A stretch of DNA of 64,000 bases from contig NZ_BAZX01000001.1 in the NCBI RefSeq assembly GCF_001310955.1, positions 248,001 to 312,000 of the forward strand. Direction: 5' to 3'. Position numbers and translations under genes: made by a program. The DNA is from Marinifilum fragile JCM 15579. Lineage in GTDB: Bacteria; Bacteroidota; Bacteroidia; Bacteroidales; Marinifilaceae. Below, piece after piece: positions 1 through 64,000 of this stretch. The notes under the pieces were generated by a model. The model had not been told where the DNA came from. It ran no database searches and was given only the letters and a program-made list of their open reading frames with translations. Position 1 is the stretch's first letter; the number at the start of each line of letters is the position of its first letter.

Positions 1-3000
1 GTTTCGGGACGTTCAATTTATATCAATTTAGCGGATGAGAATTACGAGCAAGGTTTTGAATTCCAAACTGATAACAGTGTAATCAGATTAAAAGATAATG
101 CGGATATTATTTTGTTAGGATCTGCTTTAAATAATGTGTCATTTAATGAGATAATATTTGAAAAAGGAGGAGAGTTCAATAGTGGATTCTCTGGCTTTGA
201 AGTTTATGCATCGCATTTGTTATTCGAAGGTGATGGAATTATAAAAGGAAAGAAAAATTCATTTGGAACTCTTGAATTGGCAAGAGGTTTTGAATATAAA
301 TTAGAGAATGGCAGAACTATTACTACAGATAAATTACTTGTTGATGGTAGTTGTTTTGCACCAATATATCTGCACTCTACAAGAGATGGTGTTGGAAATG
401 AAACGTTTCTTGTAGCAAAGAATGATGTAAATGGAAATTTCCTGGAGTTAAAAGATATTCATGCTGATATTTCTGGCGGTATAAAATACATCGCAACCAA
501 TTCCTTCGATCTAGGAAATACAAGTGGTTGGACTGTTGATGGAGTAATTGCTCCCATTGCATTGTACTGGACTGGTAATGGTGCGGATGATAATTGGAAT
601 AATCATGAAAACTGGAGTAGAGCGACTGATGGTAGCGAAGAAGGATGTGTACCTACAATTAATGATGATGTTTTCTTTACTGCTAACTCATTTTTTGGAA
701 GTAAATTGGTAGAGTTAACTGCTGATGCCAAATGTCATAGCATGACATGGAATGATGATATTGATCCGGATGCAAGTTTTTCTGTAACTGCAAAACTCCA
801 AATGGGAGGTTCTATGGATCTTGCCAATAGCATGACTTTGGACATGCAAGGAACTTTCGAATTTATTGGTGATGGATTAACTGATATCAAAAATGTTGAT
901 TTTGCCAATAAAAATCTGGATGGTGATGTTCGATTTGTAGGAAAAGATCAATCGTGGATTTGGCAAACTGGTTTTGTTACTTCTGGAAATTTGGAAATAG
1001 ATGAAGGTTCCGTTTCTACTCAAGGCTTCGATTTTACTGTAAGTCAATTTAAATCATTGTCATTACACGATTCTGATGCAGTTCGTTCTTTTGATATGAC
1101 AAACTCCATTGTTAAAGTAACTTCCAATAATATTACAAGTTGGAGTATGATAATGAATACTGCTGGAGGTTTAACTTTTACAAGTACAGATTCATACATT
1201 ACTTTCGAAAATGGCGGAGGCATTTATTGTGAAACCGATGGTGAAGTTCGTTTCGGATTTGTAGATTTTGTGGATAATGGTATTATTAATATTACAAGCG
1301 GAGCAGATACAGAAAAAGGATATTTTGGTTCTGTAAGATTTATGGAAGAAGGAAAGATTTTTGGAAATACTGAATTCCTAAATCTTGAATTCACATTGGG
1401 TTACGAGAACAATACCATTGAGTCAGGAAAAACAGTTACTGTTGTGAATGATTTAAAAATGGAAGGTGTTCGTTGTTCTTACGTTTTTCTAAAAGCAAGT
1501 ACACCTGGAGTTCGTGCAATACTTCACAAACCAGCAGATACTTTCAATAATATTTACAATGCATCGTTAACTGATATTCAGGGTACTACAGGTTCTGGTG
1601 CTATCGATCATCCAGTTAAATACCATTATGACAATGATAATTCTATTGGTTTTGCTGAATTAACTGATTCTAGTGGAGACGAAAATCCACCGTCGTTTGA
1701 AGAAAGTTTTGATAAACCAAGAGAAGAGTGGTGTAGCGATATTGCTGTGTTAGATCATGTTAAGGGATTTCCAATTAATAGCTCAACTACTTTCCAATGG
1801 TATTACAGTGTTGATGGAACTGCTGGTACTTATACCGAATTAGTTGGAGAAACCAACGCGGTAATCGAAGTCAATAAAAATGGATTCTACAAAGTTGAAG
1901 TTCGATATGGAAAAAATACGATAGCAGATGATGGAACAGATTGTAAAATTGAATCGACAATCGAAGTTGCACTGGGAGAAGTTTCGACTGTTTCATTAGA
2001 AATTACTGCCAACAATGTAAAATGTTTCGGACAGAGTAATGGACAAGTAATTGCAACAGTTAAAAAAAATGCAACCGGAAATTATCCTGATTATACATTT
2101 TTCTGGAAAGCGGAATCTGGTAAAGATGTAGATTCTGCTGATGATAGTGACAATTGGACAAGTACAGCTTTTGGTCTTGAACCAGGAAAATATTACGTAA
2201 CCGTTGCAGATGGTAAAAAATGTGAGTTTGATACTATTGTTAATGTTTTTGATGCTTACGAATTATTAATAGATAATATTGATACGAAAGATCTTACTTG
2301 TTATACAGTTCATGAAGGAGAAATTTCGATTGATGCTTCGGGAGGAACAGGAAGCTTATCCTATTATTTGAATAACAATTTGCAAGCAAGTAAAAATATT
2401 ACCGGATTGGCATCAGGTGATTATAAAGTTTTCGTCCAAGATGGAAATAATTGTAAAACAACAGAAGAAGATGTGACTATAAATTCAAATCCAGAATTAA
2501 TTGTTGATTTGAATGGATTGGATCTCAAATGTTTCGGAGATAAAAATGGTGAATTTACTCCAACTGTAACTGGTGGAGTTACAGATTATTCCTATGCATG
2601 GACCGGACCTGATGGATATTCTTCTACAGATACTAATATTTCTGGATTAGCTGGAGGATTGTATAAATTAACAGTTACCGATAAGGTTGGATGTACTGCA
2701 TCAAAGGATCAGGAACTGAATGAGCCAACGGAACTTATTGCAGAAGAGTTGGTTGTGGATGATGCCAATTGCCATGGAGAGAATTCAGGTGAAATATTTG
2801 TAGTGGGAGGGCAGGGGACTCCTGACTACCGCTATTTCCTTGATGGAGTGGAAGAAAGCACCGGAATATTCAAAAGTTTAGCCCCTGAGAATTACGTATT
2901 ACGTATCGTTGATGCCCATGGGTGTATATTCGAGAAAGAAATCACTGTAAGGGAACCAAACAAAATTGGATTTGTAATTGCCGATATCGTTTTACCTTCT

Positions 3001-5682
3001 TGTGAAAAATCTGAAGATGGAATTATTCATGTTACACCGTATGGTGGAAATGATGGTTACACCTATACATGGACTGGTCCGAATGACTACAAATCATATG
3101 AGCAAAATATTGAAAACCTAGTTTCGGGAAAATATGCATTGCAAATTTCTGACAAGAAAAATTGTTCACAAATTGACACAGTAAAATTAGATCTAGGTTT
3201 GAGTCTTCAGCTTGGTGTTGTGGTAGAACAACATGTTGAAATAGCCGGAACAAATCAGGGAATTTTGGCATTGGAATTATTTGAAGGAACAATGCCTTAC
3301 ACTTTTACAGTAACAGGACCAAGTGGAACTTTTAGTAGCCCTGATAATTTTGATGAAAATTATTACTTGATTGAGAATTTGGCAGCAGGAGTTTACAATG
3401 TTGTTGCTACTGATGCATCATCTTGTACGACAGTTGAAAAGTCTGTGATTATTGAAAGTCCCGGACAAGTGTTTGCCTATATTGATCAGGTAAAACCAAT
3501 GGGGTGTGTTGGTTCGTCGGATGGTGAATTGGAAGCGGTTGCTCGTGGAGGATCAGGGACTTATACGTATTCGTGGTCTGGACCATCTGGTTATTCAGGA
3601 AGTGGAAAAAATATATCCGGTTTAGAACCAGGAACTTATTCGCTTTCTGTGAGTGATGGAGGAAGTACTGCAAATGCAACATTTGAGCTTTTACCAGCTG
3701 ATCCTATTATTGTTAGTGTTAAAAATTTTAAAAATGTAAGTTGTTACCAGGCAGCTGATGGACAAATAGAATTATTGGTAGATACTGGTGGTGCAGACTA
3801 TACCGTGGAATGGACCAATGATCTTGGAAAAGGATTTTTATCTTCAGCAAAGAAAATTATGAATCTGGAACCAGGTATCTATACCTATACCATTACAACT
3901 TCAAAAGGATGTTCGGTTTCTGGTAATCAGCAAATTACGGAGCCCATAGTTTTGAATGTTAAGGCTAATTATACAGATATTAGTATTGAAGGGGAGCGTG
4001 ATGGAACTGTTTCAGCAGATTTTGGAGGAGGAACTGCACCATATACGGTATTGATTTCTGGGCCGAAAGGTTATTCTTATGCAGAAGTTGACAATACCTC
4101 AGGAACAATATCGGTGAATGGGCTTGAAATGGGTGTGTACGAAGTTGCCGTAATAGATGCCAATGGTTGTAGAATTGAGGATGTTACGAAAGTGCATGAA
4201 CCTTCAAAATTATTGCTTTATACTTCATCGGTAACACACATCACTTGTCCGGGAGGTACGGAAGGAGCTATTAATCTGGAAGTTGAAGGAGCTAGTGATC
4301 CCGAAAATTTAACTTTTAGTTGGTCGGGTGATAATCATTTTAGGAGTGCCAGCCAGAATATAAACAATTTAAGTGCAGGAACTTATCATGTTAAAGTGTA
4401 TGATTCTGGTGGTGATCCGGGATATGAAGAGCAAACACTATCTGTAATTGTGGAAGAGCCAGATTTACTGGATATTGAGGTGAATACGAAAAACATTTCA
4501 TGTCCGGGAATGAATGATGGATACATTAATATTCAACCAAAAGGCGGAACACCTGGTTATGAGTATGCTTGGACTGGAACTGGTGTTGATGTTAATATGG
4601 AGGATCAGGAAAATTTAGCTCCAGGTCTATATACTGTAAATATCACAGACATAAATGGTTGTAAATCTGAAGATGTTGAAATAGAGATTACTGAGCCGGA
4701 GCGACTTTTGGTTGCGGTTGAGGATAGTAAAGATCCTACATGCTATGGTTTGGAAAACGGTTGGATTCAATTAAATATTAGTAATGGAACAGCGCCTTAT
4801 ATTATCGATTGGGACAACTATGGTAGTGTTACCCAGCGAATTGAGGAATTAACAAGAGGCGTTTATGACTATACTGTTGTTGATGATAACGGGTGTAGCG
4901 AAAGTGGTTCGTTTACTTTAAATCAGCCAGACACATTAATAGCTCAAATTAATGATGTGGATAATGTTGATTGTCACGGTGATGGAACGGGAAGAGCATT
5001 AGTAGAAATAACTGGTGGTACACCTGACTATACAATCCTTTGGTCTGATGGGCAAGATACAGCAGAGGCAACGGATCTTAAACTTGGAAAATATGAAGTG
5101 TCAGTTATTGATGCTCAGGGATGTACAGATGTTTCGGAGGTTGATATATTTGAACCTGAATCATTGGCAATAGAAGTAGAGGTAATTAGGCCAACTACTT
5201 ACGATGCAATGGATGGGGCTATTGGTGTAAATGTATCTGGTGGAGTAAAAGATTATTCATACACTTGGCTCAAGGAAGATATATCCCTAGGATTTACGTC
5301 TCAAACTATTGAAGATATTGACAGAGGTGTATACAAGCTGGAATTGAAAGATGCTAATAATTGTCCGTTGGATACGACAATTGTAGTTGAATATTTATTT
5401 GAACGCAGGATACGCATACCAAAAGCATTTACACCAAATTCAGATGGTTACAACGATTATTGGGATATAGAAAGAATTGAGTTTATCCAAGATCTGAAGA
5501 TCGTGATTTATGATCGTTGGGGTAAGGCTGTGTATAAATTTGCAGGTACTGGAAACGAGTATAAAGGTGAACCATGGAGAGGTAATGATGGCAGTGTAAA
5601 ACTGCCAATTGGATCGTATTATTACGCAGTGGAGGTTGAGGATGAAAAACCAATCATTGGAACAGTAACCATTCTGAGATAG
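1..5682 (+). CDS. Giant SprB-repeat surface protein with type IX secretion C-terminal sorting domain (5' partial)
   Basis: The reading frame is open to the first base, so the N-terminus lies outside the window; 1893 residues are visible. Residues 1-520 are a beta-rich non-repetitive part containing a WTGNG...NWS motif common in Bacteroidota adhesins, followed by an Ig-like stretch (about 575-640). From about residue 672 to 1797 there are roughly 14 repeats of about 80-85 residues. Each opens with a pattern like KCFGxxNGxI and contains a PDYxYxW core, as in SprB repeats. Eleven repeats keep the Cys and three replace it. The last 90 residues (IPKAFTPNSDGYND, YDRWGKAVYKF, LPIGSYYYAVEV) match the gliding-motility-associated C-terminal domain, a type B type IX secretion signal. 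It is probably secreted and surface-anchored with the help of the next gene product. The true length and any N-terminal catalytic domain are unknown. Confidence 0.93.
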   Translation, partial: VSGRSIYINLADENYEQGFEFQTDNSVIRLKDNADIILLGSALNNVSFNEIIFEKGGEFNSGFSGFEVYASHLLFEGDGIIKGKKNSFGTLELARGFEYKLENGRTITTDKLLVDGSCFAPIYLHSTRDGVGNETFLVAKNDVNGNFLELKDIHADISGGIKYIATNSFDLGNTSGWTVDGVIAPIALYWTGNGADDNWNNHENWSRATDGSEEGCVPTINDDVFFTANSFFGSKLVELTADAKCHSMTWNDDIDPDASFSVTAKLQMGGSMDLANSMTLDMQGTFEFIGDGLTDIKNVDFANKNLDGDVRFVGKDQSWIWQTGFVTSGNLEIDEGSVSTQGFDFTVSQFKSLSLHDSDAVRSFDMTNSIVKVTSNNITSWSMIMNTAGGLTFTSTDSYITFENGGGIYCETDGEVRFGFVDFVDNGIINITSGADTEKGYFGSVRFMEEGKIFGNTEFLNLEFTLGYENNTIESGKTVTVVNDLKMEGVRCSYVFLKASTPGVRAILHKPADTFNNIYNASLTDIQGTTGSGAIDHPVKYHYDNDNSIGFAELTDSSGDENPPSFEESFDKPREEWCSDIAVLDHVKGFPINSSTTFQWYYSVDGTAGTYTELVGETNAVIEVNKNGFYKVEVRYGKNTIADDGTDCKIESTIEVALGEVSTVSLEITANNVKCFGQSNGQVIATVKKNATGNYPDYTFFWKAESGKDVDSADDSDNWTSTAFGLEPGKYYVTVADGKKCEFDTIVNVFDAYELLIDNIDTKDLTCYTVHEGEISIDASGGTGSLSYYLNNNLQASKNITGLASGDYKVFVQDGNNCKTTEEDVTINSNPELIVDLNGLDLKCFGDKNGEFTPTVTGGVTDYSYAWTGPDGYSSTDTNISGLAGGLYKLTVTDKVGCTASKDQELNEPTELIAEELVVDDANCHGENSGEIFVVGGQGTPDYRYFLDGVEESTGIFKSLAPENYVLRIVDAHGCIFEKEITVREPNKIGFVIADIVLPSCEKSEDGIIHVTPYGGNDGYTYTWTGPNDYKSYEQNIENLVSGKYALQISDKKNCSQIDTVKLDLGLSLQLGVVVEQHVEIAGTNQGILALELFEGTMPYTFTVTGPSGTFSSPDNFDENYYLIENLAAGVYNVVATDASSCTTVEKSVIIESPGQVFAYIDQVKPMGCVGSSDGELEAVARGGSGTYTYSWSGPSGYSGSGKNISGLEPGTYSLSVSDGGSTANATFELLPADPIIVSVKNFKNVSCYQAADGQIELLVDTGGADYTVEWTNDLGKGFLSSAKKIMNLEPGIYTYTITTSKGCSVSGNQQITEPIVLNVKANYTDISIEGERDGTVSADFGGGTAPYTVLISGPKGYSYAEVDNTSGTISVNGLEMGVYEVAVIDANGCRIEDVTKVHEPSKLLLYTSSVTHITCPGGTEGAINLEVEGASDPENLTFSWSGDNHFRSASQNINNLSAGTYHVKVYDSGGDPGYEEQTLSVIVEEPDLLDIEVNTKNISCPGMNDGYINIQPKGGTPGYEYAWTGTGVDVNMEDQENLAPGLYTVNITDINGCKSEDVEIEITEPERLLVAVEDSKDPTCYGLENGWIQLNISNGTAPYIIDWDNYGSVTQRIEELTRGVYDYTVVDDNGCSESGSFTLNQPDTLIAQINDVDNVDCHGDGTGRALVEITGGTPDYTILWSDGQDTAEATDLKLGKYEVSVIDAQGCTDVSEVDIFEPESLAIEVEVIRPTTYDAMDGAIGVNVSGGVKDYSYTWLKEDISLGFTSQTIEDIDRGVYKLELKDANNCPLDTTIVVEYLFERRIRIPKAFTPNSDGYNDYWDIERIEFIQDLKIVIYDRWGKAVYKFAGTGNEYKGEPWRGNDGSVKLPIGSYYYAVEVEDEKPIIGTVTILR

Positions 5683-5718
5683 TAAACTAGAACTTTAAAA
5701 CCTGACCATTATAATCTA

Positions 5719-6780
5719 ATGAGAAGAGCATTAATTTTATTAGGTATTCTCTTGCTTGGAATCTTTCAAGTCAAAGCGCAACAACTACCTCTTTACAGTC
5801 AGTACGTAGAGAATGGATTCTTGTTAAATCCTGCTATGGCAGGGAGTAGAATGTATTCGCCACTAAGATTAAGTTTAAGGCAACAATGGGCTGGGGTTGA
5901 AGGAGCTCCTGAAACGCAGGCATTAAGTTTTAACAAAAATTTAGGGGGTAAATGTACTACGTGTAACGTGATGGGAAATCCGCTGGCACGTCGAAACAAG
6001 CAGCGTGGTGTAGGTGTTGGAGGATATTTTTTCAATGATAAATATGGAGCCATATCGCGCACAGGAATTGAGCTTTCCTATGCCTATCACCTACAATTAA
6101 ACAGACGTCGCTATGGAAAAGCTGGAACCAAGCTTTCATTTGGATTGGGAGGCGTTTTCTATCAGTATAAATTTGATGGACGCGATATACCAGTAAATGA
6201 TCCTCTTTACACAGGAGGTGATATGGTAACCTATGTTCCAGATGCGAATTTTGGAGTATATCTATACAATGATGATTATTTCATAGGATTTTCTGCAGCC
6301 CACCTGTTCGAATCTTCGGTAAAGCTTGGTGATAACATTTACACCGATAATATCATGATGCGTCATTTTTACGGCACTGCTGGTTATACATTTCATTTAA
6401 TGGATTTGGTAGATTTGGAGCCATCGGTAATTGTGAGAAAAACCTTGAACTCAGATGTGTATTATGATGCAACATTGAAATTGTATATCAACCATTTTTG
6501 GATGGCAGCATCTTACCGTGCAAATGATCAAATTGTGGGAATGATTGGGGTAAGCTACAATCAATATTACATTGGATATTCATACGATCATTATACCAAT
6601 AACCTGATTGCTGATAGTAGTGATGGTACTCATGAAATCACTTTGGGAATCAACTTTGATATTCCGAATAAGATGAAGCGCGAAAACAGAATGCGTGAAA
6701 GAAGGGCGGCCGACCGCAACTTTAGTAAAACCCAAACGCAACGTCATAAACGAAAAAGTAAAAACTATATTTTCTTTTAA
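5719..6780 (+). CDS. PorP/SprF family type IX secretion system membrane protein
   Basis: 353 residues with a clear signal peptide (MRRALILLGILLLGIFQVKA, then QQLPLYSQY). The mature start LYSQYxxNxFLLNPAMAG is the hallmark of the PorP/SprF family, outer-membrane beta-barrels that attach or guide type B type IX cargo at the cell surface. It starts 36 bases after the SprB-like adhesin stop and is followed by a strong terminator, so the two are very likely co-transcribed. The sprB-sprF pairing in Flavobacterium is the known precedent. The C-terminal 40 residues are unusually basic (RENRMRERR, KRKSK), an extension beyond the barrel of unknown purpose. Whether it serves only this adhesin is inferred from adjacency. 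Confidence 0.93.
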   Translation: MRRALILLGILLLGIFQVKAQQLPLYSQYVENGFLLNPAMAGSRMYSPLRLSLRQQWAGVEGAPETQALSFNKNLGGKCTTCNVMGNPLARRNKQRGVGVGGYFFNDKYGAISRTGIELSYAYHLQLNRRRYGKAGTKLSFGLGGVFYQYKFDGRDIPVNDPLYTGGDMVTYVPDANFGVYLYNDDYFIGFSAAHLFESSVKLGDNIYTDNIMMRHFYGTAGYTFHLMDLVDLEPSVIVRKTLNSDVYYDATLKLYINHFWMAASYRANDQIVGMIGVSYNQYYIGYSYDHYTNNLIADSSDGTHEITLGINFDIPNKMKRENRMRERRAADRNFSKTQTQRHKRKSKNYIFF

Positions 6781-6796
6781 GTCAAAAGAAATTTAG

Positions 6797-6830
6797 ATCC
6801 GGTAGAATACAGAACTACCGGATTTTTTTT
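6797..6830 (+). terminator. Rho-independent terminator of the adhesin/PorP operon
   Basis: A nine-base stem (ATCCGGTAG / CTACCGGAT) with a nine-base loop is followed by eight T. It starts 17 bases after the PorP stop codon. Confidence 0.9.
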
Positions 6831-6857
6831 ATCTTCAAATTCCTAAACAATAATTCT

Positions 6858-8210
6858 ATGCGCAATATATTATATCTGCTATGCTGCTTAAGCTTTGTGT
6901 TGGCAATTTTCTCTTGCGATAATGAAGACGGATTAAATACTGATCCTGATTTTAGTGTAAGTTTTTCGGTGGATACACTAAAATTTGATACTCTTTTTAC
7001 TGGATTTGGATCTACTACCAAGCTGTTTAAGGTGTATAACAAATCTTCAAAAAAAATAAATCTGCAAGAAATTTATTTACAAGGTGAGAATTCGCCATAT
7101 CGACTTAATGTAAATGGAACAGCTGAAGAAAGATTTGCCAATGTTGAAATAGGAGCGAATGACAGTCTTTTCGTATTTGTAGAGGTTGATTTAAGGCCAA
7201 AAGATACTGATGAGGCAGTTTTGCTCGAAGATGTTTTGGTGTTTAATGTAAATAATAATCTTCAAGGGGTAATTTTAAGCACTTGGAGCCAAGATGTAGT
7301 ATTAATTGAGGAAGATATAGTCAATTCGCAAAATTGGACAGGAAAACGGCCTTATTTGCTTAATAAGCAAATTTCAATAATGGAGAATACTGAACTTATA
7401 TTGGAGGAAGGAACTACAGTATATTTTGGGAAGAATGCAGGTTTAGATATACAAGGAACACTAAAAGCGGAAGGAAGCTTCGAAAAGCCTGTTTATTTTG
7501 GTAGTTCGCGATTAGAGGAACTGTATGAAAATGTACCTGGCCAATGGAATGGAATTCGCATTAATGAAAGTAGTAAATCAAATCAATTGAGTCATTTTAT
7601 TCTGGAAGATGGTATTAATGGAATTCAATATGTAGGGAACAGTGGGGAGTTACAGTTGGAATATGGAATAGTCAGAAATTTTACAGAAAACGGAATTGCA
7701 ATTACAAACGCGAACCTGCAAGCTCACGATTTGTTGTTGGTAAATTGTGGAAACGAATGTTTAAAAATTGAGAATGGTGAGCTTAATTTATTTCAATCTA
7801 CACTATACAATGCTTGGAGTTTTGATATAAGAACTGAGCCAGTTGTTAAGCTTGTAAATTCTTCGGCATATATGTCCAATATTGGTAATTGCATTGTATG
7901 GGGAACTTTTAGCGACGAATTTGTTGTTGGTAATACAATTGGACTGAAAGTAGAAAATACACTCTTAAAACTAAGTAAATCGCTTCAGGATGAATATACC
8001 TCAATATTTTCTGACTGCATTTTTAATGAGGATCCTGAATTCTTATCGATTGAAGAAAGAAATTATATGCTTAGTGAAACCTCTCCTTGTATAAATACAG
8101 GAAAGCTTGAGATTGGCACGGAGTATCCAAATGATCTACTCAATAACTCAAGAACTGCTGATTCAAGCCCGGATATGGGGACTTTTGAGTTTAATAATAG
8201 TCAGGAATGA
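6858..8210 (+). CDS. Lipoprotein with predicted right-handed beta-helix, function unknown
   Basis: 450 residues starting with a lipoprotein signal (hydrophobic run then lipobox AIFSC at residues 16-20), so a lipidated envelope protein. Residues 30-150 look like an Ig/beta-sandwich (VSFSVDTLKFDTLF, typical of Bacteroidota lipoproteins). From about 165 onward the sequence has short turns of the type LILEEGTTVYFGKNAGLDIQG and GIxITNANLQAHDLLLVNC, typical of parallel beta-helix (pectate-lyase-like) folds. I see no catalytic motif. The stop codon overlaps the next start (ATGA), so it is translationally coupled to the phosphodiesterase-fold gene. A carbohydrate- or matrix-binding role is possible but not shown. 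Confidence 0.85.
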   Translation: MRNILYLLCCLSFVLAIFSCDNEDGLNTDPDFSVSFSVDTLKFDTLFTGFGSTTKLFKVYNKSSKKINLQEIYLQGENSPYRLNVNGTAEERFANVEIGANDSLFVFVEVDLRPKDTDEAVLLEDVLVFNVNNNLQGVILSTWSQDVVLIEEDIVNSQNWTGKRPYLLNKQISIMENTELILEEGTTVYFGKNAGLDIQGTLKAEGSFEKPVYFGSSRLEELYENVPGQWNGIRINESSKSNQLSHFILEDGINGIQYVGNSGELQLEYGIVRNFTENGIAITNANLQAHDLLLVNCGNECLKIENGELNLFQSTLYNAWSFDIRTEPVVKLVNSSAYMSNIGNCIVWGTFSDEFVVGNTIGLKVENTLLKLSKSLQDEYTSIFSDCIFNEDPEFLSIEERNYMLSETSPCINTGKLEIGTEYPNDLLNNSRTADSSPDMGTFEFNNSQE

Positions 8211-9259
8211 AACGAACTTGTCTTGCTTTTTTTGTGTTCCTTTTGAGTTTTTATGGCTCGGCACAATCTATCTTGGAAGGTAGGGAAGAGAACAAGCGCG
8301 GTGATTTTAGAGCCATGTTTTACAATGTTGAAAATTGTTTCGATTGTTTTGATGATAGCTTAAAGCTGGACAATGAGTTTTTATCAACTGGAGTAAGGCA
8401 TTGGAATTGGGAAAAGTATCAACAGAAAGTCAATAAAATATCAAAAGTAATAATGGCCGCTGGGGGATGGGAATTTCCAGATATTATAGGCCTGTGTGAA
8501 ATCGAAAATCGTTTTGTACTTGATGGGATTTTTGAATATGGTCATTTGGCTAAAATAGCTTATCAAATCATTCATAGAGAATCGCCTGATAGAAGAGGGA
8601 TCGATGTTGCTTTGATGTATCAACCTGAAGTATTTCAACCAATAGATACTTCCTTTATCCAATTGGTTTACAATGGAGAAAAAGTATCTACTACCCGCGA
8701 GATTTTATATGTGAAAGCAAAGTTACACTCCAGTGACACATTACATGTGTTTGTAAATCATTGGCCTTCGCGTTGGGGAGGACAGCTTGAATCGGAGCAA
8801 AAGCGTATTTCCGCTGCAAAATTGGTAAGGCAAAAAGTAGATTCAATTTATTTGCAATCGCCAAACGCAAATGTTCTCATTATGGGTGATTTTAATGATT
8901 ATCCGGAGAATGAATCCATATGTAAAACTTTAGCAGCGACTGAAATTGCTGACGAAATTAAAGATCAGCAATTGTATAATTTAGCCAGTGTTTTTGTAAA
9001 GAATGGAAGTATTGGCAGTCACAAGTACCAAGGGAAGTGGGGAATGCTCGATCAGTTTATTGTATCAGGATCATTGATGAATAAATCTGCCGTTTTGTAT
9101 TGCAATAAAGATGGAATGAGTGTGTTTGCACCCGATTTTTTATTGGAAAAAGATGAAACTCATTTTGGGCTAAAACCTTACCGAACGTTTGTGGGATACA
9201 AGTACCATGGAGGTTTTAGCGATCACTTACCCATTATTCTTGACCTTTGGAGAAAATAA
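8207..9259 (+). CDS. Secreted endonuclease/exonuclease/phosphatase family protein
   Basis: 350 residues with a signal peptide ending near YGSAQ. The family motifs of the DNase I/Mg-dependent phosphodiesterase fold are all visible: FYNVEN near the N-terminus, a metal-binding Glu in GLCEIENR, NHWPSR, MGDFNDYP and the terminal GGFSDHLPI with the catalytic Asp-His. It therefore likely hydrolyses phosphodiester or phosphomonoester bonds outside the cytoplasm. The substrate (DNA, lipid or sugar phosphate) cannot be told from sequence. It overlaps the lipoprotein gene by four bases, which suggests that the two act together, perhaps in extracellular nucleic-acid or phosphate scavenging (inference). 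Confidence 0.9.
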   Translation: MKRTCLAFFVFLLSFYGSAQSILEGREENKRGDFRAMFYNVENCFDCFDDSLKLDNEFLSTGVRHWNWEKYQQKVNKISKVIMAAGGWEFPDIIGLCEIENRFVLDGIFEYGHLAKIAYQIIHRESPDRRGIDVALMYQPEVFQPIDTSFIQLVYNGEKVSTTREILYVKAKLHSSDTLHVFVNHWPSRWGGQLESEQKRISAAKLVRQKVDSIYLQSPNANVLIMGDFNDYPENESICKTLAATEIADEIKDQQLYNLASVFVKNGSIGSHKYQGKWGMLDQFIVSGSLMNKSAVLYCNKDGMSVFAPDFLLEKDETHFGLKPYRTFVGYKYHGGFSDHLPIILDLWRK

Positions 9260-9358
9260 TATAGCTTGTTTCTCATTAATAGTTGTTTATAGTTTCTGGA
9301 CGAACTTCTATTCAAACCTAAATGAGTATTAAAAAATCTCTTGTGAGCTAATATTTAG

Positions 9359-9400
9359 TTTCTAGTGCGGTAATTGATCATTACCGCACTAGAAATATTT
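9359..9400. terminator. Bidirectional terminator between convergent genes
   Basis: Perfect 16-bp stem (TTTCTAGTGCGGTAAT and its complement) with a five-base loop, followed on + by TATTTTT and on the opposite strand by AACTAAATATT. It separates the phosphodiesterase gene (+) from the hydrogenase (-). Confidence 0.8.
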
Positions 9401-9409
9401 TTATCGATA

Positions 9410-10864
9410 TTAATCTTCTAAACTTTCAATTAAAGCTGCAAGATTTTTTTCGTAAAGTTTGCTTCCTGTTTTCGGATCGAAATTGGAACTTGGTCCAGCA
9501 ATACAGCCACCTTCGCAAGCCATTACTTCAACAAAGTTTCCACTTGTTTTACCTGTTTTGCCAAAAGCTTTTAGCATTTTAATCTTTTTCTTATCCAAAC
9601 CATTTACAATTACAGGTTTGATATTCACGTAAGGTTTAACTTCAAGAACCGATTGAGCAACACCTCCGCTGGCTGCATAAGCTCTACCGTGATTCAAAAT
9701 ACTTTTATCTAAAAGTAAAGGTTCCTCTTTGCTAATTTCAATATTCCAACCATGAAATAGAGCTGAAAGTTCTTCGAATGTCATTACGTAATCAACATTT
9801 GGATCTTTCATTCCTTCGCGACGCTTGGCAATACAAGGACCTATAAATACAATCTTTGCATTAGGATATTTTTCTCTTGCAATTTCAGCTGCATAGTACA
9901 TCGGACTCTTGGTTTCCGAAACATATTTCTGAATTTCAGGAATGTGCTTTTCGGTTGCCGAAACATATGCAGGACAACAAGAAGTAGTCATAAATGGAGC
10001 TTTGTTTTCCAAACGTTCCAATAACTCATCAGCTTCTCTTTCTGTTGTTACATTTGCGCCTTTTGCAACTTCAAGTACATCACAAAAGCCTAATTGTTTT
10101 ATAGCACCCAATACGGTATCTGTACTCGATTTGAATTGACCAATAACTGCAGGAGCAACAATTGCAATGGTTTCTGTCTCTTCATCTTTTATGGATTTCA
10201 TTACATCCACAATTTGTGAATTTTCCATAATCGATCCGAAAGGACAAGCAGTGATACATTTACCACAATCAATACATTTATCCTCATCGATTTGCTCGAT
10301 ACCATACTCATCTTTGGAAATTGCACCAACAGGACATGAATTTTCGCATGGAACAGGCATAAATATGATTGAGTGATATGGACACACGTTCATACAAATG
10401 CCACAGTTGATACATGTTATAGGATCGATTTGTGCCTGGCCATTTCCATTCCAGCTAATTGCATTTTTCGGACAGTTCATCATACAAGGATGAGCAACAC
10501 AACCTTTACAAAGATTGGTAACTATGTATGAGTTTTTTACACATGAAGTACAAGCTTCATCAACAACGGTAAGGATTTTGTTGATTGGATTCTTTCTCTC
10601 CAGAGCTTCTTCTGCGTATTCTGCCAGGGTTTTTAATTCATCGCGATCATCTTCCAAATCAAATCCCAAAAGAGGAATTAATTTTTCTTTAATGATAACA
10701 CGCTCTTTGAAAACACAGCATCTATCAAGATCTTTTTTTCTTCGAGGTGCCATTTCTAAAGGAATTCGATCCAATCCTTCTTTAAATTTTCCTTCATTAA
10801 AAAGTTCTGCCATTTTCGATAACAGATCTCTTCTGATAATCATTGTATTATCAACGTAGGCCAT
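9410..10864 (-). CDS. Monomeric [FeFe] hydrogenase, group B type
   Basis: 484 residues, cytoplasmic. The N-terminal third holds Cys-rich ferredoxin-like modules (CTSCVKN..., CINCGICMNVCPYHSI, CENSCPVGAI, CIDCGKCITACPFGSI), binding several [4Fe-4S] clusters. The catalytic part has all three H-cluster signatures in their group B form: TSCCPAY, IGPCIAKRRE and VMACEGGCIAGP, which retain the cysteines expected to ligate the H-cluster. It should couple ferredoxin redox to proton/H2 turnover, or sense H2; group B enzymes are poorly characterised. No hydEFG maturation genes or electron-transfer partner lie in the window. It is a single-gene unit with its own promoter upstream and a terminator downstream. 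It implies anaerobic or microaerobic metabolism. Confidence 0.88.
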   Translation of the reverse strand: MAYVDNTMIIRRDLLSKMAELFNEGKFKEGLDRIPLEMAPRRKKDLDRCCVFKERVIIKEKLIPLLGFDLEDDRDELKTLAEYAEEALERKNPINKILTVVDEACTSCVKNSYIVTNLCKGCVAHPCMMNCPKNAISWNGNGQAQIDPITCINCGICMNVCPYHSIIFMPVPCENSCPVGAISKDEYGIEQIDEDKCIDCGKCITACPFGSIMENSQIVDVMKSIKDEETETIAIVAPAVIGQFKSSTDTVLGAIKQLGFCDVLEVAKGANVTTEREADELLERLENKAPFMTTSCCPAYVSATEKHIPEIQKYVSETKSPMYYAAEIAREKYPNAKIVFIGPCIAKRREGMKDPNVDYVMTFEELSALFHGWNIEISKEEPLLLDKSILNHGRAYAASGGVAQSVLEVKPYVNIKPVIVNGLDKKKIKMLKAFGKTGKTSGNFVEVMACEGGCIAGPSSNFDPKTGSKLYEKNLAALIESLED

Positions 10865-10904
10865 TTGGTGTACAATTATAAATAGTGAGATTGCTTAATT
10901 GCCG

Positions 10905-10934
10905 CAAAAGTAGATATTATGTCGAGTCTATCAA
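10905..10934 (-). promoter_or_regulatory. Bacteroidota-type promoter of the hydrogenase gene
   Basis: Reading the minus strand, TTG (10932-10934) is followed after 19 bases by TACTTTTG (10905-10912), matching the TTG-N19-TAnnTTTG consensus. The leader would be about 35 bases. Confidence 0.65.
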
Positions 10935-10969
10935 GTGCTGTTTAACAAATTGAAATAGGTTATATAACA

Positions 10970-10999
10970 GAAAAAAAAGTTCGGAAATATTTCCGAACT
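10970..10999 (-). terminator. Terminator of cca overlapping the restored stop codon
   Basis: Ten-base perfect stem (AGTTCGGAAA with its complement, central TA) followed on the minus strand by eight T. It begins right at the stop codon of the frame-corrected CCA enzyme, which supports the longer gene model. Confidence 0.85.
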
Positions 11000-12418
11000 A
11001 ATTATTCTTTTTTTTGCCAACAGGTTCAAGTCCTAGCTCTTTTCCTTTTTCAATCATGAAATTATAGGCTGCTTCCCTTTCGTTTGGAATAATTCCATCC
11101 AGAATTGCATCTTTTATGCTACTTTTATATCGCCAATGGTTTTACATGGTGACAAATTAAATGTGTCAATAATTTCTTGCCCGTCAATTGGAGGTTGGAA
11201 ATTTCGAACCGCATCTTTTTCTTCAACCTCTTTTAGTTTTTGACGAACCAATTGAAAGTTATCCAGGAATCGCTTAACCTTCTCTTCGTTTTTAGAGGTA
11301 ATGTCGGCTTCGCACAATTTCATGAGTTCATCAATGTCGTCACCCGCGTCAAAAAGTAATCTTCTAACAGCAGAATCGGTTACTACTTCTTGTGCCAAAA
11401 CGATAGGGCGCATATGCAGCAGTACCATTTTCTGAACAAACTTCATTTTCTCGTTCAAAGGCAATTTCATATTCTTAAAAATGCGAGGAACCATTTTTTC
11501 CCCAACAAAATTGTGAGCATGGAAAGTCCAACCAATTCCATTTACAAATTTTTTGGTATTAGGTTTGGCTATATCGTGCAGCAGAGCCGACCATCGAAGC
11601 CATAAATTGTCGGAATGAGGTACCAACTGATCTAAAACCTCAAGGGTATGATAGAAATTGTCTTTATGGCTAATTCCATTTCTGGTTTCTCTGCCTTTTA
11701 ATCTTTGAAACTCTGGAAATATAATTTTCAACAAGCCACATTCTTCAAGCAATTTAAAACCGATTGATGGTTTAGCTGACATTACAATTTTATTTAGCTC
11801 CTCAATAATACGCTCTTTAGAGATGATGTGAATGCGATCCCTGTTCTCTTTGATAGCTTCGAAAGTAACATCGGAAATTTTAAAGTTTAGCTGTGTAGCA
11901 AAACGAATTGCACGCATCATTCTTAATGGATCATCTGAGAAAGTAATCATAGGATCCATTGGTGTTTTTATGATTTTGCTATTTAAATCATCAATGCCTC
12001 CAAATGGATCTAAGAGTTCACCGAAATTGTCTTTGTGTAAGCTTAATGCCAGCGCATTAATGGTGAAATCTCTTCTTTTCTGGTCATCCTCTAAACTGCC
12101 ATTTTCAACAATTGGTTTTCTAGAGTCTCTGTTATACGATTCTTTTCTGGCACCTACGAATTCTATTTCAAGATCTTTGAATTTTAGCATTGCAGTACCA
12201 AAGTTTTTAAATACAGATACCTTAGGATTACCAGCTCTGCTTGCAACTTTTTGAGCCAATTCAATACCACTGCCAATTACAACAACATCAATATCTTTTG
12301 AATTGCGCTTTAAAAATATATCTCTAACATAGCCTCCAATTACATAGCTTTCAAGATTTTCTTCAGTTACAATTTCTGATATGATTGAAAATATAGGATG
12401 TTTTAAATGTTCTCTCAC
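10998..12418 (-). CDS. cca: CCA tRNA nucleotidyltransferase / poly(A) polymerase family with HD domain, interrupted by an apparent frameshift
   Basis: Adds or repairs the 3' CCA of tRNAs. The nucleotidyltransferase head is intact ([17 protein letters not shown] metal site, RRDFTINAL), followed by the RNA-binding region and an HD domain (LLHDIAKP). The GTG start is the only option because an in-frame stop lies directly before it. As given, the frame ends at 11114 after GDIKVA. Adding one A to the four-A run at 11123-11126 (minus) continues as [15 protein letters not shown], then [19 protein letters not shown], the usual family ending, to a stop at 10998. That restores 473 residues, and the stop lies in the terminator stem. 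The tRNAs in this window lack encoded CCA, so the enzyme should be essential; a consensus error is more likely than a real mutation. Confidence 0.92.
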
Positions 12419-12582
12419 TTATTTGTTAGTCATATGGCCTGTAATCAGGCTGTTACTACTGTGTTGTCGATACATGACATACCGACTGTTTAATTTCCTG
12501 ACAAAATTACAATTAATTAAGGGGATTATGAAAATTCAGAGAAAAATAGGCTTTGGTATGTTAATTGTTTGATAAAAATATA

Positions 12583-12590
12583 TAGATTTG
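12583..12590 (+). promoter_or_regulatory. -7 box upstream of cytosolic thioredoxin gene
   Basis: TAGATTTG matches TAnnTTTG exactly, 38 bases before the ATG at 12629. No TTG at the ideal spacing is visible. Confidence 0.45.
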
Positions 12591-12628
12591 TAGATATATA
12601 AAGTAATAAATTAATTTAGGTGTTAGTT

Positions 12629-12991
12629 ATGGTAGAACATTTAACGAAAGAATCTTTCAAAGAAAAAGTATTTGATTTCGAAAAAAATAAAGATTGGAAA
12701 TTTGAAGGCAACAAACCATGTTTGGTAGATTTTTATGCAGATTGGTGTGGACCTTGTAAAATGGTGGCTCCAATTTTAGATGAGTTGAAGGCAGAATATG
12801 GTGAAGCTTTGGATATTTATAAAATAGATACTGAGAAAGAACAGGAATTATCAGCAATGTTCGGAATTCAAAGTATTCCATCATTGTTATTCATTCCTAA
12901 GGATGGGCAACCACAAATGGCACAGGGAGCTTTATCAAAAGAGAATTTTAAACAAGCCTTTGCAGAAGTTTTAAAGGTTGAGGCAAAATAA
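12629..12991 (+). CDS. Thioredoxin family protein, cytosolic
   Basis: 120 residues from the ATG at 12629; a GTG nine bases upstream is possible but less likely. The classical redox site WCGPCK sits in FYADWCGPCKMVAP, with the cis-Pro loop SIPSLLF, so it should be an active dithiol-disulfide reductant. There is no signal peptide. Compared with E. coli TrxA it has an N-terminal insertion (FDFEKNKDWKFEGNKP) before the first core strand. The next gene encodes a close paralogue with the same insertion plus a signal peptide, so the pair arose by tandem duplication and now seems to serve two compartments (inference). Confidence 0.9.
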   Translation: MVEHLTKESFKEKVFDFEKNKDWKFEGNKPCLVDFYADWCGPCKMVAPILDELKAEYGEALDIYKIDTEKEQELSAMFGIQSIPSLLFIPKDGQPQMAQGALSKENFKQAFAEVLKVEAK

Positions 12992-13178
12992 TTGCGATCA
13001 CAGTAAATGAATAACCTTTTTAAAATCAATCGTGAATTGATATATGCGTTGATTACTGAAAGGTTAAAGAGTTATTAACGGTCGTTGAGCAGACACAATT
13101 TAAAGCAAATCATTATTAGCTTTAGAGCGATAATGAATTAAAACTGAAACGGAGTTTGCACTAGAAAAGAAAGAGAAA

Positions 13179-13619
13179 ATGAAGAGATTTTTAATAATAA
13201 TGTTGGTTGCTTTTATGGGAACCAATAGTTACGCACAATCGAATTCTGATGCTAAAATTATTCATTTAGATGATGATAGTTTTAAAGAAATGGTATTTGA
13301 TTACGAAAAAGGTGGCGATTGGAAATTTGAAGGGAATAAGCCCGTAATTGTTGATTTCTACGCCGATTGGTGTGGACCTTGTAAAAGAATTGCTCCTGTA
13401 CTAAAGGAATTGCAAAAGGAATATGGCGATGCCATTCAGATTTATAAAGTAGACACCGATAAGGCTCAAAAAGTATCAGCTGCATTTGGAATCAGAAGTA
13501 TACCATCTTTGCTGTTTGTACCGATGGAAGGTAAACCAACAATGGCTCAAGGTGCTTTGCCTAAGGCCACATTTGTAAAAGCAATTAATGACGTTTTGGG
13601 AGTGAAAGCCCCAAATTGA
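13179..13619 (+). CDS. Thioredoxin family protein, exported
   Basis: 146 residues: signal peptide (MKRFLIIMLVAFMGTNSYAQ) followed by a thioredoxin domain with FYADWCGPCKRIAP and cis-Pro loop SIPSLLF. It is clearly homologous to the upstream cytosolic protein over its whole mature length, including the DYEKGGDWKFEGNKP insertion and the ending MAQGALPKxxF. The periplasmic location suggests a role in reducing or maturing envelope thiols, for example cytochrome or disulfide handling; the partner is unknown. The 187-base gap between the two genes and its own terminator leave open whether they share a transcript. Confidence 0.9.
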   Translation: MKRFLIIMLVAFMGTNSYAQSNSDAKIIHLDDDSFKEMVFDYEKGGDWKFEGNKPVIVDFYADWCGPCKRIAPVLKELQKEYGDAIQIYKVDTDKAQKVSAAFGIRSIPSLLFVPMEGKPTMAQGALPKATFVKAINDVLGVKAPN

Positions 13620-13655
13620 TTATAGGTTAGAGTAATTATAATAGTTTAGGTTTTG

Positions 13656-13685
13656 AAAGTCGGCTTTTTGCCGACTTTTTTGTTT
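13656..13685 (+). terminator. Terminator of the exported thioredoxin gene
   Basis: Nine-base stem AAAGTCGGC / GCCGACTTT with a five-T loop and T-rich tail. The tail overlaps the -33 region of the next promoter. Confidence 0.88.
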
Positions 13686-13709
13686 TTGCTAGTTTTCAGA
13701 CTATCTTTG
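13679..13709 (+). promoter_or_regulatory. Promoter of the thiamine salvage operon
   Basis: TTTG (13679-13682) followed after 19 bases by TATCTTTG (13702-13709), a full match to the Bacteroidota consensus, about 10 bases before the riboswitch begins. Confidence 0.7.
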
Positions 13710-13718
13710 CGCCAAATC

Positions 13719-13803
13719 ACAGTGGGGTGCCTAATTATAAATGGCTGAGATCATACCCTTACACCTGATCCGGATAATGCCGGCGTAGGAAAATTGCGAG
13801 CTA
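13719..13803 (+). promoter_or_regulatory. TPP riboswitch (THI element)
   Basis: All the conserved blocks of the thiamine pyrophosphate aptamer are present in order: GGGGTGC (13724-13730), GGCTGAGA (13743-13750), ACCC (13755-13758), CCTGATC (13764-13770), TAATGCC and GGCGTAGGAA. It lies about 70 bases upstream of the TonB receptor start and should shut down the operon when TPP is plentiful. No obvious terminator hairpin lies between aptamer and gene, so control of translation initiation is plausible. Confidence 0.97.
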
Positions 13804-13872
13804 ACTTTTCGCCAACCTGATCTTATATATACCTCATTGCAATATTTTATTAACGTTTTAATTTATTACACA

Positions 13873-16318
13873 ATGTTTAAGCAAATGAACTCTGTCTTGC
13901 GCAGAGCAACTCTGTTAATTGTATTGCAATTTGTATGCTTTATCGGTTTTTCACAATTAAATTTAAAAGGGAAAGTTACCGATAAAAGCGGAAATGCTCT
14001 ACCTGGGGCAGCAATTGCAGTGAAAGGAACTTATTTGGGAACTGTTGCCAATTCATATGGTGAATATCAGTTTACAAACTTAAAAGCTGGAGAATACCAA
14101 TTTGTGATCTCTTTTTTGGGGTATGAAACACAGGAAAATTCTGTAAAGCTTACTGAATCAAAGAATTTAGATTTTAAATTAAATCCAACTGCCATAATGG
14201 CCGACGAGGTGATTGTAGCAGCAACAAGAGCAGGAAATAAAGCTCCAGTAGCAGTAACTAATCTGGGAGGAGAAGAAGTTAGAAAGCAAAATACAGGTCA
14301 GGATATTCCATACCAGTTAAGCTTGACTCCTTCATTGGTTGAATCATCAGAAGCAGGTAATGGTGTTGGTTATTCAGCTTTACGTATTCGTGGTACTGAT
14401 GCTTCTCGTATTAACGTTACAATTAATGGTGTACCATTGAATGATTCAGAATCGCAAGGTGTATTTTGGGTAAACATGCCAGATTTTGCTTCATCAGTTG
14501 ATAACATTCAAATTCAGCGTGGAGTTGGAACATCTACCAATGGTGCTGCAGCTTTTGGAGCTACCATTAACTTTCAAACAGAAACGGTAAATGCAGAACC
14601 TTATGCCGAAGTTCAAAGTGTAGCTGGTTCATTCAATACTTTCCGTAATACTTTTAAAGCTGGAACAGGCTTAATCAATGGAAAATTTAGTTTTGATGCT
14701 CGTTATTCAAAGTTAAAGTCTGACGGATTTGTTGATCGTGCATTTTCTGATCATGAATCATTTTTTGCAAGTGGTACTTATTACACAGAAAGAAGTATGT
14801 TGAAATTCAATGTCATTTCGGGTGATCAGAAAACAGGAATCAGCTGGTGGGGAAATCCAAATATCAACACCGATGATCCTAATGATTATGAAGACAGAAG
14901 ATACAATCCTGCAGGAGAATATACCGACGAAAATGGTGTTACCAGATATTACGACAATCAAACTGATAATTACAAGCAAACACATTACCAGTTATTTTAC
15001 TCTCAAGAATTAACTTCGAATTTGAATTTGAATGCTGCATTGCATTATACAAAAGGGAAAGGTTTCTACGAGCAGTATAAAGAAGATGAGAAATATTCAG
15101 AATATGGATTGGATAATCTTGTGATTGGAAATGAAACCATTGAAGAAACAGATCTAACACGCCAAAAATGGCTGAAGAATGATTTTTATGGATTTACATA
15201 TTCTTTAAATTACAAAAAGAACAGAATCGATGCATCTTTCGGTGGTGCTTGGAATCGTTATGATGGTGATCACTTCGGTAATATTCTTTGGGCTCAAAAC
15301 GGTGGAGTTCCTAATGGCCATCAATGGTATTTAAATACTGGCGAGAAGACGGATTACAATGTTTTTGCAAGATGAATGTTGAATTAAGCGATAAATTAAA
15401 TGCTTATGGAGATGTTCAATATCGTCATATTTCTTACGATATGGATGGTACGGATGATGATCTTCTGCCATTGGTTCAGGAGCATAAATTTGATTTCTTC
15501 AACCTAAAGTGGGATTGTATTATACCCTTAACGATAGAAACTCAGCTTATGCATCATTTGGTGTAGCACATCGTGAGCCAACTCGTGCAAACTTTAAAGA
15601 TGCCAAAGGCGATCCAAATTCATATCCTGTTGATGAGTCATTATTCGATTATGAACTAGGGTACAACTATAAATCTAAAAATGCTACTTTCGGAGTTAAC
15701 CTTTACTACATGTACTATCGAGACCAGTTGGTACCAACAGGCGAAAAGAATAGTGTTGGTTACGATATCATGACAAATGTAGACAAGAGTTACAGAGCAG
15801 GTGTTGAGTTGATTTGGGGCGTTCAGATTTTACCAACTTTAAAATGGGATGCCAACCTTACTTTGAGTCGTAATAGAATTAAAGATTTTGTAGAATATTC
15901 AACTTACTACGATGAAAATTGGAACGAAGAGTACAAAGGGAAAGAACTAGGAGATACTGACATTAGTTACTCACCAGAAACAGTTGGAAGTAGTATTTTA
16001 ACATGGACTCCAGCAAAAGGTTTTGATGTAAGTTTTGTAAGTAAGTATGTAGGGGAACAGTACTTTGACAATACTGCGAGTGCAGATCGAAAATTGGATG
16101 CTTACCATGTCCACAACTTAAGATTGAACTACAGTATCAAGCCAAGTTGGATGAAAGAAATTGCTTTCCAGTTAAGCATTAACAATGTACTTGATGCCAA
16201 ATATGAAAATAATGCATATGGTGGAAACTGGTATGAGCAAGGTGTTGAAAAAACATGGAGATACTATTATCCACAGGCAGGAACAAATGTTCTGGCAGGT
16301 GTGACATTGCGATTTTAA
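13873..16318 (+). CDS. TonB-dependent outer-membrane receptor for thiamine or a precursor, interrupted by two apparent frameshifts
   Basis: Imports a thiamine compound across the outer membrane; the substrate is inferred from the TPP riboswitch and the PnuT and pyrophosphokinase neighbours. A signal peptide ends near FIGFSQ, then a carboxypeptidase-like domain (LKGKVTDKSGNALPGA), plug domain (LRIRGTDASRINVTINGVPL) and beta-barrel ending in an aromatic residue (GVTLRF). The ATG at 13873 is preferred over the upstream TTG. Frame is lost near 15369 (GCAAGATGAAT, where one extra A gives AKMNVEL) and again near 15507 (AACCTAAAGTG, where one extra C gives NPKVGLYYT). Restoring both gives exactly 816 codons. 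Both losses are in short homopolymers, which points to sequencing error. Confidence 0.9.
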
Positions 16319-16328
16319 GATAATATTT

Positions 16329-16358
16329 GTAGAGACGTACAGCTCTGTACGTCTCTAC
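16329..16358. repeat. GTAGAGAC-type palindromic repeat, copy A
   Basis: Twelve-base perfect arms (GTAGAGACGTAC / GTACGTCTCTAC) around a six-base centre, 10 bases after the receptor stop and 13 bases before pnuT. It belongs to a family of similar palindromes in this window. Confidence 0.85.
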
Positions 16359-16371
16359 CTAAATTAAAAAT

Positions 16372-16968
16372 ATGACCTGGATAATTGATAATATCGTAGA
16401 AATCATAGGAACCATATCAGGATTATTATTCCTGTACCTTGAAATCAAACAGAATAAATGGTTGTGGCCTGTAGGTTTACTTACATCTGTAATGTATATC
16501 TATGTGTTTTTTGTGGCCAAGCTGTATGCTGATATGTCACTACAGTTCTACTATGTTTTTATAAGTATTTATGGATGGATACTATGGTCAAGGGGAGCCA
16601 ATAAAAGTGATGATCAGCTTCCTGTGGTCAGACTAAGTCGCGCTTTGTTCCTAACACTATTTGGCGCAAGCATGTTGATTTATGTTTTTATTGCTTACAT
16701 ACTGGTAAACTTTACCGATGCATCAATTCCATATTGGGATGCTTTTACAACTGCCTTAAGCATTGTTGCAACATGGATGCTGGCCAGAAAAATTTTAGAG
16801 CAGTGGCTGGTTTGGGTTGTCGTAAATGCTGTTTCTATGGGTTTATACATTTATAAAGGTCTTTATCCAACAACCGTTTTGTTTTTCTTCTATACAGTAT
16901 TGGCCTTGGTAGGCTATCTGCAATGGAAAAAAGACATGCTTCGTTCTCAGGCTATTTCAGGTAATTAA
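16372..16968 (+). CDS. pnuT: PnuC-family transporter, probable thiamine permease PnuT
   Basis: 198 residues with about seven predicted membrane helices and the PnuC-family pattern (ISGLLFLYLEIKQN, WPVGLLTS, YYVFISIYGWILW). PnuC itself carries nicotinamide riboside. PnuC homologues placed between a TPP riboswitch and a thiamine pyrophosphokinase are known to be thiamine uptake facilitators (PnuT). Here it is the inner-membrane step after the TonB receptor. It begins 53 bases after the receptor and is separated by 40 bases from the kinase gene, so all three genes should share the riboswitch-controlled transcript. Substrate assignment rests on context. Confidence 0.9.
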   Translation: MTWIIDNIVEIIGTISGLLFLYLEIKQNKWLWPVGLLTSVMYIYVFFVAKLYADMSLQFYYVFISIYGWILWSRGANKSDDQLPVVRLSRALFLTLFGASMLIYVFIAYILVNFTDASIPYWDAFTTALSIVATWMLARKILEQWLVWVVVNAVSMGLYIYKGLYPTTVLFFFYTVLALVGYLQWKKDMLRSQAISGN

Positions 16969-17008
16969 TTAAATTTACAGGCTCAAATTTTATCATCACC
17001 AATCGAGA

Positions 17009-17632
17009 ATGCAAAAGAAAGCTGTAATATTGGCAAACGGAGCCTTTCCAACTCACGAAATCCCATTAAAGGAACTAAAAGAATCAAAACATATCATTTG
17101 TTGCGACGGCGCAATTAACAATCTGGAAAAAGCAGGATTAGAACCTTTCGCAATTATTGGTGATTTGGATTCTTTAGATTCAGAATTGAAATGGAAGTAT
17201 AGGGATATCATTCATCACTTTTCAAATCAGGATACCAATGATTTGACCAAGGCAGTTGAATGGTGCATGGCCAATAAGTACAACGAAATAGCTATTGTTG
17301 GAGCAACGGGTAAGCGCGATGATCATATGATTGGTAATGTGTTTCTTTTACCGCAATATGCAAAAAAAGTAAGGGTTAAAATGCTAACCAGTTATGGTGT
17401 GTTTACTCCAATAGTTCGCTCAAAGAATTTTGATAGCTTTAATAGACAACAAGTATCCATTTTCTCACCAAACAGAGATACACTAATTACCACAGCAAAT
17501 TTGCGATATGCCTTAACCAATCAGAGATTGGAAATGATGTGGCAAGGCACATTAAATGAATCGATGGGTGATAGTTTCCGAATTGAATTTGAAGGAGGGC
17601 CATTGATTGTATTTCAGGAATACCGACAATAG
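17009..17632 (+). CDS. thiN: Thiamine pyrophosphokinase
   Basis: 207 residues. Transfers pyrophosphate from ATP to thiamine to make TPP, trapping what PnuT brings in. The thiamine pyrophosphokinase fold is supported by CCDGAINNLEKAG, the Asp-rich IIGDLDSL motif, QDTNDLTKAVEW and GATGKRDDHMIGN. It is the last gene of the thiamine salvage operon. No de novo thiamine genes (thiC, thiE and so on) are in the window, so this locus alone would make the cell a scavenger. The symbol follows the Bacillus name; Bacteroides papers use tnr3 for the equivalent gene. Confidence 0.93.
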   Translation: MQKKAVILANGAFPTHEIPLKELKESKHIICCDGAINNLEKAGLEPFAIIGDLDSLDSELKWKYRDIIHHFSNQDTNDLTKAVEWCMANKYNEIAIVGATGKRDDHMIGNVFLLPQYAKKVRVKMLTSYGVFTPIVRSKNFDSFNRQQVSIFSPNRDTLITTANLRYALTNQRLEMMWQGTLNESMGDSFRIEFEGGPLIVFQEYRQ

Positions 17633-17654
17633 TTTATAATATATTCATTCTCTT

Positions 17655-17759
17655 TGAGTATCGAGGATAAAAAGTTGTTCCAAATTGTGCCTCCCCCAAG
17701 AGTGAGGCTAATAATTCCTGCGAATTGTCAGCCTCCCCAGCCAGTGAGGTTAAAGTTTT
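17655..17759. repeat. 105-bp direct repeat, copy 1
   Basis: Runs from TGAGTATCGAGGAT to GTTAAAGTTTT and matches the copy at 17821-17925 with five substitutions. It contains two small GC hairpins, GCCTC...GAGGC and CCTC...GAGG, in otherwise AT-rich DNA. Nothing else is seen between thiN and the porin promoter. Confidence 0.9.
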
Positions 17760-17820
17760 GTCGCAATTTTGTGTTTTACTACGCAGAAAGACTAAAATAG
17801 TATCGCATTTTCTCCCTCCC

Positions 17821-17925
17821 TGAGTATCGAGGATAAAAAGTTGTTGCAAATTGTGCCTCCCCCACGAGTGAGGCAAATAATTCCTGTGAATTATCAGCCT
17901 CCCCAGCCAGTGAGGTTAAAGTTTT
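17821..17925. repeat. 105-bp direct repeat, copy 2
   Basis: Second copy, about 95% identical and 166 bases downstream. It carries the same CCTCCCC...GTGAGG hairpins, and a third related hairpin (CCTC...GAGG) spans its left edge. Confidence 0.9.
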
Positions 17926-17993
17926 CATTCAATTTTTCAGCGAATCTGAGGTAATATGTTTTAATTCTAACTAGCAGATGTTTAAATCATTTT

Positions 17994-18001
17994 TATATTT
18001 G
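17994..18001 (+). promoter_or_regulatory. -7 box of the porin-like gene
   Basis: TATATTTG, exact -7 consensus, 28 bases before the start codon. No clear -33 TTG. Confidence 0.5.
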
Positions 18002-18029
18002 CAGCCGAATTAAAACCTAACTAAAGTCG

Positions 18030-19294
18030 ATGAAAAAATTAAAAACTCTGTTATTGCTTTTTGTTTCATTAATAAGCATATCAGGTCTTAACGCACAAAA
18101 AAAGGAATTACCACTTTCTGTTAAATTTGGTGGATATGTACACACTTTATTTACTTACGATACTCGTCAAATGGTAGCTGCACGTGAAGGACATATCCTT
18201 CTGTATCCTAAAAATGAGATTTTAGATGCTGCAGGCAAGGATATTAATGAAGGTGGAGTATACAATATGGCAGTAATCCAATCAAGAGTAAATGCCAAGA
18301 TTACTGGTCCTGAAATTTTGGGTGCAAAAACCAACGGAATGATTGAAGCTGAATTTATTGGAAACGGTGAATCAGATACCAATGGTTTACGTTTGCGTCA
18401 TGCTTTTGTAAATTTGGATTGGGGCAATACTTCAATTTTAATCGGACAGACATGGTCTCCATTGTTTGTTGCTGAAGTTTTTCCATTTACTGTAGGTGCC
18501 AATGCAGGTTTGCCATTCAAGCCATTTGCTCGTAATCCTCAGGTGAGATTAACTCATAAAACCGGCAATTGGAAACTGTTGGCAGCAATTGCAACAGAAA
18601 GAGATTATACAAGTACTGGTCCTGATGGATCAAGTAACAAATATTTAAGAAATGCCGGAATGCCAATTGTTCAAGGGCAGGCACACTATTATTTAGGGAA
18701 GAAGAAACACTTGTTTGGCGTAAGTGGTGAATTCAAAAACTTAAAGCTTCTCTACAAAGTACAAGTGTTGACAATGAGGGAAATATCCAGAATTGGAAAA
18801 ATGATGAAACCATTTCATCATGGGCTGTGATGGGATATTTCAAGTTGAATTTCAATCCGGTTACTTTTAAGGCTCAAACCACTTACGGTACCAACCTTAC
18901 CGATGTGTTAATGTTGGGCGGATATGCTGTTAAGGATATGAATCCTGTAACCAACGAAGCATCATACACAGGGATTAAAGTAATGGGTTCGTGGGCTGAA
19001 CTTTCTTACAAGAAAAACGACTGGGAATATGCTTTTCTTGCCGGATATTCTAAAAATTACGGTGCAGAGGATGATATTGCTTCAACGGATTTGGTTTACG
19101 CAAGAAGTAAAGACATTGGAGAATTATATCGTTTGGCTCCACGTGTTTGTAAAAAATACAAGAACTTAAAGTTCGAATTTGAAGCGGAGTATACTGCAGC
19201 TGCATATGGTAAACTTGCGGAAAAAGCTAAGGTTGAAGATACCAAATGGATAGGTGGTACGAGATATTCATTAGGAGTATATTATTTCTTTTAG
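18030..19294 (+). CDS. Outer-membrane porin-like protein, interrupted by an apparent frameshift
   Basis: 421 residues once repaired. Signal peptide MKKLKTLLLLFVSLISISGLNAQ, then alternating amphipathic strands typical of a beta-barrel (VKFGGYVHTLFTYDTRQ, SILIGQTWSPLF, WAELSYKKNDWEYAFLAGYS) and a C-terminal aromatic strand (YSLGVYYFF). It resembles the Bacteroidota porin/DcaP-like families that pass small solutes; I cannot name a substrate. The frame breaks near 18746-18749: adding one C in AAGCTTCTC reads NLKPSLQSTSVDNEGN and joins the downstream frame, giving 422 codons. It is a single gene between repeats and a palindrome that may terminate it. Confidence 0.85.
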
Positions 19295-19316
19295 TAACGA
19301 TATTTACATGATTAGA

Positions 19317-19342
19317 TAAAGACGTAGCATGCTACGTCTTTA
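19317..19342. terminator. Perfect palindrome between convergent genes, probable bidirectional terminator (GTAGAGAC-family variant, copy B)
   Basis: TAAAGACGTAGCA and its exact complement form a 26-bp palindrome with no spacer, ending five bases before the kinase stop codon. It resembles the GTAGAGAC palindromes elsewhere in the window. Confidence 0.7.
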
Positions 19343-19347
19343 CTTGT

Positions 19348-21210
19348 TTATAGAGGAATCGTAAAATAAAATGTGGTTCCTTCTTGTGGTTTCGATTTCA
19401 TCCATATTTCACCTCCTAGCATTTCAATTAAGCTTTTGCTAATTGCCAAGCCTAAACCTGTGCCTCCATATTGTCTTGTGTTCGCATCTAATTCGGCCTG
19501 TCGGAATCTGTCGAAAATAATGGCTTGTTTTTCTTCTGGAATGCCAATCCCAGTATCTCTTACAAAGAATTCAATAAACTTTCCTTTAACTGTATAGCCA
19601 ACTTCAATTTCACCTCCCTGGGTAAATTTAATTGAATTTTCAATTAGGTTGGTAAACACTTGTTGTAATCGAACCGAATCGGTTGTAATCTCATAAATTG
19701 GATTAGCATCTGGGGTACTTACAATAAAGTTGAGATCGTGATTCGCCTTATGTTCTTTAAGTGTTTCATAATCATATTTAATCGAATCGAAAAGTTTGGA
19801 GATATTACATCGGTCCAAAACAAGCTTTAACTGATTGGTTTCAATTTTTGAGATATCAAGAATATCGCTAATCAATCGTAATAATCCATTGGTGTTTTTT
19901 TGGATGATGGAAATGAACTTTTTTCTTTTGGCATCTGATACATTCTCACCTGAAAGCAGTTCTGTAAATCCCAATATAGCATTCATAGGTGTTCGGATTT
20001 CATGCGACATATTGGCCAGGAAAGCAGATTTTAACCGGTTTGATTCTTCTGCAACCTCTATCGCTTTTTCTAGTTTTACATTTGTCGCAGTGATTTCCAG
20101 CATATGAGCTTTTTCTTTTTGTTCTTTTAATTTTTTAAGGTGAATATTAATCATCATTACGATGATAATAATGGTTAAAAGTATCAATATCGTTAAAGTA
20201 AGTATAACTATTTCCTTGTTTTCCTTAATCAGGCTGTAGGGCTCATTTATTAGCTTGGAATTTTTAGGCAAATCCTTAATCTTGATATTAAAATTTACCA
20301 ATTCATTATAATCGAACATGTACTCATATTCAGATTTCATTGGAGGAATAGCATCGATAGGAGTACCGGATAATACTTTTTTAGCTATTAGAGCAGCTTG
20401 CTTACCGTGAGTTCTTCCTGTTATTAAAGATCCACCTATGGCACCATGATTAAGATAAAAATCCCAAACACAGTAAATTGGAACTTTGCAATAGGGTTTA
20501 CATTCAGAAAAACCCTTTTCGTAAGTGTAATAATTGCCTTCAATATCCCGATTGTATAGCAAGTAAAGAACAACATCATTAGAATGTAATTCTGAAAGGT
20601 GAATTTTTAAATCTTGTAAACTTTTGGCTTTCAAAATTTCAAACCTAACTGGTTTACCCATTTCCTGGATTTGTTCATCCAGCATGGTAACCAAGTTTTT
20701 TCCTGTGGTACTATAATCTGTTACAACTACGATCTTAGAATAATCTGGGTGGTGATTTTCAATTAAATCAATTGTGGCACACACATTAAAATTTTCAAAT
20801 ACACCTGTATATCCTTTAGGAGTATCGATAAAGGAGTTTAAACCTGAAAAAACAACAGGTACTTTACCGAAAACTTCATCACGATTTTTGATTAAAAAGT
20901 CGTAGGCATTGTTGTCGGTAGAAATAATTAAATCAAATTTTTGGTTCTTATACTTGTATTGGTAATATTGTTTCAGGTGTTCCAGATACTCTTCAGAGAA
21001 ATATCTTTTTGAATCCATATATTCGATGTGGATGGCCGTATTTGGATTTGGCAGAAGCTCACTTTTGATACTTTTTAAGGTTGAATCTGTCCAACTGAGA
21101 CCATTGTGGTATGAGTTTAGAATTAATACGTGTTTGCTTACTGAAGAATAGGCACTCAAACTACATATTACAAGCAGTGAAAGTATTATAGAATTAATAC
21201 TAATTCTCAT
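19348..21210 (-). CDS. Sensor histidine kinase with periplasmic ABC-type substrate-binding domain
   Basis: 620 residues from the ATG at 21210, which directly precedes a signal/anchor sequence; a TTG 33 bases upstream is less likely. Residues 20-310 resemble the ABC transporter substrate-binding (BMP/LivK-like) fold (KHVLILNSYHNGLSWTD at the start), followed by a membrane helix and a cytoplasmic kinase. Kinase motifs are complete: H-box FLANMSHEIRTPMNAILGF, N-box FTNLIENSIKF, G-boxes RDTGIGIPEEK and GGTGLGLAISKSLIEMLGG. There is no receiver domain and no response regulator gene nearby, so it must act through a partner elsewhere. The ligand is unknown. Confidence 0.9.
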   Translation of the reverse strand: MRISINSIILSLLVICSLSAYSSVSKHVLILNSYHNGLSWTDSTLKSIKSELLPNPNTAIHIEYMDSKRYFSEEYLEHLKQYYQYKYKNQKFDLIISTDNNAYDFLIKNRDEVFGKVPVVFSGLNSFIDTPKGYTGVFENFNVCATIDLIENHHPDYSKIVVVTDYSTTGKNLVTMLDEQIQEMGKPVRFEILKAKSLQDLKIHLSELHSNDVVLYLLYNRDIEGNYYTYEKGFSECKPYCKVPIYCVWDFYLNHGAIGGSLITGRTHGKQAALIAKKVLSGTPIDAIPPMKSEYEYMFDYNELVNFNIKIKDLPKNSKLINEPYSLIKENKEIVILTLTILILLTIIIIVMMINIHLKKLKEQKEKAHMLEITATNVKLEKAIEVAEESNRLKSAFLANMSHEIRTPMNAILGFTELLSGENVSDAKRKKFISIIQKNTNGLLRLISDILDISKIETNQLKLVLDRCNISKLFDSIKYDYETLKEHKANHDLNFIVSTPDANPIYEITTDSVRLQQVFTNLIENSIKFTQGGEIEVGYTVKGKFIEFFVRDTGIGIPEEKQAIIFDRFRQAELDANTRQYGGTGLGLAISKSLIEMLGGEIWMKSKPQEGTTFYFTIPL

Positions 21211-21249
21211 AAGAAAATAGAATTGATTTGTATTGTTAATCAATTCAAT

Positions 21250-22674
21250 TTAGTAATTATAAATATGAATTAAAAGGTTTAGCAATTTATTATTGAGTTC
21301 CTTAGATGAGCAATGGTGATTGTTAATTAAAATACATACAATGTAAGGTTTGCCTTTTGAGTTTTTTAAGTAACCACAATAAGTTCTTACACCTGTCATT
21401 GATCCGGTTTTAGCCATCCAATTGTTTGCAATATCACTGTCTTTTCCAAAATATTTTAAAGTGCCTGATTTACCAGCAACAGGAAGAGATGATAAGAAAG
21501 CATTGTGATTGTTGCTATGATACATGAAAGTCAGGATTTGGCTGAAAAACTCAGCAGAAATCGCATTGAAGTGCGATAAGCCACTGCCATCAAGTAAATT
21601 TTGATATTTGGTTTTAATACCTTTTGTGCTCCAAAACTCATTTATGCTTCTTACTCCAGTTTCCCAATCGGCTTTTTTGTTTTGTTTTTGTCCGATTTCA
21701 AATAACAACTGATCGGCAAAAAGATTTACGCTTTTCTGATTGGTCCAGTACACGATATCTTTCACTTTTGGAGATAGAATTTCGAATAACTCTTTACGAT
21801 TGGTTTTATGCTTACTTTTTTGATTCAGGACTCTAATGTTACTATTCTTTAATTCTGCTTTGAGATCTTCAATTAAGGCCATTTCTGGGTGAAGAAAAGC
21901 TCCCTTTACCTTGAAATCATCTCTATTCTGAGGGATGCTGCCTTCTATTCTGCGCAATTTACTTGTGTTGCCACCAAAAATGTAAGCTAAATCGCGATTG
22001 ATTTCAGAGCTTACAACCTGATTGTCGAAATCCAATCCCGTATTACGTGGAGCCGTTTTCCAAATTTTAGTCTTACTGCCAGCTTGTCCTGATTTAAAAA
22101 ACAAGGTGTACATGTTATCACGGTAGTTGATGGCATTGGGAACAGCACCATAATAATTGCCAATATCTTCCCATATCCAGGTTCTCGGGATTGAAGGTAC
22201 GAAGTAAGAGTTGTCTACCAAGATACGGCCATCAATCGTGTTGATATTTAATGTTTTTAGTTTTGATACAATTCTGTTGGCAATGTTTTGCTGAGATTCA
22301 AAATATTTCGATTCCAATGCAGGATCACCACCACCTTTTATAATTAAGTTTCCTTTTAGCGTTCCATTTTCAATATTCCCATCAGTTTCGATCAGTGTTT
22401 TAAATTGATAATCTTCACCTAATATTTCCAATGCGCTTGCAGTGGTAATCAATTTTTGACATGAAGCCGGCGTTAAAGCCATTTTCGAGTTGTGTTGAGC
22501 CAATACATTTCCCTTTTCAACATCTTTAATAATAATGCCCATTCCAGCCGAATAAAAGCAGGAATCAGCTGTAAATTCATCTACAAATTGTTGAATTTTA
22601 TTATCTGTAGTTTTTTGGGAAGTGCACGAAAATCCCCAAACTACAAATGCAAAAAGGAGTAAAATTTTATTCAT
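21250..22674 (-). CDS. dacB: D-alanyl-D-alanine carboxypeptidase/endopeptidase, PBP4 (S13) family
   Basis: 474 residues with a lipoprotein-like leader (VVWGFSCTSQ). The S13 family motifs are visible: active-site SxxK in TPASCQKL, the SxN-equivalent DGSGLSHFN and the KTG-equivalent written KSG in VAGKSGT. The family trims or cleaves peptidoglycan cross-links in the periplasm. The Ser-for-Thr change in the third motif is conservative. Its start overlaps the xseB stop by eight bases, so it is translated from the xseA-xseB transcript although its function is unrelated. The kinase gene follows 39 bases later. Confidence 0.9.
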   Translation of the reverse strand: MNKILLLFAFVVWGFSCTSQKTTDNKIQQFVDEFTADSCFYSAGMGIIIKDVEKGNVLAQHNSKMALTPASCQKLITTASALEILGEDYQFKTLIETDGNIENGTLKGNLIIKGGGDPALESKYFESQQNIANRIVSKLKTLNINTIDGRILVDNSYFVPSIPRTWIWEDIGNYYGAVPNAINYRDNMYTLFFKSGQAGSKTKIWKTAPRNTGLDFDNQVVSSEINRDLAYIFGGNTSKLRRIEGSIPQNRDDFKVKGAFLHPEMALIEDLKAELKNSNIRVLNQKSKHKTNRKELFEILSPKVKDIVYWTNQKSVNLFADQLLFEIGQKQNKKADWETGVRSINEFWSTKGIKTKYQNLLDGSGLSHFNAISAEFFSQILTFMYHSNNHNAFLSSLPVAGKSGTLKYFGKDSDIANNWMAKTGSMTGVRTYCGYLKNSKGKPYIVCILINNHHCSSKELNNKLLNLLIHIYNY

Positions 22675-22867
22675 CGATTTCTTTTAAGATTTTTTCTACT
22701 TCTTTTTCAGTGCTATTTAATTTTGCCTTACAAATCACCAATAATTCTGAAACTCGTTTTACCTTTTCGGATAAATCATCAACATCTAGTTCTTCATTTT
22801 CAATCAACATGATTGTTTCTTCAATTTCGGCAATTGCTTCGCTGTAACTAATCTTTTTCTTGGCCAT
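22667..22867 (-). CDS. xseB: Exodeoxyribonuclease VII small subunit
   Basis: 66 residues, the expected size. It has the family pattern SYSEAIAEIEETIMLIENEELDVDDLSEKV and a helical C-terminus. It forms a complex with XseA that degrades single-stranded DNA from both ends. The start codon follows the xseA stop with no gap, and the gene overlaps dacB, so expression is coupled. Confidence 0.95.
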   Translation of the reverse strand: MAKKKISYSEAIAEIEETIMLIENEELDVDDLSEKVKRVSELLVICKAKLNSTEKEVEKILKEIDE

Positions 22868-24259
22868 TTATTTGTGTTTTTTAGGATTTACTTTTTGAAT
22901 TTCACTCTCAACCAGACCATCTTTAAATCTGGTTTCAATTATATCGTTCTTTGAAAGAGATGAAATGTCTTTCACGATTTTTCCATCCTTTAAAGTTAGT
23001 GTATATCCTTTTTGCAGGATATTTTCAGGATTTAGATATTTTACACTTTGCTCGTGTAGTGATAATTTATGCTTTTGATTTTCGAGCAATCGACCAACTC
23101 GAATGCCAATTTTACTTTGCAGATGTGTAGCATGATTTTTTTCATTACTTAGTCTATGTTCTAAGCCTAATTTCAATTTGGTTTTAAAATTCTGCAAATT
23201 AAAAGAGTGCGATTTTGTCAATTGTTTTGCTGAATGAATTAGCTTTTCATTTGCAAGCAAAAGCTGATTGGATTTTCGTTCCAATATGTTTTTAACCAAG
23301 GGCGAAAACTTGTTCGACAGATAATGCAAATTCTCGGTAGCCTCAAGCAGAATTTCGTTTATTCCGTTATAAAATTCCTCTTGCAAACTTTCATGATAAG
23401 CTTGTTTTTCATCAAAGCAGTCAATCAGGTATTCGGCAGCTGCAGTTGGTGTTTTAACACGCACATTGGCTACAATATCAACAATGGTTTCATCTCTTTC
23501 ATGTCCAATTCCTGAAACTACAGGAAGCGGAAACTGGGCAATATTAAAAGCCAGCCAATAGCTATCGAAACAATTTAAATCGGCAGTTGAACCACCACCT
23601 CGAATTATTACAACAACATCAAATACATCTTCATATTCATTGATTCGATCTAGTGCAGCAATAATTGATTCTTCAGCCTGATTTCCTTGCATAATGGCCG
23701 GAAACAATTTATAATGGAATTTGTACCCGGAAGAATTATTTTCCAATTGATTTGTGAAATCTTCGTAACCAGCTGCCGTAGGAGAGGAGATAAGGGCAAT
23801 ACATTTAGGAATTTCCGGGAAATCAATTTCTTTATTCATTTCCAAAACCCCTTCTTCTTCCAGCCTATTCAGAATCTCTTTTCTTCTTTTGGCAATATCT
23901 CCCAGCGTATAACTAGGATCGATATCTTTAATATTTAAGGTGTAACCATAAATTTCCTGAAATTCTATGCTGACACTGATTAATACCTTAATTCCAGCAG
24001 AAAATCTTTGACCCGTGCTGGTTTCAAAATAAGGTTTTAACATTCTAAAGGTATAGGCCCAAATGGTTGCCCTGGCTTTGGCAATAATTTGATCTGTATC
24101 ATTATCCTTTTCAACCAACTCCAAATAACAGTGACCATTCTGATTAAAGCGGACTTCACTAATTTCAGCTACAATCCACAAATCAGAATCAAAAGAATTC
24201 TTTAAAACTCCTTTAATTTGATTGTTTAATTGAAATAAACTTATTCCTTTGTTTGCCAT
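22868..24259 (-). CDS. xseA: Exodeoxyribonuclease VII large subunit
   Basis: 463 residues. N-terminal OB-fold (LFQLNNQIKGVLKNSF...LWIVAEISEV) for DNA binding, then the catalytic domain with IALISSPTAAGYEDF, VVIIRGGGSTADLNCFDS, SGIGHERDETIVDIVANVRVKTPTAAAEYL, and a long helical region near the C-terminus that contacts XseB. It takes part in DNA repair and recombination. It sits 17 bases after the MORN-repeat gene and abuts xseB, giving a probable four-gene operon ending with dacB. Confidence 0.96.
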   Translation of the reverse strand: MANKGISLFQLNNQIKGVLKNSFDSDLWIVAEISEVRFNQNGHCYLELVEKDNDTDQIIAKARATIWAYTFRMLKPYFETSTGQRFSAGIKVLISVSIEFQEIYGYTLNIKDIDPSYTLGDIAKRRKEILNRLEEEGVLEMNKEIDFPEIPKCIALISSPTAAGYEDFTNQLENNSSGYKFHYKLFPAIMQGNQAEESIIAALDRINEYEDVFDVVVIIRGGGSTADLNCFDSYWLAFNIAQFPLPVVSGIGHERDETIVDIVANVRVKTPTAAAEYLIDCFDEKQAYHESLQEEFYNGINEILLEATENLHYLSNKFSPLVKNILERKSNQLLLANEKLIHSAKQLTKSHSFNLQNFKTKLKLGLEHRLSNEKNHATHLQSKIGIRVGRLLENQKHKLSLHEQSVKYLNPENILQKGYTLTLKDGKIVKDISSLSKNDIIETRFKDGLVESEIQKVNPKKHK

Positions 24260-24276
24260 AGTTTCCTTTGTGGAGT

Positions 24277-25086
24277 TTATCTTTTTATTTGGGAACGCAA
24301 GAATGAATCAGGATCGTTTATGTAATTTTCAGGATCACTATGGATTAATTTCTCTTTCTGAACTTCCATTTGCTCTAGTTTTTTCATTTGCTGTTTATCA
24401 AGCTCATTCTGATTCAAAGCCACACCATTTTTGTATTCAATGGTAAAAAGCAAATCTCCTTTATCAGAGTAATGATCCCAATTGCCGGTTTTTTTATTGT
24501 TGTGATAAGTCCCACCAAACTCAATAATGCCATTGGGATAAAAAGCTTGAAAACCACCATCTAATTTACCTTCTTTATATGCAGCTTCGATATAAGCTTT
24601 ACCATCCTGGAAAAAGCGTTTCCATATGCCATGTTTTTTTCCATTAATGAAATGAATAGATTCTGAAACTTTACCATTCTTGAAACGGTACTCACTAAGT
24701 CCATTTTTAATGCCATTTTGGAATGATTCACTTGCTCGAATATTTCCTTTTTTATCAAAATAGTTCCAAATGCTATCCTTCTGTGATTTTATAAAATTTC
24801 CCTTTGCAATTAACTGGGACGATTCATTGTAAAGTTCAGCTTTTGCTTTTATGCCTTTTTCAGAAAAAATTAATACAGCCTTTATGTTGCCATTGGTATG
24901 AAAGCGTTCCATTCGCCCATTGGGTTTGTTGTCAAGAAAACAGCCTTTGTATTTGATTTTTCCATTTGGGTATTTTTTAATCCAAACTCCTTGTTTTAAA
25001 CCATTTTTATCTGTTTTGTTGATTTCTTGAGCAGGAGAAAACATTGGTGCTATAAGTAAGAGTAGAATAAATAAGTTTTTTATCAT
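24277..25086 (-). CDS. Secreted MORN-repeat (YwqK-like) protein
   Basis: 269 residues with a signal peptide (MIKNLFILLLLIAPMFSPAQ). The body consists of about seven MORN_2-type repeats of the pattern GxWKxYxxNGKIxxxGxYxxGKxxG (for example KQGVWIKKYPNGKIKYKG and GIWKRFFQDGKAYIEA). Database entries for such proteins often say YwqK family antitoxin, but here it is exported and has no toxin beside it, so that label should not be taken literally. The role is unknown; it may bind envelope structures. It is the first gene of the probable xseA-xseB-dacB transcript. Confidence 0.85.
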   Translation of the reverse strand: MIKNLFILLLLIAPMFSPAQEINKTDKNGLKQGVWIKKYPNGKIKYKGCFLDNKPNGRMERFHTNGNIKAVLIFSEKGIKAKAELYNESSQLIAKGNFIKSQKDSIWNYFDKKGNIRASESFQNGIKNGLSEYRFKNGKVSESIHFINGKKHGIWKRFFQDGKAYIEAAYKEGKLDGGFQAFYPNGIIEFGGTYHNNKKTGNWDHYSDKGDLLFTIEYKNGVALNQNELDKQQMKKLEQMEVQKEKLIHSDPENYINDPDSFLRSQIKR

Positions 25087-25348
25087 TTTGTTCGTTTTTG
25101 TCTTCTTGGCAATTTTATTATTACTGTATAATCAAGCTAACACAAAACTAATAAAACTATAACAGCCATAAAAAAAACTTGAGCTTTTCCCATAAAAACC
25201 AATAAGTTCGAATCATTAATAATAAAAATATGTTGTACATCATTTCTAATATTTTTTGGATGGTGTTGATATTTTGTATTTTATGAATCGAATTAAATGT
25301 GATTTTCTCTAATTATGTATTGTTTGAGATGGTGATGAGGCAATTGAG

Positions 25349-25378
25349 TTGAAGTGAGAAAATGCATTTTTAGATTTG
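25349..25378 (+). promoter_or_regulatory. Bacteroidota-type promoter of the 248-residue unknown gene
   Basis: TTG (25349-25351), 19 bases, then TAGATTTG (25371-25378). The ATG at 25395 lies about 16 bases after the -7 box. The rest of the 308-base gap 25087-25394 shows no gene. Confidence 0.65.
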
Positions 25379-25394
25379 ATTTCATCAAGCTTAA

Positions 25395-26141
25395 ATGAAT
25401 AATGGAATCAAAAAAAGTAGAAACAATAACAAAAGCATAACTAACAAAATTGGTGGTATGGAGACAATGGATTTTCCTTTTAATTTCGATGAAATGCCTA
25501 TCGCGGCAAAATTCATCTCCGACAGTTTCTCTAGAGATATTGAGGACTTTCAAAGAGTTTATCCTGTATTTGATGAGGTGTTTAAGGCGCGCTTTTCTGA
25601 GCAGATCAGAAAAGCAAAAGAAATTGTTTGCTGTGGGCCTGAAGGGGTGAAAATTCAGAATATCAGGATTGGTGTATTTCGAAAAATAGAAAGTTTGAAT
25701 ACTTTAATTTTGGAGGTACAGGATTATTTTCCGATATCAAGAATTAAACAATTCGATTATATTGTCGAAATTATTGAGAAGAAGAATTTGAGCTCAATTT
25801 TGTCGATTGTACCAAATCTTTTGCAACAACTTGAGGCAAATATTCCAACTCAAAACGAAGATGTAGCTCAATCCATAATAGATGGAATTCGATCAATTTA
25901 TCAGGTACTGAAGCTAGATCGTATCGAATTAAATCGTCTACTTAATTCACGTGGACTGTTGAAGGAGGAAGTTTTCCGTTGTTTAAATCATCTTTGGGCA
26001 ACCATGCAGGATGTAATGGAAATTGGACAAAGTTTGTATAGAAAGGATGATCCAATGAAGTGTGTTGAGTATGAACTGAACTATATTAAAATGAAAGTGA
26101 AGACTTTCTGGATGCACTCAGTGCCGGATAAAGTTGCTTAG
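25395..26141 (+). CDS. Hypothetical protein, mostly helical
   Basis: 248 residues from the first ATG after a good promoter; ATGs at 25458 and 25467 (MDFPFNFDEMP) could be the true start. I do not recognise the family. There is no signal peptide or membrane segment, so it should be cytoplasmic. From about residue 30 the sequence is predicted to be largely helical (SRDIEDFQRVYPVFDEVFKARF, LNHLWATMQDVMEIGQSLY), with one short beta-like stretch (EIVCCGPEGVKIQNIRIG). No catalytic motif stands out. It is a single-gene unit ending at a strong bidirectional terminator shared with dnaK. Confidence 0.75.
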   Translation: MNNGIKKSRNNNKSITNKIGGMETMDFPFNFDEMPIAAKFISDSFSRDIEDFQRVYPVFDEVFKARFSEQIRKAKEIVCCGPEGVKIQNIRIGVFRKIESLNTLILEVQDYFPISRIKQFDYIVEIIEKKNLSSILSIVPNLLQQLEANIPTQNEDVAQSIIDGIRSIYQVLKLDRIELNRLLNSRGLLKEEVFRCLNHLWATMQDVMEIGQSLYRKDDPMKCVEYELNYIKMKVKTFWMHSVPDKVA

Positions 26142-26178
26142 TATAACAGTTAGTTTATAAACTTATTATAGCAAGCAA

Positions 26179-26211
26179 AAAAATGGCGATCGAATTTCGA
26201 TCGCCATTTTT
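26179..26211. terminator. Bidirectional terminator between unknown gene and dnaK
   Basis: Fifteen-base stem (AAAAATGGCGATCGA and complement) with a three-base loop, A-run on one side and T-run on the other. Confidence 0.9.
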
Positions 26212-26229
26212 AATATATCTGAAGTTCAA

Positions 26230-28134
26230 TTATTTTACTTCTTCAAAGTCAACATCAGTTACTTCATCGTCTGATTTTGCTTTTCCTCCAGCTTGTGCAC
26301 CAGCATCAGGACCTGGTTGACCATCTTGCTGTTGTTGTGCGTTGTACATCTCTTGAGATGCAGCTTGGAATACGTTGTTCAACTCATCGATAGCAGCGTT
26401 ACAAGCATCAACATCCTGAGCTTTGTGTGCTTCTTTCAATTTGTTCAAAGCATCTTCGATTGGCTGCTTTTTGTCAGCTGGTAACTTATCACCAATTTCT
26501 TTCAATTGCTTTTCGGTCTGGAAAATCATACCGTCAGCTTTATTCAAAGTATCGATTCTTTCTTTTGCTTTGTTGTCAGCTTCTGCGTTAGCCTTGGCTT
26601 CTTCTCGCATTCTTTCGATTTCAGCGTCAGATAATCCTGAAGAAGCTTCAATTCTGATGTTTTGTTCTTTACCTGTTCCTTTATCTTTAGCAGATACATT
26701 CAAGATACCATTCGCATCAATGTCGAAAGTAACTTCGATTTGTGGAATACCACGTGGTGCTGGTGGAATGCTATCTAAGTGGAAACGACCAATTGTTTTG
26801 TTTCCTTGTGCCATTGGTCTCTCACCTTGAAGAATGTGAATCTCTACAGATGGCTGGTTGTCAGCTGCAGTAGTAAAGGTTTCAGTCTTCTTGGTTGGTA
26901 TTGTAGTATTCGCTTCAATCAATTTAGTCATTACACCACCCATAGTTTCAATACCCAATGAAAGAGGAGTAACATCCAAAAGAAGAACGTCTTTTACTTC
27001 ACCAGTTAATACACCACCTTGAATTGCAGCACCTACAGCTACTACTTCATCAGGGTTAACTCCTTTTGATGGAGCTTTACCAAAGAATTCCTGTACTTTA
27101 TTCTGAATAGCAGGGATACGAGTTGAACCACCTACCAAAATTACTTCGTCGATTTCTGAAGCTGATACGCCAGCATCTTTCAATGCAGCTCTACATGGCT
27201 CAATTACAGCTTGAATTAAGCTATCAGCCAATTGCTCGAATTGTGCACGAGTAAGAGTTTTAACCAAGTGTTTTGGAATACCATTTACTGGCATAATGTA
27301 TGGCAAGTTGATCTCAGTGCTAGTTGAGCTAGACAATTCAACTTTAGCTTTTTCTGCAGCTTCTTTCAAACGCTGAAGAGCCATAGGATCCTTACGCAAA
27401 TCGATTCCTTCTTCTTTGTTGAATTCATCAGCCAACCAGTCGATAATTACCTGGTCAAAATCATCACCACCAAGGTGAGTATCACCATTGGTTGATTTTA
27501 CTTCGAATACACCATCACCCAATTCAAGAACTGAAATGTCGAAAGTACCACCACCAAGGTCGAATACCGCAATTTTCATATCTTGATCTTTCTTATCAAG
27601 ACCATATGCCAAAGAAGCAGCTGTTGGTTCATTGATGATACGCTTAACAATTAAACCAGCAATTTCACCAGCTTCTTTAGTTGCTTGACGCTGTGCATCG
27701 TTAAAGTAAGCAGGAACTGTGATTACAGCTTCAGTTACTTCTTGTCCAAGATAATCCTCAGCAGTTTTCTTCATTTTCTGAAGAGTCATAGCCGAAATTT
27801 CCTGTGGAGAATATTTTCTATCGTCGATTTCAACACGTGGAGTGTTGTTGTCACCTTTTATTACTTTGTATGGAACACGTCCTATTTCTTTACCTACTTT
27901 ATCGTAAGTTTCACCCATGAATCTCTTGATAGAGAAAATTGTTTTAGATGGGTTTGTGATTGCCTGACGTTTTGCAGGATCACCTACTTTTCTTTCACCA
28001 CCTTCAACAAAAGCTACAATAGATGGAGTTGTTCTTTTTCCTTCACTGTTAGGAATTACTACAGGCTCGTTACCTTCCATTACGGATACACAAGAGTTGG
28101 TAGTTCCTAAGTCGATTCCAATAATTTTACCCAT
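26230..28134 (-). CDS. dnaK: Molecular chaperone DnaK (Hsp70)
   Basis: 634 residues, normal length. ATPase domain with [28 protein letters not shown] and [14 protein letters not shown]; substrate-binding domain ([20 protein letters not shown]); helical lid and the conserved acidic tail ending DVDFEEVK. It folds client proteins with DnaJ and GrpE, neither of which is adjacent. It stands alone with a terminator and a 355-base upstream gap. I see no CIRCE operator there, so heat control, if any, is through another system. Confidence 0.98.
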
Positions 28135-28386
28135 TTTAAGTATTTATTTAATGTTCTTATTTTTTTCTAATACACTCACGGATCATTTTTAAATCCGATA
28201 GGGAACAATCAAAGCGTGTGCCATTCCAAAAATTATAGTTTCGAATGTAAAACTGGCACAGATTGTAAATTTATCAGCTAAAATCATGACAGTTTTACTG
28301 ACAGAAAGACAGAAGAACACAATTATTAATTATAAATGATTACCATTAATGATTCGTTACTCAATCTCTCATTCACTTTTTTCTTT

Positions 28387-28394
28387 TACCTTTG
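28387..28394 (+). promoter_or_regulatory. -7 box upstream of panB
   Basis: TACCTTTG, exact -7 match, 95 bases before the panB start. The dnaK-panB gap (28135-28489) holds otherwise unannotated AT-rich DNA; no exact -7 box was found on the dnaK strand. Confidence 0.5.
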
Positions 28395-28489
28395 CAGTCT
28401 TATACCATTTAAAAAATATCAATGGTATGAATTAAAACTGAATTGGGATAATTGCACCTTACTTATCTATTATTCAAAAAAATAAGATC

Positions 28490-29308
28490 ATGTCAATTCA
28501 TAAAAAATCGGTAAAGAGAGTGACAACACATGTGCTCTCAGAAATGAAATTGAAGGGAGAAAAAATCTCCATGCTAACTTCTTACGACTATTCAATGGCT
28601 ACTATTGTTGATAGAGCAGGAATAGATGTAATATTGGTTGGCGATTCGGCATCTAATGTTATGGCAGGACATGAAACTACATTGCCTATTACTTTAGATC
28701 AGATGATTTATCATGGAGCGTCGGTTGTTCGTGCTGTACAAAGAGCTTTGGTTGTTGTTGATTTGCCTTTTGGTACTTATCAAGGAAATTCAAAAGAAGC
28801 GTTGAATTCTTCCATTCGCATCATGAAAGAAGCAAGTGCTGATGCTGTGAAATTGGAAGGTGGGAGTGAGGTATTAGAATCAGTTAACCGAATTCTATCA
28901 GCTGGGATTCCTGTAATGGGGCATTTGGGATTAACTCCACAATCTATTCATAAGTTTGGTACCTATGCCGTTCGTGCCAAAGAGGAAGAAGAAGCAAAAA
29001 AATTGCTTGAAGATGCCAAACTATTGGAGGAAGCAGGATGTTTTGCAATTGTTTTGGAGAAGGTGCCTGCAAAATTGGCAAAACAAGTTGCCGAAAGTGT
29101 ATCTATTCCTATTATTGGAATTGGTGCTGGTAATGGTGTTGACGGACAAGTATTGGTTATTCATGACATGCTGGGAATTACTCAAGAGTTTTCTCCACGT
29201 TTCTTAAGAAGATATCATAACTTGTTTGCTGAAATTAAGGGAGCGGTTGAAACTTATATTGGAGACGTGAAATCGAAAGATTTCCCTAACGAGAGAGAAC
29301 AGTATTAA
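28490..29308 (+). CDS. panB: 3-methyl-2-oxobutanoate hydroxymethyltransferase
   Basis: 272 residues. First committed step of pantothenate/CoA synthesis: adds a hydroxymethyl group from methylene-THF to ketoisovalerate to give ketopantoate. Family motifs are present: [38 protein letters not shown], metal-binding [19 protein letters not shown] and IIGIGAG. panC and panD are not adjacent. It starts a probable two-gene unit with the pseudouridine synthase 38 bases downstream. Confidence 0.97.
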
Positions 29309-29346
29309 TTTGTAATTATTAATCAATAATTATTAATTAAAAATAG

Positions 29347-30048
29347 ATGGCAAGAGAAAGATTAGAGATATTATATGAGGACAATCATATCATTGCGATA
29401 AACAAGCGATGTGGTGATATTGTACAAGGCGATCAAACAGGAGATGAGCCTTTAAGTGAAAAAGTAAAGGCTTACATCAAAAGAAAATACAATAAACCAG
29501 GAGATGTTTACCTTGGAGTACCTCATAGAATTGACAGACCTGTAAGCGGTGTTGTTATTTTTGCTAAAACCAGCAAAGCATTGACACGTTTGAATAAAAT
29601 GTTTCAGCAAAAGGCTGATCAAATCGATAAGATTTACTGGGCAATTGTTCAAAATTGTCCGAGAGTGGAAGAGGAAACATTAAAGCACTATTTGTTAAGA
29701 AATCAGGAAAAAAATCGTACCAATGTATTCGATAAAGAGAAGAAAGGTGCGAAAGAGGCAATACTTGATTACAAATTGTTGACTCGCTCTCAGAAGTATT
29801 TCTTATTGGAGGTGAAGCTTCATACAGGTCGCCATCATCAAATTAGAGCTCAGCTTTCAAAAGTTGGAATGCCAATTCGCGGCGATTTGAAATATGGTGC
29901 TCCTCGTTCTAAAAATGGTGGAGGTATTGGTCTTCATGCCAGAGAAATTGGTTTTATCCATCCGGTAAAACAAGAGCCAATTAGAATTAAAGCTCCAGTT
30001 CCACAAGATGATAATTTGTGGAGAGAACTTGAAAAATTAGCAGATTAA
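29347..30048 (+). CDS. RluA-family RNA pseudouridine synthase
   Basis: 233 residues. Converts uridine to pseudouridine in structured RNA. The catalytic Asp lies in the family signature HRIDRPVSG, and the later strand motif LHTGRHHQIRAQL is intact. There is no N-terminal S4 domain, so it resembles the shorter RluA/TruC-like branch; the RNA target cannot be assigned. It follows panB closely and ends at a bidirectional terminator. Confidence 0.93.
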   Translation: MARERLEILYEDNHIIAINKRCGDIVQGDQTGDEPLSEKVKAYIKRKYNKPGDVYLGVPHRIDRPVSGVVIFAKTSKALTRLNKMFQQKADQIDKIYWAIVQNCPRVEEETLKHYLLRNQEKNRTNVFDKEKKGAKEAILDYKLLTRSQKYFLLEVKLHTGRHHQIRAQLSKVGMPIRGDLKYGAPRSKNGGGIGLHAREIGFIHPVKQEPIRIKAPVPQDDNLWRELEKLAD

Positions 30049-30053
30049 ATACT

Positions 30054-30083
30054 AAAAACGGAAGCCATTGGCTTCCGTTTTTT
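30054..30083. terminator. Bidirectional terminator between pseudouridine synthase and cdd
   Basis: Stem AAAAACGGAAGCC and its complement with a three-base loop, flanked by A and T runs, placed between convergent stop codons. Confidence 0.9.
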
Positions 30084-30567
30084 ATTCGTTTAGCATTTCT
30101 TTATCAAAGAAAAGCGGTAACAATTGCTTAATGCTTTCTACAATTCTGATTTTATTTTCACCACAAAGAATTACTCTAATTGGCTGATTGTATCTGTCTT
30201 CGGTTTCTAACAAAACTTGACGACACGAACCACATGGAGGAACCGGAGTTTCCAGAAAGCTACCATTCGTTCTTGAGGTAATGGCAATGGCTTTAACTGG
30301 TACATCTGGATATTTGGCATTGGCATAAAAAACCGCTACACGTTCTGCACATAAGCCCGATGGATAAGCAGAGTTTTCCTGATTGTTACCTTGTACAATT
30401 TCACCATTATCCAACAATAAAGCTGCACCAACATTAAACTTTGAATAAGGAGCATAGGAGCGATGAGCCGCATCTTTAGCTTGATTAACCAATGCTTGAT
30501 CTTCTTTTGAAAGTTCGTCTATCGAATCGTATTCGTAAACTGTTGTTATAATTTGTGTTTTCTTCAT
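30082..30567 (-). CDS. cdd: Cytidine deaminase
   Basis: 161 residues. Zn-dependent hydrolysis of cytidine/deoxycytidine to uridine in pyrimidine salvage. The zinc site is seen in CAERVAVFYA (catalytic Glu) and PPCGSCRQVL; the upstream YSKFNVGAALL is also typical. Size fits the small tetrameric class with an N-terminal extension of about 20 residues. It is a single gene; its stop lies in the terminator arm. Confidence 0.96.
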   Translation of the reverse strand: MKKTQIITTVYEYDSIDELSKEDQALVNQAKDAAHRSYAPYSKFNVGAALLLDNGEIVQGNNQENSAYPSGLCAERVAVFYANAKYPDVPVKAIAITSRTNGSFLETPVPPCGSCRQVLLETEDRYNQPIRVILCGENKIRIVESIKQLLPLFFDKEMLNE

Positions 30568-30824
30568 TTTATAGCCATTAGTAAGCAGTATTAAGTAATT
30601 GGTTATATACTAACTACTCGTACTCATAAATATACAATAGTTTCGATAATATTTACTAAAACATCATCGTTAGCTTATCAACGGAATATCTTGTGAATAA
30701 AAATTGATACAGAAATATCAATGGATAACAGGATTGTTATATTTTTATGGTTGTTTTTGAAATCGGAACGAAGATATACATAAATTTTGATTTCTCATTT
30801 ATTATCGCTTTCACTTTAAATTTG

Positions 30825-31760
30825 ATGAAGAAAATTATCCTATACACACTGCTTGTACTTGCCACATGTTCAAGCGTATTCGCAAAAAATTATACCAGAA
30901 AAGAATACATTCAAAAATATAAGGATTTGGCCATCCGAGAGATGGAACGCACAGGTATTCCTGCTAGTATCACAATGGCTCAAGGAATATTAGAGTCGCA
31001 AAATGGAAATTCTGATTTGGCTCGCAAGGCCAATAATCACTTTGGAATTAAGTGTCATGATTGGGTTGGACCGAGTATGAAATTCGATGATGATAAAAAA
31101 AATGAGTGCTTTAGAAAATATACCAACCCATACGATTCTTACAAAGACCATTCAAAGTTTTTGACAACTCGTTCTCGTTATGCCTTTTTGTTTAAATACC
31201 GATCGGATGACTACAAACGTTGGGCTCACGGATTAAAAAAAGCAGGTTATGCTACCGATCCTAAATATGCACACAAGTTGATAAATATTATCGAAGCTGA
31301 ATACCTGTTTAAATTGGATAGAAAAGGTGCGGGCAAAGATTTTATTGTAACCAAACCTGATGACACTGAATTGGCAGATATTGATGGTGATTTAAGCATT
31401 GATCCGTTTGGAGCACGATTGGAAGTTGCCAACGGTATTCATTATATCGTAACTAAAAAAGGCGATACTTTCTACAGTATTGAAAAGAATTTGGGAGTAG
31501 AACGTAAAAAGCTACTTCGTTATAACGACCTTCCTAGAAATTACATTTTACAGGTTGATCAAAGATTATATCTTCATAATAAGAGAAATAAAGCTGCCCG
31601 AGGCTATAATTTCCATCGCGTTAACGAAGGTGAATCATTGTATGATATTTCGCAGCAGTATGGTGTGAAATTAAAGAGACTTTGCAAGTACAATGGAGTG
31701 AAGAAAAATTATGAAGTACAGACAGGTGAGCGTATTTGGTTGCGCAAAAAGAAAAGATAG
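30825..31760 (+). CDS. Exported glucosaminidase (GH73-type) with two LysM domains
   Basis: 311 residues from the ATG at 30825, which directly starts a signal peptide (MKKIILYTLLVLATCSSVFA); an upstream in-frame ATG would bury it. The catalytic part has the lysozyme-superfamily pattern SITMAQGILESQNGNSDLA with the likely acid Glu, then NNHFGIKCH and the YxSYxDHSxFL region. C-terminal LysM repeats (YIVTKKGDTFYSIEKNLGV and HRVNEGESLYDISQQYGV) bind peptidoglycan. It should cleave glycan strands during growth or division. It is a single-gene unit ending at a terminator. Confidence 0.93.
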   Translation: MKKIILYTLLVLATCSSVFAKNYTRKEYIQKYKDLAIREMERTGIPASITMAQGILESQNGNSDLARKANNHFGIKCHDWVGPSMKFDDDKKNECFRKYTNPYDSYKDHSKFLTTRSRYAFLFKYRSDDYKRWAHGLKKAGYATDPKYAHKLINIIEAEYLFKLDRKGAGKDFIVTKPDDTELADIDGDLSIDPFGARLEVANGIHYIVTKKGDTFYSIEKNLGVERKKLLRYNDLPRNYILQVDQRLYLHNKRNKAARGYNFHRVNEGESLYDISQQYGVKLKRLCKYNGVKKNYEVQTGERIWLRKKKR

Positions 31761-31784
31761 TCAATAACAAAAAGTAATAGGTGT

Positions 31785-31815
31785 AAAATCCGGTTCTTAA
31801 GAACCGGATTTTTTT
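31785..31815. terminator. Terminator between LysM glucosaminidase and the YkgB-like gene
   Basis: Perfect palindrome AAAATCCGGTTCTT plus complement followed by T7; probably works for both converging genes. Confidence 0.88.
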
Positions 31816-31821
31816 GTAGAG

Positions 31822-32277
31822 CTATTTTTTCGAATAGATCAGACTCCCACCTATTGTGAGTGCAGCCGATATAATCATGATGTTTTTGATGACATATTGG
31901 CCTTCGAGAGTAGGAAGTAAAATATTTCCTCCTTGAAATGTGACTTCAGGAAGCATAAATAAGGGCATAAAGGTTCCTGTCATCTGAAGGAATAATAATC
32001 CTATGGCTATGCGTGTACTTCTTTTAAACAAGAAGAAAACTCCTATCAATACTTCCCACCATCCAATAATATCAACCCAAGTTTCAGCATCAAACAATGG
32101 CATCCAGCTAACTGTTGATTTTACCAATGGTATGGCAGCTGATAGTCCTATTGGCTTTAATATTCCAAACCAGACAAATATTACAGCAAAAGATATTCTA
32201 ATTGCCGGTATCGATAATTTTTGCATGTGCCTGGCAATTTTAAGATCCAGTTCTTTAAATTCTATATTCATGATCAT
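31822..32277 (-). CDS. DoxX/YkgB-like (DUF417) membrane protein
   Basis: 151 residues with four predicted membrane helices. The pattern IRISFAVIFVWFGILKPIG, then WWEVLIGVFFLFKRSTRIAIGLLFLQM, resembles YkgB/DUF417 in the DoxX-like superfamily of small membrane proteins, whose roles are mostly unknown (some are tied to quinone or oxidative stress). It is a single gene; ATGs at 32277 and 32271 are both possible starts. Confidence 0.8.
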   Translation of the reverse strand: MIMNIEFKELDLKIARHMQKLSIPAIRISFAVIFVWFGILKPIGLSAAIPLVKSTVSWMPLFDAETWVDIIGWWEVLIGVFFLFKRSTRIAIGLLFLQMTGTFMPLFMLPEVTFQGGNILLPTLEGQYVIKNIMIISAALTIGGSLIYSKK

Positions 32278-32560
32278 CTTAATTTAGTTAACGAAAAAGT
32301 CAGATATTACTATTACTGGCAATAAAAGACTTGTAAGTCTTAAATGTATATTTTTTTCTATTTCTTATCTATGTTGGAGAACAGGTGAAGGGAAGGATGC
32401 TATTGCTTAAGTGAAAGAAACAATTGTTGGGTTAGATAAGCATGTTTTGGTTAGGAAATTAACTGAGAATCACATAAATTCAGGATTCATAATAAAACAT
32501 ACATGTTGTAGTGACTACCTTCAACCAAATAGCACTTCAACTCATCCTAAAACCAATCAT

Positions 32561-35500
32561 ATGAATACTTTCAAATGTGGCCTAAAGCGGATGTTTGTAG
32601 TTTTGGCATTAATAGGCTTAATTCTACCAACTCAATCTGTTTTGGCAAAGAAAAAGACAAACGAACCAACAAAAGATTCCTTAATCAATTCAAGTTTAGT
32701 TAGCGGATTAAAATTTAGGGGAATTGGTCCTGCGACTACTTCGGGGCGAATTTCGGATTTTGCAGTTAATCCGAATAAGCATAGTGAATACTATGTGGCA
32801 GTTTCGAGTGGAAATATTTTCAAAACCATTAACAACGGTACCACTTGGGAACCTGTTTTCGATAAGTATGGATCTTACTCGATTGGAGTAGTAACAATGG
32901 ACCCGAATAACAGCAATGTGGTATGGGCTGGTACAGGTGAGAACAACCACCAGCGAGCTTTGGGTTATGGCGATGGCGTATATAAAACCATGGATGGCGG
33001 AAAGAGTTGGAAAAATATGGGTTTGAAAGATTCGCGTCATATTGGAGGAATTGTAATCGATCCTCGTAACTCAGATATTGTATTTGTAGCAGCGGAAGGT
33101 TCGGCTTGGGGACCTGGAGGTGATCGTGGCTTGTACAAAACTACCGATGGTGGTAAGAACTGGAAAAAAGTTCTTAATATCAGTGAGAACACGGGGGTAA
33201 ACAATGTAATCATCGATCCTGTAGATCCTGATGTGATGTACGCAACATCAGAACAGAGACGTCGTCATGTTTATGCAAAAATTAATGGAGGACCAGAATC
33301 AGCCATATACAAATCAACAGATGGAGGGGAAAATTGGCGCAAACTAAAGTCGGGATTGCCTACGGGACATATTGGAGGAATGGGCATTGCTGTGTCTCCG
33401 GTAAATCACAACTATGTTTATGCAATTATTGAGGCTGCTACAGGAAGTGGTTTCTATCGCTCTACAGATAGAGGTGAATCATGGTCTAAAATGAGTGATC
33501 ATGCAAGTAGTGGACAATATTACAATGAAATTTACTGCGATCCGGTAGATGTTGATAAAGTATACTCGGTTGAAACTTTTAGTCATTATACTGAAGATGG
33601 TGGTAAGACCTGGAAACGACTTGGTTTGAAAAATCGCCATGTTGATGATCATGCACTTTGGATTGATCCTTGCGATACCAAACATTTCATGATCGGTGGC
33701 GATGGAGGTATCTACGAAAGTTATGATGCGGGTGAAACTTATGTATTTAAGTCGAATTTATCGGTAACCCAGTTTTATAGAGTTCAAGTAGATAATGCGC
33801 TACCTTTTTACAATGTATACGGTGGAACTCAAGACAATAATACACTTGGAGGACCGTCTCAAAATATTAGCCGAAAAGGAGTAACCAACGACGAATGGGA
33901 ACCAATTCTTGGAGGAGATGGTTTCTGGGCCCAAATCGATTCAAAGGATCCGAATATTGTTTATTGTGAATACCAGTATGGTAACTCGTTTCGATACGAT
34001 AAACAAAGTGGAGAAAGAATTAGCATTAAACCTCGCGAAAGAAAAGGCGAGAAGGCATACAAATGGAATTGGAATGCCCCTATGATTTTATCGGCACACA
34101 AACATACTCGATTGTACGTTGCTGCCAATAAGGTATTCCGCAGCGATGATCGTGGAAATTCATGGGAAGTGATCAGTGATGATTTAACAACAGGTAAAGA
34201 TCGAGATTCGTTTAAAGTAATGGGAAAATATTGGAGTGCCGATGCCGTAAAAAAACATGTTTCTACCTCGCAGTTTGGAACCATTGTTTCTATAGCAGAA
34301 TCTCCAAAGAATGAGAATCTATTATACGTAGGAACCGACGATGGATTAATTCAGGTAAGTGAACAAGGTGGAAATGCATGGATGAAACATGCTACATTCC
34401 CTGGAATTCCTCAATACACTTACGTGAGTGATATACTGCCTTCGAAACACGATGAGAATGTTGTTTATGCATCTTTTGATAACAGAAAAAGAGATGATTT
34501 TAAACCATACATTTTAAAAAGTACTGATAAGGGGAAAACTTGGGCCAATATTGCTGGTAATTTGCCAGAAAATGGGACGGTGCATACCATCGAGCAAGAT
34601 TTTAAAGATCCGAATTTACTGTTTGTGGGAACTGAGTTTGGAATCTTTTTTACTAAAAATGATGGTAAGAATTGGATACAATTAAAAGCTGGCATTCCAA
34701 CCATTGCAGTGCGCGATTTAACCATTCAGGAACGTGAATGCGATTTGGTGGCGGCAAGCTTTGGTCGTGGCTTCTTTATTTTAGATGATTATTCTCCATT
34801 GAGATCAGTAGATTTAGAATTGATTGAAAAGGAAGCTGAATTATTCCCTATAAAAGATGCTTTAATGTACATTCAGAAAGGCGGAAAAGGAAGTATGGGG
34901 CATACTTATTTTACAGCTCCTAACCCGGCCTTTGGTGCTACATTTACTTACTACCTAAAGGAAGTGCCAACAACAGCAAAGCAAGCTCGTCAGAAGAAAG
35001 AAAAAGAGTTGTTTGAGAAAGGTGAATTTATTCCTCAGCCAAGTTGGAAAGAGTTGGAAGATGAGAAGAAAGAAATTGCACCTTACCTATTGTTCACCAT
35101 TAAGGATATGGATGGTGAAGAAATAAGTAAGATTAGTACAAGTGCAAAAAAAGGAATTAATCGCGTGAATTGGGACTTAAAATTTCCTTCGGTTTCACCA
35201 GTTAAAGACAAAGAGTTTAAGCCTACTAATAAAGCCAGATCGGGCATGTTTGTAATGCCAGGCAACTATCAGCTTGAAATGGGAATGGTAACCAATGGGA
35301 AATACGAAATGTTGGCAGAAGGCATGAAATTTAAAGCAGTTACTTTAAACAATAGAACATTGCCAGCCGAGAACCGAGAAGAATTGGTGCAATTTCAGCA
35401 AAAAGTGGCACGTATGTTAAAGGCGATTCAGGGCAGTATGCAATTGGTAGAATCTTATAAAGCCAAAATAGCTGCCATAAAAACTGCGCTGGTACAAACT

Positions 35501-35851
35501 CCAGGCATTGATGCGAATGTATCCGTAAAAGTTGAGGAATTATCAGCCGAGTTAAATGAAATTGAATTCTTGTTCGAAGGTGTTCCGGCAAGAGCAAGCT
35601 GGGAGGAAATACCTCCGGCACAGATTCCAATTTCAAATAGAATCAACAATATTGTTGGCACCCATTGGGCAAGTACTTCAGGAGTTACGCAAACTCAGAA
35701 AGATCAGTTCGAGATATTGAAAGAGGAGTTCCCTGCAGCATTGAAGAGCTTGCAGAAATTGGCTGATGATATGAAGTGGGTGGAAGCTGAATTGGAAAAA
35801 CAAGGTGCTCCTTGGACACCAGGACGAATTCCAACTTACACAGTAGAGTGA
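32561..35851 (+). CDS. Large exported Asp-box beta-propeller (sortilin/VPS10-like) protein
   Basis: 1096 residues from the ATG at 32561, which precedes a signal peptide (RMFVVLALIGLILPTQSVLA); the longer frame to 32411 lacks that logic. At least nine Asp-box motifs of the SxDxGxxW type occur (TMDGGKSWKNM, TTDGGKNWKKV, STDRGESWSKM, SDDRGNSWEVI), defining one or two BNR/VPS10-type propellers up to about residue 740. The last 300 residues form a helical/beta C-terminal module (PLRSVDLELIEKEAELFPIKDA). Such proteins are often labelled glycosyl hydrolase, but I see no sialidase or hydrolase active site. It may bind or process extracellular polymer. It is transcribed alone. Confidence 0.88.
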   Translation: MNTFKCGLKRMFVVLALIGLILPTQSVLAKKKTNEPTKDSLINSSLVSGLKFRGIGPATTSGRISDFAVNPNKHSEYYVAVSSGNIFKTINNGTTWEPVFDKYGSYSIGVVTMDPNNSNVVWAGTGENNHQRALGYGDGVYKTMDGGKSWKNMGLKDSRHIGGIVIDPRNSDIVFVAAEGSAWGPGGDRGLYKTTDGGKNWKKVLNISENTGVNNVIIDPVDPDVMYATSEQRRRHVYAKINGGPESAIYKSTDGGENWRKLKSGLPTGHIGGMGIAVSPVNHNYVYAIIEAATGSGFYRSTDRGESWSKMSDHASSGQYYNEIYCDPVDVDKVYSVETFSHYTEDGGKTWKRLGLKNRHVDDHALWIDPCDTKHFMIGGDGGIYESYDAGETYVFKSNLSVTQFYRVQVDNALPFYNVYGGTQDNNTLGGPSQNISRKGVTNDEWEPILGGDGFWAQIDSKDPNIVYCEYQYGNSFRYDKQSGERISIKPRERKGEKAYKWNWNAPMILSAHKHTRLYVAANKVFRSDDRGNSWEVISDDLTTGKDRDSFKVMGKYWSADAVKKHVSTSQFGTIVSIAESPKNENLLYVGTDDGLIQVSEQGGNAWMKHATFPGIPQYTYVSDILPSKHDENVVYASFDNRKRDDFKPYILKSTDKGKTWANIAGNLPENGTVHTIEQDFKDPNLLFVGTEFGIFFTKNDGKNWIQLKAGIPTIAVRDLTIQERECDLVAASFGRGFFILDDYSPLRSVDLELIEKEAELFPIKDALMYIQKGGKGSMGHTYFTAPNPAFGATFTYYLKEVPTTAKQARQKKEKELFEKGEFIPQPSWKELEDEKKEIAPYLLFTIKDMDGEEISKISTSAKKGINRVNWDLKFPSVSPVKDKEFKPTNKARSGMFVMPGNYQLEMGMVTNGKYEMLAEGMKFKAVTLNNRTLPAENREELVQFQQKVARMLKAIQGSMQLVESYKAKIAAIKTALVQTPGIDANVSVKVEELSAELNEIEFLFEGVPARASWEEIPPAQIPISNRINNIVGTHWASTSGVTQTQKDQFEILKEEFPAALKSLQKLADDMKWVEAELEKQGAPWTPGRIPTYTVE

Positions 35852-35896
35852 AACTTAACAAGAGATTATAGAAATTGAAATACAGTTGTTTTTAAT

Positions 35897-35925
35897 GTAG
35901 AGACAAGGCAACGCCTTGTCTCTTT
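35897..35925. repeat. GTAGAGAC-type palindromic repeat, copy C
   Basis: AGAGACAAGGC and complement (11-base arms, 3-base loop) preceded by GT and followed by a T-run; it can also act as terminator of the propeller gene, 45 bases after its stop. Confidence 0.8.
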
Positions 35926-36047
35926 TTATTGAATATTCATTTGTACAAAATCAATTAAAATTGTGTAATTTTTGGCATTATTTTAGTGACAAAATTAACC
36001 ATGAATAATTTAACGATAAACTAATCTGTAATCAATATAATTGAATC

Positions 36048-36395
36048 ATGAAAAAAGTAATCTTCTATTGTTTGGGAGTGGTATTGATGGCATCCTGTCA
36101 GATGACACAAACCATTGTTTCTCCACCTGCCAATGTAAATGTTCCGAAAAATGCACTTTTTATTTCTCAATCGGGAACCGAACATGCAATAATGCAAACC
36201 ATTATCGATTTGGATAATAATGAAATGGTAGTACTTACCTACAATTATGCAAATATTGCAAATGTAACGCGAACTGGAATATATTTAAATCCGAATGATT
36301 ATCGAAATATGAAAATTGTGGGAACCGATGCACCATACTCCAAGGAGGAAGAGGAAAAGAAACCTGACCACCCAAATGATACTAAAGAGAAATAG
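36048..36395 (+). CDS. Small lipoprotein of unknown function
   Basis: 115 residues. Lipobox LMASC (residues 14-18) follows a short hydrophobic leader, so it is probably lipidated. The mature part has a compact beta-rich region (ALFISQSGTEHAIMQTIIDLDNNEMVVLTYNYA) and ends in an acidic/charged tail (EEEEKKPDHPNDTKEK) likely to be disordered. I do not recognise the family. It is a monocistronic unit with its own terminator. Confidence 0.75.
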   Translation: MKKVIFYCLGVVLMASCQMTQTIVSPPANVNVPKNALFISQSGTEHAIMQTIIDLDNNEMVVLTYNYANIANVTRTGIYLNPNDYRNMKIVGTDAPYSKEEEEKKPDHPNDTKEK

Positions 36396-36411
36396 AAGTT
36401 AAAGCCATAGA

Positions 36412-36445
36412 AAAAGGGATAAGTCAATTGCGGCTTATCCCTTTT
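36412..36445 (+). terminator. Terminator of small lipoprotein gene
   Basis: Twelve-base perfect stem AAAAGGGATAAG / CTTATCCCTTTT around a ten-base loop; the distal arm supplies the T-run. Confidence 0.88.
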
Positions 36446-36454
36446 GTATTTTGG

Positions 36455-36483
36455 GTAGAGACAAGGCACTGCCTTGTCTCTAC
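36455..36483. repeat. GTAGAGAC-type palindromic repeat, copy D
   Basis: Thirteen-base perfect arms (GTAGAGACAAGGC / GCCTTGTCTCTAC) with a three-base loop, between convergent genes. It is nearly the same as copy C. Confidence 0.9.
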
Positions 36484-36506
36484 TTTTATTAATACTTGAT
36501 ATTAAA

Positions 36507-36881
36507 TCATTCTCCAAGCTGATCTTTGGTTCTGCTTAAAAGGAAGGAATCGGCCAGTTGAATTGCAGTAATAATAAACAATACAAAGGCAATTGGATAT
36601 TTAAATTGAATGACGAAATCAAGAAGAATGCTTGCCTCTTTCAGTTCAAAGTAGAACAAGAAAGCAACGGTAAAGGCCATAATCACAAATAAGCCTAGCG
36701 ACATCATCAGGTGGCGCAATAAGGCCTCTTTAATTGATTTTCGCTTCTCCACTTTTTCCACCACATTATCAGCAAAATCAACTGGAATATTTAGCTCGAA
36801 ATCATCCTCCAAAATTTCCTTTAGCAATTGATCCACATTTTGGAACTCTTCCTCAGTATGTTTTCCCCTGTAGCTATGCAT
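36507..36881 (-). CDS. Two-helix membrane protein, candidate anti-sigma factor
   Basis: 124 residues: a cytoplasmic N-terminal region of about 60 residues rich in acidic residues (NVDQLLKEILEDDFELNIP, FADNVVEKVEKRKS), then two membrane helices (about 66-86 and 93-113) and a short tail. It begins five bases after the ECF sigma gene stop, in the position usual for the cognate membrane anti-sigma protein. It lacks the HxxxCxxC zinc motif of ZAS anti-sigmas, so the assignment rests on context and topology. Confidence 0.7.
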   Translation of the reverse strand: MHSYRGKHTEEEFQNVDQLLKEILEDDFELNIPVDFADNVVEKVEKRKSIKEALLRHLMMSLGLFVIMAFTVAFLFYFELKEASILLDFVIQFKYPIAFVLFIITAIQLADSFLLSRTKDQLGE

Positions 36882-36886
36882 ATCAA

Positions 36887-37450
36887 TTAGTATTTAATTT
36901 GTACCAACTCACTTTTCTCTATCAATTCTTTCAACATTTTCCTTGCTCTGAAAATGTAATTTTTTACCGTTCCAACGGGTAAGCCCGTAATTTCAACAAT
37001 TTCCTTATAGCCCATCTCTTCCAGGTGATACAAACTTAAAACAGTTTTGTACTGCGTGGGCAATTTATCAATCATTTTTCGAAGGTGAAATTTTAATTCA
37101 TTCGATTCTGCAATTTTTTGCGGATGTTCCTCCGTTATCATATCCGAATGTAAAAAATCTTGTTCATTGTCATCAATATTGGTATTGGGCTTTCGTTTTT
37201 TCAAATGATTAATGGTAACCCGGTAAGCAATGGTTGCAATCCATGTTGAAAGCTTCGAATCACCTCGAAATTCTGGCAGTTTCTGATGCACTTTAATAAA
37301 TACCTCCTGGCAGATGTCCTCCAAATCCTCCTGCTGGTTAAGCAAACGTGCCGCAACATGAAATACAAGGCGCTCGTATTGCTTTACCAAAAACCGAAAG
37401 GCCTGTGGACTGCCGTTATTTATCTGATTTATCAGCTCTGTTTCCTTCAT
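36887..37450 (-). CDS. ECF-type RNA polymerase sigma factor
   Basis: 187 residues. Sigma-70 region 2 (YERLVFHVAARLLNQQEDLEDICQEVFIKVHQKL, STWIATIAYRVTINHLKK) and region 4 (YKTVLSLYHLEEMGYKEIVEITGLPVGTVKNYIFRARKMLKE) are both clear, and no region 1 or 3 is present, as expected for the extracytoplasmic-function class. It directs polymerase to a small regulon under control of the downstream membrane protein. A TGCAACCT-N16-GTCTACT element lies directly upstream and a second one precedes the divergent gene at 37814, suggesting autoregulation and one target next door. Confidence 0.95.
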   Translation of the reverse strand: MKETELINQINNGSPQAFRFLVKQYERLVFHVAARLLNQQEDLEDICQEVFIKVHQKLPEFRGDSKLSTWIATIAYRVTINHLKKRKPNTNIDDNEQDFLHSDMITEEHPQKIAESNELKFHLRKMIDKLPTQYKTVLSLYHLEEMGYKEIVEITGLPVGTVKNYIFRARKMLKELIEKSELVQIKY

Positions 37451-37460
37451 CTTCTGTTGC

Positions 37461-37491
37461 AGTAGACAGGCAAGGTAAGAAATAGGTTGCA
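37461..37491 (-). promoter_or_regulatory. Putative ECF sigma-dependent promoter of the sigma operon
   Basis: Minus strand: TGCAACCT (37484-37491), 16 bases, GTCTACT (37461-37467). Only ten bases separate the -10-like element from the ATG, so the transcript would have a very short leader. The same motif with the same spacing occurs at 37748-37778. Confidence 0.7.
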
Positions 37492-37747
37492 GAAAATTTT
37501 AATGTTTTTTGAAGAGCTCTTTCTGGAGCTAATTTTAGACGTATTAATTTGCATGATTTTAATGGGACAAAGAATTAACTATACAATCGTTTAATTTTTA
37601 AAATCTCCCTTAAAAAGGGAAACGTCTATAAAGAAATGTAAGGATTTTAATTGATGATAGAGTGCACTTATATTTGTGTATATGGTTTAGCCATCAGGAG
37701 AAGGGGCTAGGGGATGAGGTAAAAAAAATCAAAAAAATTATTCAAGC
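37492..37747. other. Intergenic stretch with degenerate repeat remnants
   Basis: No gene. It contains a small CTCCCTTAAAAAGGGA hairpin (37605-37620), an exact -7 box TATATTTG (37669-37676, +) and a G-rich piece (GGAGAAGGGGCTAGGGGATG, 37697-37716) that looks like a decayed dispersed repeat. Confidence 0.5.
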
Positions 37748-37778
37748 TGCAACCTTTTTAAAACCATCATGGTCTACT
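37748..37778 (+). promoter_or_regulatory. Putative ECF sigma-dependent promoter of the small membrane protein gene
   Basis: TGCAACCT (37748-37755), 16 bases, GTCTACT (37772-37778), 35 bases before the start at 37814. It is identical in both boxes and spacer length to the element before the sigma gene. Confidence 0.7.
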
Positions 37779-37813
37779 AGGCAAAACAGATTGAAAAACT
37801 TAAAATTTGAAAT

Positions 37814-38182
37814 ATGAATATTGGTGAATTATTAATGGCTGCAGTGGTGTTTTTCGCGATCATCACATTTGTAAAAATATTGTCTTCACATTTTCTAAAA
37901 AGAAAAATTATTAAAACTGGTCATTTCGACCGAGCAGAGATTTTAGATCAAAACACTGAGATAGAAGTGAAAAAACAAGTGCAATACGATCAGTATCCAG
38001 CCTTAAAGTGGGGATTGGTAGCATTTTTTGGCGGACTTGGATTCATCGTATTAGAGTTGCTGGGAGCTTATAATCCTGAGTTTAAAAGTTACAGAAGTGC
38101 AATGCCTTTCGGAATTTTCTTTGTATTTACTTCCATTGGTTTCTTGTTGTACTATGTGATCATGAGCAAAAAAGCGAAATAG
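37814..38182 (+). CDS. Small membrane protein (DUF6249-like), probable target of the neighbouring ECF sigma
   Basis: 122 residues with three predicted membrane helices: an N-terminal anchor (LLMAAVVFFAIITFVKIL), then after a charged loop (FDRAEILDQNTEIEVKKQVQ) two more (WGLVAFFGGLGFIVLELLG, FGIFFVFTSIGFLLYYVIM). The length and layout resemble DUF6249 proteins of Bacteroidota, which often sit near ECF sigma/anti-sigma pairs; this is from memory and not a database hit. The shared promoter-like motif suggests that it is made when the sigma factor is freed. Its function is unknown. Confidence 0.75.
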   Translation: MNIGELLMAAVVFFAIITFVKILSSHFLKRKIIKTGHFDRAEILDQNTEIEVKKQVQYDQYPALKWGLVAFFGGLGFIVLELLGAYNPEFKSYRSAMPFGIFFVFTSIGFLLYYVIMSKKAK

Positions 38183-38202
38183 TAAAATAGAAATATCCCA
38201 AT

Positions 38203-38247
38203 AAAACGAGGCTGTTCAATTCATTTTGAGCAGCCTCGTTTTGTTTG
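38203..38247 (+). terminator. Terminator of the small membrane protein gene
   Basis: Seventeen-base stem (AAAACGAGGCTGTTCAA with TTGAGCAGCCTCGTTTT, one T-G pair) and T-rich tail. Confidence 0.88.
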
Positions 38248-38292
38248 TAATATTTAGTAAAATAAAAACCGCTACAATCCAGTATTTGCCGA

Positions 38293-38460
38293 TCGGAGTA
38301 AGATGTTAAGGCGTCGGAGTAGGTATTTACCCCTTCGGAGTAAGCCAAATTGGCATCGGAGTAAGTCTTTACTCCTTCGGAGTAGGCCAAAATGGCATCG
38401 GAGTAAGCGATTTACCCATCGGATTTAAGAATATTGGTATCTGAGTTAACTCACCTTCAA
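38293..38460. repeat. Tandem array of eight 21-bp units
   Basis: Eight consecutive 21-base units, each starting TCGGAGTAAG or a variant. Units alternate between a self-complementary type (GCCAAATTGGCA, GCCAAAATGGCA) and a T-A-C-rich type (TCTTTACTCCT, TATTTACCCCT). The last two units are degraded. An antisense frame reads heptads such as AYSEGVNTYSD, but it has no start context or codon signal that I trust. Confidence 0.92.
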
Positions 38461-38542
38461 TTCGATTTAACCAAAGCCCTAAAAATATTGACTCGGAATG
38501 CAAAATATTCATTATGTCTGTAAATTATGAAAGTGATATTGC

Positions 38543-38550
38543 TAAATTTG
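38543..38550 (+). promoter_or_regulatory. -7 box of the metalloprotease-like gene
   Basis: TAAATTTG, exact -7 match, inside the longest possible frame. It argues that translation starts at 38568 or 38574 and not at 38514. Confidence 0.55.
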
Positions 38551-38567
38551 CGCCTCAAACAAATAAA

Positions 38568-39593
38568 ATGAACATGCGAAATAAAATTTTATTATTAACT
38601 ATTTTGATAATAGGGATCTGTCAGTCTGTGATGGCTGCTAACGAAAATGTTTTAATAGAAAGGTGGAAAAAATATATAGAGACTACATCAATGGATGAAG
38701 CCAGAAGTTTTATTGATCCTATTGATTTTTCAAGCATATATAACTTTGTTAAACCTGGTTCAAACATTGTTAAGGAAATGAGTGCGGTTTCGCAGGAAAT
38801 TTATGGGAATTCGGGGCGTATATTTTTTAAAATATATGGTTTTAAGATCTGGATCGCATTTAAAAAAATTAACAATAACTGGGTGATGACAATGGATGAA
38901 AATGAGCTGCTTGAAGTATTAACATCTAGCTGGATTAAAACAAAAATTAAAAATGTTACCTATGTGAGCAGTTCACCATTAAAAGAGGAAACACTTAAAG
39001 AGGCTGAAAAATTTGCTTTAGAGAATGAAAGACTGAGCAAAGAATTTGGGATAGATTTGGATAATTTTAAATATTACTATGCATTAGTTGGGGACGAAGC
39101 TGAAAATATTGTTAGCGAATTTGAAAAAGGAGCTGGTAAGGCTCGTTATAGAGCAATTAAAGCGGTTGAAACCGTTAATCATGTTCACGAGTTGGTTCAT
39201 ATTTATGCCTTTGAATTTGGGAATGGAAATACGTTTATTGATGAAGGTGTTGCCACTGCTTTGGGAAATGGTAATTTGATTAAAAAATCGGTAACCGCCC
39301 AAAATGTTTTAGAGATGATAAAAAATGATGGTTTCGAAAAATATTTGGATCCTCCTGTTTTTGTTGAAGCAAATATGAAACGAAAAGATGTGTATGCGCT
39401 AGCTCAGTTGACTATGATTTATTGGAAAGAAAAATTTGGGATGGAGCAAATCAAACAATTGCTAAAAGTTCAGAAAAATACACAAATTAACCTCGTTGAA
39501 TATATTGAGGAGAATTTTGAGAAATGCGAACATACAAATTTGGCTCTAAGAAAAATTCTTAATGAACGCATCGAAAGTCAAATGAAAAATTAA
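38568..39593 (+). CDS. Exported zinc-metalloprotease-like protein
   Basis: 341 residues from the ATG at 38568 (38574 also possible), both placing a signal peptide (RNKILLLTILIIGICQSVMA) at the N-terminus. The key feature is HELVHIYAFEF, an HExxH zinc site, followed 15 residues after the last His by FIDEGVA, where the Glu fits the third zinc ligand of gluzincin/peptidase-MA-like enzymes. The N-terminal 150 residues look like an NTF2/lumazine-like helper domain (ARSFIDPIDFSSIYNFV). I cannot name a family with certainty. It is monocistronic, downstream of the 21-bp array and upstream of the 134-bp inverted-repeat element. Confidence 0.75.
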   Translation: MNMRNKILLLTILIIGICQSVMAANENVLIERWKKYIETTSMDEARSFIDPIDFSSIYNFVKPGSNIVKEMSAVSQEIYGNSGRIFFKIYGFKIWIAFKKINNNWVMTMDENELLEVLTSSWIKTKIKNVTYVSSSPLKEETLKEAEKFALENERLSKEFGIDLDNFKYYYALVGDEAENIVSEFEKGAGKARYRAIKAVETVNHVHELVHIYAFEFGNGNTFIDEGVATALGNGNLIKKSVTAQNVLEMIKNDGFEKYLDPPVFVEANMKRKDVYALAQLTMIYWKEKFGMEQIKQLLKVQKNTQINLVEYIEENFEKCEHTNLALRKILNERIESQMKN

Positions 39594-39612
39594 TCGGTAA
39601 GATTAAAAATAA

Positions 39613-39746
39613 CTAACAGAGGCCTTTCAAAAAGTAAAGTTTGCAGTATTTGATTTGTATTTCAGTTTCATCCTTACCTTAAAGGAAATTTAAGGGGAGG
39701 AATTCGTTGATTGTGCAGATATTACTTTTTGAAAGGCCTCTGTTAG
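39613..39746. mobile_element. MITE-like element, 134 bp with perfect 25-bp terminal inverted repeats
   Basis: The left end CTAACAGAGGCCTTTCAAAA... (39613-39637) is the exact reverse complement of 39722-39746. The 84-base interior has no coding capacity. No convincing target-site duplication is seen. It sits between two convergent stop codons, so it may also work as a long-stem terminator. Confidence 0.6.
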
Positions 39747-39771
39747 AATATAGTTTACAAGTTGTTGTAAG

Positions 39772-41556
39772 TTAGAAACAATACTTATTTTCCTCGATTA
39801 ATTTTTTGGCAATCAATCTGCGTTCTTCTTTGCTGTTTAGGCCACTGTGTTTGGTAAAGCGTTTCAAACCCAGAAGCATCATGCGCAATTCGTCGCCCGA
39901 TGAAATGCTATTGGCAGCATCTTTTGCATTTTTATGAATGCGATCGGCGGCATCGTAAAAGAAGACCTTACACATGGCAATTTGTTCCTTGCAGACTTCT
40001 TCTCCTTTGTTTTCTAGCAACTTTTTAACGCGCAGCAATAAAGATTCTGCTTGATAACAATCGTTAATGATATCTGAGATATTCATCAGGATTTCCTGCT
40101 CCTTACTTAGCTTTTGCATGAACTTTTGTGCAGCTGCACCAGCTACCAGTAAAGCTGCTTTTTTAAAGCCTTTTATCAATTTTGTTTCAGTGGCAAGCAG
40201 GCTGGTATCTTCTTCTCCAAAATCAGGAATAGACATTAACTCCTTGGCCACCGATTGAGAAGCAGCCAACAATGGTAATTCATTTTTAAAAGCTTTACGC
40301 AATAGATAATCTACCACCAACATGCGGTTAATTTCGTTGGTTCCCTCAAAAATTCTGTTGATACGAGCATCGCGATAGGCTCGTTCCATTGGTGCTTCGG
40401 CAGAGTATCCCATACCACCATAAATCTGCACACCTTCATCCACCACATAATCCAAAGCTTCGGATGCAGCAACCTTTAAAATGGCAGCTTCGGCAGCAAA
40501 CTCCTTCTGAGCCAGAACAGATGCTTGTTCCTTACTCATGCCTTCTTCTATCAAATGATGCTTGGTGTTCTGAATGTCGTTACTGCAACGATAAATGGCT
40601 GATTCGATAGCATAGGTTCGAATGGCTTGCTCAGCAATTTTGTACTGGATAGCCCCAAAATTAGCAATCTCGGTACCAAACTGAATGCGTTCGTTGGCAT
40701 AGTTGATGGAATTGGAGATTACCTTTTTTCCAGCACCTAAAACAGCCGCAGCCAATTTAATTCTTCCATTGTTCAGAATGTTCAAAGCCATCTTAAAACC
40801 TTCACCTCTTTCTCCCAGAAGGTTTTCAACAGGAATTTCACAATTTTCGAAGAACATCATGCAGGTTGAAGAACCTTTAATCCCCATTTTCTTTTCTTCC
40901 TGTCCTAAACTGATTCCTGGAAAGTCTTTTTCTACAATGAAAGCACTTAAGTTTTTGTCATCATCAATCTTGGCGAACACTGTGTAAATATCGGCAAAAC
41001 CACCATTGGTAATCCACATCTTTTGTCCGTTCAAAATGTATTTCGAACCATCTTCCGAAAGTTTTACCTTACTTTTTCCTGAATTGGCATCCGATCCTGC
41101 ACCTGGCTCCGTCAAACAATAAGCTCCTTTGTATTCGCCACTGGCAAGCATTGGCAAATATTTTTCTTTTTGTTCTTGTGTTCCATAGTAGAGGATAGGA
41201 AGCGTTCCAATTCCCACATGAGCCGCATAAGCCACGGCAAAAGAGCTGTAGGTTCCCATTACCTCAGTACTTAGCATGGATGTATTCATGTCTTGACCAA
41301 ATCCACCATACTCTTCTGGAATTGCGATTCCCAATAGTCCCAATTCACCTGCTTTATCAAGTAAATTGGTCATTAAGCCTTCTTCCTGTTTATCAATTCT
41401 ATCTTGCATTGGAAATATTTCTTTTTCCTGAAAATCCCTACAAGTTTCCATGATCATTTTTTGCTCTTCCGATATCTCTTCCGGAATAAAAATATCTTGT
41501 GGCATGGTTTCTTTTACCAGAAACTGACCGCCTTTTACAGTTTTTATCTTTTCCAT
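39772..41556 (-). CDS. fadE: Acyl-CoA dehydrogenase (FadE-like)
   Basis: 594 residues, the same length as Bacillus subtilis FadE. FAD-dependent first oxidation of acyl-CoA to trans-2-enoyl-CoA. Signatures: GAYCLTEPGAGSDANSGK, the QMWITNGGFAD stretch, and QIYGGMGYSAEAPMERAYRD followed by RINRIFEGTNEINR; a C-terminal extension of about 180 residues is typical of this longer subfamily. It is the last gene of the fadD-fadN-fadA-fadE run. A partner electron-transfer flavoprotein is not in the window. Confidence 0.94.
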   Translation of the reverse strand: MEKIKTVKGGQFLVKETMPQDIFIPEEISEEQKMIMETCRDFQEKEIFPMQDRIDKQEEGLMTNLLDKAGELGLLGIAIPEEYGGFGQDMNTSMLSTEVMGTYSSFAVAYAAHVGIGTLPILYYGTQEQKEKYLPMLASGEYKGAYCLTEPGAGSDANSGKSKVKLSEDGSKYILNGQKMWITNGGFADIYTVFAKIDDDKNLSAFIVEKDFPGISLGQEEKKMGIKGSSTCMMFFENCEIPVENLLGERGEGFKMALNILNNGRIKLAAAVLGAGKKVISNSINYANERIQFGTEIANFGAIQYKIAEQAIRTYAIESAIYRCSNDIQNTKHHLIEEGMSKEQASVLAQKEFAAEAAILKVAASEALDYVVDEGVQIYGGMGYSAEAPMERAYRDARINRIFEGTNEINRMLVVDYLLRKAFKNELPLLAASQSVAKELMSIPDFGEEDTSLLATETKLIKGFKKAALLVAGAAAQKFMQKLSKEQEILMNISDIINDCYQAESLLLRVKKLLENKGEEVCKEQIAMCKVFFYDAADRIHKNAKDAANSISSGDELRMMLLGLKRFTKHSGLNSKEERRLIAKKLIEENKYCF

Positions 41557-41612
41557 AGGGCAATAAATTATGAGTTATGAATTATAAATGGTCTTACCTC
41601 CATTTTTTATTA

Positions 41613-41652
41613 CTCCCCTTTAGGGGAGATGTCCAAAGGACAGAGGGGGGGG
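41613..41652. repeat. Dispersed palindromic element inside the fad operon
   Basis: Two hairpins in a row: CTCCCCTTTAGGGGAG (perfect 16-bp palindrome) and TGTCCAAAGGACA, then a run of eight G. It lies in the 104-base gap between fadA and fadE, an unusually large gap for this operon, and could reduce fadE expression or stabilise mRNA ends. Confidence 0.7.
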
Positions 41653-41660
41653 CACAAAAC

Positions 41661-42836
41661 TTATAAGATCTCAAAAATACCGGCGGCCCCTTGTCCTGAT
41701 CCCACACACATGGTAACCATGCCGTATTTTTGTTTTCTTTTCTTCATTTCGTGTAAGAGCTGAACCGAAAGTTTTGTTCCTGTACATCCCAATGGGTGTC
41801 CTAAAGCAATTGCTCCACCATTTACATTGGTGATTTCAGGATTCATGTCCAACTCTCTCATTACAGATAAGACTTGAACTGCAAATGCTTCGTTCAATTC
41901 GATCTGTTCTATTTGATTCAAGTTCATTCCTGATCGTTTTAATACTTTAGGAATGGCTTCAACAGGTCCAATGCCCATGTGTTTTGGCTCAACACCGGCT
42001 ACTGCATAAGAAACAAAACGGGCAATTGGTTCTACATTCAATTGTTTCAGCATTTTTTCAGATACCACCAAAACAAATGCTGCACCATCGGATGTTTGCG
42101 AAGAATTACCAGCTGTAACCGTACCATTTTGAGCGAATACAGGTCTCAATTTTGCCAATCCTTCCAAACTGGTGTCAGCTCTTGGGCCTTCATCGGTGGC
42201 AACAATATGTTCTTTGGTTTCAGCTTTCTCTTTACTGTTCACAAAAGTCTCCAATACTGTAATGGGAACAATTTCATCTACAAAACGGTTCGCTGCCAAT
42301 GCTTCTAAAGCTTTTCTATGCGAATGAAATGCAAATTCATCTTGATCCTCTCTCGAGATTTTATACTTTTTCTGCAAGGCTTCTGCTGTAATTCCCATGT
42401 TCCAATAGTAATCGGGATTCGATTTTGCTATTCCCAGATTGGGAACCAATCGCCAGCCACCCATTGGCATAAGCGACATCATCTCCACACCACCAGCAAG
42501 AATGCAATCGGCCAATCCAGCTTCTATTTTCGATGCAGCAATGGCAATTGCTTCCAGGCCCGAAGAGCAGTAACGGTTCACAGTCATTCCAGGGACTTGA
42601 ATATTATCCAATCCCATTAAAGAAATCATTCTGCCTATATTTAATCCTTGTTCGGCTTCAGGTGTGGCATTACCAACAATTACATCCTCAATAATCAGAG
42701 GATACAAACTTGGCATTTTTTCCAGAATGTGTTGTACTACTTGTGCGGCCATATCATCTGGCCTAATCAAGCGGAGCTTTCCTTTTTTTGCTTTGCCTAC
42801 AGCAGTTCTATATGCGGCTACAATATATGCGTTCAT
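41661..42836 (-). CDS. fadA: Acetyl-CoA C-acyltransferase (3-ketoacyl-CoA thiolase)
   Basis: 391 residues from the ATG at 42836 (a TTG three codons upstream is less likely), matching B. subtilis FadA in size. Last step of beta-oxidation, splitting 3-ketoacyl-CoA with CoA. The acylated Cys is in VNRYCSSGLEA; the second signature NVNGGAIALGHPLGCTG and the C-terminal active Cys CVGSGQGAAG are intact. It lies between fadN and fadE on the same strand. Confidence 0.96.
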   Translation of the reverse strand: MNAYIVAAYRTAVGKAKKGKLRLIRPDDMAAQVVQHILEKMPSLYPLIIEDVIVGNATPEAEQGLNIGRMISLMGLDNIQVPGMTVNRYCSSGLEAIAIAASKIEAGLADCILAGGVEMMSLMPMGGWRLVPNLGIAKSNPDYYWNMGITAEALQKKYKISREDQDEFAFHSHRKALEALAANRFVDEIVPITVLETFVNSKEKAETKEHIVATDEGPRADTSLEGLAKLRPVFAQNGTVTAGNSSQTSDGAAFVLVVSEKMLKQLNVEPIARFVSYAVAGVEPKHMGIGPVEAIPKVLKRSGMNLNQIEQIELNEAFAVQVLSVMRELDMNPEITNVNGGAIALGHPLGCTGTKLSVQLLHEMKKRKQKYGMVTMCVGSGQGAAGIFEIL

Positions 42837-42883
42837 ATTTTTCAATTTTCAGTTATCAGTAAACAATTATCAATCACCAAGAA

Positions 42884-45282
42884 TTAGTTTCGAAGAATTT
42901 TTCCTTTTTGGAGTAAACTTTGCATTCTTTCCAGTGTTTTCTTTTGTTGACAGAGTCGTACAAAAGCAATTCGTTCCAGATCGAGTAAATATTTTTCCGA
43001 AACTTCGGTTGGTTCATTTAGTTCACCTCCACTTAGCACTTTTCCAAGCTCTATGGACAAATGTTTATCGTATTCGGATATGTAATTTCCTACTTGCATT
43101 CCATCGGCACCCGAATACACCAAAGCCAAACCTTCACTTCCCAAAACAGTAATGTCTTTGGTTGGTAGAGGAGGAGTGTAGCCTTTCTCAAGCATTAACA
43201 AAGCTGCTTTTTTTGCATACGTTAACTGATGTTTTTTGCTAATAATTACTTCATCCACATCCTTTCGGAGATATCCCAAGTCGAATGCTTCGTAGGCCGA
43301 CATCGATACCTTTGCCTGACCAATACTCAAGAATTTATCGCGGAAACGGTTGGTCCTGATATCATCCTTAGCAATTTCCCTGGACAATCGGTAGGCGAAC
43401 TCTTTGGTTCCTCCACCAGCTGGAATCACTCCAACACCCAATTCAACCAATCCCATGTAGGTTTCGGCGTGAGCAATTACCTTATTGGTGTGCATGCAAA
43501 GTTCGCATCCTCCTCCCAGAGTCATGCCATGTGGAGCTGCAATTATGGGAACCGATGCGTACTTTAATTTCAGCATTGTATTTTGGAAAGTGCGAACAAC
43601 CATGTCCAACTCTTCAAACTCCTGTTCAATGGCCAGCATAAATACCAATCCAATATTGCTCCGGCCGAGAAGTTTTCTCCTTCGTTGGAGATTATCAAAG
43701 CTTTATAATCGCTTTCTGCTAACTCAATCGCTTTGTTAGTTCCTTGTATGATTTCACTTCCAATGGTATTCATCTTGGTATGAAATTCCAGATTGATGAT
43801 TCCATCTCCGAGATCAATGATACTGGCTCCTTCGTTACTCCAAATGGTTTTGGATGAACGAAGGTTATTAAGAAGAACCAGATTTTCAGTTCCAGGAATG
43901 GTTTGATGAGCATTGGTATTTACATCATAGTATTGTTTCAAGCCGTCTTTTAATTGATAGAAACCAAGATCTTCCTGAACCATATTGTGCACCCAATTGG
44001 CAGCCTTAAAGCCCATTTCTTCCATCATGCTTAAAGTCTTTTTCGCACCTAAACTTTCCCAAATCTCGAATGGACCCATTTCCCAGGCAAAACCAGAACA
44101 GATGGCTTCATCAATTTTGTAAAGATCATCAGTAATCTCAGGCATTCTGTTCGAAACATAGGCAAATAATCCAAAGAACATCTTCTGGTAGAACTGATTT
44201 ACTTTGCTATTTCCTTTGAGGAGAACTTTAAAGCGATCATTGAGATGAGGTACAGCCTTTGCTGCTTCAAATTCACCAAACTTTACCCTTTGCTTTTCCT
44301 GATATTCAAAACTTTCCAGATTCAAGCTTAAAATCTCACTCTTTCCTTCTGACTTTATTTTTTTATAAAAGCCCTGACCAGTTTTTGATCCCAACCATTG
44401 GTTGCCCATCATGTGTTGAATAAACTCTGGAATCTGGAAAACATCTTTGGCTTCATCATCTTGCAGAGCTTTTTGAAGGTTTTGAGCTACAAATACCAAG
44501 GTATCCAGACCAACAACATCGCAAGTACGGAAGGTTGCCGATTTGGGTCTTCCAATAATTGGTCCAGTCAACTTATCTATTTCATCCACTGTGAATCCAA
44601 ATTCATCAATCAAATGAAAGACCGACATCATGGAATAAACACCAACTCGATTAGCAATAAATGCAGGAGTATCCTTGCAACTTACCACTGATTTGCCTAA
44701 GAATCTTTCTCCAAAATCAGTAAGAAAATCTATTACCTCCTGATTTGTGTTAGGGGAAGGAATGATTTCTAACAATTTCAAATACCTTGGAGGATTGAAG
44801 AAGTGAGTACCACAAAAATGCGCAGCAAAATCTTCTGATCTTCCTTGAATCAACATCTGAATAGGAATACCTGATGTATTTGTGGTAATCAGGGAACCAG
44901 GTTTTCGGTGCTTTTCAATTTTGGTATAAAGCTCTTGCTTGATTTTAAGATTTTCGATAATGGCTTCTATTACCCAATCGCATTCTGCTATTTTATGAAG
45001 ATCATCTTCGAAATTCCCTGTTGTAATTCTATTGGAATAAGTCTGTAAATACAATGGAGCGGGTTTCAGTCTTGTAGCCTTCAGAAAAAGATCGTTTACA
45101 ATTCTGTTTCTCACTTTAGGATGCTCAGGTAACAAACCAGCCTTTTGTTCTTTTTCGTTAATCTCCTTTGCAGGCATGTCCAATAGTAAAACCTCGATGC
45201 CTATATTGGCAAAATGACATGCAATTTGAGCGCCCATGACTCCTGCACCCAAAACTGCAACTTTTCTTATTTTTCGAGCCAT
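42884..45282 (-). CDS. fadN: 3-hydroxyacyl-CoA dehydrogenase / enoyl-CoA hydratase fusion (FadN type), interrupted by an apparent frameshift
   Basis: 799 residues once repaired. The N-terminal NAD-binding dehydrogenase has VAVLGAGVMGAQIACHFAN, HFFNPPRYLKLLEIIP and the C-terminal 3HCDH domain; the enoyl-CoA hydratase domain is at the C-terminal end (NFSAGANIGLVF, PHGMTLGGGCEL). This dehydrogenase-then-hydratase order is that of Bacillus FadN, the reverse of E. coli FadB. The frame breaks near 43656: one extra A after GGAGCA gives GANIGLVFMLAIEQE and links both halves, giving exactly 800 codons. The loss is inside the oxyanion-hole region, so if real it would inactivate the hydratase; homopolymer undercalling is more likely. 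Confidence 0.92.
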
Positions 45283-45314
45283 ATTTTTGTTTGTTATAGT
45301 GTGTGAATATTTAT

Positions 45315-47099
45315 TTAAAGTTCTTCTTCGTAGGCGTAAATATTTCGGATAATGTCTTTGTATTTATCTTTTAAAACTTTTCTTTTGAGTTTTAGGGTTG
45401 GTGATAATTCACCAGATTCAGGAGTCCATACATCTGAAACCAAACGGCAGGTTTTAATTTTCTTCGGTCGGTCAAGATTTACATTGGTTTTTTCAATCTC
45501 CTGCCAGATTCGCATTTGAATTCGTTCATTCTTAATGATTTCTTCCGGGCTGATAAAATCCAATTTCTTTCTTTTGCAGTATTCTTTCAAGAATTCAAAA
45601 TTTGGAGAGATTAGCACAGAAGGAAAGCGTCTGAATTCACCAATTACAATTGCCTGATCGATAAAAGGAGATTCTTTTAGTTTGTTTTCAATTACCTGAG
45701 GAGCAATATAAATACCTCCAGAAGTTTTAAAGATTTCCTTTTTACGATCGGTAATTTTGAGAAATCGATCATCCACCATACATCCAATATCGCCAGTATG
45801 GAACCAGCCATCTTTGTCTATCACCTCATTGGTTAATTCTGGATTTTTGTAATATCCCAGCATGATGTTCGGTCCTCGAGCCAGAATTTCTCCATCTTCT
45901 GCAATTTTAACTTCTACGCCATCTAATACAGGACCTACGGTTCCAAACTTTACATCTGGATAAGCGTTTTGATTTGCCGCGATAATGGGAGAGGTTTCCG
46001 TTAATCCATAACCTTCTTGAACAGGAATGCCAGCAGCCCAAAAGAGGCGTTCTAATCTAACTTGAAGAGCAGCTCCACCCGAACACATAAACATGATGTT
46101 ACCACCAAGAGCTTCCTGCCATTTGCTAAAAATTAGTTTTCTGGCAATTTTTAATTTGAATTCGTACCACCAGCCATTTGCTCCATTCAGTTCATATTTT
46201 TGACCAAGGTCAACAGCCCATAAGAACAAGGATTTTTTTATGGTTGGCAAACTTTTTCCTTTTGCCATGATCTTGTCATATACTTTTTCAAGCAATCGGG
46301 GAACCGTAGCGAACCCATGAGGTTTTAGCTCTCGTAAATTATCGCCAATGGTTTCCATACTTTCAGCATAATAAATACTAATTCCCTTGTATTGATACTG
46401 ATAGTTTACCATTCGCTCATAAACATGGTTGATTGGTAAAAAGCTCAAGCATTTATGGCTTGAGTTTAGAATTAAACGTGCGGCTGAAGACAGCACATTA
46501 CTCATAAAATTATGATGCGAAAGCATTACTCCTTTGGGGTCGCCTGTTGTTCCCGATGTATATATGATGGTAACTAAATCTTGTGGTTTGATCGATTCTT
46601 TAATAGACTTTAATTCATTCTTATATTGGTTATTAAGGGCTTTTCCCATATCAAGCAACCTTATCCAATGAGTTACAGCTTTTATTTTATCGAAAGAATA
46701 AACCTGTTTTATAGAAGGATGATTGTTTAATAGTGGTTCGATCTTGCAATATAGCTCTTCACTTGATATGAAAATGATACTAGGTTCGCAATGACGAATG
46801 ATAAAGTCATAGCTTTTTGCGCTAATTGTGGGGTAGAGAGGAACATGAATTACACCAATCTGAGCCAGAGCCATGTCAACAAAATTCCATTCGGGTCTGT
46901 TGTTTGAAATGGTAATAACTCGGTCTCCTTTTTTAAGACCACTATCCAGCAAAGCGTAACTAATTAAATCTGAATATTTCAGATACTGTTCCGTGGAATA
47001 TTTAATCCATTTGCCATCTTCTTTTTTTGCGAGAGCATCTGTTTTATCAGGATAGTTCTCTCGATAATTATCGAGTAAATCAAAAATGCGCGTAACCAT
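45315..47099 (-). CDS. fadD: Long-chain fatty acid-CoA ligase / AMP-dependent synthetase
   Basis: 594 residues from the ATG at 47099 (MVTRIFDLLDNYRENYP); another ATG nine codons upstream is possible. It activates fatty acids to acyl-CoA via an acyl-AMP. ATP-binding P-loop TIIYTSGTTGDPKGVMLSHHNF, adenylate motif EGYGLTETSPIIAAN, hinge KITDRKKEIFKTSGG are all present. It resembles the FAA1/AAS-like FACL branch. It leads the beta-oxidation operon, 32 bases before fadN. The 258-base upstream gap holds no gene. Confidence 0.93.
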   Translation of the reverse strand: MVTRIFDLLDNYRENYPDKTDALAKKEDGKWIKYSTEQYLKYSDLISYALLDSGLKKGDRVITISNNRPEWNFVDMALAQIGVIHVPLYPTISAKSYDFIIRHCEPSIIFISSEELYCKIEPLLNNHPSIKQVYSFDKIKAVTHWIRLLDMGKALNNQYKNELKSIKESIKPQDLVTIIYTSGTTGDPKGVMLSHHNFMSNVLSSAARLILNSSHKCLSFLPINHVYERMVNYQYQYKGISIYYAESMETIGDNLRELKPHGFATVPRLLEKVYDKIMAKGKSLPTIKKSLFLWAVDLGQKYELNGANGWWYEFKLKIARKLIFSKWQEALGGNIMFMCSGGAALQVRLERLFWAAGIPVQEGYGLTETSPIIAANQNAYPDVKFGTVGPVLDGVEVKIAEDGEILARGPNIMLGYYKNPELTNEVIDKDGWFHTGDIGCMVDDRFLKITDRKKEIFKTSGGIYIAPQVIENKLKESPFIDQAIVIGEFRRFPSVLISPNFEFLKEYCKRKKLDFISPEEIIKNERIQMRIWQEIEKTNVNLDRPKKIKTCRLVSDVWTPESGELSPTLKLKRKVLKDKYKDIIRNIYAYEEEL

Positions 47100-47350
47100 A
47101 ATTAAAGATTTAGATATGTAAGGCATTACAGCATTTCAAAATGGTTTTACAATCATTTTGATGCGCAGAAACTTAATCTCTAATTGTTAGAGGTGAGAGA
47201 TTTAGTGTTGATTTAAGTTTTGTGTAAGAAGTTGTATTGGGATTTAATTTCGGAGATTTTCCGAAACCTTTTTACACTTACATAAAATTTACAAAAAGGA
47301 ATCTGAAAATAAAAGAATAATTGGTAAGAATTCTTTTTTATTTGGTAAGT

Positions 47351-47379
47351 GAAAAAAAGGAAGCTTTTCGGCTTCCTTT
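47351..47379 (-). terminator. Terminator of the lptG-fmt operon
   Basis: Minus strand: stem AAAGGAAGC / GCTTCCTTT with six-base loop followed by T7, seven bases past the fmt stop. Confidence 0.88.
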
Positions 47380-47385
47380 GAAATT

Positions 47386-48342
47386 TTATAAGTGATAGTT
47401 GGATATTTGTTGAAATCCGCGAAGAAAATCTTCGACTTTCATTCGTTTCTTGCCGGCTTGTTGCAGCATTGTAATGGATAGAAAACCGCCTTCTACAGCT
47501 ACTTTTAAATAAGTTTTTCCATCGGTGTGTAAACTACCTATTTTTTTGTCGTGATTTTCAATTGTTTTTTCGGTTGCGAATACTTTAATACCGATTTTTT
47601 TCCCTTCTTCATTTGGAATTAATTCCGTCCATGAAGCTGGGTATGGGCTTAATCCACGAATTAGGTTGTGGATTGAATTGATATTCTTTGTCCAATCAAT
47701 CTTACAATCCTCTTTAAAGATTTTTGGTGCAGATTTTAATTCATCCGCAGCAATACTTTCCTGCGGGATTTGTGGATAGTCGTTGGCTTCGATTGCCTTG
47801 ACTGTCTTAACCACCAAATCAGCACCAATATTCATCAATTTATCGTGAATGATCTCAGCATTGTCATTTTCGCCAATCTCAGTTTTTTCCTGAAAAATGA
47901 TGTTACCTGTATCAATTTCGTGCTTTAACAGAAATGTAGAAACACCTGTTTCTTTATCACCATTGATGATTGCCCAGTTAATCGGTGCAGCACCACGATA
48001 ATGAGGAAGCAAGGAAGCATGAAGATTCAGGGTTCCATATTTTGGCATGTTCCAAACAACCTCAGGTAACATTTTAAAGGCAACCACAACCTGCAAATCA
48101 GCTTCTAATGATTTAAGCTCAGCAAGAAATTCTTCATTTCTGAATTTCTCTGGTTGCAGAATTTTCAATCCTTTTTCAGCCGCATACTTTTTAACTGCTG
48201 CTTCTTGTATTTTTTGACCTCTACCAGCAGGTTTATCAGGATTGGTAACAACACCAACTACATTAACGCCCGCATTTAAAAGGGCTTCAAGAGGAGCCAC
48301 CGCAAAATCGGGTGTACCCATATATATTACACGTAAACTCAT
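47386..48342 (-). CDS. fmt: Methionyl-tRNA formyltransferase
   Basis: 318 residues. Formylates the initiator Met-tRNA. N-terminal formyltransferase domain with YMGTPDFAVAPLEAL, THF-binding LNLHASLLPHYRGAAPINWAI (catalytic Asn-His-Asp with GDKETGVS) and the C-terminal tRNA-binding barrel. Its usual partner def is not adjacent. It starts two bases after the small DUF5522 gene stop, so it is the last gene of a compact four-gene run. Confidence 0.97.
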   Translation of the reverse strand: MSLRVIYMGTPDFAVAPLEALLNAGVNVVGVVTNPDKPAGRGQKIQEAAVKKYAAEKGLKILQPEKFRNEEFLAELKSLEADLQVVVAFKMLPEVVWNMPKYGTLNLHASLLPHYRGAAPINWAIINGDKETGVSTFLLKHEIDTGNIIFQEKTEIGENDNAEIIHDKLMNIGADLVVKTVKAIEANDYPQIPQESIAADELKSAPKIFKEDCKIDWTKNINSIHNLIRGLSPYPASWTELIPNEEGKKIGIKVFATEKTIENHDKKIGSLHTDGKTYLKVAVEGGFLSITMLQQAGKKRMKVEDFLRGFQQISNYHL

Positions 48343-48344
48343 AG

Positions 48345-48512
48345 CTATTCCTTTAAGTTCCTGTTTCCTTTATTGTGCTTCGGAAAATAAGGGCAATGTT
48401 TACATCCATTGCCACAGCAATATCCTCTTTCGGTAAGATATTTTTTTGTCATGATTCTATATCCATCAGGATGCATATAGTAATCGATATCTGGTTTTAA
48501 ATCGTCAAACAT
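48345..48512 (-). CDS. Small Cys-rich DUF5522-type protein
   Basis: 55 residues, found by reading the gap between fmt and the NTF2-like gene. The sequence begins MFDDLKPDIDYYMHPDGYRI and contains YCCGNGCKHCPYF, four Cys plus one His in a tight cluster that could bind metal. This matches my memory of the DUF5522 family of Bacteroidota; its function is unknown. The start lies one base after the upstream stop and the end two bases before fmt, which is strong evidence that it is a real gene. Confidence 0.85.
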   Translation of the reverse strand: MFDDLKPDIDYYMHPDGYRIMTKKYLTERGYCCGNGCKHCPYFPKHNKGNRNLKE

Positions 48513-48513
48513 A

Positions 48514-48984
48514 TTAGTCTTGTTTAATTTTTAAAAACTCTTTTATGCTTTCGTTTTTAATGGTAACCGAAAGATGATAGTGAGAAATTTTATATTCGTT
48601 GTTTTCAATAACCAGCACACCAGAACCTCTACAAACTCCCATCCAGGTATTTAAAAGTTCATCAAACCAAATGGTTTTCTTGTCTTCTGATGTGTAGATT
48701 TTTCTGTCAAAAGCTTTAAAATCCCAGGTGGTTTCTTTTTCAAAATATGGTTCGCAAAAATTGTGAAATTCTTGTCTTGTCCATCTTTCTGATGGATCGG
48801 TTCCGATGTAAGTTGCATTTTCGGTCATCAATCCAAAATACTTTTCTAAGTTAGCATCAGCGGCAGCCTTATGCCAATCATCAAGAAGTTGATTGACTTC
48901 TTTTTCGGAATATTCTACTTGTTTTGTGCAAGCAGAGAATAATCCCAAAACTGCAATTAGAATTATAAATATAGATTTATGCAT
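48514..48984 (-). CDS. NTF2/SnoaL-like lipoprotein
   Basis: 156 residues from the ATG at 48984, which gives a lipoprotein signal with lipobox LFSAC; the longer frame starting at 49032 would place charged residues before it. The rest matches the NTF2-like (SnoaL_3/DUF4440) fold: VNQLLDDWHKAAADANLEKYFGLMTENATYIGTD, FHNFCEPYF. Such proteins bind small ligands or act as accessory domains; no catalytic set is evident. It overlaps the LptF/G-like gene by eight bases and so is coupled to it. Confidence 0.85.
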   Translation of the reverse strand: MHKSIFIILIAVLGLFSACTKQVEYSEKEVNQLLDDWHKAAADANLEKYFGLMTENATYIGTDPSERWTRQEFHNFCEPYFEKETTWDFKAFDRKIYTSEDKKTIWFDELLNTWMGVCRGSGVLVIENNEYKISHYHLSVTIKNESIKEFLKIKQD

Positions 48985-50434
48985 TTTTCTTTTTGAAAAA
49001 TTTAGCCGGGTTAATCTTTTTAAAGAAATCAATATAATTTTCGATGTTGAAGACAGCAGAATCTGTAGTCGCTTTGTATGTCAATATAATCCCTAAAGGA
49101 AGAATTATCAATGATGATATCCACATCCCAATAGCAGGCGGAAGAACCAATTCTTTGGCAAATCGTTCACCTGTCATGGAAATGATGTAATAGAAAATAA
49201 AGAATAAAACAGATACAATTACAGGCATTCCTAAGCCACCTTTACGAATGATTGCACCAAGAGGAGCACCAATAAAGAAGAATATCAAACAAGCAAAAGG
49301 GAGTGTGAATTTTCTATGCCACTCATTGGTGAATTTTTTAATCCATTTTTCTTGTCCCAGTAGTTCTCCTTCTTTTCGAGATATAGTTTCTCTTGCTTTT
49401 CTGGCAAAACTAAGAGCTGAACTTACCGATGTTAGTTGTTTTGTGATTGTAGCCGATTTAAAAAGAGAATCAACATTTAGCGTTTTAATAATAAGATCTT
49501 GTGATTTTATAGAATCTTTTCGCATTGATTTTGATTCTTTCTTAAAGTAATGTCTAGCCAGCAATCCGGTAACAAGTCTATTTTTTTCATTTTGTAATTG
49601 ATCTTGTAATGAATCTTCAGAATGTACCAACTGTTTTAAATTTAGCATTCTGTAGTTTTTACTGTATCTATCCTCATTGCCTCTTTTTAATTCAGTGCTT
49701 CTAAGAGGAACGTTGGTTTCATATTCCTGAAATTTAATTCTTCTGGAAGGATGGTTTTTATCTCTCCTCGATTTGGTTTTTACCTCCTGATACATATTGC
49801 CACTATACAGGGTGAGAGTCATATTCTTTTTATCAGGAGAAGTTATCATTGTACCGGAATCAGCCACTGTTACATTTGTATTTCCTCTTTCATCTCGATG
49901 ATCGTAAATCAAGAGTTTATACATCATTCCGGTTTCTTTATCAATGTTGTCGACCTTAATACTAAAGTTAGGTAAATCATTAGTGAAAATACCTTCTTTC
50001 AGGATAAGTTCTGGTTTTTGATTTTTAATATCAACTAATAATGAGGTAGTTTTTAATGATGCAACTGGCATTACATAATTGGCAAAGAAAAAGGCACTAA
50101 TACTAATAATCACAACAAGTGTGGTAAGTGGTTGCATGATTCTTTGTAAGGAAATCCCAGCGGCTTTCATGGCGGTTAATTCGTAATTTTCTCCCATATT
50201 CCCAAAGGTCATAATAGAAGCCAAAAGAATAGCCAAAGGCAGTGCCATTGGAACTAAAGTAGCAGAAACATAAAACAAAAATTCAGCAATTACAGTCCAT
50301 TCTAATCCTTTTCCGACAAGTTCATCAATATATCGCCAAAGGAATTGCATGAGTAGGACAAACATGCAGACAAAGAAAGTAAAGGCCAATGGCCCAAGAA
50401 AACTTTTAAGAATAAATGAATGTAAACGTTTCAT
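48977..50434 (-). CDS. LptF/LptG family permease
   Basis: 485 residues. Membrane component of the LptBFG ABC exporter that extracts lipopolysaccharide and feeds it to the periplasmic bridge. Three N-terminal helices (FTFFVCMFVLLMQFLW, VPMALPLAILLASIMTFG), a large periplasmic beta-jellyroll (VDIKNQKPELILKEGIF...), then three C-terminal helices (PFACLIFFFIGAPLGAIIRKGGLG). The periplasmic insert contains a helical segment (about residues 250-360) longer than in E. coli. Bacteroidota usually encode two such proteins; which of F or G this is cannot be decided here. It is the first gene of the operon ending in fmt. Confidence 0.93.
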   Translation of the reverse strand: MKRLHSFILKSFLGPLAFTFFVCMFVLLMQFLWRYIDELVGKGLEWTVIAEFLFYVSATLVPMALPLAILLASIMTFGNMGENYELTAMKAAGISLQRIMQPLTTLVVIISISAFFFANYVMPVASLKTTSLLVDIKNQKPELILKEGIFTNDLPNFSIKVDNIDKETGMMYKLLIYDHRDERGNTNVTVADSGTMITSPDKKNMTLTLYSGNMYQEVKTKSRRDKNHPSRRIKFQEYETNVPLRSTELKRGNEDRYSKNYRMLNLKQLVHSEDSLQDQLQNEKNRLVTGLLARHYFKKESKSMRKDSIKSQDLIIKTLNVDSLFKSATITKQLTSVSSALSFARKARETISRKEGELLGQEKWIKKFTNEWHRKFTLPFACLIFFFIGAPLGAIIRKGGLGMPVIVSVLFFIFYYIISMTGERFAKELVLPPAIGMWISSLIILPLGIILTYKATTDSAVFNIENYIDFFKKINPAKFFKKKNA

Positions 50435-50590
50435 TCTAAAATATTTTAATTGAAGCGAGACCTAATTTTATAATAAGGATATCGCACTGCTACCTAAAAA
50501 ATAAGACCAATAACTTGCAGAAACTGGTCTTACATAGCTTACAAAAATAAGCTAATTATTTAGGATTTGGTGTTATGATTTGTTAAAAAA

Positions 50591-50965
50591 TCATATTCCC
50601 AATACATGCTTTAATTCGGCAATTTGAGTGTCCCAAAGTTCAATGCTTTCTTCTATTTCATCTTCATCAGCAAAATCGGTAATGATAAGAGATAGGTCAT
50701 TTGTAAGGGCATCAATTTCAATTTTAAATTCAAAATAGCTGTCTTCATCTTCACTGTCAAGCCAATGGAAGCGAATTAAACGATTGTCTTTCTTGGTAAC
50801 CAATTCAGCCTGCTGTTCCGATCCATCCCAAATGAATGTATAGATTTTACCTTTTTGATTTACATCATCAGCAAACCATTCTGATAATCCACTTGCATTA
50901 CTTAGTCGATCGAAAATAACTTTTTGAGAAGCTTGAAGTACATATTCCAGTTCAAATTGTTTCAT
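50591..50965 (-). CDS. START-like (SRPBCC superfamily) protein
   Basis: 124 residues, cytoplasmic. The pattern LEYVLQASQKVIFDRLSNASGLSEWFADDV, IRFHWLDSEDEDSYFEF and the long C-terminal helix (SIELWDTQIAELKHVLG) fit the helix-grip START/AHSA1-like fold, in a small version conserved in Bacteroidota. It probably binds a hydrophobic ligand or a protein partner; the role is unknown. It is a single gene upstream of the lptG-like operon; the 350-base gap on its other side holds only the first tRNA promoter. Confidence 0.85.
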   Translation of the reverse strand: MKQFELEYVLQASQKVIFDRLSNASGLSEWFADDVNQKGKIYTFIWDGSEQQAELVTKKDNRLIRFHWLDSEDEDSYFEFKIEIDALTNDLSLIITDFADEDEIEESIELWDTQIAELKHVLGI

Positions 50966-51289
50966 TTGTTTGGGGCATAAATGTTTTGATAATAAAATTA
51001 GAGGGATTAAGTTTGTTTTGATAAATTATTCCCCCAGTATTAAAATACTGCACTAAAAAGGTGAAATGTAAGTCAATACTTAAATTTCGCGCAAGATACT
51101 TAAGAATTTTCTAATAAAAAAAACTGATTCTTAAATCTTTAGGTTTGTTCATATTGTTAATACCTAAAGATGCTTACTTTACCTACTCCTTATAAGTTAA
51201 GAAAATTTTACAAATCGATAAATTAAATCATTTACAATTCAAGAATTGAAAAAAATGTGAAATGATTTTTTTTTAATGAAAAAGGATTC

Positions 51290-51297
51290 TATATTTG
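51290..51297 (+). promoter_or_regulatory. -7 box of tRNA-Met copy 1
   Basis: TATATTTG followed by CACCGC, 19 bases before the tRNA. The -33 region is a run of T. The rest of 50966-51289 shows nothing gene-like. Confidence 0.6.
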
Positions 51298-51315
51298 CAC
51301 CGCGTTAGAAAAAAC

Positions 51316-51389
51316 GGCGAGGTAGCTCAGTTGGTTAGAGCGCATGATTCATAATCATGAGGTCGGCGGTTCAACCCCGCCTCTCGCTA
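51316..51389 (+). tRNA. tRNA-Met (CAT), elongator type, copy 1
   Basis: Complete cloverleaf: acceptor GGCGAGG / TCTCGCT (two G-U pairs), D-arm GCTC...GAGC, anticodon stem ATGA with loop TTCATAA giving CAT, T-arm GGCGG TTCAACC CCGCC, discriminator A. CCA is not encoded. Absence of the three G-C pairs in the anticodon stem and of a C1-A72 mismatch argues against initiator. A tRNA-Ile with modified CAT cannot be fully excluded. Confidence 0.95.
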
Positions 51390-51394
51390 CTAAG

Positions 51395-51427
51395 AAAGGG
51401 AAACAATTAATATTGTCTCCCTTTTTT
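51395..51427 (+). terminator. Terminator of tRNA-Met copy 1
   Basis: Thirteen-base stem AAAGGGAAACAAT / ATTGTCTCCCTTT with one A-C mismatch, then T-run. The stretch from here to the next promoter (51428-51784) shows no gene. Confidence 0.75.
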
Positions 51428-51784
51428 CTTGCCTTAAAATTTCTCTACTAATCATTCTATCGGAAAGTAAATAATCTATTCATTCCAGAAAATTAGAGAG
51501 TGGAGATGTAAATCTGATGAAATAAAATTATCTAGTTTTAACTACCCGATGAAGGTTCCAATAATTATTGGAAAGTTGGACTCGCTACCTACAATAAACA
51601 AGATAAAATAGTAGCCTTTTTCTGTAAATAGATACTTCAAACATTAGCCAAATGACGTATTGAAAAAAAAATCAATATTTTTTTCAACTTGTAACATTTC
51701 TGTAAAACAGATAGTTTAATAGATCGCTTCATTTCTTTGCAAAGATTTTCAGAAAAAAGATTTTTTTTAGAAATAAAATGCTCT

Positions 51785-51792
51785 TATATTTG
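51785..51792 (+). promoter_or_regulatory. -7 box of tRNA-Met copy 2
   Basis: TATATTTG followed by CACCGCA, the same arrangement as before copy 1, 19 bases ahead of the tRNA, with a T-run at the -33 region. Confidence 0.6.
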
Positions 51793-51811
51793 CACCGCAA
51801 TCAAGCAAAAC

Positions 51812-51885
51812 GGCGAGGTAGCTCAGTTGGTTAGAGCGCATGATTCATAATCATGAGGTCGGCGGTTCAACCCCGCCTCTCGCTA
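51812..51885 (+). tRNA. tRNA-Met (CAT), elongator type, copy 2
   Basis: Identical over all 74 bases to copy 1, 496 bases downstream, with its own promoter-like box and terminator, so the two are separately transcribed duplicates. Confidence 0.95.
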
Positions 51886-51889
51886 CGAG

Positions 51890-51917
51890 AAGGATGACTT
51901 AAGGTCATCCTTTTTTG
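51890..51917 (+). terminator. Terminator of tRNA-Met copy 2
   Basis: Nine-base stem AAGGATGAC / GTCATCCTT with five-base loop and T-run. Confidence 0.85.
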
Positions 51918-51972
51918 TTTTAATATATCTCCATTTTTTAGGAGAGTTGATTTTAATAGGGATCAATTCTTT

Positions 51973-51980
51973 TATCTTTG
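51973..51980 (+). promoter_or_regulatory. -7 box of the DUF4494 gene
   Basis: TATCTTTG, exact -7 match, 79 bases before the start; a TTG lies 23 bases upstream, slightly farther than usual. Confidence 0.5.
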
Positions 51981-52059
51981 TTATCCGTTAAAAATAAAAT
52001 ATCAATGTTAAAAGTAAGCAGAGTTATGTGTTGCTTTTAGAATTAAATAATGTAATCGT

Positions 52060-52566
52060 ATGAACAATTGGTTTGAGTGTAAGGTGAAGTATATTAAGGT
52101 CGATGAGATATCTGGAAAAGAAAAAAAAGTGTCTGAACCATATTTGGTAGATGCAATGTCTTTTACCGAAGCCGAGGCCAGAATCCACAAAGAATTGGAG
52201 CAAATGATTAGTGGGGAATTTAATGTAACCAATATCAGCAAATCAAACATCACGGAATTGTATCCTAATGACAATGGTGACCGTTGGTTTAAAGCTAAAG
52301 TTGCATTTATTGATGTGGACGAAGCATCTGGTAAAGAAAAGAAGAGCAATAATTATATGCTTGCCCAGGCAAATAATGTGAAACAAGCGTATGAATTCCT
52401 TGAAGAATGTTTGAGTGACATGCTGGTACCTTATGAGATCCCGGCAGTATCTGAAAGTCCTATTATGGATATCTTCCCATTTTTCAGTGATGAGGTGAAT
52501 GAAGAAATTCCAGATAATCTGAAACCAGTTTCGGAAATTGAACCGAATGATAACGAATTTGAATAG
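52060..52566 (+). CDS. DUF4494 domain protein
   Basis: 168 residues, cytoplasmic, function unknown but widely conserved in Bacteroidota. The sequence is an internal duplication: WFECKVKYIKVDEISGKEKK with its AMSFTEAEARI partner helix, then WFKAKVAFIDVDEASGKEKK with QANNVKQAYEF. The C-terminus is acidic and probably flexible. It is a single gene whose stop codon forms part of the terminator stem. The 296-base gap to aspA shows nothing clear. Confidence 0.9.
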   Translation: MNNWFECKVKYIKVDEISGKEKKVSEPYLVDAMSFTEAEARIHKELEQMISGEFNVTNISKSNITELYPNDNGDRWFKAKVAFIDVDEASGKEKKSNNYMLAQANNVKQAYEFLEECLSDMLVPYEIPAVSESPIMDIFPFFSDEVNEEIPDNLKPVSEIEPNDNEFE

Positions 52567-52593
52567 ATCAGAAATTTCTGATCTATTTTTTTT
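52562..52593 (+). terminator. Terminator of the DUF4494 gene
   Basis: Perfect 22-bp palindrome starting with the stop codon (TAGATCAGAAA plus complement), then T8. Confidence 0.9.
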
Positions 52594-52862
52594 CGGAAAC
52601 GATTGCTTTCTGTTGAAAAACATACGGTAAGCTTATTATTACTGTAAAGTTATGGGTGTTTAATATTCAGTAGATCAACTTAAAAGAAGGTGTATGAATT
52701 GATGTTCTGATTTTTTGTTTTTTTAGTGGTGAAATTTCTTTTCTCTACTACATTTGTCAGCATAAACAAACAACAAAAAACAGATTTGAATAAGTTTTTG
52801 ACTTTTAAAGATTGGAGATCTTTGTAAAGTCTGATTTATTGATTTAAACGTATAATCACACC

Positions 52863-54269
52863 ATGAAAACAAGAACTGAACACGACTTAATTGGCTACAA
52901 AGAGGTGTCTGCTGATGCATATTATGGCATTCAAACTTTAAGAGCAGTTGAAAATTTTGACATTTGCGGTGTTAAATTAAGTGCATATCCAGACTTTATT
53001 AAAGGTTTGGCGATGGTAAAATGGGCAGCAGCCAAAGCAAATAACGATCTTGGATTGTTATCGAACGATTTAACAGAGGCTATTACAAAAGCTTGTGAGG
53101 AAATTATTGAGGGTAATTTGCATGAACATTTTCCAGTTGACATGATCCAAGGTGGTGCTGGAACCTCTACTAATATGAATGCTAACGAGGTGATTGCCAA
53201 TAGAGCATTGGAAATTCTTGGGTATCAAAAAGGTGAATACGAACATTGTCATCCAAACAATCACATTAACTTGTCTCAATCAACCAATGATGCTTACCCA
53301 ACAGGGATTAAAATTGCATTGATTTTTATGAATGAGACTTTGGTGGCAGGCTTAAAATCATTGATTACAGCATTTAGAGCTAAAGGGGAAGAGTTCAAGG
53401 ATGTATTAAAAATGGGTAGAACTCAGCTGCAAGATGCTGTGCCTATGACATTAGGACAAGAGTTCGAAGCTTGGGCTGTAAATCTTGAAGAGGAAATTGA
53501 GAGATTGAACCAAAATGCAAAATTGTTCCTTGAAGTGAACATGGGAGCTACTGCTATTGGTACAGGAATTAACTCAGAACCTGGTTATTCAGAAAAATGT
53601 GTTTCTCGCTTAAACGAAATTACAAACCTTCCAATTGTATTGGCTGGCAACTTAATCGAAGCAACTCCTGATACAGGTTCGTATGTAATGTACTCATCAG
53701 CAGTGAAGCGTTTGGCTATTAAGCTTTCTAAGATTTGTAACGACTTGAGATTATTATCTTCAGGACCACGTTGTGGATTGAACGAAATCAACTTGCCAAA
53801 AATGCAACCAGGATCTTCTATCATGCCAGGTAAGGTAAACCCGGTAATTCCTGAGGTTGTAAACCAAGTTGCTTACAAAGTAATTGGTAACGATTTAACT
53901 GTAACTTTTGCTGCTGAAGCTGGTCAGTTGGAATTGAATGTGATGGAACCTGTTTTAGTTCGTGCTATTTTTGAATCAATGGAAATGTTGGTGAATGGAA
54001 TGGCAACATTAAAAGAAAGATGTATTGAAGGAATTACAGCAAATGTTGAACACTGTAAAGAAATGGTTCTAAACAGTATTGGTATTGTAACTGCTGTAAA
54101 TCCTACATTAGGATATGAAGCTTCTTCTAGAATTGCCAAAAGAGCATTGGCAGAAAACAGAAGTGTTTACGATTTAATCCTTGAAGAAGGGTTATTGACC
54201 AAAGAGAAGCTAGACGAAATTCTTTCTCCGGAAAGAATGATTAAGCCTCAGAAGTTTGTTGAAGCTTAA
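52863..54269 (+). CDS. aspA: Aspartate ammonia-lyase
   Basis: 468 residues. Reversible conversion of aspartate to fumarate and ammonia, feeding fumarate respiration in anaerobes. The lyase-family signature GSSIMPGKVNPV with the catalytic Ser, GGAGTSTNMNANEVIANRA and NLSQSTNDAYPTGIK are present. The N-terminal RTEHDLIGYKEVSADAYYGIQT matches aspartase better than fumarase C. It is transcribed alone. Confidence 0.95.
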   Translation: MKTRTEHDLIGYKEVSADAYYGIQTLRAVENFDICGVKLSAYPDFIKGLAMVKWAAAKANNDLGLLSNDLTEAITKACEEIIEGNLHEHFPVDMIQGGAGTSTNMNANEVIANRALEILGYQKGEYEHCHPNNHINLSQSTNDAYPTGIKIALIFMNETLVAGLKSLITAFRAKGEEFKDVLKMGRTQLQDAVPMTLGQEFEAWAVNLEEEIERLNQNAKLFLEVNMGATAIGTGINSEPGYSEKCVSRLNEITNLPIVLAGNLIEATPDTGSYVMYSSAVKRLAIKLSKICNDLRLLSSGPRCGLNEINLPKMQPGSSIMPGKVNPVIPEVVNQVAYKVIGNDLTVTFAAEAGQLELNVMEPVLVRAIFESMEMLVNGMATLKERCIEGITANVEHCKEMVLNSIGIVTAVNPTLGYEASSRIAKRALAENRSVYDLILEEGLLTKEKLDEILSPERMIKPQKFVEA

Positions 54270-54366
54270 TTATTAGAATCTGAACCCGTTTGGGTTAAGG
54301 TTTATTTCTTAAACAACACTCCAATATAACTTGGGAAATACTCTATCATTGAGTTCTTGGCGCATT

Positions 54367-54408
54367 AAAGAGGTTGATTCGGTTTTCGTTTCAACCTCTT
54401 TTATTTTA
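54367..54408 (+). terminator. Terminator downstream of aspA
   Basis: Eleven-base stem AAAGAGGTTGA / TCAACCTCTTT with a 13-base loop and T-rich tail, about 100 bases after the stop; a weaker AACCC/GGGTT hairpin lies nearer. Confidence 0.75.
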
Positions 54409-54504
54409 CCTCAAAGGTCTTGAATAGTCAAAGAGTCTAACAGTCAAAGTGTGAGATTGCAAATCAGAATTGTTACATTTATCTGATTGTAAATAAGAAA
54501 TGAT

Positions 54505-54993
54505 ATGTCAGAAATTAGCTTTAAGCCAATAGGAGTTATTCATACACCACATAAAACCAGGGAGAATATGCCCATTCAACCTTTAAGCGCAAAAGGGGTT
54601 AAAGCAAGAGTAGAATTAAACCCAGATTTGATTAAGGGATTAAGGGACTTGGAATCTTTCTCTCATGTAATTTTGATTTACCATTTGCATAAATCAGAAG
54701 GCTACGAATTGGATGTAAAGCCATTTATGGATGATAAAACCCATGGCTTGTTTGCCACAAGAGCACCACGCAGACCCAATGCCATTGGAATTTCAACAGT
54801 CAAACTTAATTCTATAGAAGAAAATATTTTGCATGTTGAAGATGTAGACATCTTGGACGGAACACCTCTGCTTGATATTAAACCCTTCTTTTCGAAATTT
54901 GACAACAGGCCAGATGCAGTCTCAGGCTGGTTAGACGAAAAGTGGAAAGAGAAGAATCGTGATATCAAATCAGATACGCGATTCATCAAATAA
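54505..54993 (+). CDS. trmO: tRNA (N6-threonylcarbamoyladenosine37-N6)-methyltransferase
   Basis: 162 residues. SAM-dependent methylation of t6A37 in threonine tRNAs. The TrmO/YaeB family pattern is clear: FKPIGVIHTPHKTRENMPIQP at the N-terminus, FSHVILIYHLH, and the signature FATRAPRRPNAIGIS followed by DILDGTPLLDIKPF. There is no C-terminal extension, as in many bacteria. It is a single gene, followed at once by the 41-bp repeat array. Confidence 0.94.
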   Translation: MSEISFKPIGVIHTPHKTRENMPIQPLSAKGVKARVELNPDLIKGLRDLESFSHVILIYHLHKSEGYELDVKPFMDDKTHGLFATRAPRRPNAIGISTVKLNSIEENILHVEDVDILDGTPLLDIKPFFSKFDNRPDAVSGWLDEKWKEKNRDIKSDTRFIK

Positions 54994-55050
54994 AGATGAG
55001 GTAACTGAGTTGTATTGCCATAAAACAGAATGGAATTTTGTGACAGCCTA

Positions 55051-55323
55051 CTTCAAATGGTCTGAACTGTGTTTCCACAAATAGCAGAGTGCTTCAAACA
55101 GTCTGAACTGCATTGCCACAAACGGCAGAGTATTTCAGACGGTCTGAACTGTATTGTACGAATGTGGCAGTGCACTTCATACGCTCTGAACTGAGTGGTT
55201 ACATATGCCAGCGTACTTTAATTCGTCTGAACTGCATTTCCTGATGTAGTAATGCGCTTGAAACCATCTGAACCATAGTGCCACAAATGGGAGTCTACTT
55301 CAGACAGTCTGAGTTACGCTTCC
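55051..55323. repeat. Tandem array of about seven 41-bp units
   Basis: Units begin at 55051, 55092, 55133, 55175, 55216, 55257 and 55298 (41, once 42 bases). Each has CTTCAnAC, the nearly constant core TCTGAACTG and a CCACAAA...GCAG part. A decayed unit may lie at about 55000-55050. The array fills the gap between trmO and hemH and touches the hemH stop. The period is not a multiple of three, so it is non-coding. Confidence 0.92.
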
Positions 55324-56333
55324 TTAATTGGTAATCAAATCTTTTAGTGTTGCAATCCATTTGGGATGATCATTCAAGCTCTCTACTAAAATCAGCTCTT
55401 TACCACCATTTTCTTCAAACAGTTCGCTGTACTCCATGCCAATTTCTATTGTGGTTTCAAGGCAATCAGCCACAAAGGCAGGGCTAAATACCATTAATTT
55501 TTTAGCTCCTTTTTGAGCTTGCTCAATCACAATCTTATCAGAAAAAGGTTCCAACCAGTTTTTGTCTAATCGTGATTGAAAGGCAACGGTATATTTCTCT
55601 TTAGGGATATTTAATTTTTCTGCCAGCAGTTTACTGGTTTCGTAACAAGTAGCTCGATAACAGAAGTAATCGGTATCTGGTCTGAATTGCTTGTCACAAT
55701 CACAATCCTTACAGTTTTTATTAGGATGAACCTTATTCACTTGTCGCAAAGGCAAACCATGATAGGAAAAAATAAAGTGGTCAAATTCATTAAGATCATG
55801 TTTATTCGCATTATCCACTATGGTGTTTAGGTATCCTTCATGATCGAAAAACTGATTTATCAATTTAATTTCCGGTATTACCTCCCAGCTTCTGATAATC
55901 TCCATGGCTTTCTCGAAAGTAGAACCGGTGGTAGAAGAGGCATATTGTGGATACATGGGAAGAATGATCAATTTGTCAGGCATATCCAAACGAATTTTCT
56001 CTAAAACTCTTTTCATAGATGCTCCTGATATCTCATGGCCAATTCTACCTTAAAGTTTTCATCCAATTCTTGTTGAAGCAGATTTTTTACTTTTTCTCCG
56101 TAAATCATCAAAGGAGAACCATCTTTGGTCCATAATTGCTGGTATATTTTCGATGATCCTTTGGCTCTAAACGGTACAATAATCAGGTTTACCAATATTT
56201 TTCGTAGCAACCAAGGGATATCAATTACCCTTCTGTCGTTTAAAAACTCGAACAAATAGGTGCGAACATCAGATACATTAGGGCTTTTAGGTGTTCCTAA
56301 ATTCAGTAGCAGAACAGTAGTTTTTTTTGACAT
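55324..56333 (-). CDS. hemH: Ferrochelatase, interrupted by an apparent frameshift
   Basis: 336 residues once repaired. Inserts iron into protoporphyrin IX at the end of heme synthesis. N-terminal half: [33 protein letters not shown]-terminal half: catalytic [11 protein letters not shown] with the active His, a Cys-rich [12 protein letters not shown] loop, [14 protein letters not shown] and [15 protein letters not shown]. The frame is lost around 56020 after AMRYQ: one added base gives AMRYQ[10 protein letters not shown] and exactly 337 codons. The two pieces overlap at ATGA but cannot be natural subunits. It is near hemF but separated by a terminator. Confidence 0.92.
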
Positions 56334-56455
56334 AGTGTGTTAGTTACAGCAATTATACCGATTAGTATTTAATTAATTCAAAATATTCGCAAACTCTATT
56401 TTGAAGATTAAATATCTATCGGCATTAAACCATAATTATTGTATATAAAAGTGGT

Positions 56456-56488
56456 TTAAAAAAAGGAAATGCTTTCTACATTTCCTTT
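56456..56488 (-). terminator. Terminator of the hemF unit
   Basis: Minus strand: stem AAAGGAAATG / CATTTCCTTT with seven-base loop followed by T7; about 40 bases past the hemF stop. Confidence 0.82.
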
Positions 56489-56527
56489 CTGAAATTAATA
56501 TTTTTTTTCGACTATCTGTAAAACAAC

Positions 56528-57433
56528 TTAAACAGAAATTGGTTCAAGCCAATTGATATCTTTTTTTAGAAGTCTTAATGTCTCTGCTTCTTTCGACTCT
56601 TTTTTAATTTCATATTGGTAGGTCCATTTTACTTCAGGCGGCATACTTACCAAAATCGATTCAGTTCTGCCATTGGTATCCAGTCCAAATTTGGTTCCCT
56701 TGTCCAATACCAGGTTGAACTCAACATATCTTCCACGGCGATGCAGTTGCCAATCTTTTTCTTGCTCACTGTATCGTTTCGAGGCATTGTTTTGCATGAT
56801 TTCGCAATAGGTAGGAGCGAAGAGTTCACCTACATCCAAAACAAATGTAAATAACTGTTCTTTTGTCATTCCCGAGGAATCATTCAGATGATCGAAGAAA
56901 ATGCCTCCAACGCCACGCGTTTCGTTCCTGAAGGGCAAATAGAAATACTCATCGGCCCAAGGTTTAAATTTGTTGTAAAACTCAGGATTGTGTTTGTCAC
57001 AAACTTTCTTCAATTTCAAGTGAAACTCTTTTGCCTGATTTTTATCTACATAAATTGGAGTGAGATCTATTCCTCCGCCAAACCAATATGTATCATCACT
57101 CAACTCAAAATAGCGAACATTCATATGAATAATGGGTACATGAGGATTTTCTGGATGCATGATTAAGGAAACACCTGTTGCAAAAAAATCATCAGCCTCA
57201 AGTTTTAATTTGCTCTTTATTTTTTCAGGCAGCTTGCCATAAACCGCAGAAAACTGAACGCCACCTTTCTCTATGATATTCCCATTCTTGATTACGCGGC
57301 TTCTTCCGCCTCCACCTGCTTCACGTTCCCAAATGTCTTCATGAAATTGAGCACCACCATCGCAATTTTCCAATGCTTTGGTAATTTTATCTTGTAGTTT
57401 TTTAAATTCTTCGGCTATTTGTTGTTTCTGCAT
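56528..57433 (-). CDS. hemF: Oxygen-dependent coproporphyrinogen III oxidase
   Basis: 301 residues. Oxidative decarboxylation of coproporphyrinogen III using O2. Family motifs: WEREAGGGGRSRVI, HPENPHVPIIHMNVRYF, WFGGGIDLTPIYVD, GVGGIFFDHLNDS and RRGRYVEFNLVLDKGTKFGL. Its O2 requirement contrasts with the [FeFe] hydrogenase in this window and implies life at changing oxygen. It lies 16 bases after a small membrane-protein gene in a probable two-gene unit. Confidence 0.97.
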   Translation of the reverse strand: MQKQQIAEEFKKLQDKITKALENCDGGAQFHEDIWEREAGGGGRSRVIKNGNIIEKGGVQFSAVYGKLPEKIKSKLKLEADDFFATGVSLIMHPENPHVPIIHMNVRYFELSDDTYWFGGGIDLTPIYVDKNQAKEFHLKLKKVCDKHNPEFYNKFKPWADEYFYLPFRNETRGVGGIFFDHLNDSSGMTKEQLFTFVLDVGELFAPTYCEIMQNNASKRYSEQEKDWQLHRRGRYVEFNLVLDKGTKFGLDTNGRTESILVSMPPEVKWTYQYEIKKESKEAETLRLLKKDINWLEPISV

Positions 57434-57449
57434 ATTTTGTTCTTTTTGT

Positions 57450-57767
57450 TTAGCATGATTTTCTTGCCGTTTTGTTGCTTTTTCGCTGAAACCGACTCAG
57501 CATTTTTTTCTCAAAATTCCAAAAGAATCGGAATTGTCCCAACAAGGTTCCCAAGATTAAAAGTAAAACCTGATAAGTAGGGGTGATAATTAAAATGCTT
57601 AGTAAGATTTTTAGAAAAATATTGGTATCAGCATCAATCGAGAAGTATTCAAATATTGGGTTACGAATCATTACAGATAAACTACCAGTAATCGAGAATA
57701 CAATTAGAATGATTACCAGCTGTAGGTTTGAATTGATTTCCCAGCGCTTTTTTAGTTTTTTAAACAT
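57450..57767 (-). CDS. Small membrane protein (DUF6787-like)
   Basis: 105 residues with two membrane helices (QLVIILIVFSITGSLSVMI and LLSILIITPTYQVLLLILGTLLG) and a basic C-terminal tail (FEKKMLSRFQRKSNKTARKSC). The layout WEINSNLQL...FRFFWNFEKKM resembles DUF6787 proteins of Bacteroidota, by memory only. It precedes hemF with a 16-base gap and shares its promoter, so a link with heme synthesis is conceivable. No function is known to me. Confidence 0.75.
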   Translation of the reverse strand: MFKKLKKRWEINSNLQLVIILIVFSITGSLSVMIRNPIFEYFSIDADTNIFLKILLSILIITPTYQVLLLILGTLLGQFRFFWNFEKKMLSRFQRKSNKTARKSC

Positions 57768-57801
57768 CTAGAGGTATTATTTAGATTTGTTTCAGATAAA
57801 G

Positions 57802-57809
57802 CAAATATA
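57802..57809 (-). promoter_or_regulatory. -7 box of the small membrane protein/hemF unit
   Basis: Minus strand TATATTTG, exact match, 34 bases before the start codon; no TTG at ideal spacing. Confidence 0.5.
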
Positions 57810-57903
57810 GCATAAAATACCTTTAGGTCTTAAATAGAATCTGAGAAATCTGTTTGATTTTATTGATTGTACAATAGAGAAGAAAATAAAGATCAGAAAG
57901 CAT

Positions 57904-57933
57904 AAAAAAAACCGTCTCTAATTGAGACGGTTT
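57904..57933 (-). terminator. Terminator of the POT transporter gene
   Basis: Minus strand: stem AAACCGTCTC / GAGACGGTTT with five-base loop and T7. Confidence 0.9.
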
Positions 57934-57956
57934 CTATAAATATATTTTCGATCTGC

Positions 57957-59474
57957 TTATTCAGAAACTCTTTCTAACCATTTAAGCATAAATATCATGA
58001 TGAACATTGAAATAGCACATGCCACGATGAATACTGTCCATGTTAACCAAATTGGTACTCCAACATAAAGCATAGCACCAAAAACTAAAAGTTGGTTACC
58101 AGCTCCAGTTGCACCTAACCAAAGACCTTGCATTAATCCTTGATATTGAGGAGGAGCTACTTTTGATACGAAAGAAATACCAAGAGGGCTAATGAAAAGC
58201 TCAGCTACAGTCAATATAAAGTAAGCACCAATTAGAAGGAAAGGAGTAACTTTTTCAATTTCTGGAAGACCTCCCATTTCAGTTACCTTAGAGAACAATG
58301 GTACATTAAGAGAACCAATAGTCATTAATACATAAGCCAATGCTGCGATAAACATACCAATAGCAATTTTCTTAGGTGTTGACGGCTCAATTCCACGGTT
58401 ACGTAACCATCCGAAGATTCCAACTACGATTGGAGTTAAGAATACCACAAAGAATGGATTCATTGACTGGAAAATTTCAGGGTTCAATTCAAAACCAGCT
58501 AATTTTAACACAGTATAATCCCTTGCAAACATGGTTAGTGTTAATCCATTTTGGTGGAAAGAGAACCAGAAGAAAATTACAACACCAAAAACAGCTAATA
58601 GAGCGTAAATTCTTTGTCTAACCTCCTTGATATCCATTTCAGTTACAGTGGTGTTGTTAGCTTTAGCTTCAGCAGCTTTTTTTGCTGGATCAGGAAAGCT
58701 AACTTTATTTTTAAGATAGATAGCCAATGAAATTAACATTGCTATAATAGCAACCCCAAAAGCATAGTGGAAACCTTCATTAAATACATTTAAGTAGTCG
58801 TTACAGAAAGAGGTATAATCAGAAATAGGAGCTTCGCTTACCTGATTTGCAAGTTCATGAAATCTTTCTCTTGCTTGTTCTGTAAGAGTTCCTCCTAAGT
58901 GTTGATGACACAATTCAGGAAGGTTAGCGTTGTATGTATATCCAGATCTTGCTAGCCACCAGCTTCTTAATGATGGAGCAATCATTGGAGCAAAAATACC
59001 TCCAACATTGATAAACATATAGAATAAAGAGAAACCTGAGTCTCTAACTTTTTCATACTTAGGGTCATCATACATCTGACCTACTAGTGCTTGTAAGTTA
59101 CCTTTGAACAAGCCATTACCAAATGCAATTACACCTAATGCAACACAAGTTGCTACTAGATAAAAAGTTAAATTTGGAACCGGAGTTGGTGTTGGAACTG
59201 CAAGCAATACATATCCAAAAGCCATCATTAATAAACCTGCAAGGATAGTTCCTTTGTAGTTTTTAGTTCTGTCAGCAATAATACCACCTACAATAGCAAG
59301 AAAATAGATTGAAGAATAGAAAGTTGAATAAATCCAACCAGCAGAAGTTCCATCTAATCCAAATTTCGCTTGTAAAAATAATACCAAGATTGCCATCATG
59401 GTGTAGAAACCAAATCTCTCGCCCATATTTGCTAGAGCGGCCGGAATTAGTCCTTTAGGATGTCCTTTAAACAT
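57957..59474 (-). CDS. POT-family proton-coupled oligopeptide transporter
   Basis: 505 residues with about 12-14 membrane helices. Imports di- and tripeptides with protons. The family N-terminal signature is seen in ANMGERFGFYTMMAILVLFL (ExxERFxxY form) and the second signature in FSLFYMFINVGGIFAPM. A hydrophilic insertion between helices (about residues 175-225, rich in charged residues) is larger than in E. coli DtpA. It is transcribed alone. A dipeptidase gene (pepD) lies 3.3 kb away and could act on its substrates. Confidence 0.94.
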   Translation of the reverse strand: MFKGHPKGLIPAALANMGERFGFYTMMAILVLFLQAKFGLDGTSAGWIYSTFYSSIYFLAIVGGIIADRTKNYKGTILAGLLMMAFGYVLLAVPTPTPVPNLTFYLVATCVALGVIAFGNGLFKGNLQALVGQMYDDPKYEKVRDSGFSLFYMFINVGGIFAPMIAPSLRSWWLARSGYTYNANLPELCHQHLGGTLTEQARERFHELANQVSEAPISDYTSFCNDYLNVFNEGFHYAFGVAIIAMLISLAIYLKNKVSFPDPAKKAAEAKANNTTVTEMDIKEVRQRIYALLAVFGVVIFFWFSFHQNGLTLTMFARDYTVLKLAGFELNPEIFQSMNPFFVVFLTPIVVGIFGWLRNRGIEPSTPKKIAIGMFIAALAYVLMTIGSLNVPLFSKVTEMGGLPEIEKVTPFLLIGAYFILTVAELFISPLGISFVSKVAPPQYQGLMQGLWLGATGAGNQLLVFGAMLYVGVPIWLTWTVFIVACAISMFIMIFMLKWLERVSE

Positions 59475-59620
59475 AAATGTTAGTTTTAATTTATAATAGT
59501 TTCGTTTTAGTTATGAAAGTGACAAATATATAGAAAAAAACAGAAGTCCATAATGATTTGTAAGCGTTTCGATCTATTTTAAATCGTTTTCGAAAGAAGC
59601 GGCGAATTTCAAAAGTTTAG

Positions 59621-59628
59621 TATCTTTG
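59621..59628 (+). promoter_or_regulatory. -7 box upstream of the NAD(P)HX repair gene
   Basis: TATCTTTG, exact match, leaving a leader of about 150 bases before the start. The 312-base gap otherwise shows no gene. Confidence 0.5.
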
Positions 59629-59786
59629 ATTATAAAGCCTATTTTGCTGTATGTTTGGCACTTTTACTACTGTTTTTCCATTTGTGTTACCTGTCGGAAA
59701 CATGTTATAAAAAAGCAATCTGAATAGGAGTGTTTGCATACAATATCAATTGCATTTTTACGTCTAAAATACAAACCGATTGAACA

Positions 59787-61298
59787 ATGAAAATATTTCC
59801 CGCCTCAAAGGTTGCTAAGATTGATTCTTACACGATAGAGAATGAACCGATTGAATCAATAGATTTGATGGAGAGAGCTTCGAGCAAACTATTTAAGAAG
59901 ATTTTGAAGAAATTTCCTGCGCCTAGAAATTGTAAAATTTTTGTAGGGCCGGGAAATAACGGTGGAGATGGTTTGGCGGTTGCCAGAATGTTGGCAGAAA
60001 AAAACTATGCGGTTGAGGTGTTTATCGTTAAAATTACGAATCAACTTTCGAAAGATGCAGAGCTAAATTTGCAGCGCTTGAAATTGATAAAAACAGTGGA
60101 TATTTACGAACTAACTTCGATTGATGCAATGCCGTGGCTTTTCCCGGATGATATTGTGATTGATGCGATTTTTGGTTCGGGGCTTTCAAGACCAATTGAA
60201 GGTTTGGTTTTTGAAGTAATTAAAGCGATTAATGCCAGTGAGGCTTGTGTTGTAGCTGTAGATATTCCTTCGGGCTTAATGGGAGAGGACAATTCAAAGA
60301 ACAATTATCAGGGAATTGTAAAAGCCAGCCTGACCTTAAGTTTTCAATTTCCAAAGTTGGCTTTTTTGTTTCCGGAAAATTCAGATTATGTAGGAGAGTG
60401 GGAAGTTTTACCTATAGGATTACATCCAGAAATTATTAAACAAGAACAAACTCCTTATAAAATGTTGAATCGTGAGTTTGTAAAATCTCTTTTGATGCCT
60501 CGTAAAAAGTTCGATCATAAAGGTACTTACGGTCATGGTTTATTAATTAGTGGAAGCTATGGAAAAATGGGAGCGGCTATTTTGGCATCACGAGCAAGCT
60601 TGCGCTCAGGGATTGGCTTGCTAACTTCTCACATACCAAGGTTGGGATATGAAATTATGCAGACTGCGGTTCCTGAGGCAATGGTGAGTATCGATCGTTC
60701 GGATATCATTTTTACTGAATTTCCTGATTTAAATCAATTTAAAGCGGTAGCCATAGGACCCGGTATCGATAAAAAGCAAAATTCTTATTGTGCCATGATC
60801 AATTTATTGAAAGAGATAAAAATCCCTATGGTAATTGATGCCGATGCGATTAATATTATGGGTGAACATCCCGAATTAAAGGCGGACTTGCCAATGGGAT
60901 CTGTATTTACTCCGCATCCAAAGGAATTTGAGCGATTGGTTGGAAAATCAGAGGATAGTTATACACGGAATTGCATGCAACTTCAATTTGCAAAAGATCA
61001 TGGCGTAACTCTTGTATTAAAAGGAGCCTATACGGCAATTGCATGTCCTGAGGGAAGTGTTTATTTTAATCCAACAGGAAATCCAGGAATGGCAACTGCA
61101 GGAAGTGGAGATGTGCTTACAGGAATAATATTATCTTTGCTTTCACAAGGGTATTCTTCGAAAGTGGCAACAATTATTGGAGTATATCTTCATGGTTTGG
61201 CGGGCGATCTGGCATCAGAAAAAATCGGGTATGAGGCTTTGACAGCCAGCGATATTATTGATTTTCTGCCAAAAGCATGGATAACATTGAAAAAATAG
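59787..61298 (+). CDS. nnr: Bifunctional NAD(P)H-hydrate epimerase / ADP-dependent dehydratase
   Basis: 503 residues. Repairs damaged NAD(P)H hydrates. The N-terminal YjeF_N epimerase domain (residues 1-215) has FVGPGNNGGDGLAVARML and VDIPSGLMGEDN; the C-terminal carbohydrate-kinase-like dehydratase (225-503) has KFDHKGTYGHGLLISGSYGKMG, VIDADAINIM, TPHPKEFERL and the ATP-site TAGSGDVLTGII. This fused form is standard in bacteria. It is followed by a degenerate palindromic repeat and the DUF4831 gene. Confidence 0.96.
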   Translation: MKIFPASKVAKIDSYTIENEPIESIDLMERASSKLFKKILKKFPAPRNCKIFVGPGNNGGDGLAVARMLAEKNYAVEVFIVKITNQLSKDAELNLQRLKLIKTVDIYELTSIDAMPWLFPDDIVIDAIFGSGLSRPIEGLVFEVIKAINASEACVVAVDIPSGLMGEDNSKNNYQGIVKASLTLSFQFPKLAFLFPENSDYVGEWEVLPIGLHPEIIKQEQTPYKMLNREFVKSLLMPRKKFDHKGTYGHGLLISGSYGKMGAAILASRASLRSGIGLLTSHIPRLGYEIMQTAVPEAMVSIDRSDIIFTEFPDLNQFKAVAIGPGIDKKQNSYCAMINLLKEIKIPMVIDADAINIMGEHPELKADLPMGSVFTPHPKEFERLVGKSEDSYTRNCMQLQFAKDHGVTLVLKGAYTAIACPEGSVYFNPTGNPGMATAGSGDVLTGIILSLLSQGYSSKVATIIGVYLHGLAGDLASEKIGYEALTASDIIDFLPKAWITLKK

Positions 61299-61304
61299 GG
61301 AATT

Positions 61305-61332
61305 GTAGAGACGTAATATGCTGCGCTTCTGC
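61305..61332. repeat. Degenerate GTAGAGAC-type repeat, copy E
   Basis: GTAGAGACGTAAT then ATGCTGCGCTTCTGC: the left arm matches other copies and the right arm has decayed. It lies seven bases after the nnr stop. Confidence 0.6.
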
Positions 61333-61349
61333 CTAAAAGATAATATAAA

Positions 61350-62492
61350 ATGAACAGAAATATTTTAAAATTACTTGTCGCAATTTTAATTGTTGGTGGA
61401 ACAATTGGGAATGCAAATGCACAAAAACGCAAAACTTTAGATACTCCAAACACGGTTATTTATGCTTTACCACAAACAGTATTGAAAGTGGATGTAGTGG
61501 CTGAAAAAACAATCATGAAAAGAGGACCATTTGCCGACTATGCAGAAAAATACCTTGGAATTTCAGATGTTGTAACCAGCGATGGCGTGGAGTGGAAACT
61601 AAAGTCGATAGAACTAAATGGAGTGGGTGAGATTGATCCTGAACAGTACTATAAAATAACTGCTTCAGTAGATTATGAACCAAGTTTAATTTCTTTAACT
61701 TCTGAAGGGTTGATTCGTGGATTTAACCTGAAGAACTCTTCTTTTGAAAATGTAGAAAAAGAGATAATATCTCTTTCATCTGATGAAGTTAAGATGGAGT
61801 ATGGAAAAATTTCGATTGATCCTATTGTGAAGTATCGAAAGGATACTACATACAAAGTTGTTGAAACGGATACAGCATTTGTAAAAGTTCCTGTGTTGGC
61901 GAAGCAAGCTCTTATCAAAACGTTGGAGGAAAAAGCTGAAGAAGCAGCTCACCAGATTTTTAAATTGAGAAAGAGAAGATTTAAAATTCTTACTTCGAAT
62001 TATGAAGTACTACCTCCTGATGGAAAGGCTTATGAAGTATTGGTAAAAGAATTGGCAAAATTGGAAGAAGATTACATTTCGATGTTTGTGGGTAAAAAAG
62101 TAAGCATTCAGAAAGCTTATCAATTTTCATATGCACCAAAGCAAGGTGAAAATGGCGGCGTTATTTTCAGAATGTCACCACAAATGGGACCAGTTGGTGT
62201 GAACGATTTAGGTGGTCGCCCAATTCGAGTGGATTTTAAAAATTTAAATGTTACCAACGAATTGGCAATATTGCCGAGTGCAGGAGTTAATCCGCAAACT
62301 CAAATTGCATATAGAATACCTGGTATGGCTGATGTGTCCATTTCAAATGGCAAAAGTGTTTTATTAAAGAAACGAATGCCAATTGCACAGTTTGGTAAAA
62401 TTGCAAAAATGCCTGCTGAAGTTCTTTTAAACGAGAATTACAGCATTGAATTCTATCCGGATTTAGGTTCAATAAAGGAGGTGACAAAGTAA
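61350..62492 (+). CDS. Exported DUF4831 family protein
   Basis: 380 residues with a signal peptide (ILKLLVAILIVGGTIGNANA, then QKRKT). The pattern VIYALPQTVLKVDVVAEKTIMKRGPFADYAEKYLGI is typical of DUF4831, a periplasmic or outer-membrane-associated family found in Bacteroidota. The fold appears mixed alpha/beta with a long helical middle segment (ALIKTLEEKAEEAAHQIFKL). Function unknown. It lies 51 bases after nnr. Confidence 0.88.
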   Translation: MNRNILKLLVAILIVGGTIGNANAQKRKTLDTPNTVIYALPQTVLKVDVVAEKTIMKRGPFADYAEKYLGISDVVTSDGVEWKLKSIELNGVGEIDPEQYYKITASVDYEPSLISLTSEGLIRGFNLKNSSFENVEKEIISLSSDEVKMEYGKISIDPIVKYRKDTTYKVVETDTAFVKVPVLAKQALIKTLEEKAEEAAHQIFKLRKRRFKILTSNYEVLPPDGKAYEVLVKELAKLEEDYISMFVGKKVSIQKAYQFSYAPKQGENGGVIFRMSPQMGPVGVNDLGGRPIRVDFKNLNVTNELAILPSAGVNPQTQIAYRIPGMADVSISNGKSVLLKKRMPIAQFGKIAKMPAEVLLNENYSIEFYPDLGSIKEVTK

Positions 62493-62559
62493 TATCAGTT
62501 ATCAGTAAACAGTTGGGATTCCGATTTAGTTCGGATTTCCAATATCAATAAAATATCAG

Positions 62560-62606
62560 AACCCAAATCTCAAACTCCATAATTGGATTTTGGAATTTGG
62601 GTTTTG
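62560..62606. terminator. Long imperfect hairpin after the DUF4831 gene
   Basis: Arms of about 20 bases starting AACCCAAAT and ending ATTTGGGTTT, with a few mismatches. It may terminate transcription or be a decayed palindromic repeat. Confidence 0.5.
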
Positions 62607-62663
62607 AAGCTTCAATAGTTTCTTAAAAAAACTTAATTCCTTATCACTTTTGCAATAAGTCTT

Positions 62664-62692
62664 TTTGCCTTCCTCAAAAAATATTACCTTTA
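62664..62692 (+). promoter_or_regulatory. Probable pepD promoter
   Basis: TTTG (62664-62667), 17 bases, TACCTTTA (62685-62692, one mismatch to TAnnTTTG), 45 bases before the start codon. Confidence 0.45.
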
Positions 62693-62737
62693 GTGCTCTT
62701 AAATAATAAACACAAAATTTAACGGAGGAAATATATA

Positions 62738-64000
62738 ATGAGCAAAGAAATTTTAAGCCTCGAGCCTAAAGCAATCTGGGAAAATTTTTATTCTCTAACT
62801 CAGATTCCACGTCCATCGAAGCACGAAGATGCGATTCAGGATTTTATGATGAAATTTGGTCAGGACTTAGGTCTTGAAACCATTAAGGATGAAGTTGGTA
62901 ATATCATTATCAAGAAACCAGCTACTCCAGGTTACGAAGATCGTCAAGGTGTTGTATTGCAAGGTCACTTGGACATGGTTCCACAGAAAAATGCTGATAC
63001 AGTTCATGATTTTGAAAAAGATCCGATTACTGCAATCATTGATGGTGAGTGGGTAACAGCTGAAGGTACTACTTTAGGTGCTGATAACGGTATGGGTGTT
63101 GCAGCTGCAATGGCTATTCTACAAGCTAAAGATATTGAGCATGGTCCAGTTGAGGCTTTGTTTACTGCTGATGAAGAAACAGGTATGACAGGTGCTTTTG
63201 GTCTTCAGAATGATGTTTTAGATGGAGATATCCTTTTAAACATGGATTCAGAAGATGAAGGTGAACTTTATGTAGGTTGTGCTGGTGGTATTGATGCAAA
63301 TGTTACCATGAAGTACAAAGAAGAAAAGTTGGAAAAAGGACATGTTGCTTATAAGCTTTACATGAAAGGTTTGAAAGGTGGTCACTCAGGAATGGAAATT
63401 ATTCTTGGTCGTGGTAACTCTAACAAGTTATTGTTCCGCTTCTTGAAATATGCTACTAAAAACTTTAAGCTAAAATTGGCTTCTGTTGATGGTGGTTCGC
63501 TTCGTAATGCAATTCCACGTGAGTCTTTCGCAGTAGTTGCTGTACCTGAAAAATATAATGAGAAATTCTTAGCTGCAATTGCTGAATTCGAAGCTACTTA
63601 CAAAGCAGAATTGTCAGCTGTTGAACCAGATTTGGCATTCTTTGCTGAAGCAACTGATGTACCTAAAAAAGTATTCAAGAAAAAATCACAGAAGAATTTA
63701 ATTAACGCTATTTATGCTTGTCCTAATGGTGTAATCCGCATGAGCGACGATATGCCTGGATTGGTTGAAACTTCTTTGAATCTTGCACGTGTATACAGTG
63801 AGAATGGTGTAATTATTATTCAAGCTTTGATTCGTTCATCTGTTAATTCAGCTAAAGAAGATTTAGCTCAAATGGTTTCTTCTACTTTCGAAATGGTAGG
63901 TGGAAAAGTGAAATTGGAAGGTGAATATCCAGGATGGAAACCAAATATGGAATCTCCAATCTTGAAAACCATGCAAACAGTTTATAACGATAAGTATGGT
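62738..64000 (+). CDS. pepD: Aminoacyl-histidine dipeptidase (3' partial)
   Basis: 421 residues visible; the frame is open to the window end and the family is usually about 485 residues. Zn-dependent M20 peptidase that cleaves Xaa-His and other dipeptides. Metal and catalytic motifs: VLQGHLDMVPQKN, TLGADNGMGVAAAMAIL, FTADEETGMTGAF, LNMDSEDEGELYVGCAGG and the later GGHSGMEI. The start at 62738 is favoured by a strong Shine-Dalgarno GGAGG nine bases upstream, which is rare in this phylum. It probably works with imported peptides. Confidence 0.96.
   Translation, partial: MSKEILSLEPKAIWENFYSLTQIPRPSKHEDAIQDFMMKFGQDLGLETIKDEVGNIIIKKPATPGYEDRQGVVLQGHLDMVPQKNADTVHDFEKDPITAIIDGEWVTAEGTTLGADNGMGVAAAMAILQAKDIEHGPVEALFTADEETGMTGAFGLQNDVLDGDILLNMDSEDEGELYVGCAGGIDANVTMKYKEEKLEKGHVAYKLYMKGLKGGHSGMEIILGRGNSNKLLFRFLKYATKNFKLKLASVDGGSLRNAIPRESFAVVAVPEKYNEKFLAAIAEFEATYKAELSAVEPDLAFFAEATDVPKKVFKKKSQKNLINAIYACPNGVIRMSDDMPGLVETSLNLARVYSENGVIIIQALIRSSVNSAKEDLAQMVSSTFEMVGGKVKLEGEYPGWKPNMESPILKTMQTVYNDKYG

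Follow-up and report, generated by a model that had tools for sequence, protein, structure and literature searches.

An ECF Sigma Factor and a DUF6249 Membrane Protein with Paired Predicted Promoters in Bacteroidota

Introduction

The ECF sigma factors E. coli sigma-E and B. subtilis SigW use promoters with an AAC/GTC-like core and control large envelope-stress regulons, and in B. subtilis the small membrane proteins YhdK and YxlD help an anti-sigma factor. For an ECF41 factor adjacent to a COE gene, the neighbour was reported as the only detected target, with a TGTCACA-n16-CGTC motif before either gene, and it was identified as a target rather than an anti-sigma factor (PMC3426412). Within Bacteroidetes, a survey reported class I anti-sigma domains next to only 6% of ECF factors, and its authors considered that other anti-sigma classes may dominate in this phylum (PMC7406223).

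Here, we describe a locus in a 64-kb stretch of DNA from Marinifilum fragile JCM 15579 (the window), in which an ECF sigma gene and a gene for a DUF6249 membrane protein diverge from a common gap. A full-text search brought up DUF6249 (PF19762) in a plant context only, and no description of the module was recognised in the literature on Bacteroidota ECF factors and promoter motifs, which was covered mainly through open-access papers and in which the ECF reclassification may define this group.

Results

A Shared Element before Two Divergent Genes

The original prediction held that the two divergent genes share the element TGCAACCT-N16-GTCTACT, i.e., boxes of 8 and 7 bases separated by 16 bases. 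Both exact copies were found, as were the three implied gene frames: the sigma gene and a 124-aa protein on the minus strand, and the membrane protein on the plus strand (Table 1). The GTCTACT box lies 10 bases from the start codon of the sigma gene and 35 bases from that of the DUF6249 gene. The DNA around the two copies had been described as otherwise different, with which we agree by eye; when the gap was compared in related genomes, its length varied between species and both boxes stayed.

Table 1. Features of the locus (window positions)
Feature	Position	Strand	Remarks
Anti-sigma-like membrane protein, 124 aa	36507..36881	-	Second gene of sigma operon, 5 bases after sigma stop
ECF sigma factor, 187 aa	36887..37450	-	Pfam Sigma70_r2 and Sigma70_r4_2 over cut-offs
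Sigma operon promoter (predicted)	37461-37491	-	-35 TGCAACCT 37484-37491; -10 GTCTACT 37461-37467
DUF6249 promoter (predicted)	37748-37778	+	-35 TGCAACCT 37748-37755; -10 GTCTACT 37772-37778
DUF6249 membrane protein, 122 aa	37814..38182	+	Pfam PF19762, 34.0 bits vs. cut-off 33 (narrow pass)

With up to three mismatches, the pattern occurred six times in the window, compared to a mean of 1.24 in 100 shuffled versions (largest 4). The four matches other than the exact pair had three mismatches each, and none besides that pair had fewer. With up to two mismatches, the whole genome contained seven matches (two exact) and the reversed control 14; thus, there was no excess beyond the two exact copies. 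Repeats were also seen around the locus. Short CCTCATCC-like stretches, perhaps a small dispersed repeat, recurred in the variable part of the gap (window 37690-37720, and 3338-4001 of the related locus L016), and a 42-base tandem unit with the recurring core TCGGAGTAAG was present in 3.3 copies just downstream of the DUF6249 gene (window 38310-38446).

Sigma Factor and Its Neighbouring Membrane Proteins

The sigma protein consists of Sigma-70 regions 2 and 4 and little else, exceeds the cut-off of the NCBIfam profile TIGR02937 (sigma70-ECF) and aligns nearly end to end with the solved ECF structures of E. coli sigma-E and B. subtilis SigW. It is 97% identical to the sigma factor of Marinifilum sp. 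D714. The SigW model was the best named profile, with a score below its curated cut-off (131.6 vs. 209 bits). An AAC-type -35 and a GTC-type -10 box, about 16 bases apart, precede its own gene, as in the ECF class.

The product of the second gene in the sigma operon had been labelled an anti-sigma factor. This label drew support from homologues; the window protein itself matched no anti-sigma profile in Pfam or NCBIfam. Iterative profiles joined 114 of 117 proteins encoded after the sigma genes into one family, although the set was small and membrane helices can cause drift in such searches. An HxxxCxxC motif was present in 14 of the 117, all longer members. When 23 family members were scanned with E-values up to 0.05, zf-HC2 was seen in three and RseA_N in three, again longer homologues, and an RseA_N match examined in one homologue was just under the cut-off. 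Like class I anti-sigma factors, the window protein is encoded beside a sigma gene and appears membrane-bound, as judged from hydrophobic helices seen by eye and from an all-helix, low-confidence model, which was poor and gave no PDB fold match at E 0.001 or better. A recognisable N-terminal anti-sigma domain was not found in it. Since this domain occurs in longer homologues, the protein, if an anti-sigma factor at all, would be one of a reduced form; it may act as the anti-sigma factor of the adjacent sigma. This reduced family is a candidate for part of the gap noted in PMC7406223.

For the DUF6249 protein, a model with three long helices was obtained (mean pLDDT 76.4); at this moderate quality, it had no PDB fold match at E 0.001 or better. 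The loop between helices 1 and 2 contains conserved charged residues. DUF6249 was present in 124 of 395 sampled Bacteroidota genomes. Two loci (L046 and L047) coded for N-terminally extended DUF6249 proteins of approximately 240-250 aa, with a same-strand overlap of 4 bases with the sigma frame. Recurrent flanking genes differed by lineage and looked housekeeping, giving no clue to function. One Bacteroides-family module (L126) adjoins acyl-carrier-protein, purN-like and rnhA-like genes.

Conservation in Marinifilaceae and Linkage across the Phylum

Loss of the boxes upstream of orthologous genes had been named as an observation that would speak against the original prediction, and the boxes were retained. 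In named Marinifilaceae, TGCAAC-N18-GTCTA was found just before the sigma gene in all 12 loci and before the DUF6249 gene in all 11 loci in which this gene was detected. The 12 loci came from a sigma-protein search that yielded 21; the other nine (L028-L036), distant relatives without a DUF6249 match, were left out. At the twelfth Marinifilaceae locus (L024), no DUF6249 gene was found within 4 kb of the sigma gene. A transposase-like fragment, recognised by eye, lies just upstream of the sigma promoter at that locus (3676-3942). A close relative of the window DUF6249 protein was found in 7 of the 148 other genomes of the order, and its gene was divergent from an ECF gene in all seven.

Across Bacteroidota, an ECF sigma frame was observed near 117 of 120 DUF6249 loci (107/108 plus 10/12, the latter 12 loci being used for this linkage count only). 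These were distinct loci over the curated cut-off, excluding the window's own, with fetched flanks of 1.5 or 2.5 kb. Approximately 5% linkage would be expected by chance, based on simple arithmetic for one genome with 42 Sigma70_r2 genes in 4.7 Mb. No ECF gene was found in the fetched flank of three loci (L095, L218 and L221), and the upstream neighbour in L095 (region 1552-2857) is, we presume, similar to a head-GIN/DUF2807 protein. Both genes could be placed in 126 loci, including those of the family, the order and the window: 111 were divergent, 15 had both genes on the same strand with DUF6249 first, and none was convergent or sigma-first. Because the latter two layouts never occurred, the two genes are always able to share a control region.

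Paired Promoters and the Third -35 Base

To score upstream regions, a two-block matrix was built, with 23 sites of Marinifilaceae as the seed; it was re-estimated on the same 103 divergent loci that it then scored. Eight near-identical Marinifilaceae loci had been dropped from the 111, and L070 and L071 were replaced by wider copies (L128 and L138). Scores above 9 bits were obtained for 187 of 206 upstream regions; after first-order Markov shuffling, 2 of 206 reached this level, as did 1 of 103 stretches from locus edges. The phylum consensus reads TGTAACCTtt and then CGTC, and the spacing from TGTAACC to CGTC was usually 16 bases. At a threshold of 6 bits, both promoters were recognised in 89 of the 103 loci; the remaining 14 lacked one or both recognisable promoters, with only that of the sigma gene found in nine, only that of DUF6249 in four and neither in one.

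The two promoters of a locus resembled each other. The third -35 base was the same in 88 of the 89 loci (permuted mean 64%, maximum 78%), being T in 70, A in 10 and C in 8, with a single A/C locus. The -10 triplet agreed within the locus in 86 of 89 (permuted mean 86%, maximum 92%) and the spacer class in 78 of 89 (70% and 81%, respectively).

Among the columns of the sigma alignment, the most informative on the third -35 base was residue 164, which belongs to the recognition helix of region 4. Val or Ile at this position accompanied T in 71 of 73 cases, Thr or Ala accompanied A in 16 of 18, and Asn or Ser accompanied C in 10 of 11; the window sigma has Asn164, paired with TGCAAC. The residue aligns with a serine of E. 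coli sigma-E which we take to sit at the -35 DNA. Parsimony on a quick tree required only four changes of the base and six of the residue class, and the permutation ignores descent, so that the agreement between base and residue reflects few independent events. A single origin of the module sigmas was examined with a tree of 85 sequences, in which 65 of 118 module sigmas were joined by those 20 of this genome's 40 other sigma genes that scored best. The tree needed three label changes between module and other sigmas, although a single change was also possible. The loci provide a natural series of sigma/promoter pairs for reading the recognition of the -35 element.

The two predicted promoters differed in their distance from the start codon. 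Counted from the -10 box, the sigma start codon was 10-20 bases away in 77 of 96 loci (72 of 96 when the starts were left unrefined), whereas the same range was seen for DUF6249 in only 2 of 91, with quartiles of 35 and 52 bases. These distances predict next to no leader on the sigma message and one of ordinary length on the DUF6249 message, a difference which may keep sigma low and the output high. Leaders shorter than 10 nt were reported at only about 3.7% in B. thetaiotaomicron (PMC7366714).

Size of the Regulon

An exact search for TGTAACC-N16-CGTCNTA yielded 38 matches in 21 Bacteroides-family genomes, all 38 adjoining a DUF6249 gene (reversed control, 4); these were 21 of the 24 genomes of this family with a DUF6249 match, with G240, G463 and G525 left out. 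The exact Marinifilum consensus had 12 matches in 7 of 24 relatives (reversed control, 1). These were at the module, as checked directly for the window's own genome, L038, L215 and L216; three more genomes were placed there by positions equal to L016-L018 and are not independent of the Marinifilaceae count. The strict motif revealed no further conserved regulon member, and the neighbouring gene was the sole conserved target, as in ECF41, under strict patterns that would overlook weaker promoter variants elsewhere. Since the strict matches were at the module only, the arrangement appears to be a closed circuit made up of the sigma factor, the anti-sigma-like protein and one target.

A genome-wide search with spacers of 15-17 bases between the boxes had also been proposed. 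In five genomes of the genus, TGCAAC-N17..19-GTCTA gave 12 matches, nine of which were at the module, and the control gave 14. A larger regulon was rejected: outside the module, relaxed searches of the own genome and the five genus genomes brought up no more matches than expected by chance. The pattern TGCAACHT-N16-GTC had five matches in the own genome (control, 2). A stray match (L007) falls within a response-regulator-like frame.

The same genome contained a second module of DUF6249, sigma and anti-sigma-like genes (L067, contig C3, approximately 67860-69580), with TGTAACC-type sites before both the DUF6249 and sigma genes. Within this genome, neither module's pattern matched at the other module, which suggests that the two may be insulated by promoter specificity. 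A third TGTAACC-N16-CGTC site (L164, 1501-1533; C11:114486) lies directly before the start codon of a gene whose 336-aa product has an HELHH stretch and a signal-like N terminus; this gene may be a further target of the sigma factor of the second module.

Discussion

The original prediction of autoregulation by the ECF factor together with control of the membrane protein is supported, at the level of sequence, by paired and conserved promoters. A two-promoter circuit of the adjacent ECF sigma, taken alone, is highly probable; in it, each pair of boxes would supply the -35 and -10 elements for one of two divergent promoters. The membrane-bound anti-sigma-like protein would release the sigma factor, and the released sigma with RNA polymerase would transcribe its own operon, including the anti-sigma gene (positive autoregulation), as well as the single DUF6249 gene; by motif evidence, there would be no other conserved target. 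We infer the use of these sites by this sigma. As both partner proteins look mostly membrane-embedded, the trigger may be a membrane state. DUF6249 would then most likely be the only dedicated output and would act in the inner membrane; its role as output rather than regulator is likewise our interpretation, and we lean slightly towards the circuit with this output. The word effector, used for it in the original prediction, is a guess.

DUF6249 might instead, in the same circuit, assist the anti-sigma in feedback or sensing, as a co-anti-sigma in a mainly self-regulating loop. Its gene almost always adjoins those for sigma and anti-sigma, no other conserved target was found, the charged residues in the loop between helices 1 and 2 are conserved, and YhdK and YxlD of B. 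subtilis offer a precedent. However, a separate promoter at an ordinary leader distance fits bulk output, and the ECF41 neighbour was reported to have no effect on sigma activity (PMC3426412); we regard a feedback role as possible but rather doubtful.

The remaining alternatives concern the boxes. It is improbable that the promoters, although real, are read by a different ECF factor, with the module as its target. The genome has 42 Sigma70_r2 genes, and ECF promoters resemble one another, but the -35 base changes with a residue of the sigma from the same locus, the two modules of the genome have different -35 boxes, and the matched sites adjoin the module. Nothing specific favours an operator of a separate repressor or activator, a very unlikely reading given that the letters track the sigma protein, the sigma start codon lies at a fixed distance in most loci, and the boxes agree in order, spacing and AAC/GTC core with ECF promoters, such as the TGTCACA-n16-CGTC described for ECF41 (PMC3426412). 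A chance match or local duplication could be imagined from copies 257 bases apart, but it is refuted by conservation of position in the family and of a related form in the phylum, and we give it practically no weight.

Returning to the circuit with DUF6249 as output, a broader picture can be drawn tentatively, and it is unlikely to hold in all its parts: a widespread closed circuit, in contrast to the customary large stress regulons, in which three parts (sigma, a reduced membrane anti-sigma and the three-helix DUF6249 protein) sense and correct the state of the inner membrane, DUF6249 serves as both output and feedback signal, a nearly leaderless sigma message limits runaway autoactivation, and one -35 base with one sigma residue keeps copies private. 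The module gives DUF6249 its first genetic context and would represent a minimal sigma circuit testable in tractable laboratory Bacteroides.

Several known systems are comparable. RpoE/SigW types are sequence relatives with solved structures and a membrane-anchored anti-sigma factor; the module differs from them in that no further conserved site was found with strict patterns. Dma/Das (ECF21) of Bacteroides is likewise a Bacteroidota ECF factor beside its own membrane anti-sigma, but the latter is described with a long tether and a C-terminal beta-barrel (PMC13088901), neither of which was seen in the 124-aa window protein with its all-helical model. For SigW-1 (BT1817) and BT1816 of B. thetaiotaomicron, sigma expression was reported to group with that of the adjacent transmembrane protein; this system differs in its proposed control of sulfatase genes and in that no significant promoter motif was reported (PMC12596196). 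Nearest in its described logic is ECF41, which resembles the module in its sole neighbouring target, divergent or target-first layouts and bipartite promoter, and differs in having no nearby anti-sigma gene, a large regulatory C-terminal extension and an enzyme partner (PMC3426412). The module has neither this extension nor this absence of an anti-sigma-like gene; it combines a bare 187-aa sigma with an anti-sigma-like membrane protein and a membrane partner.
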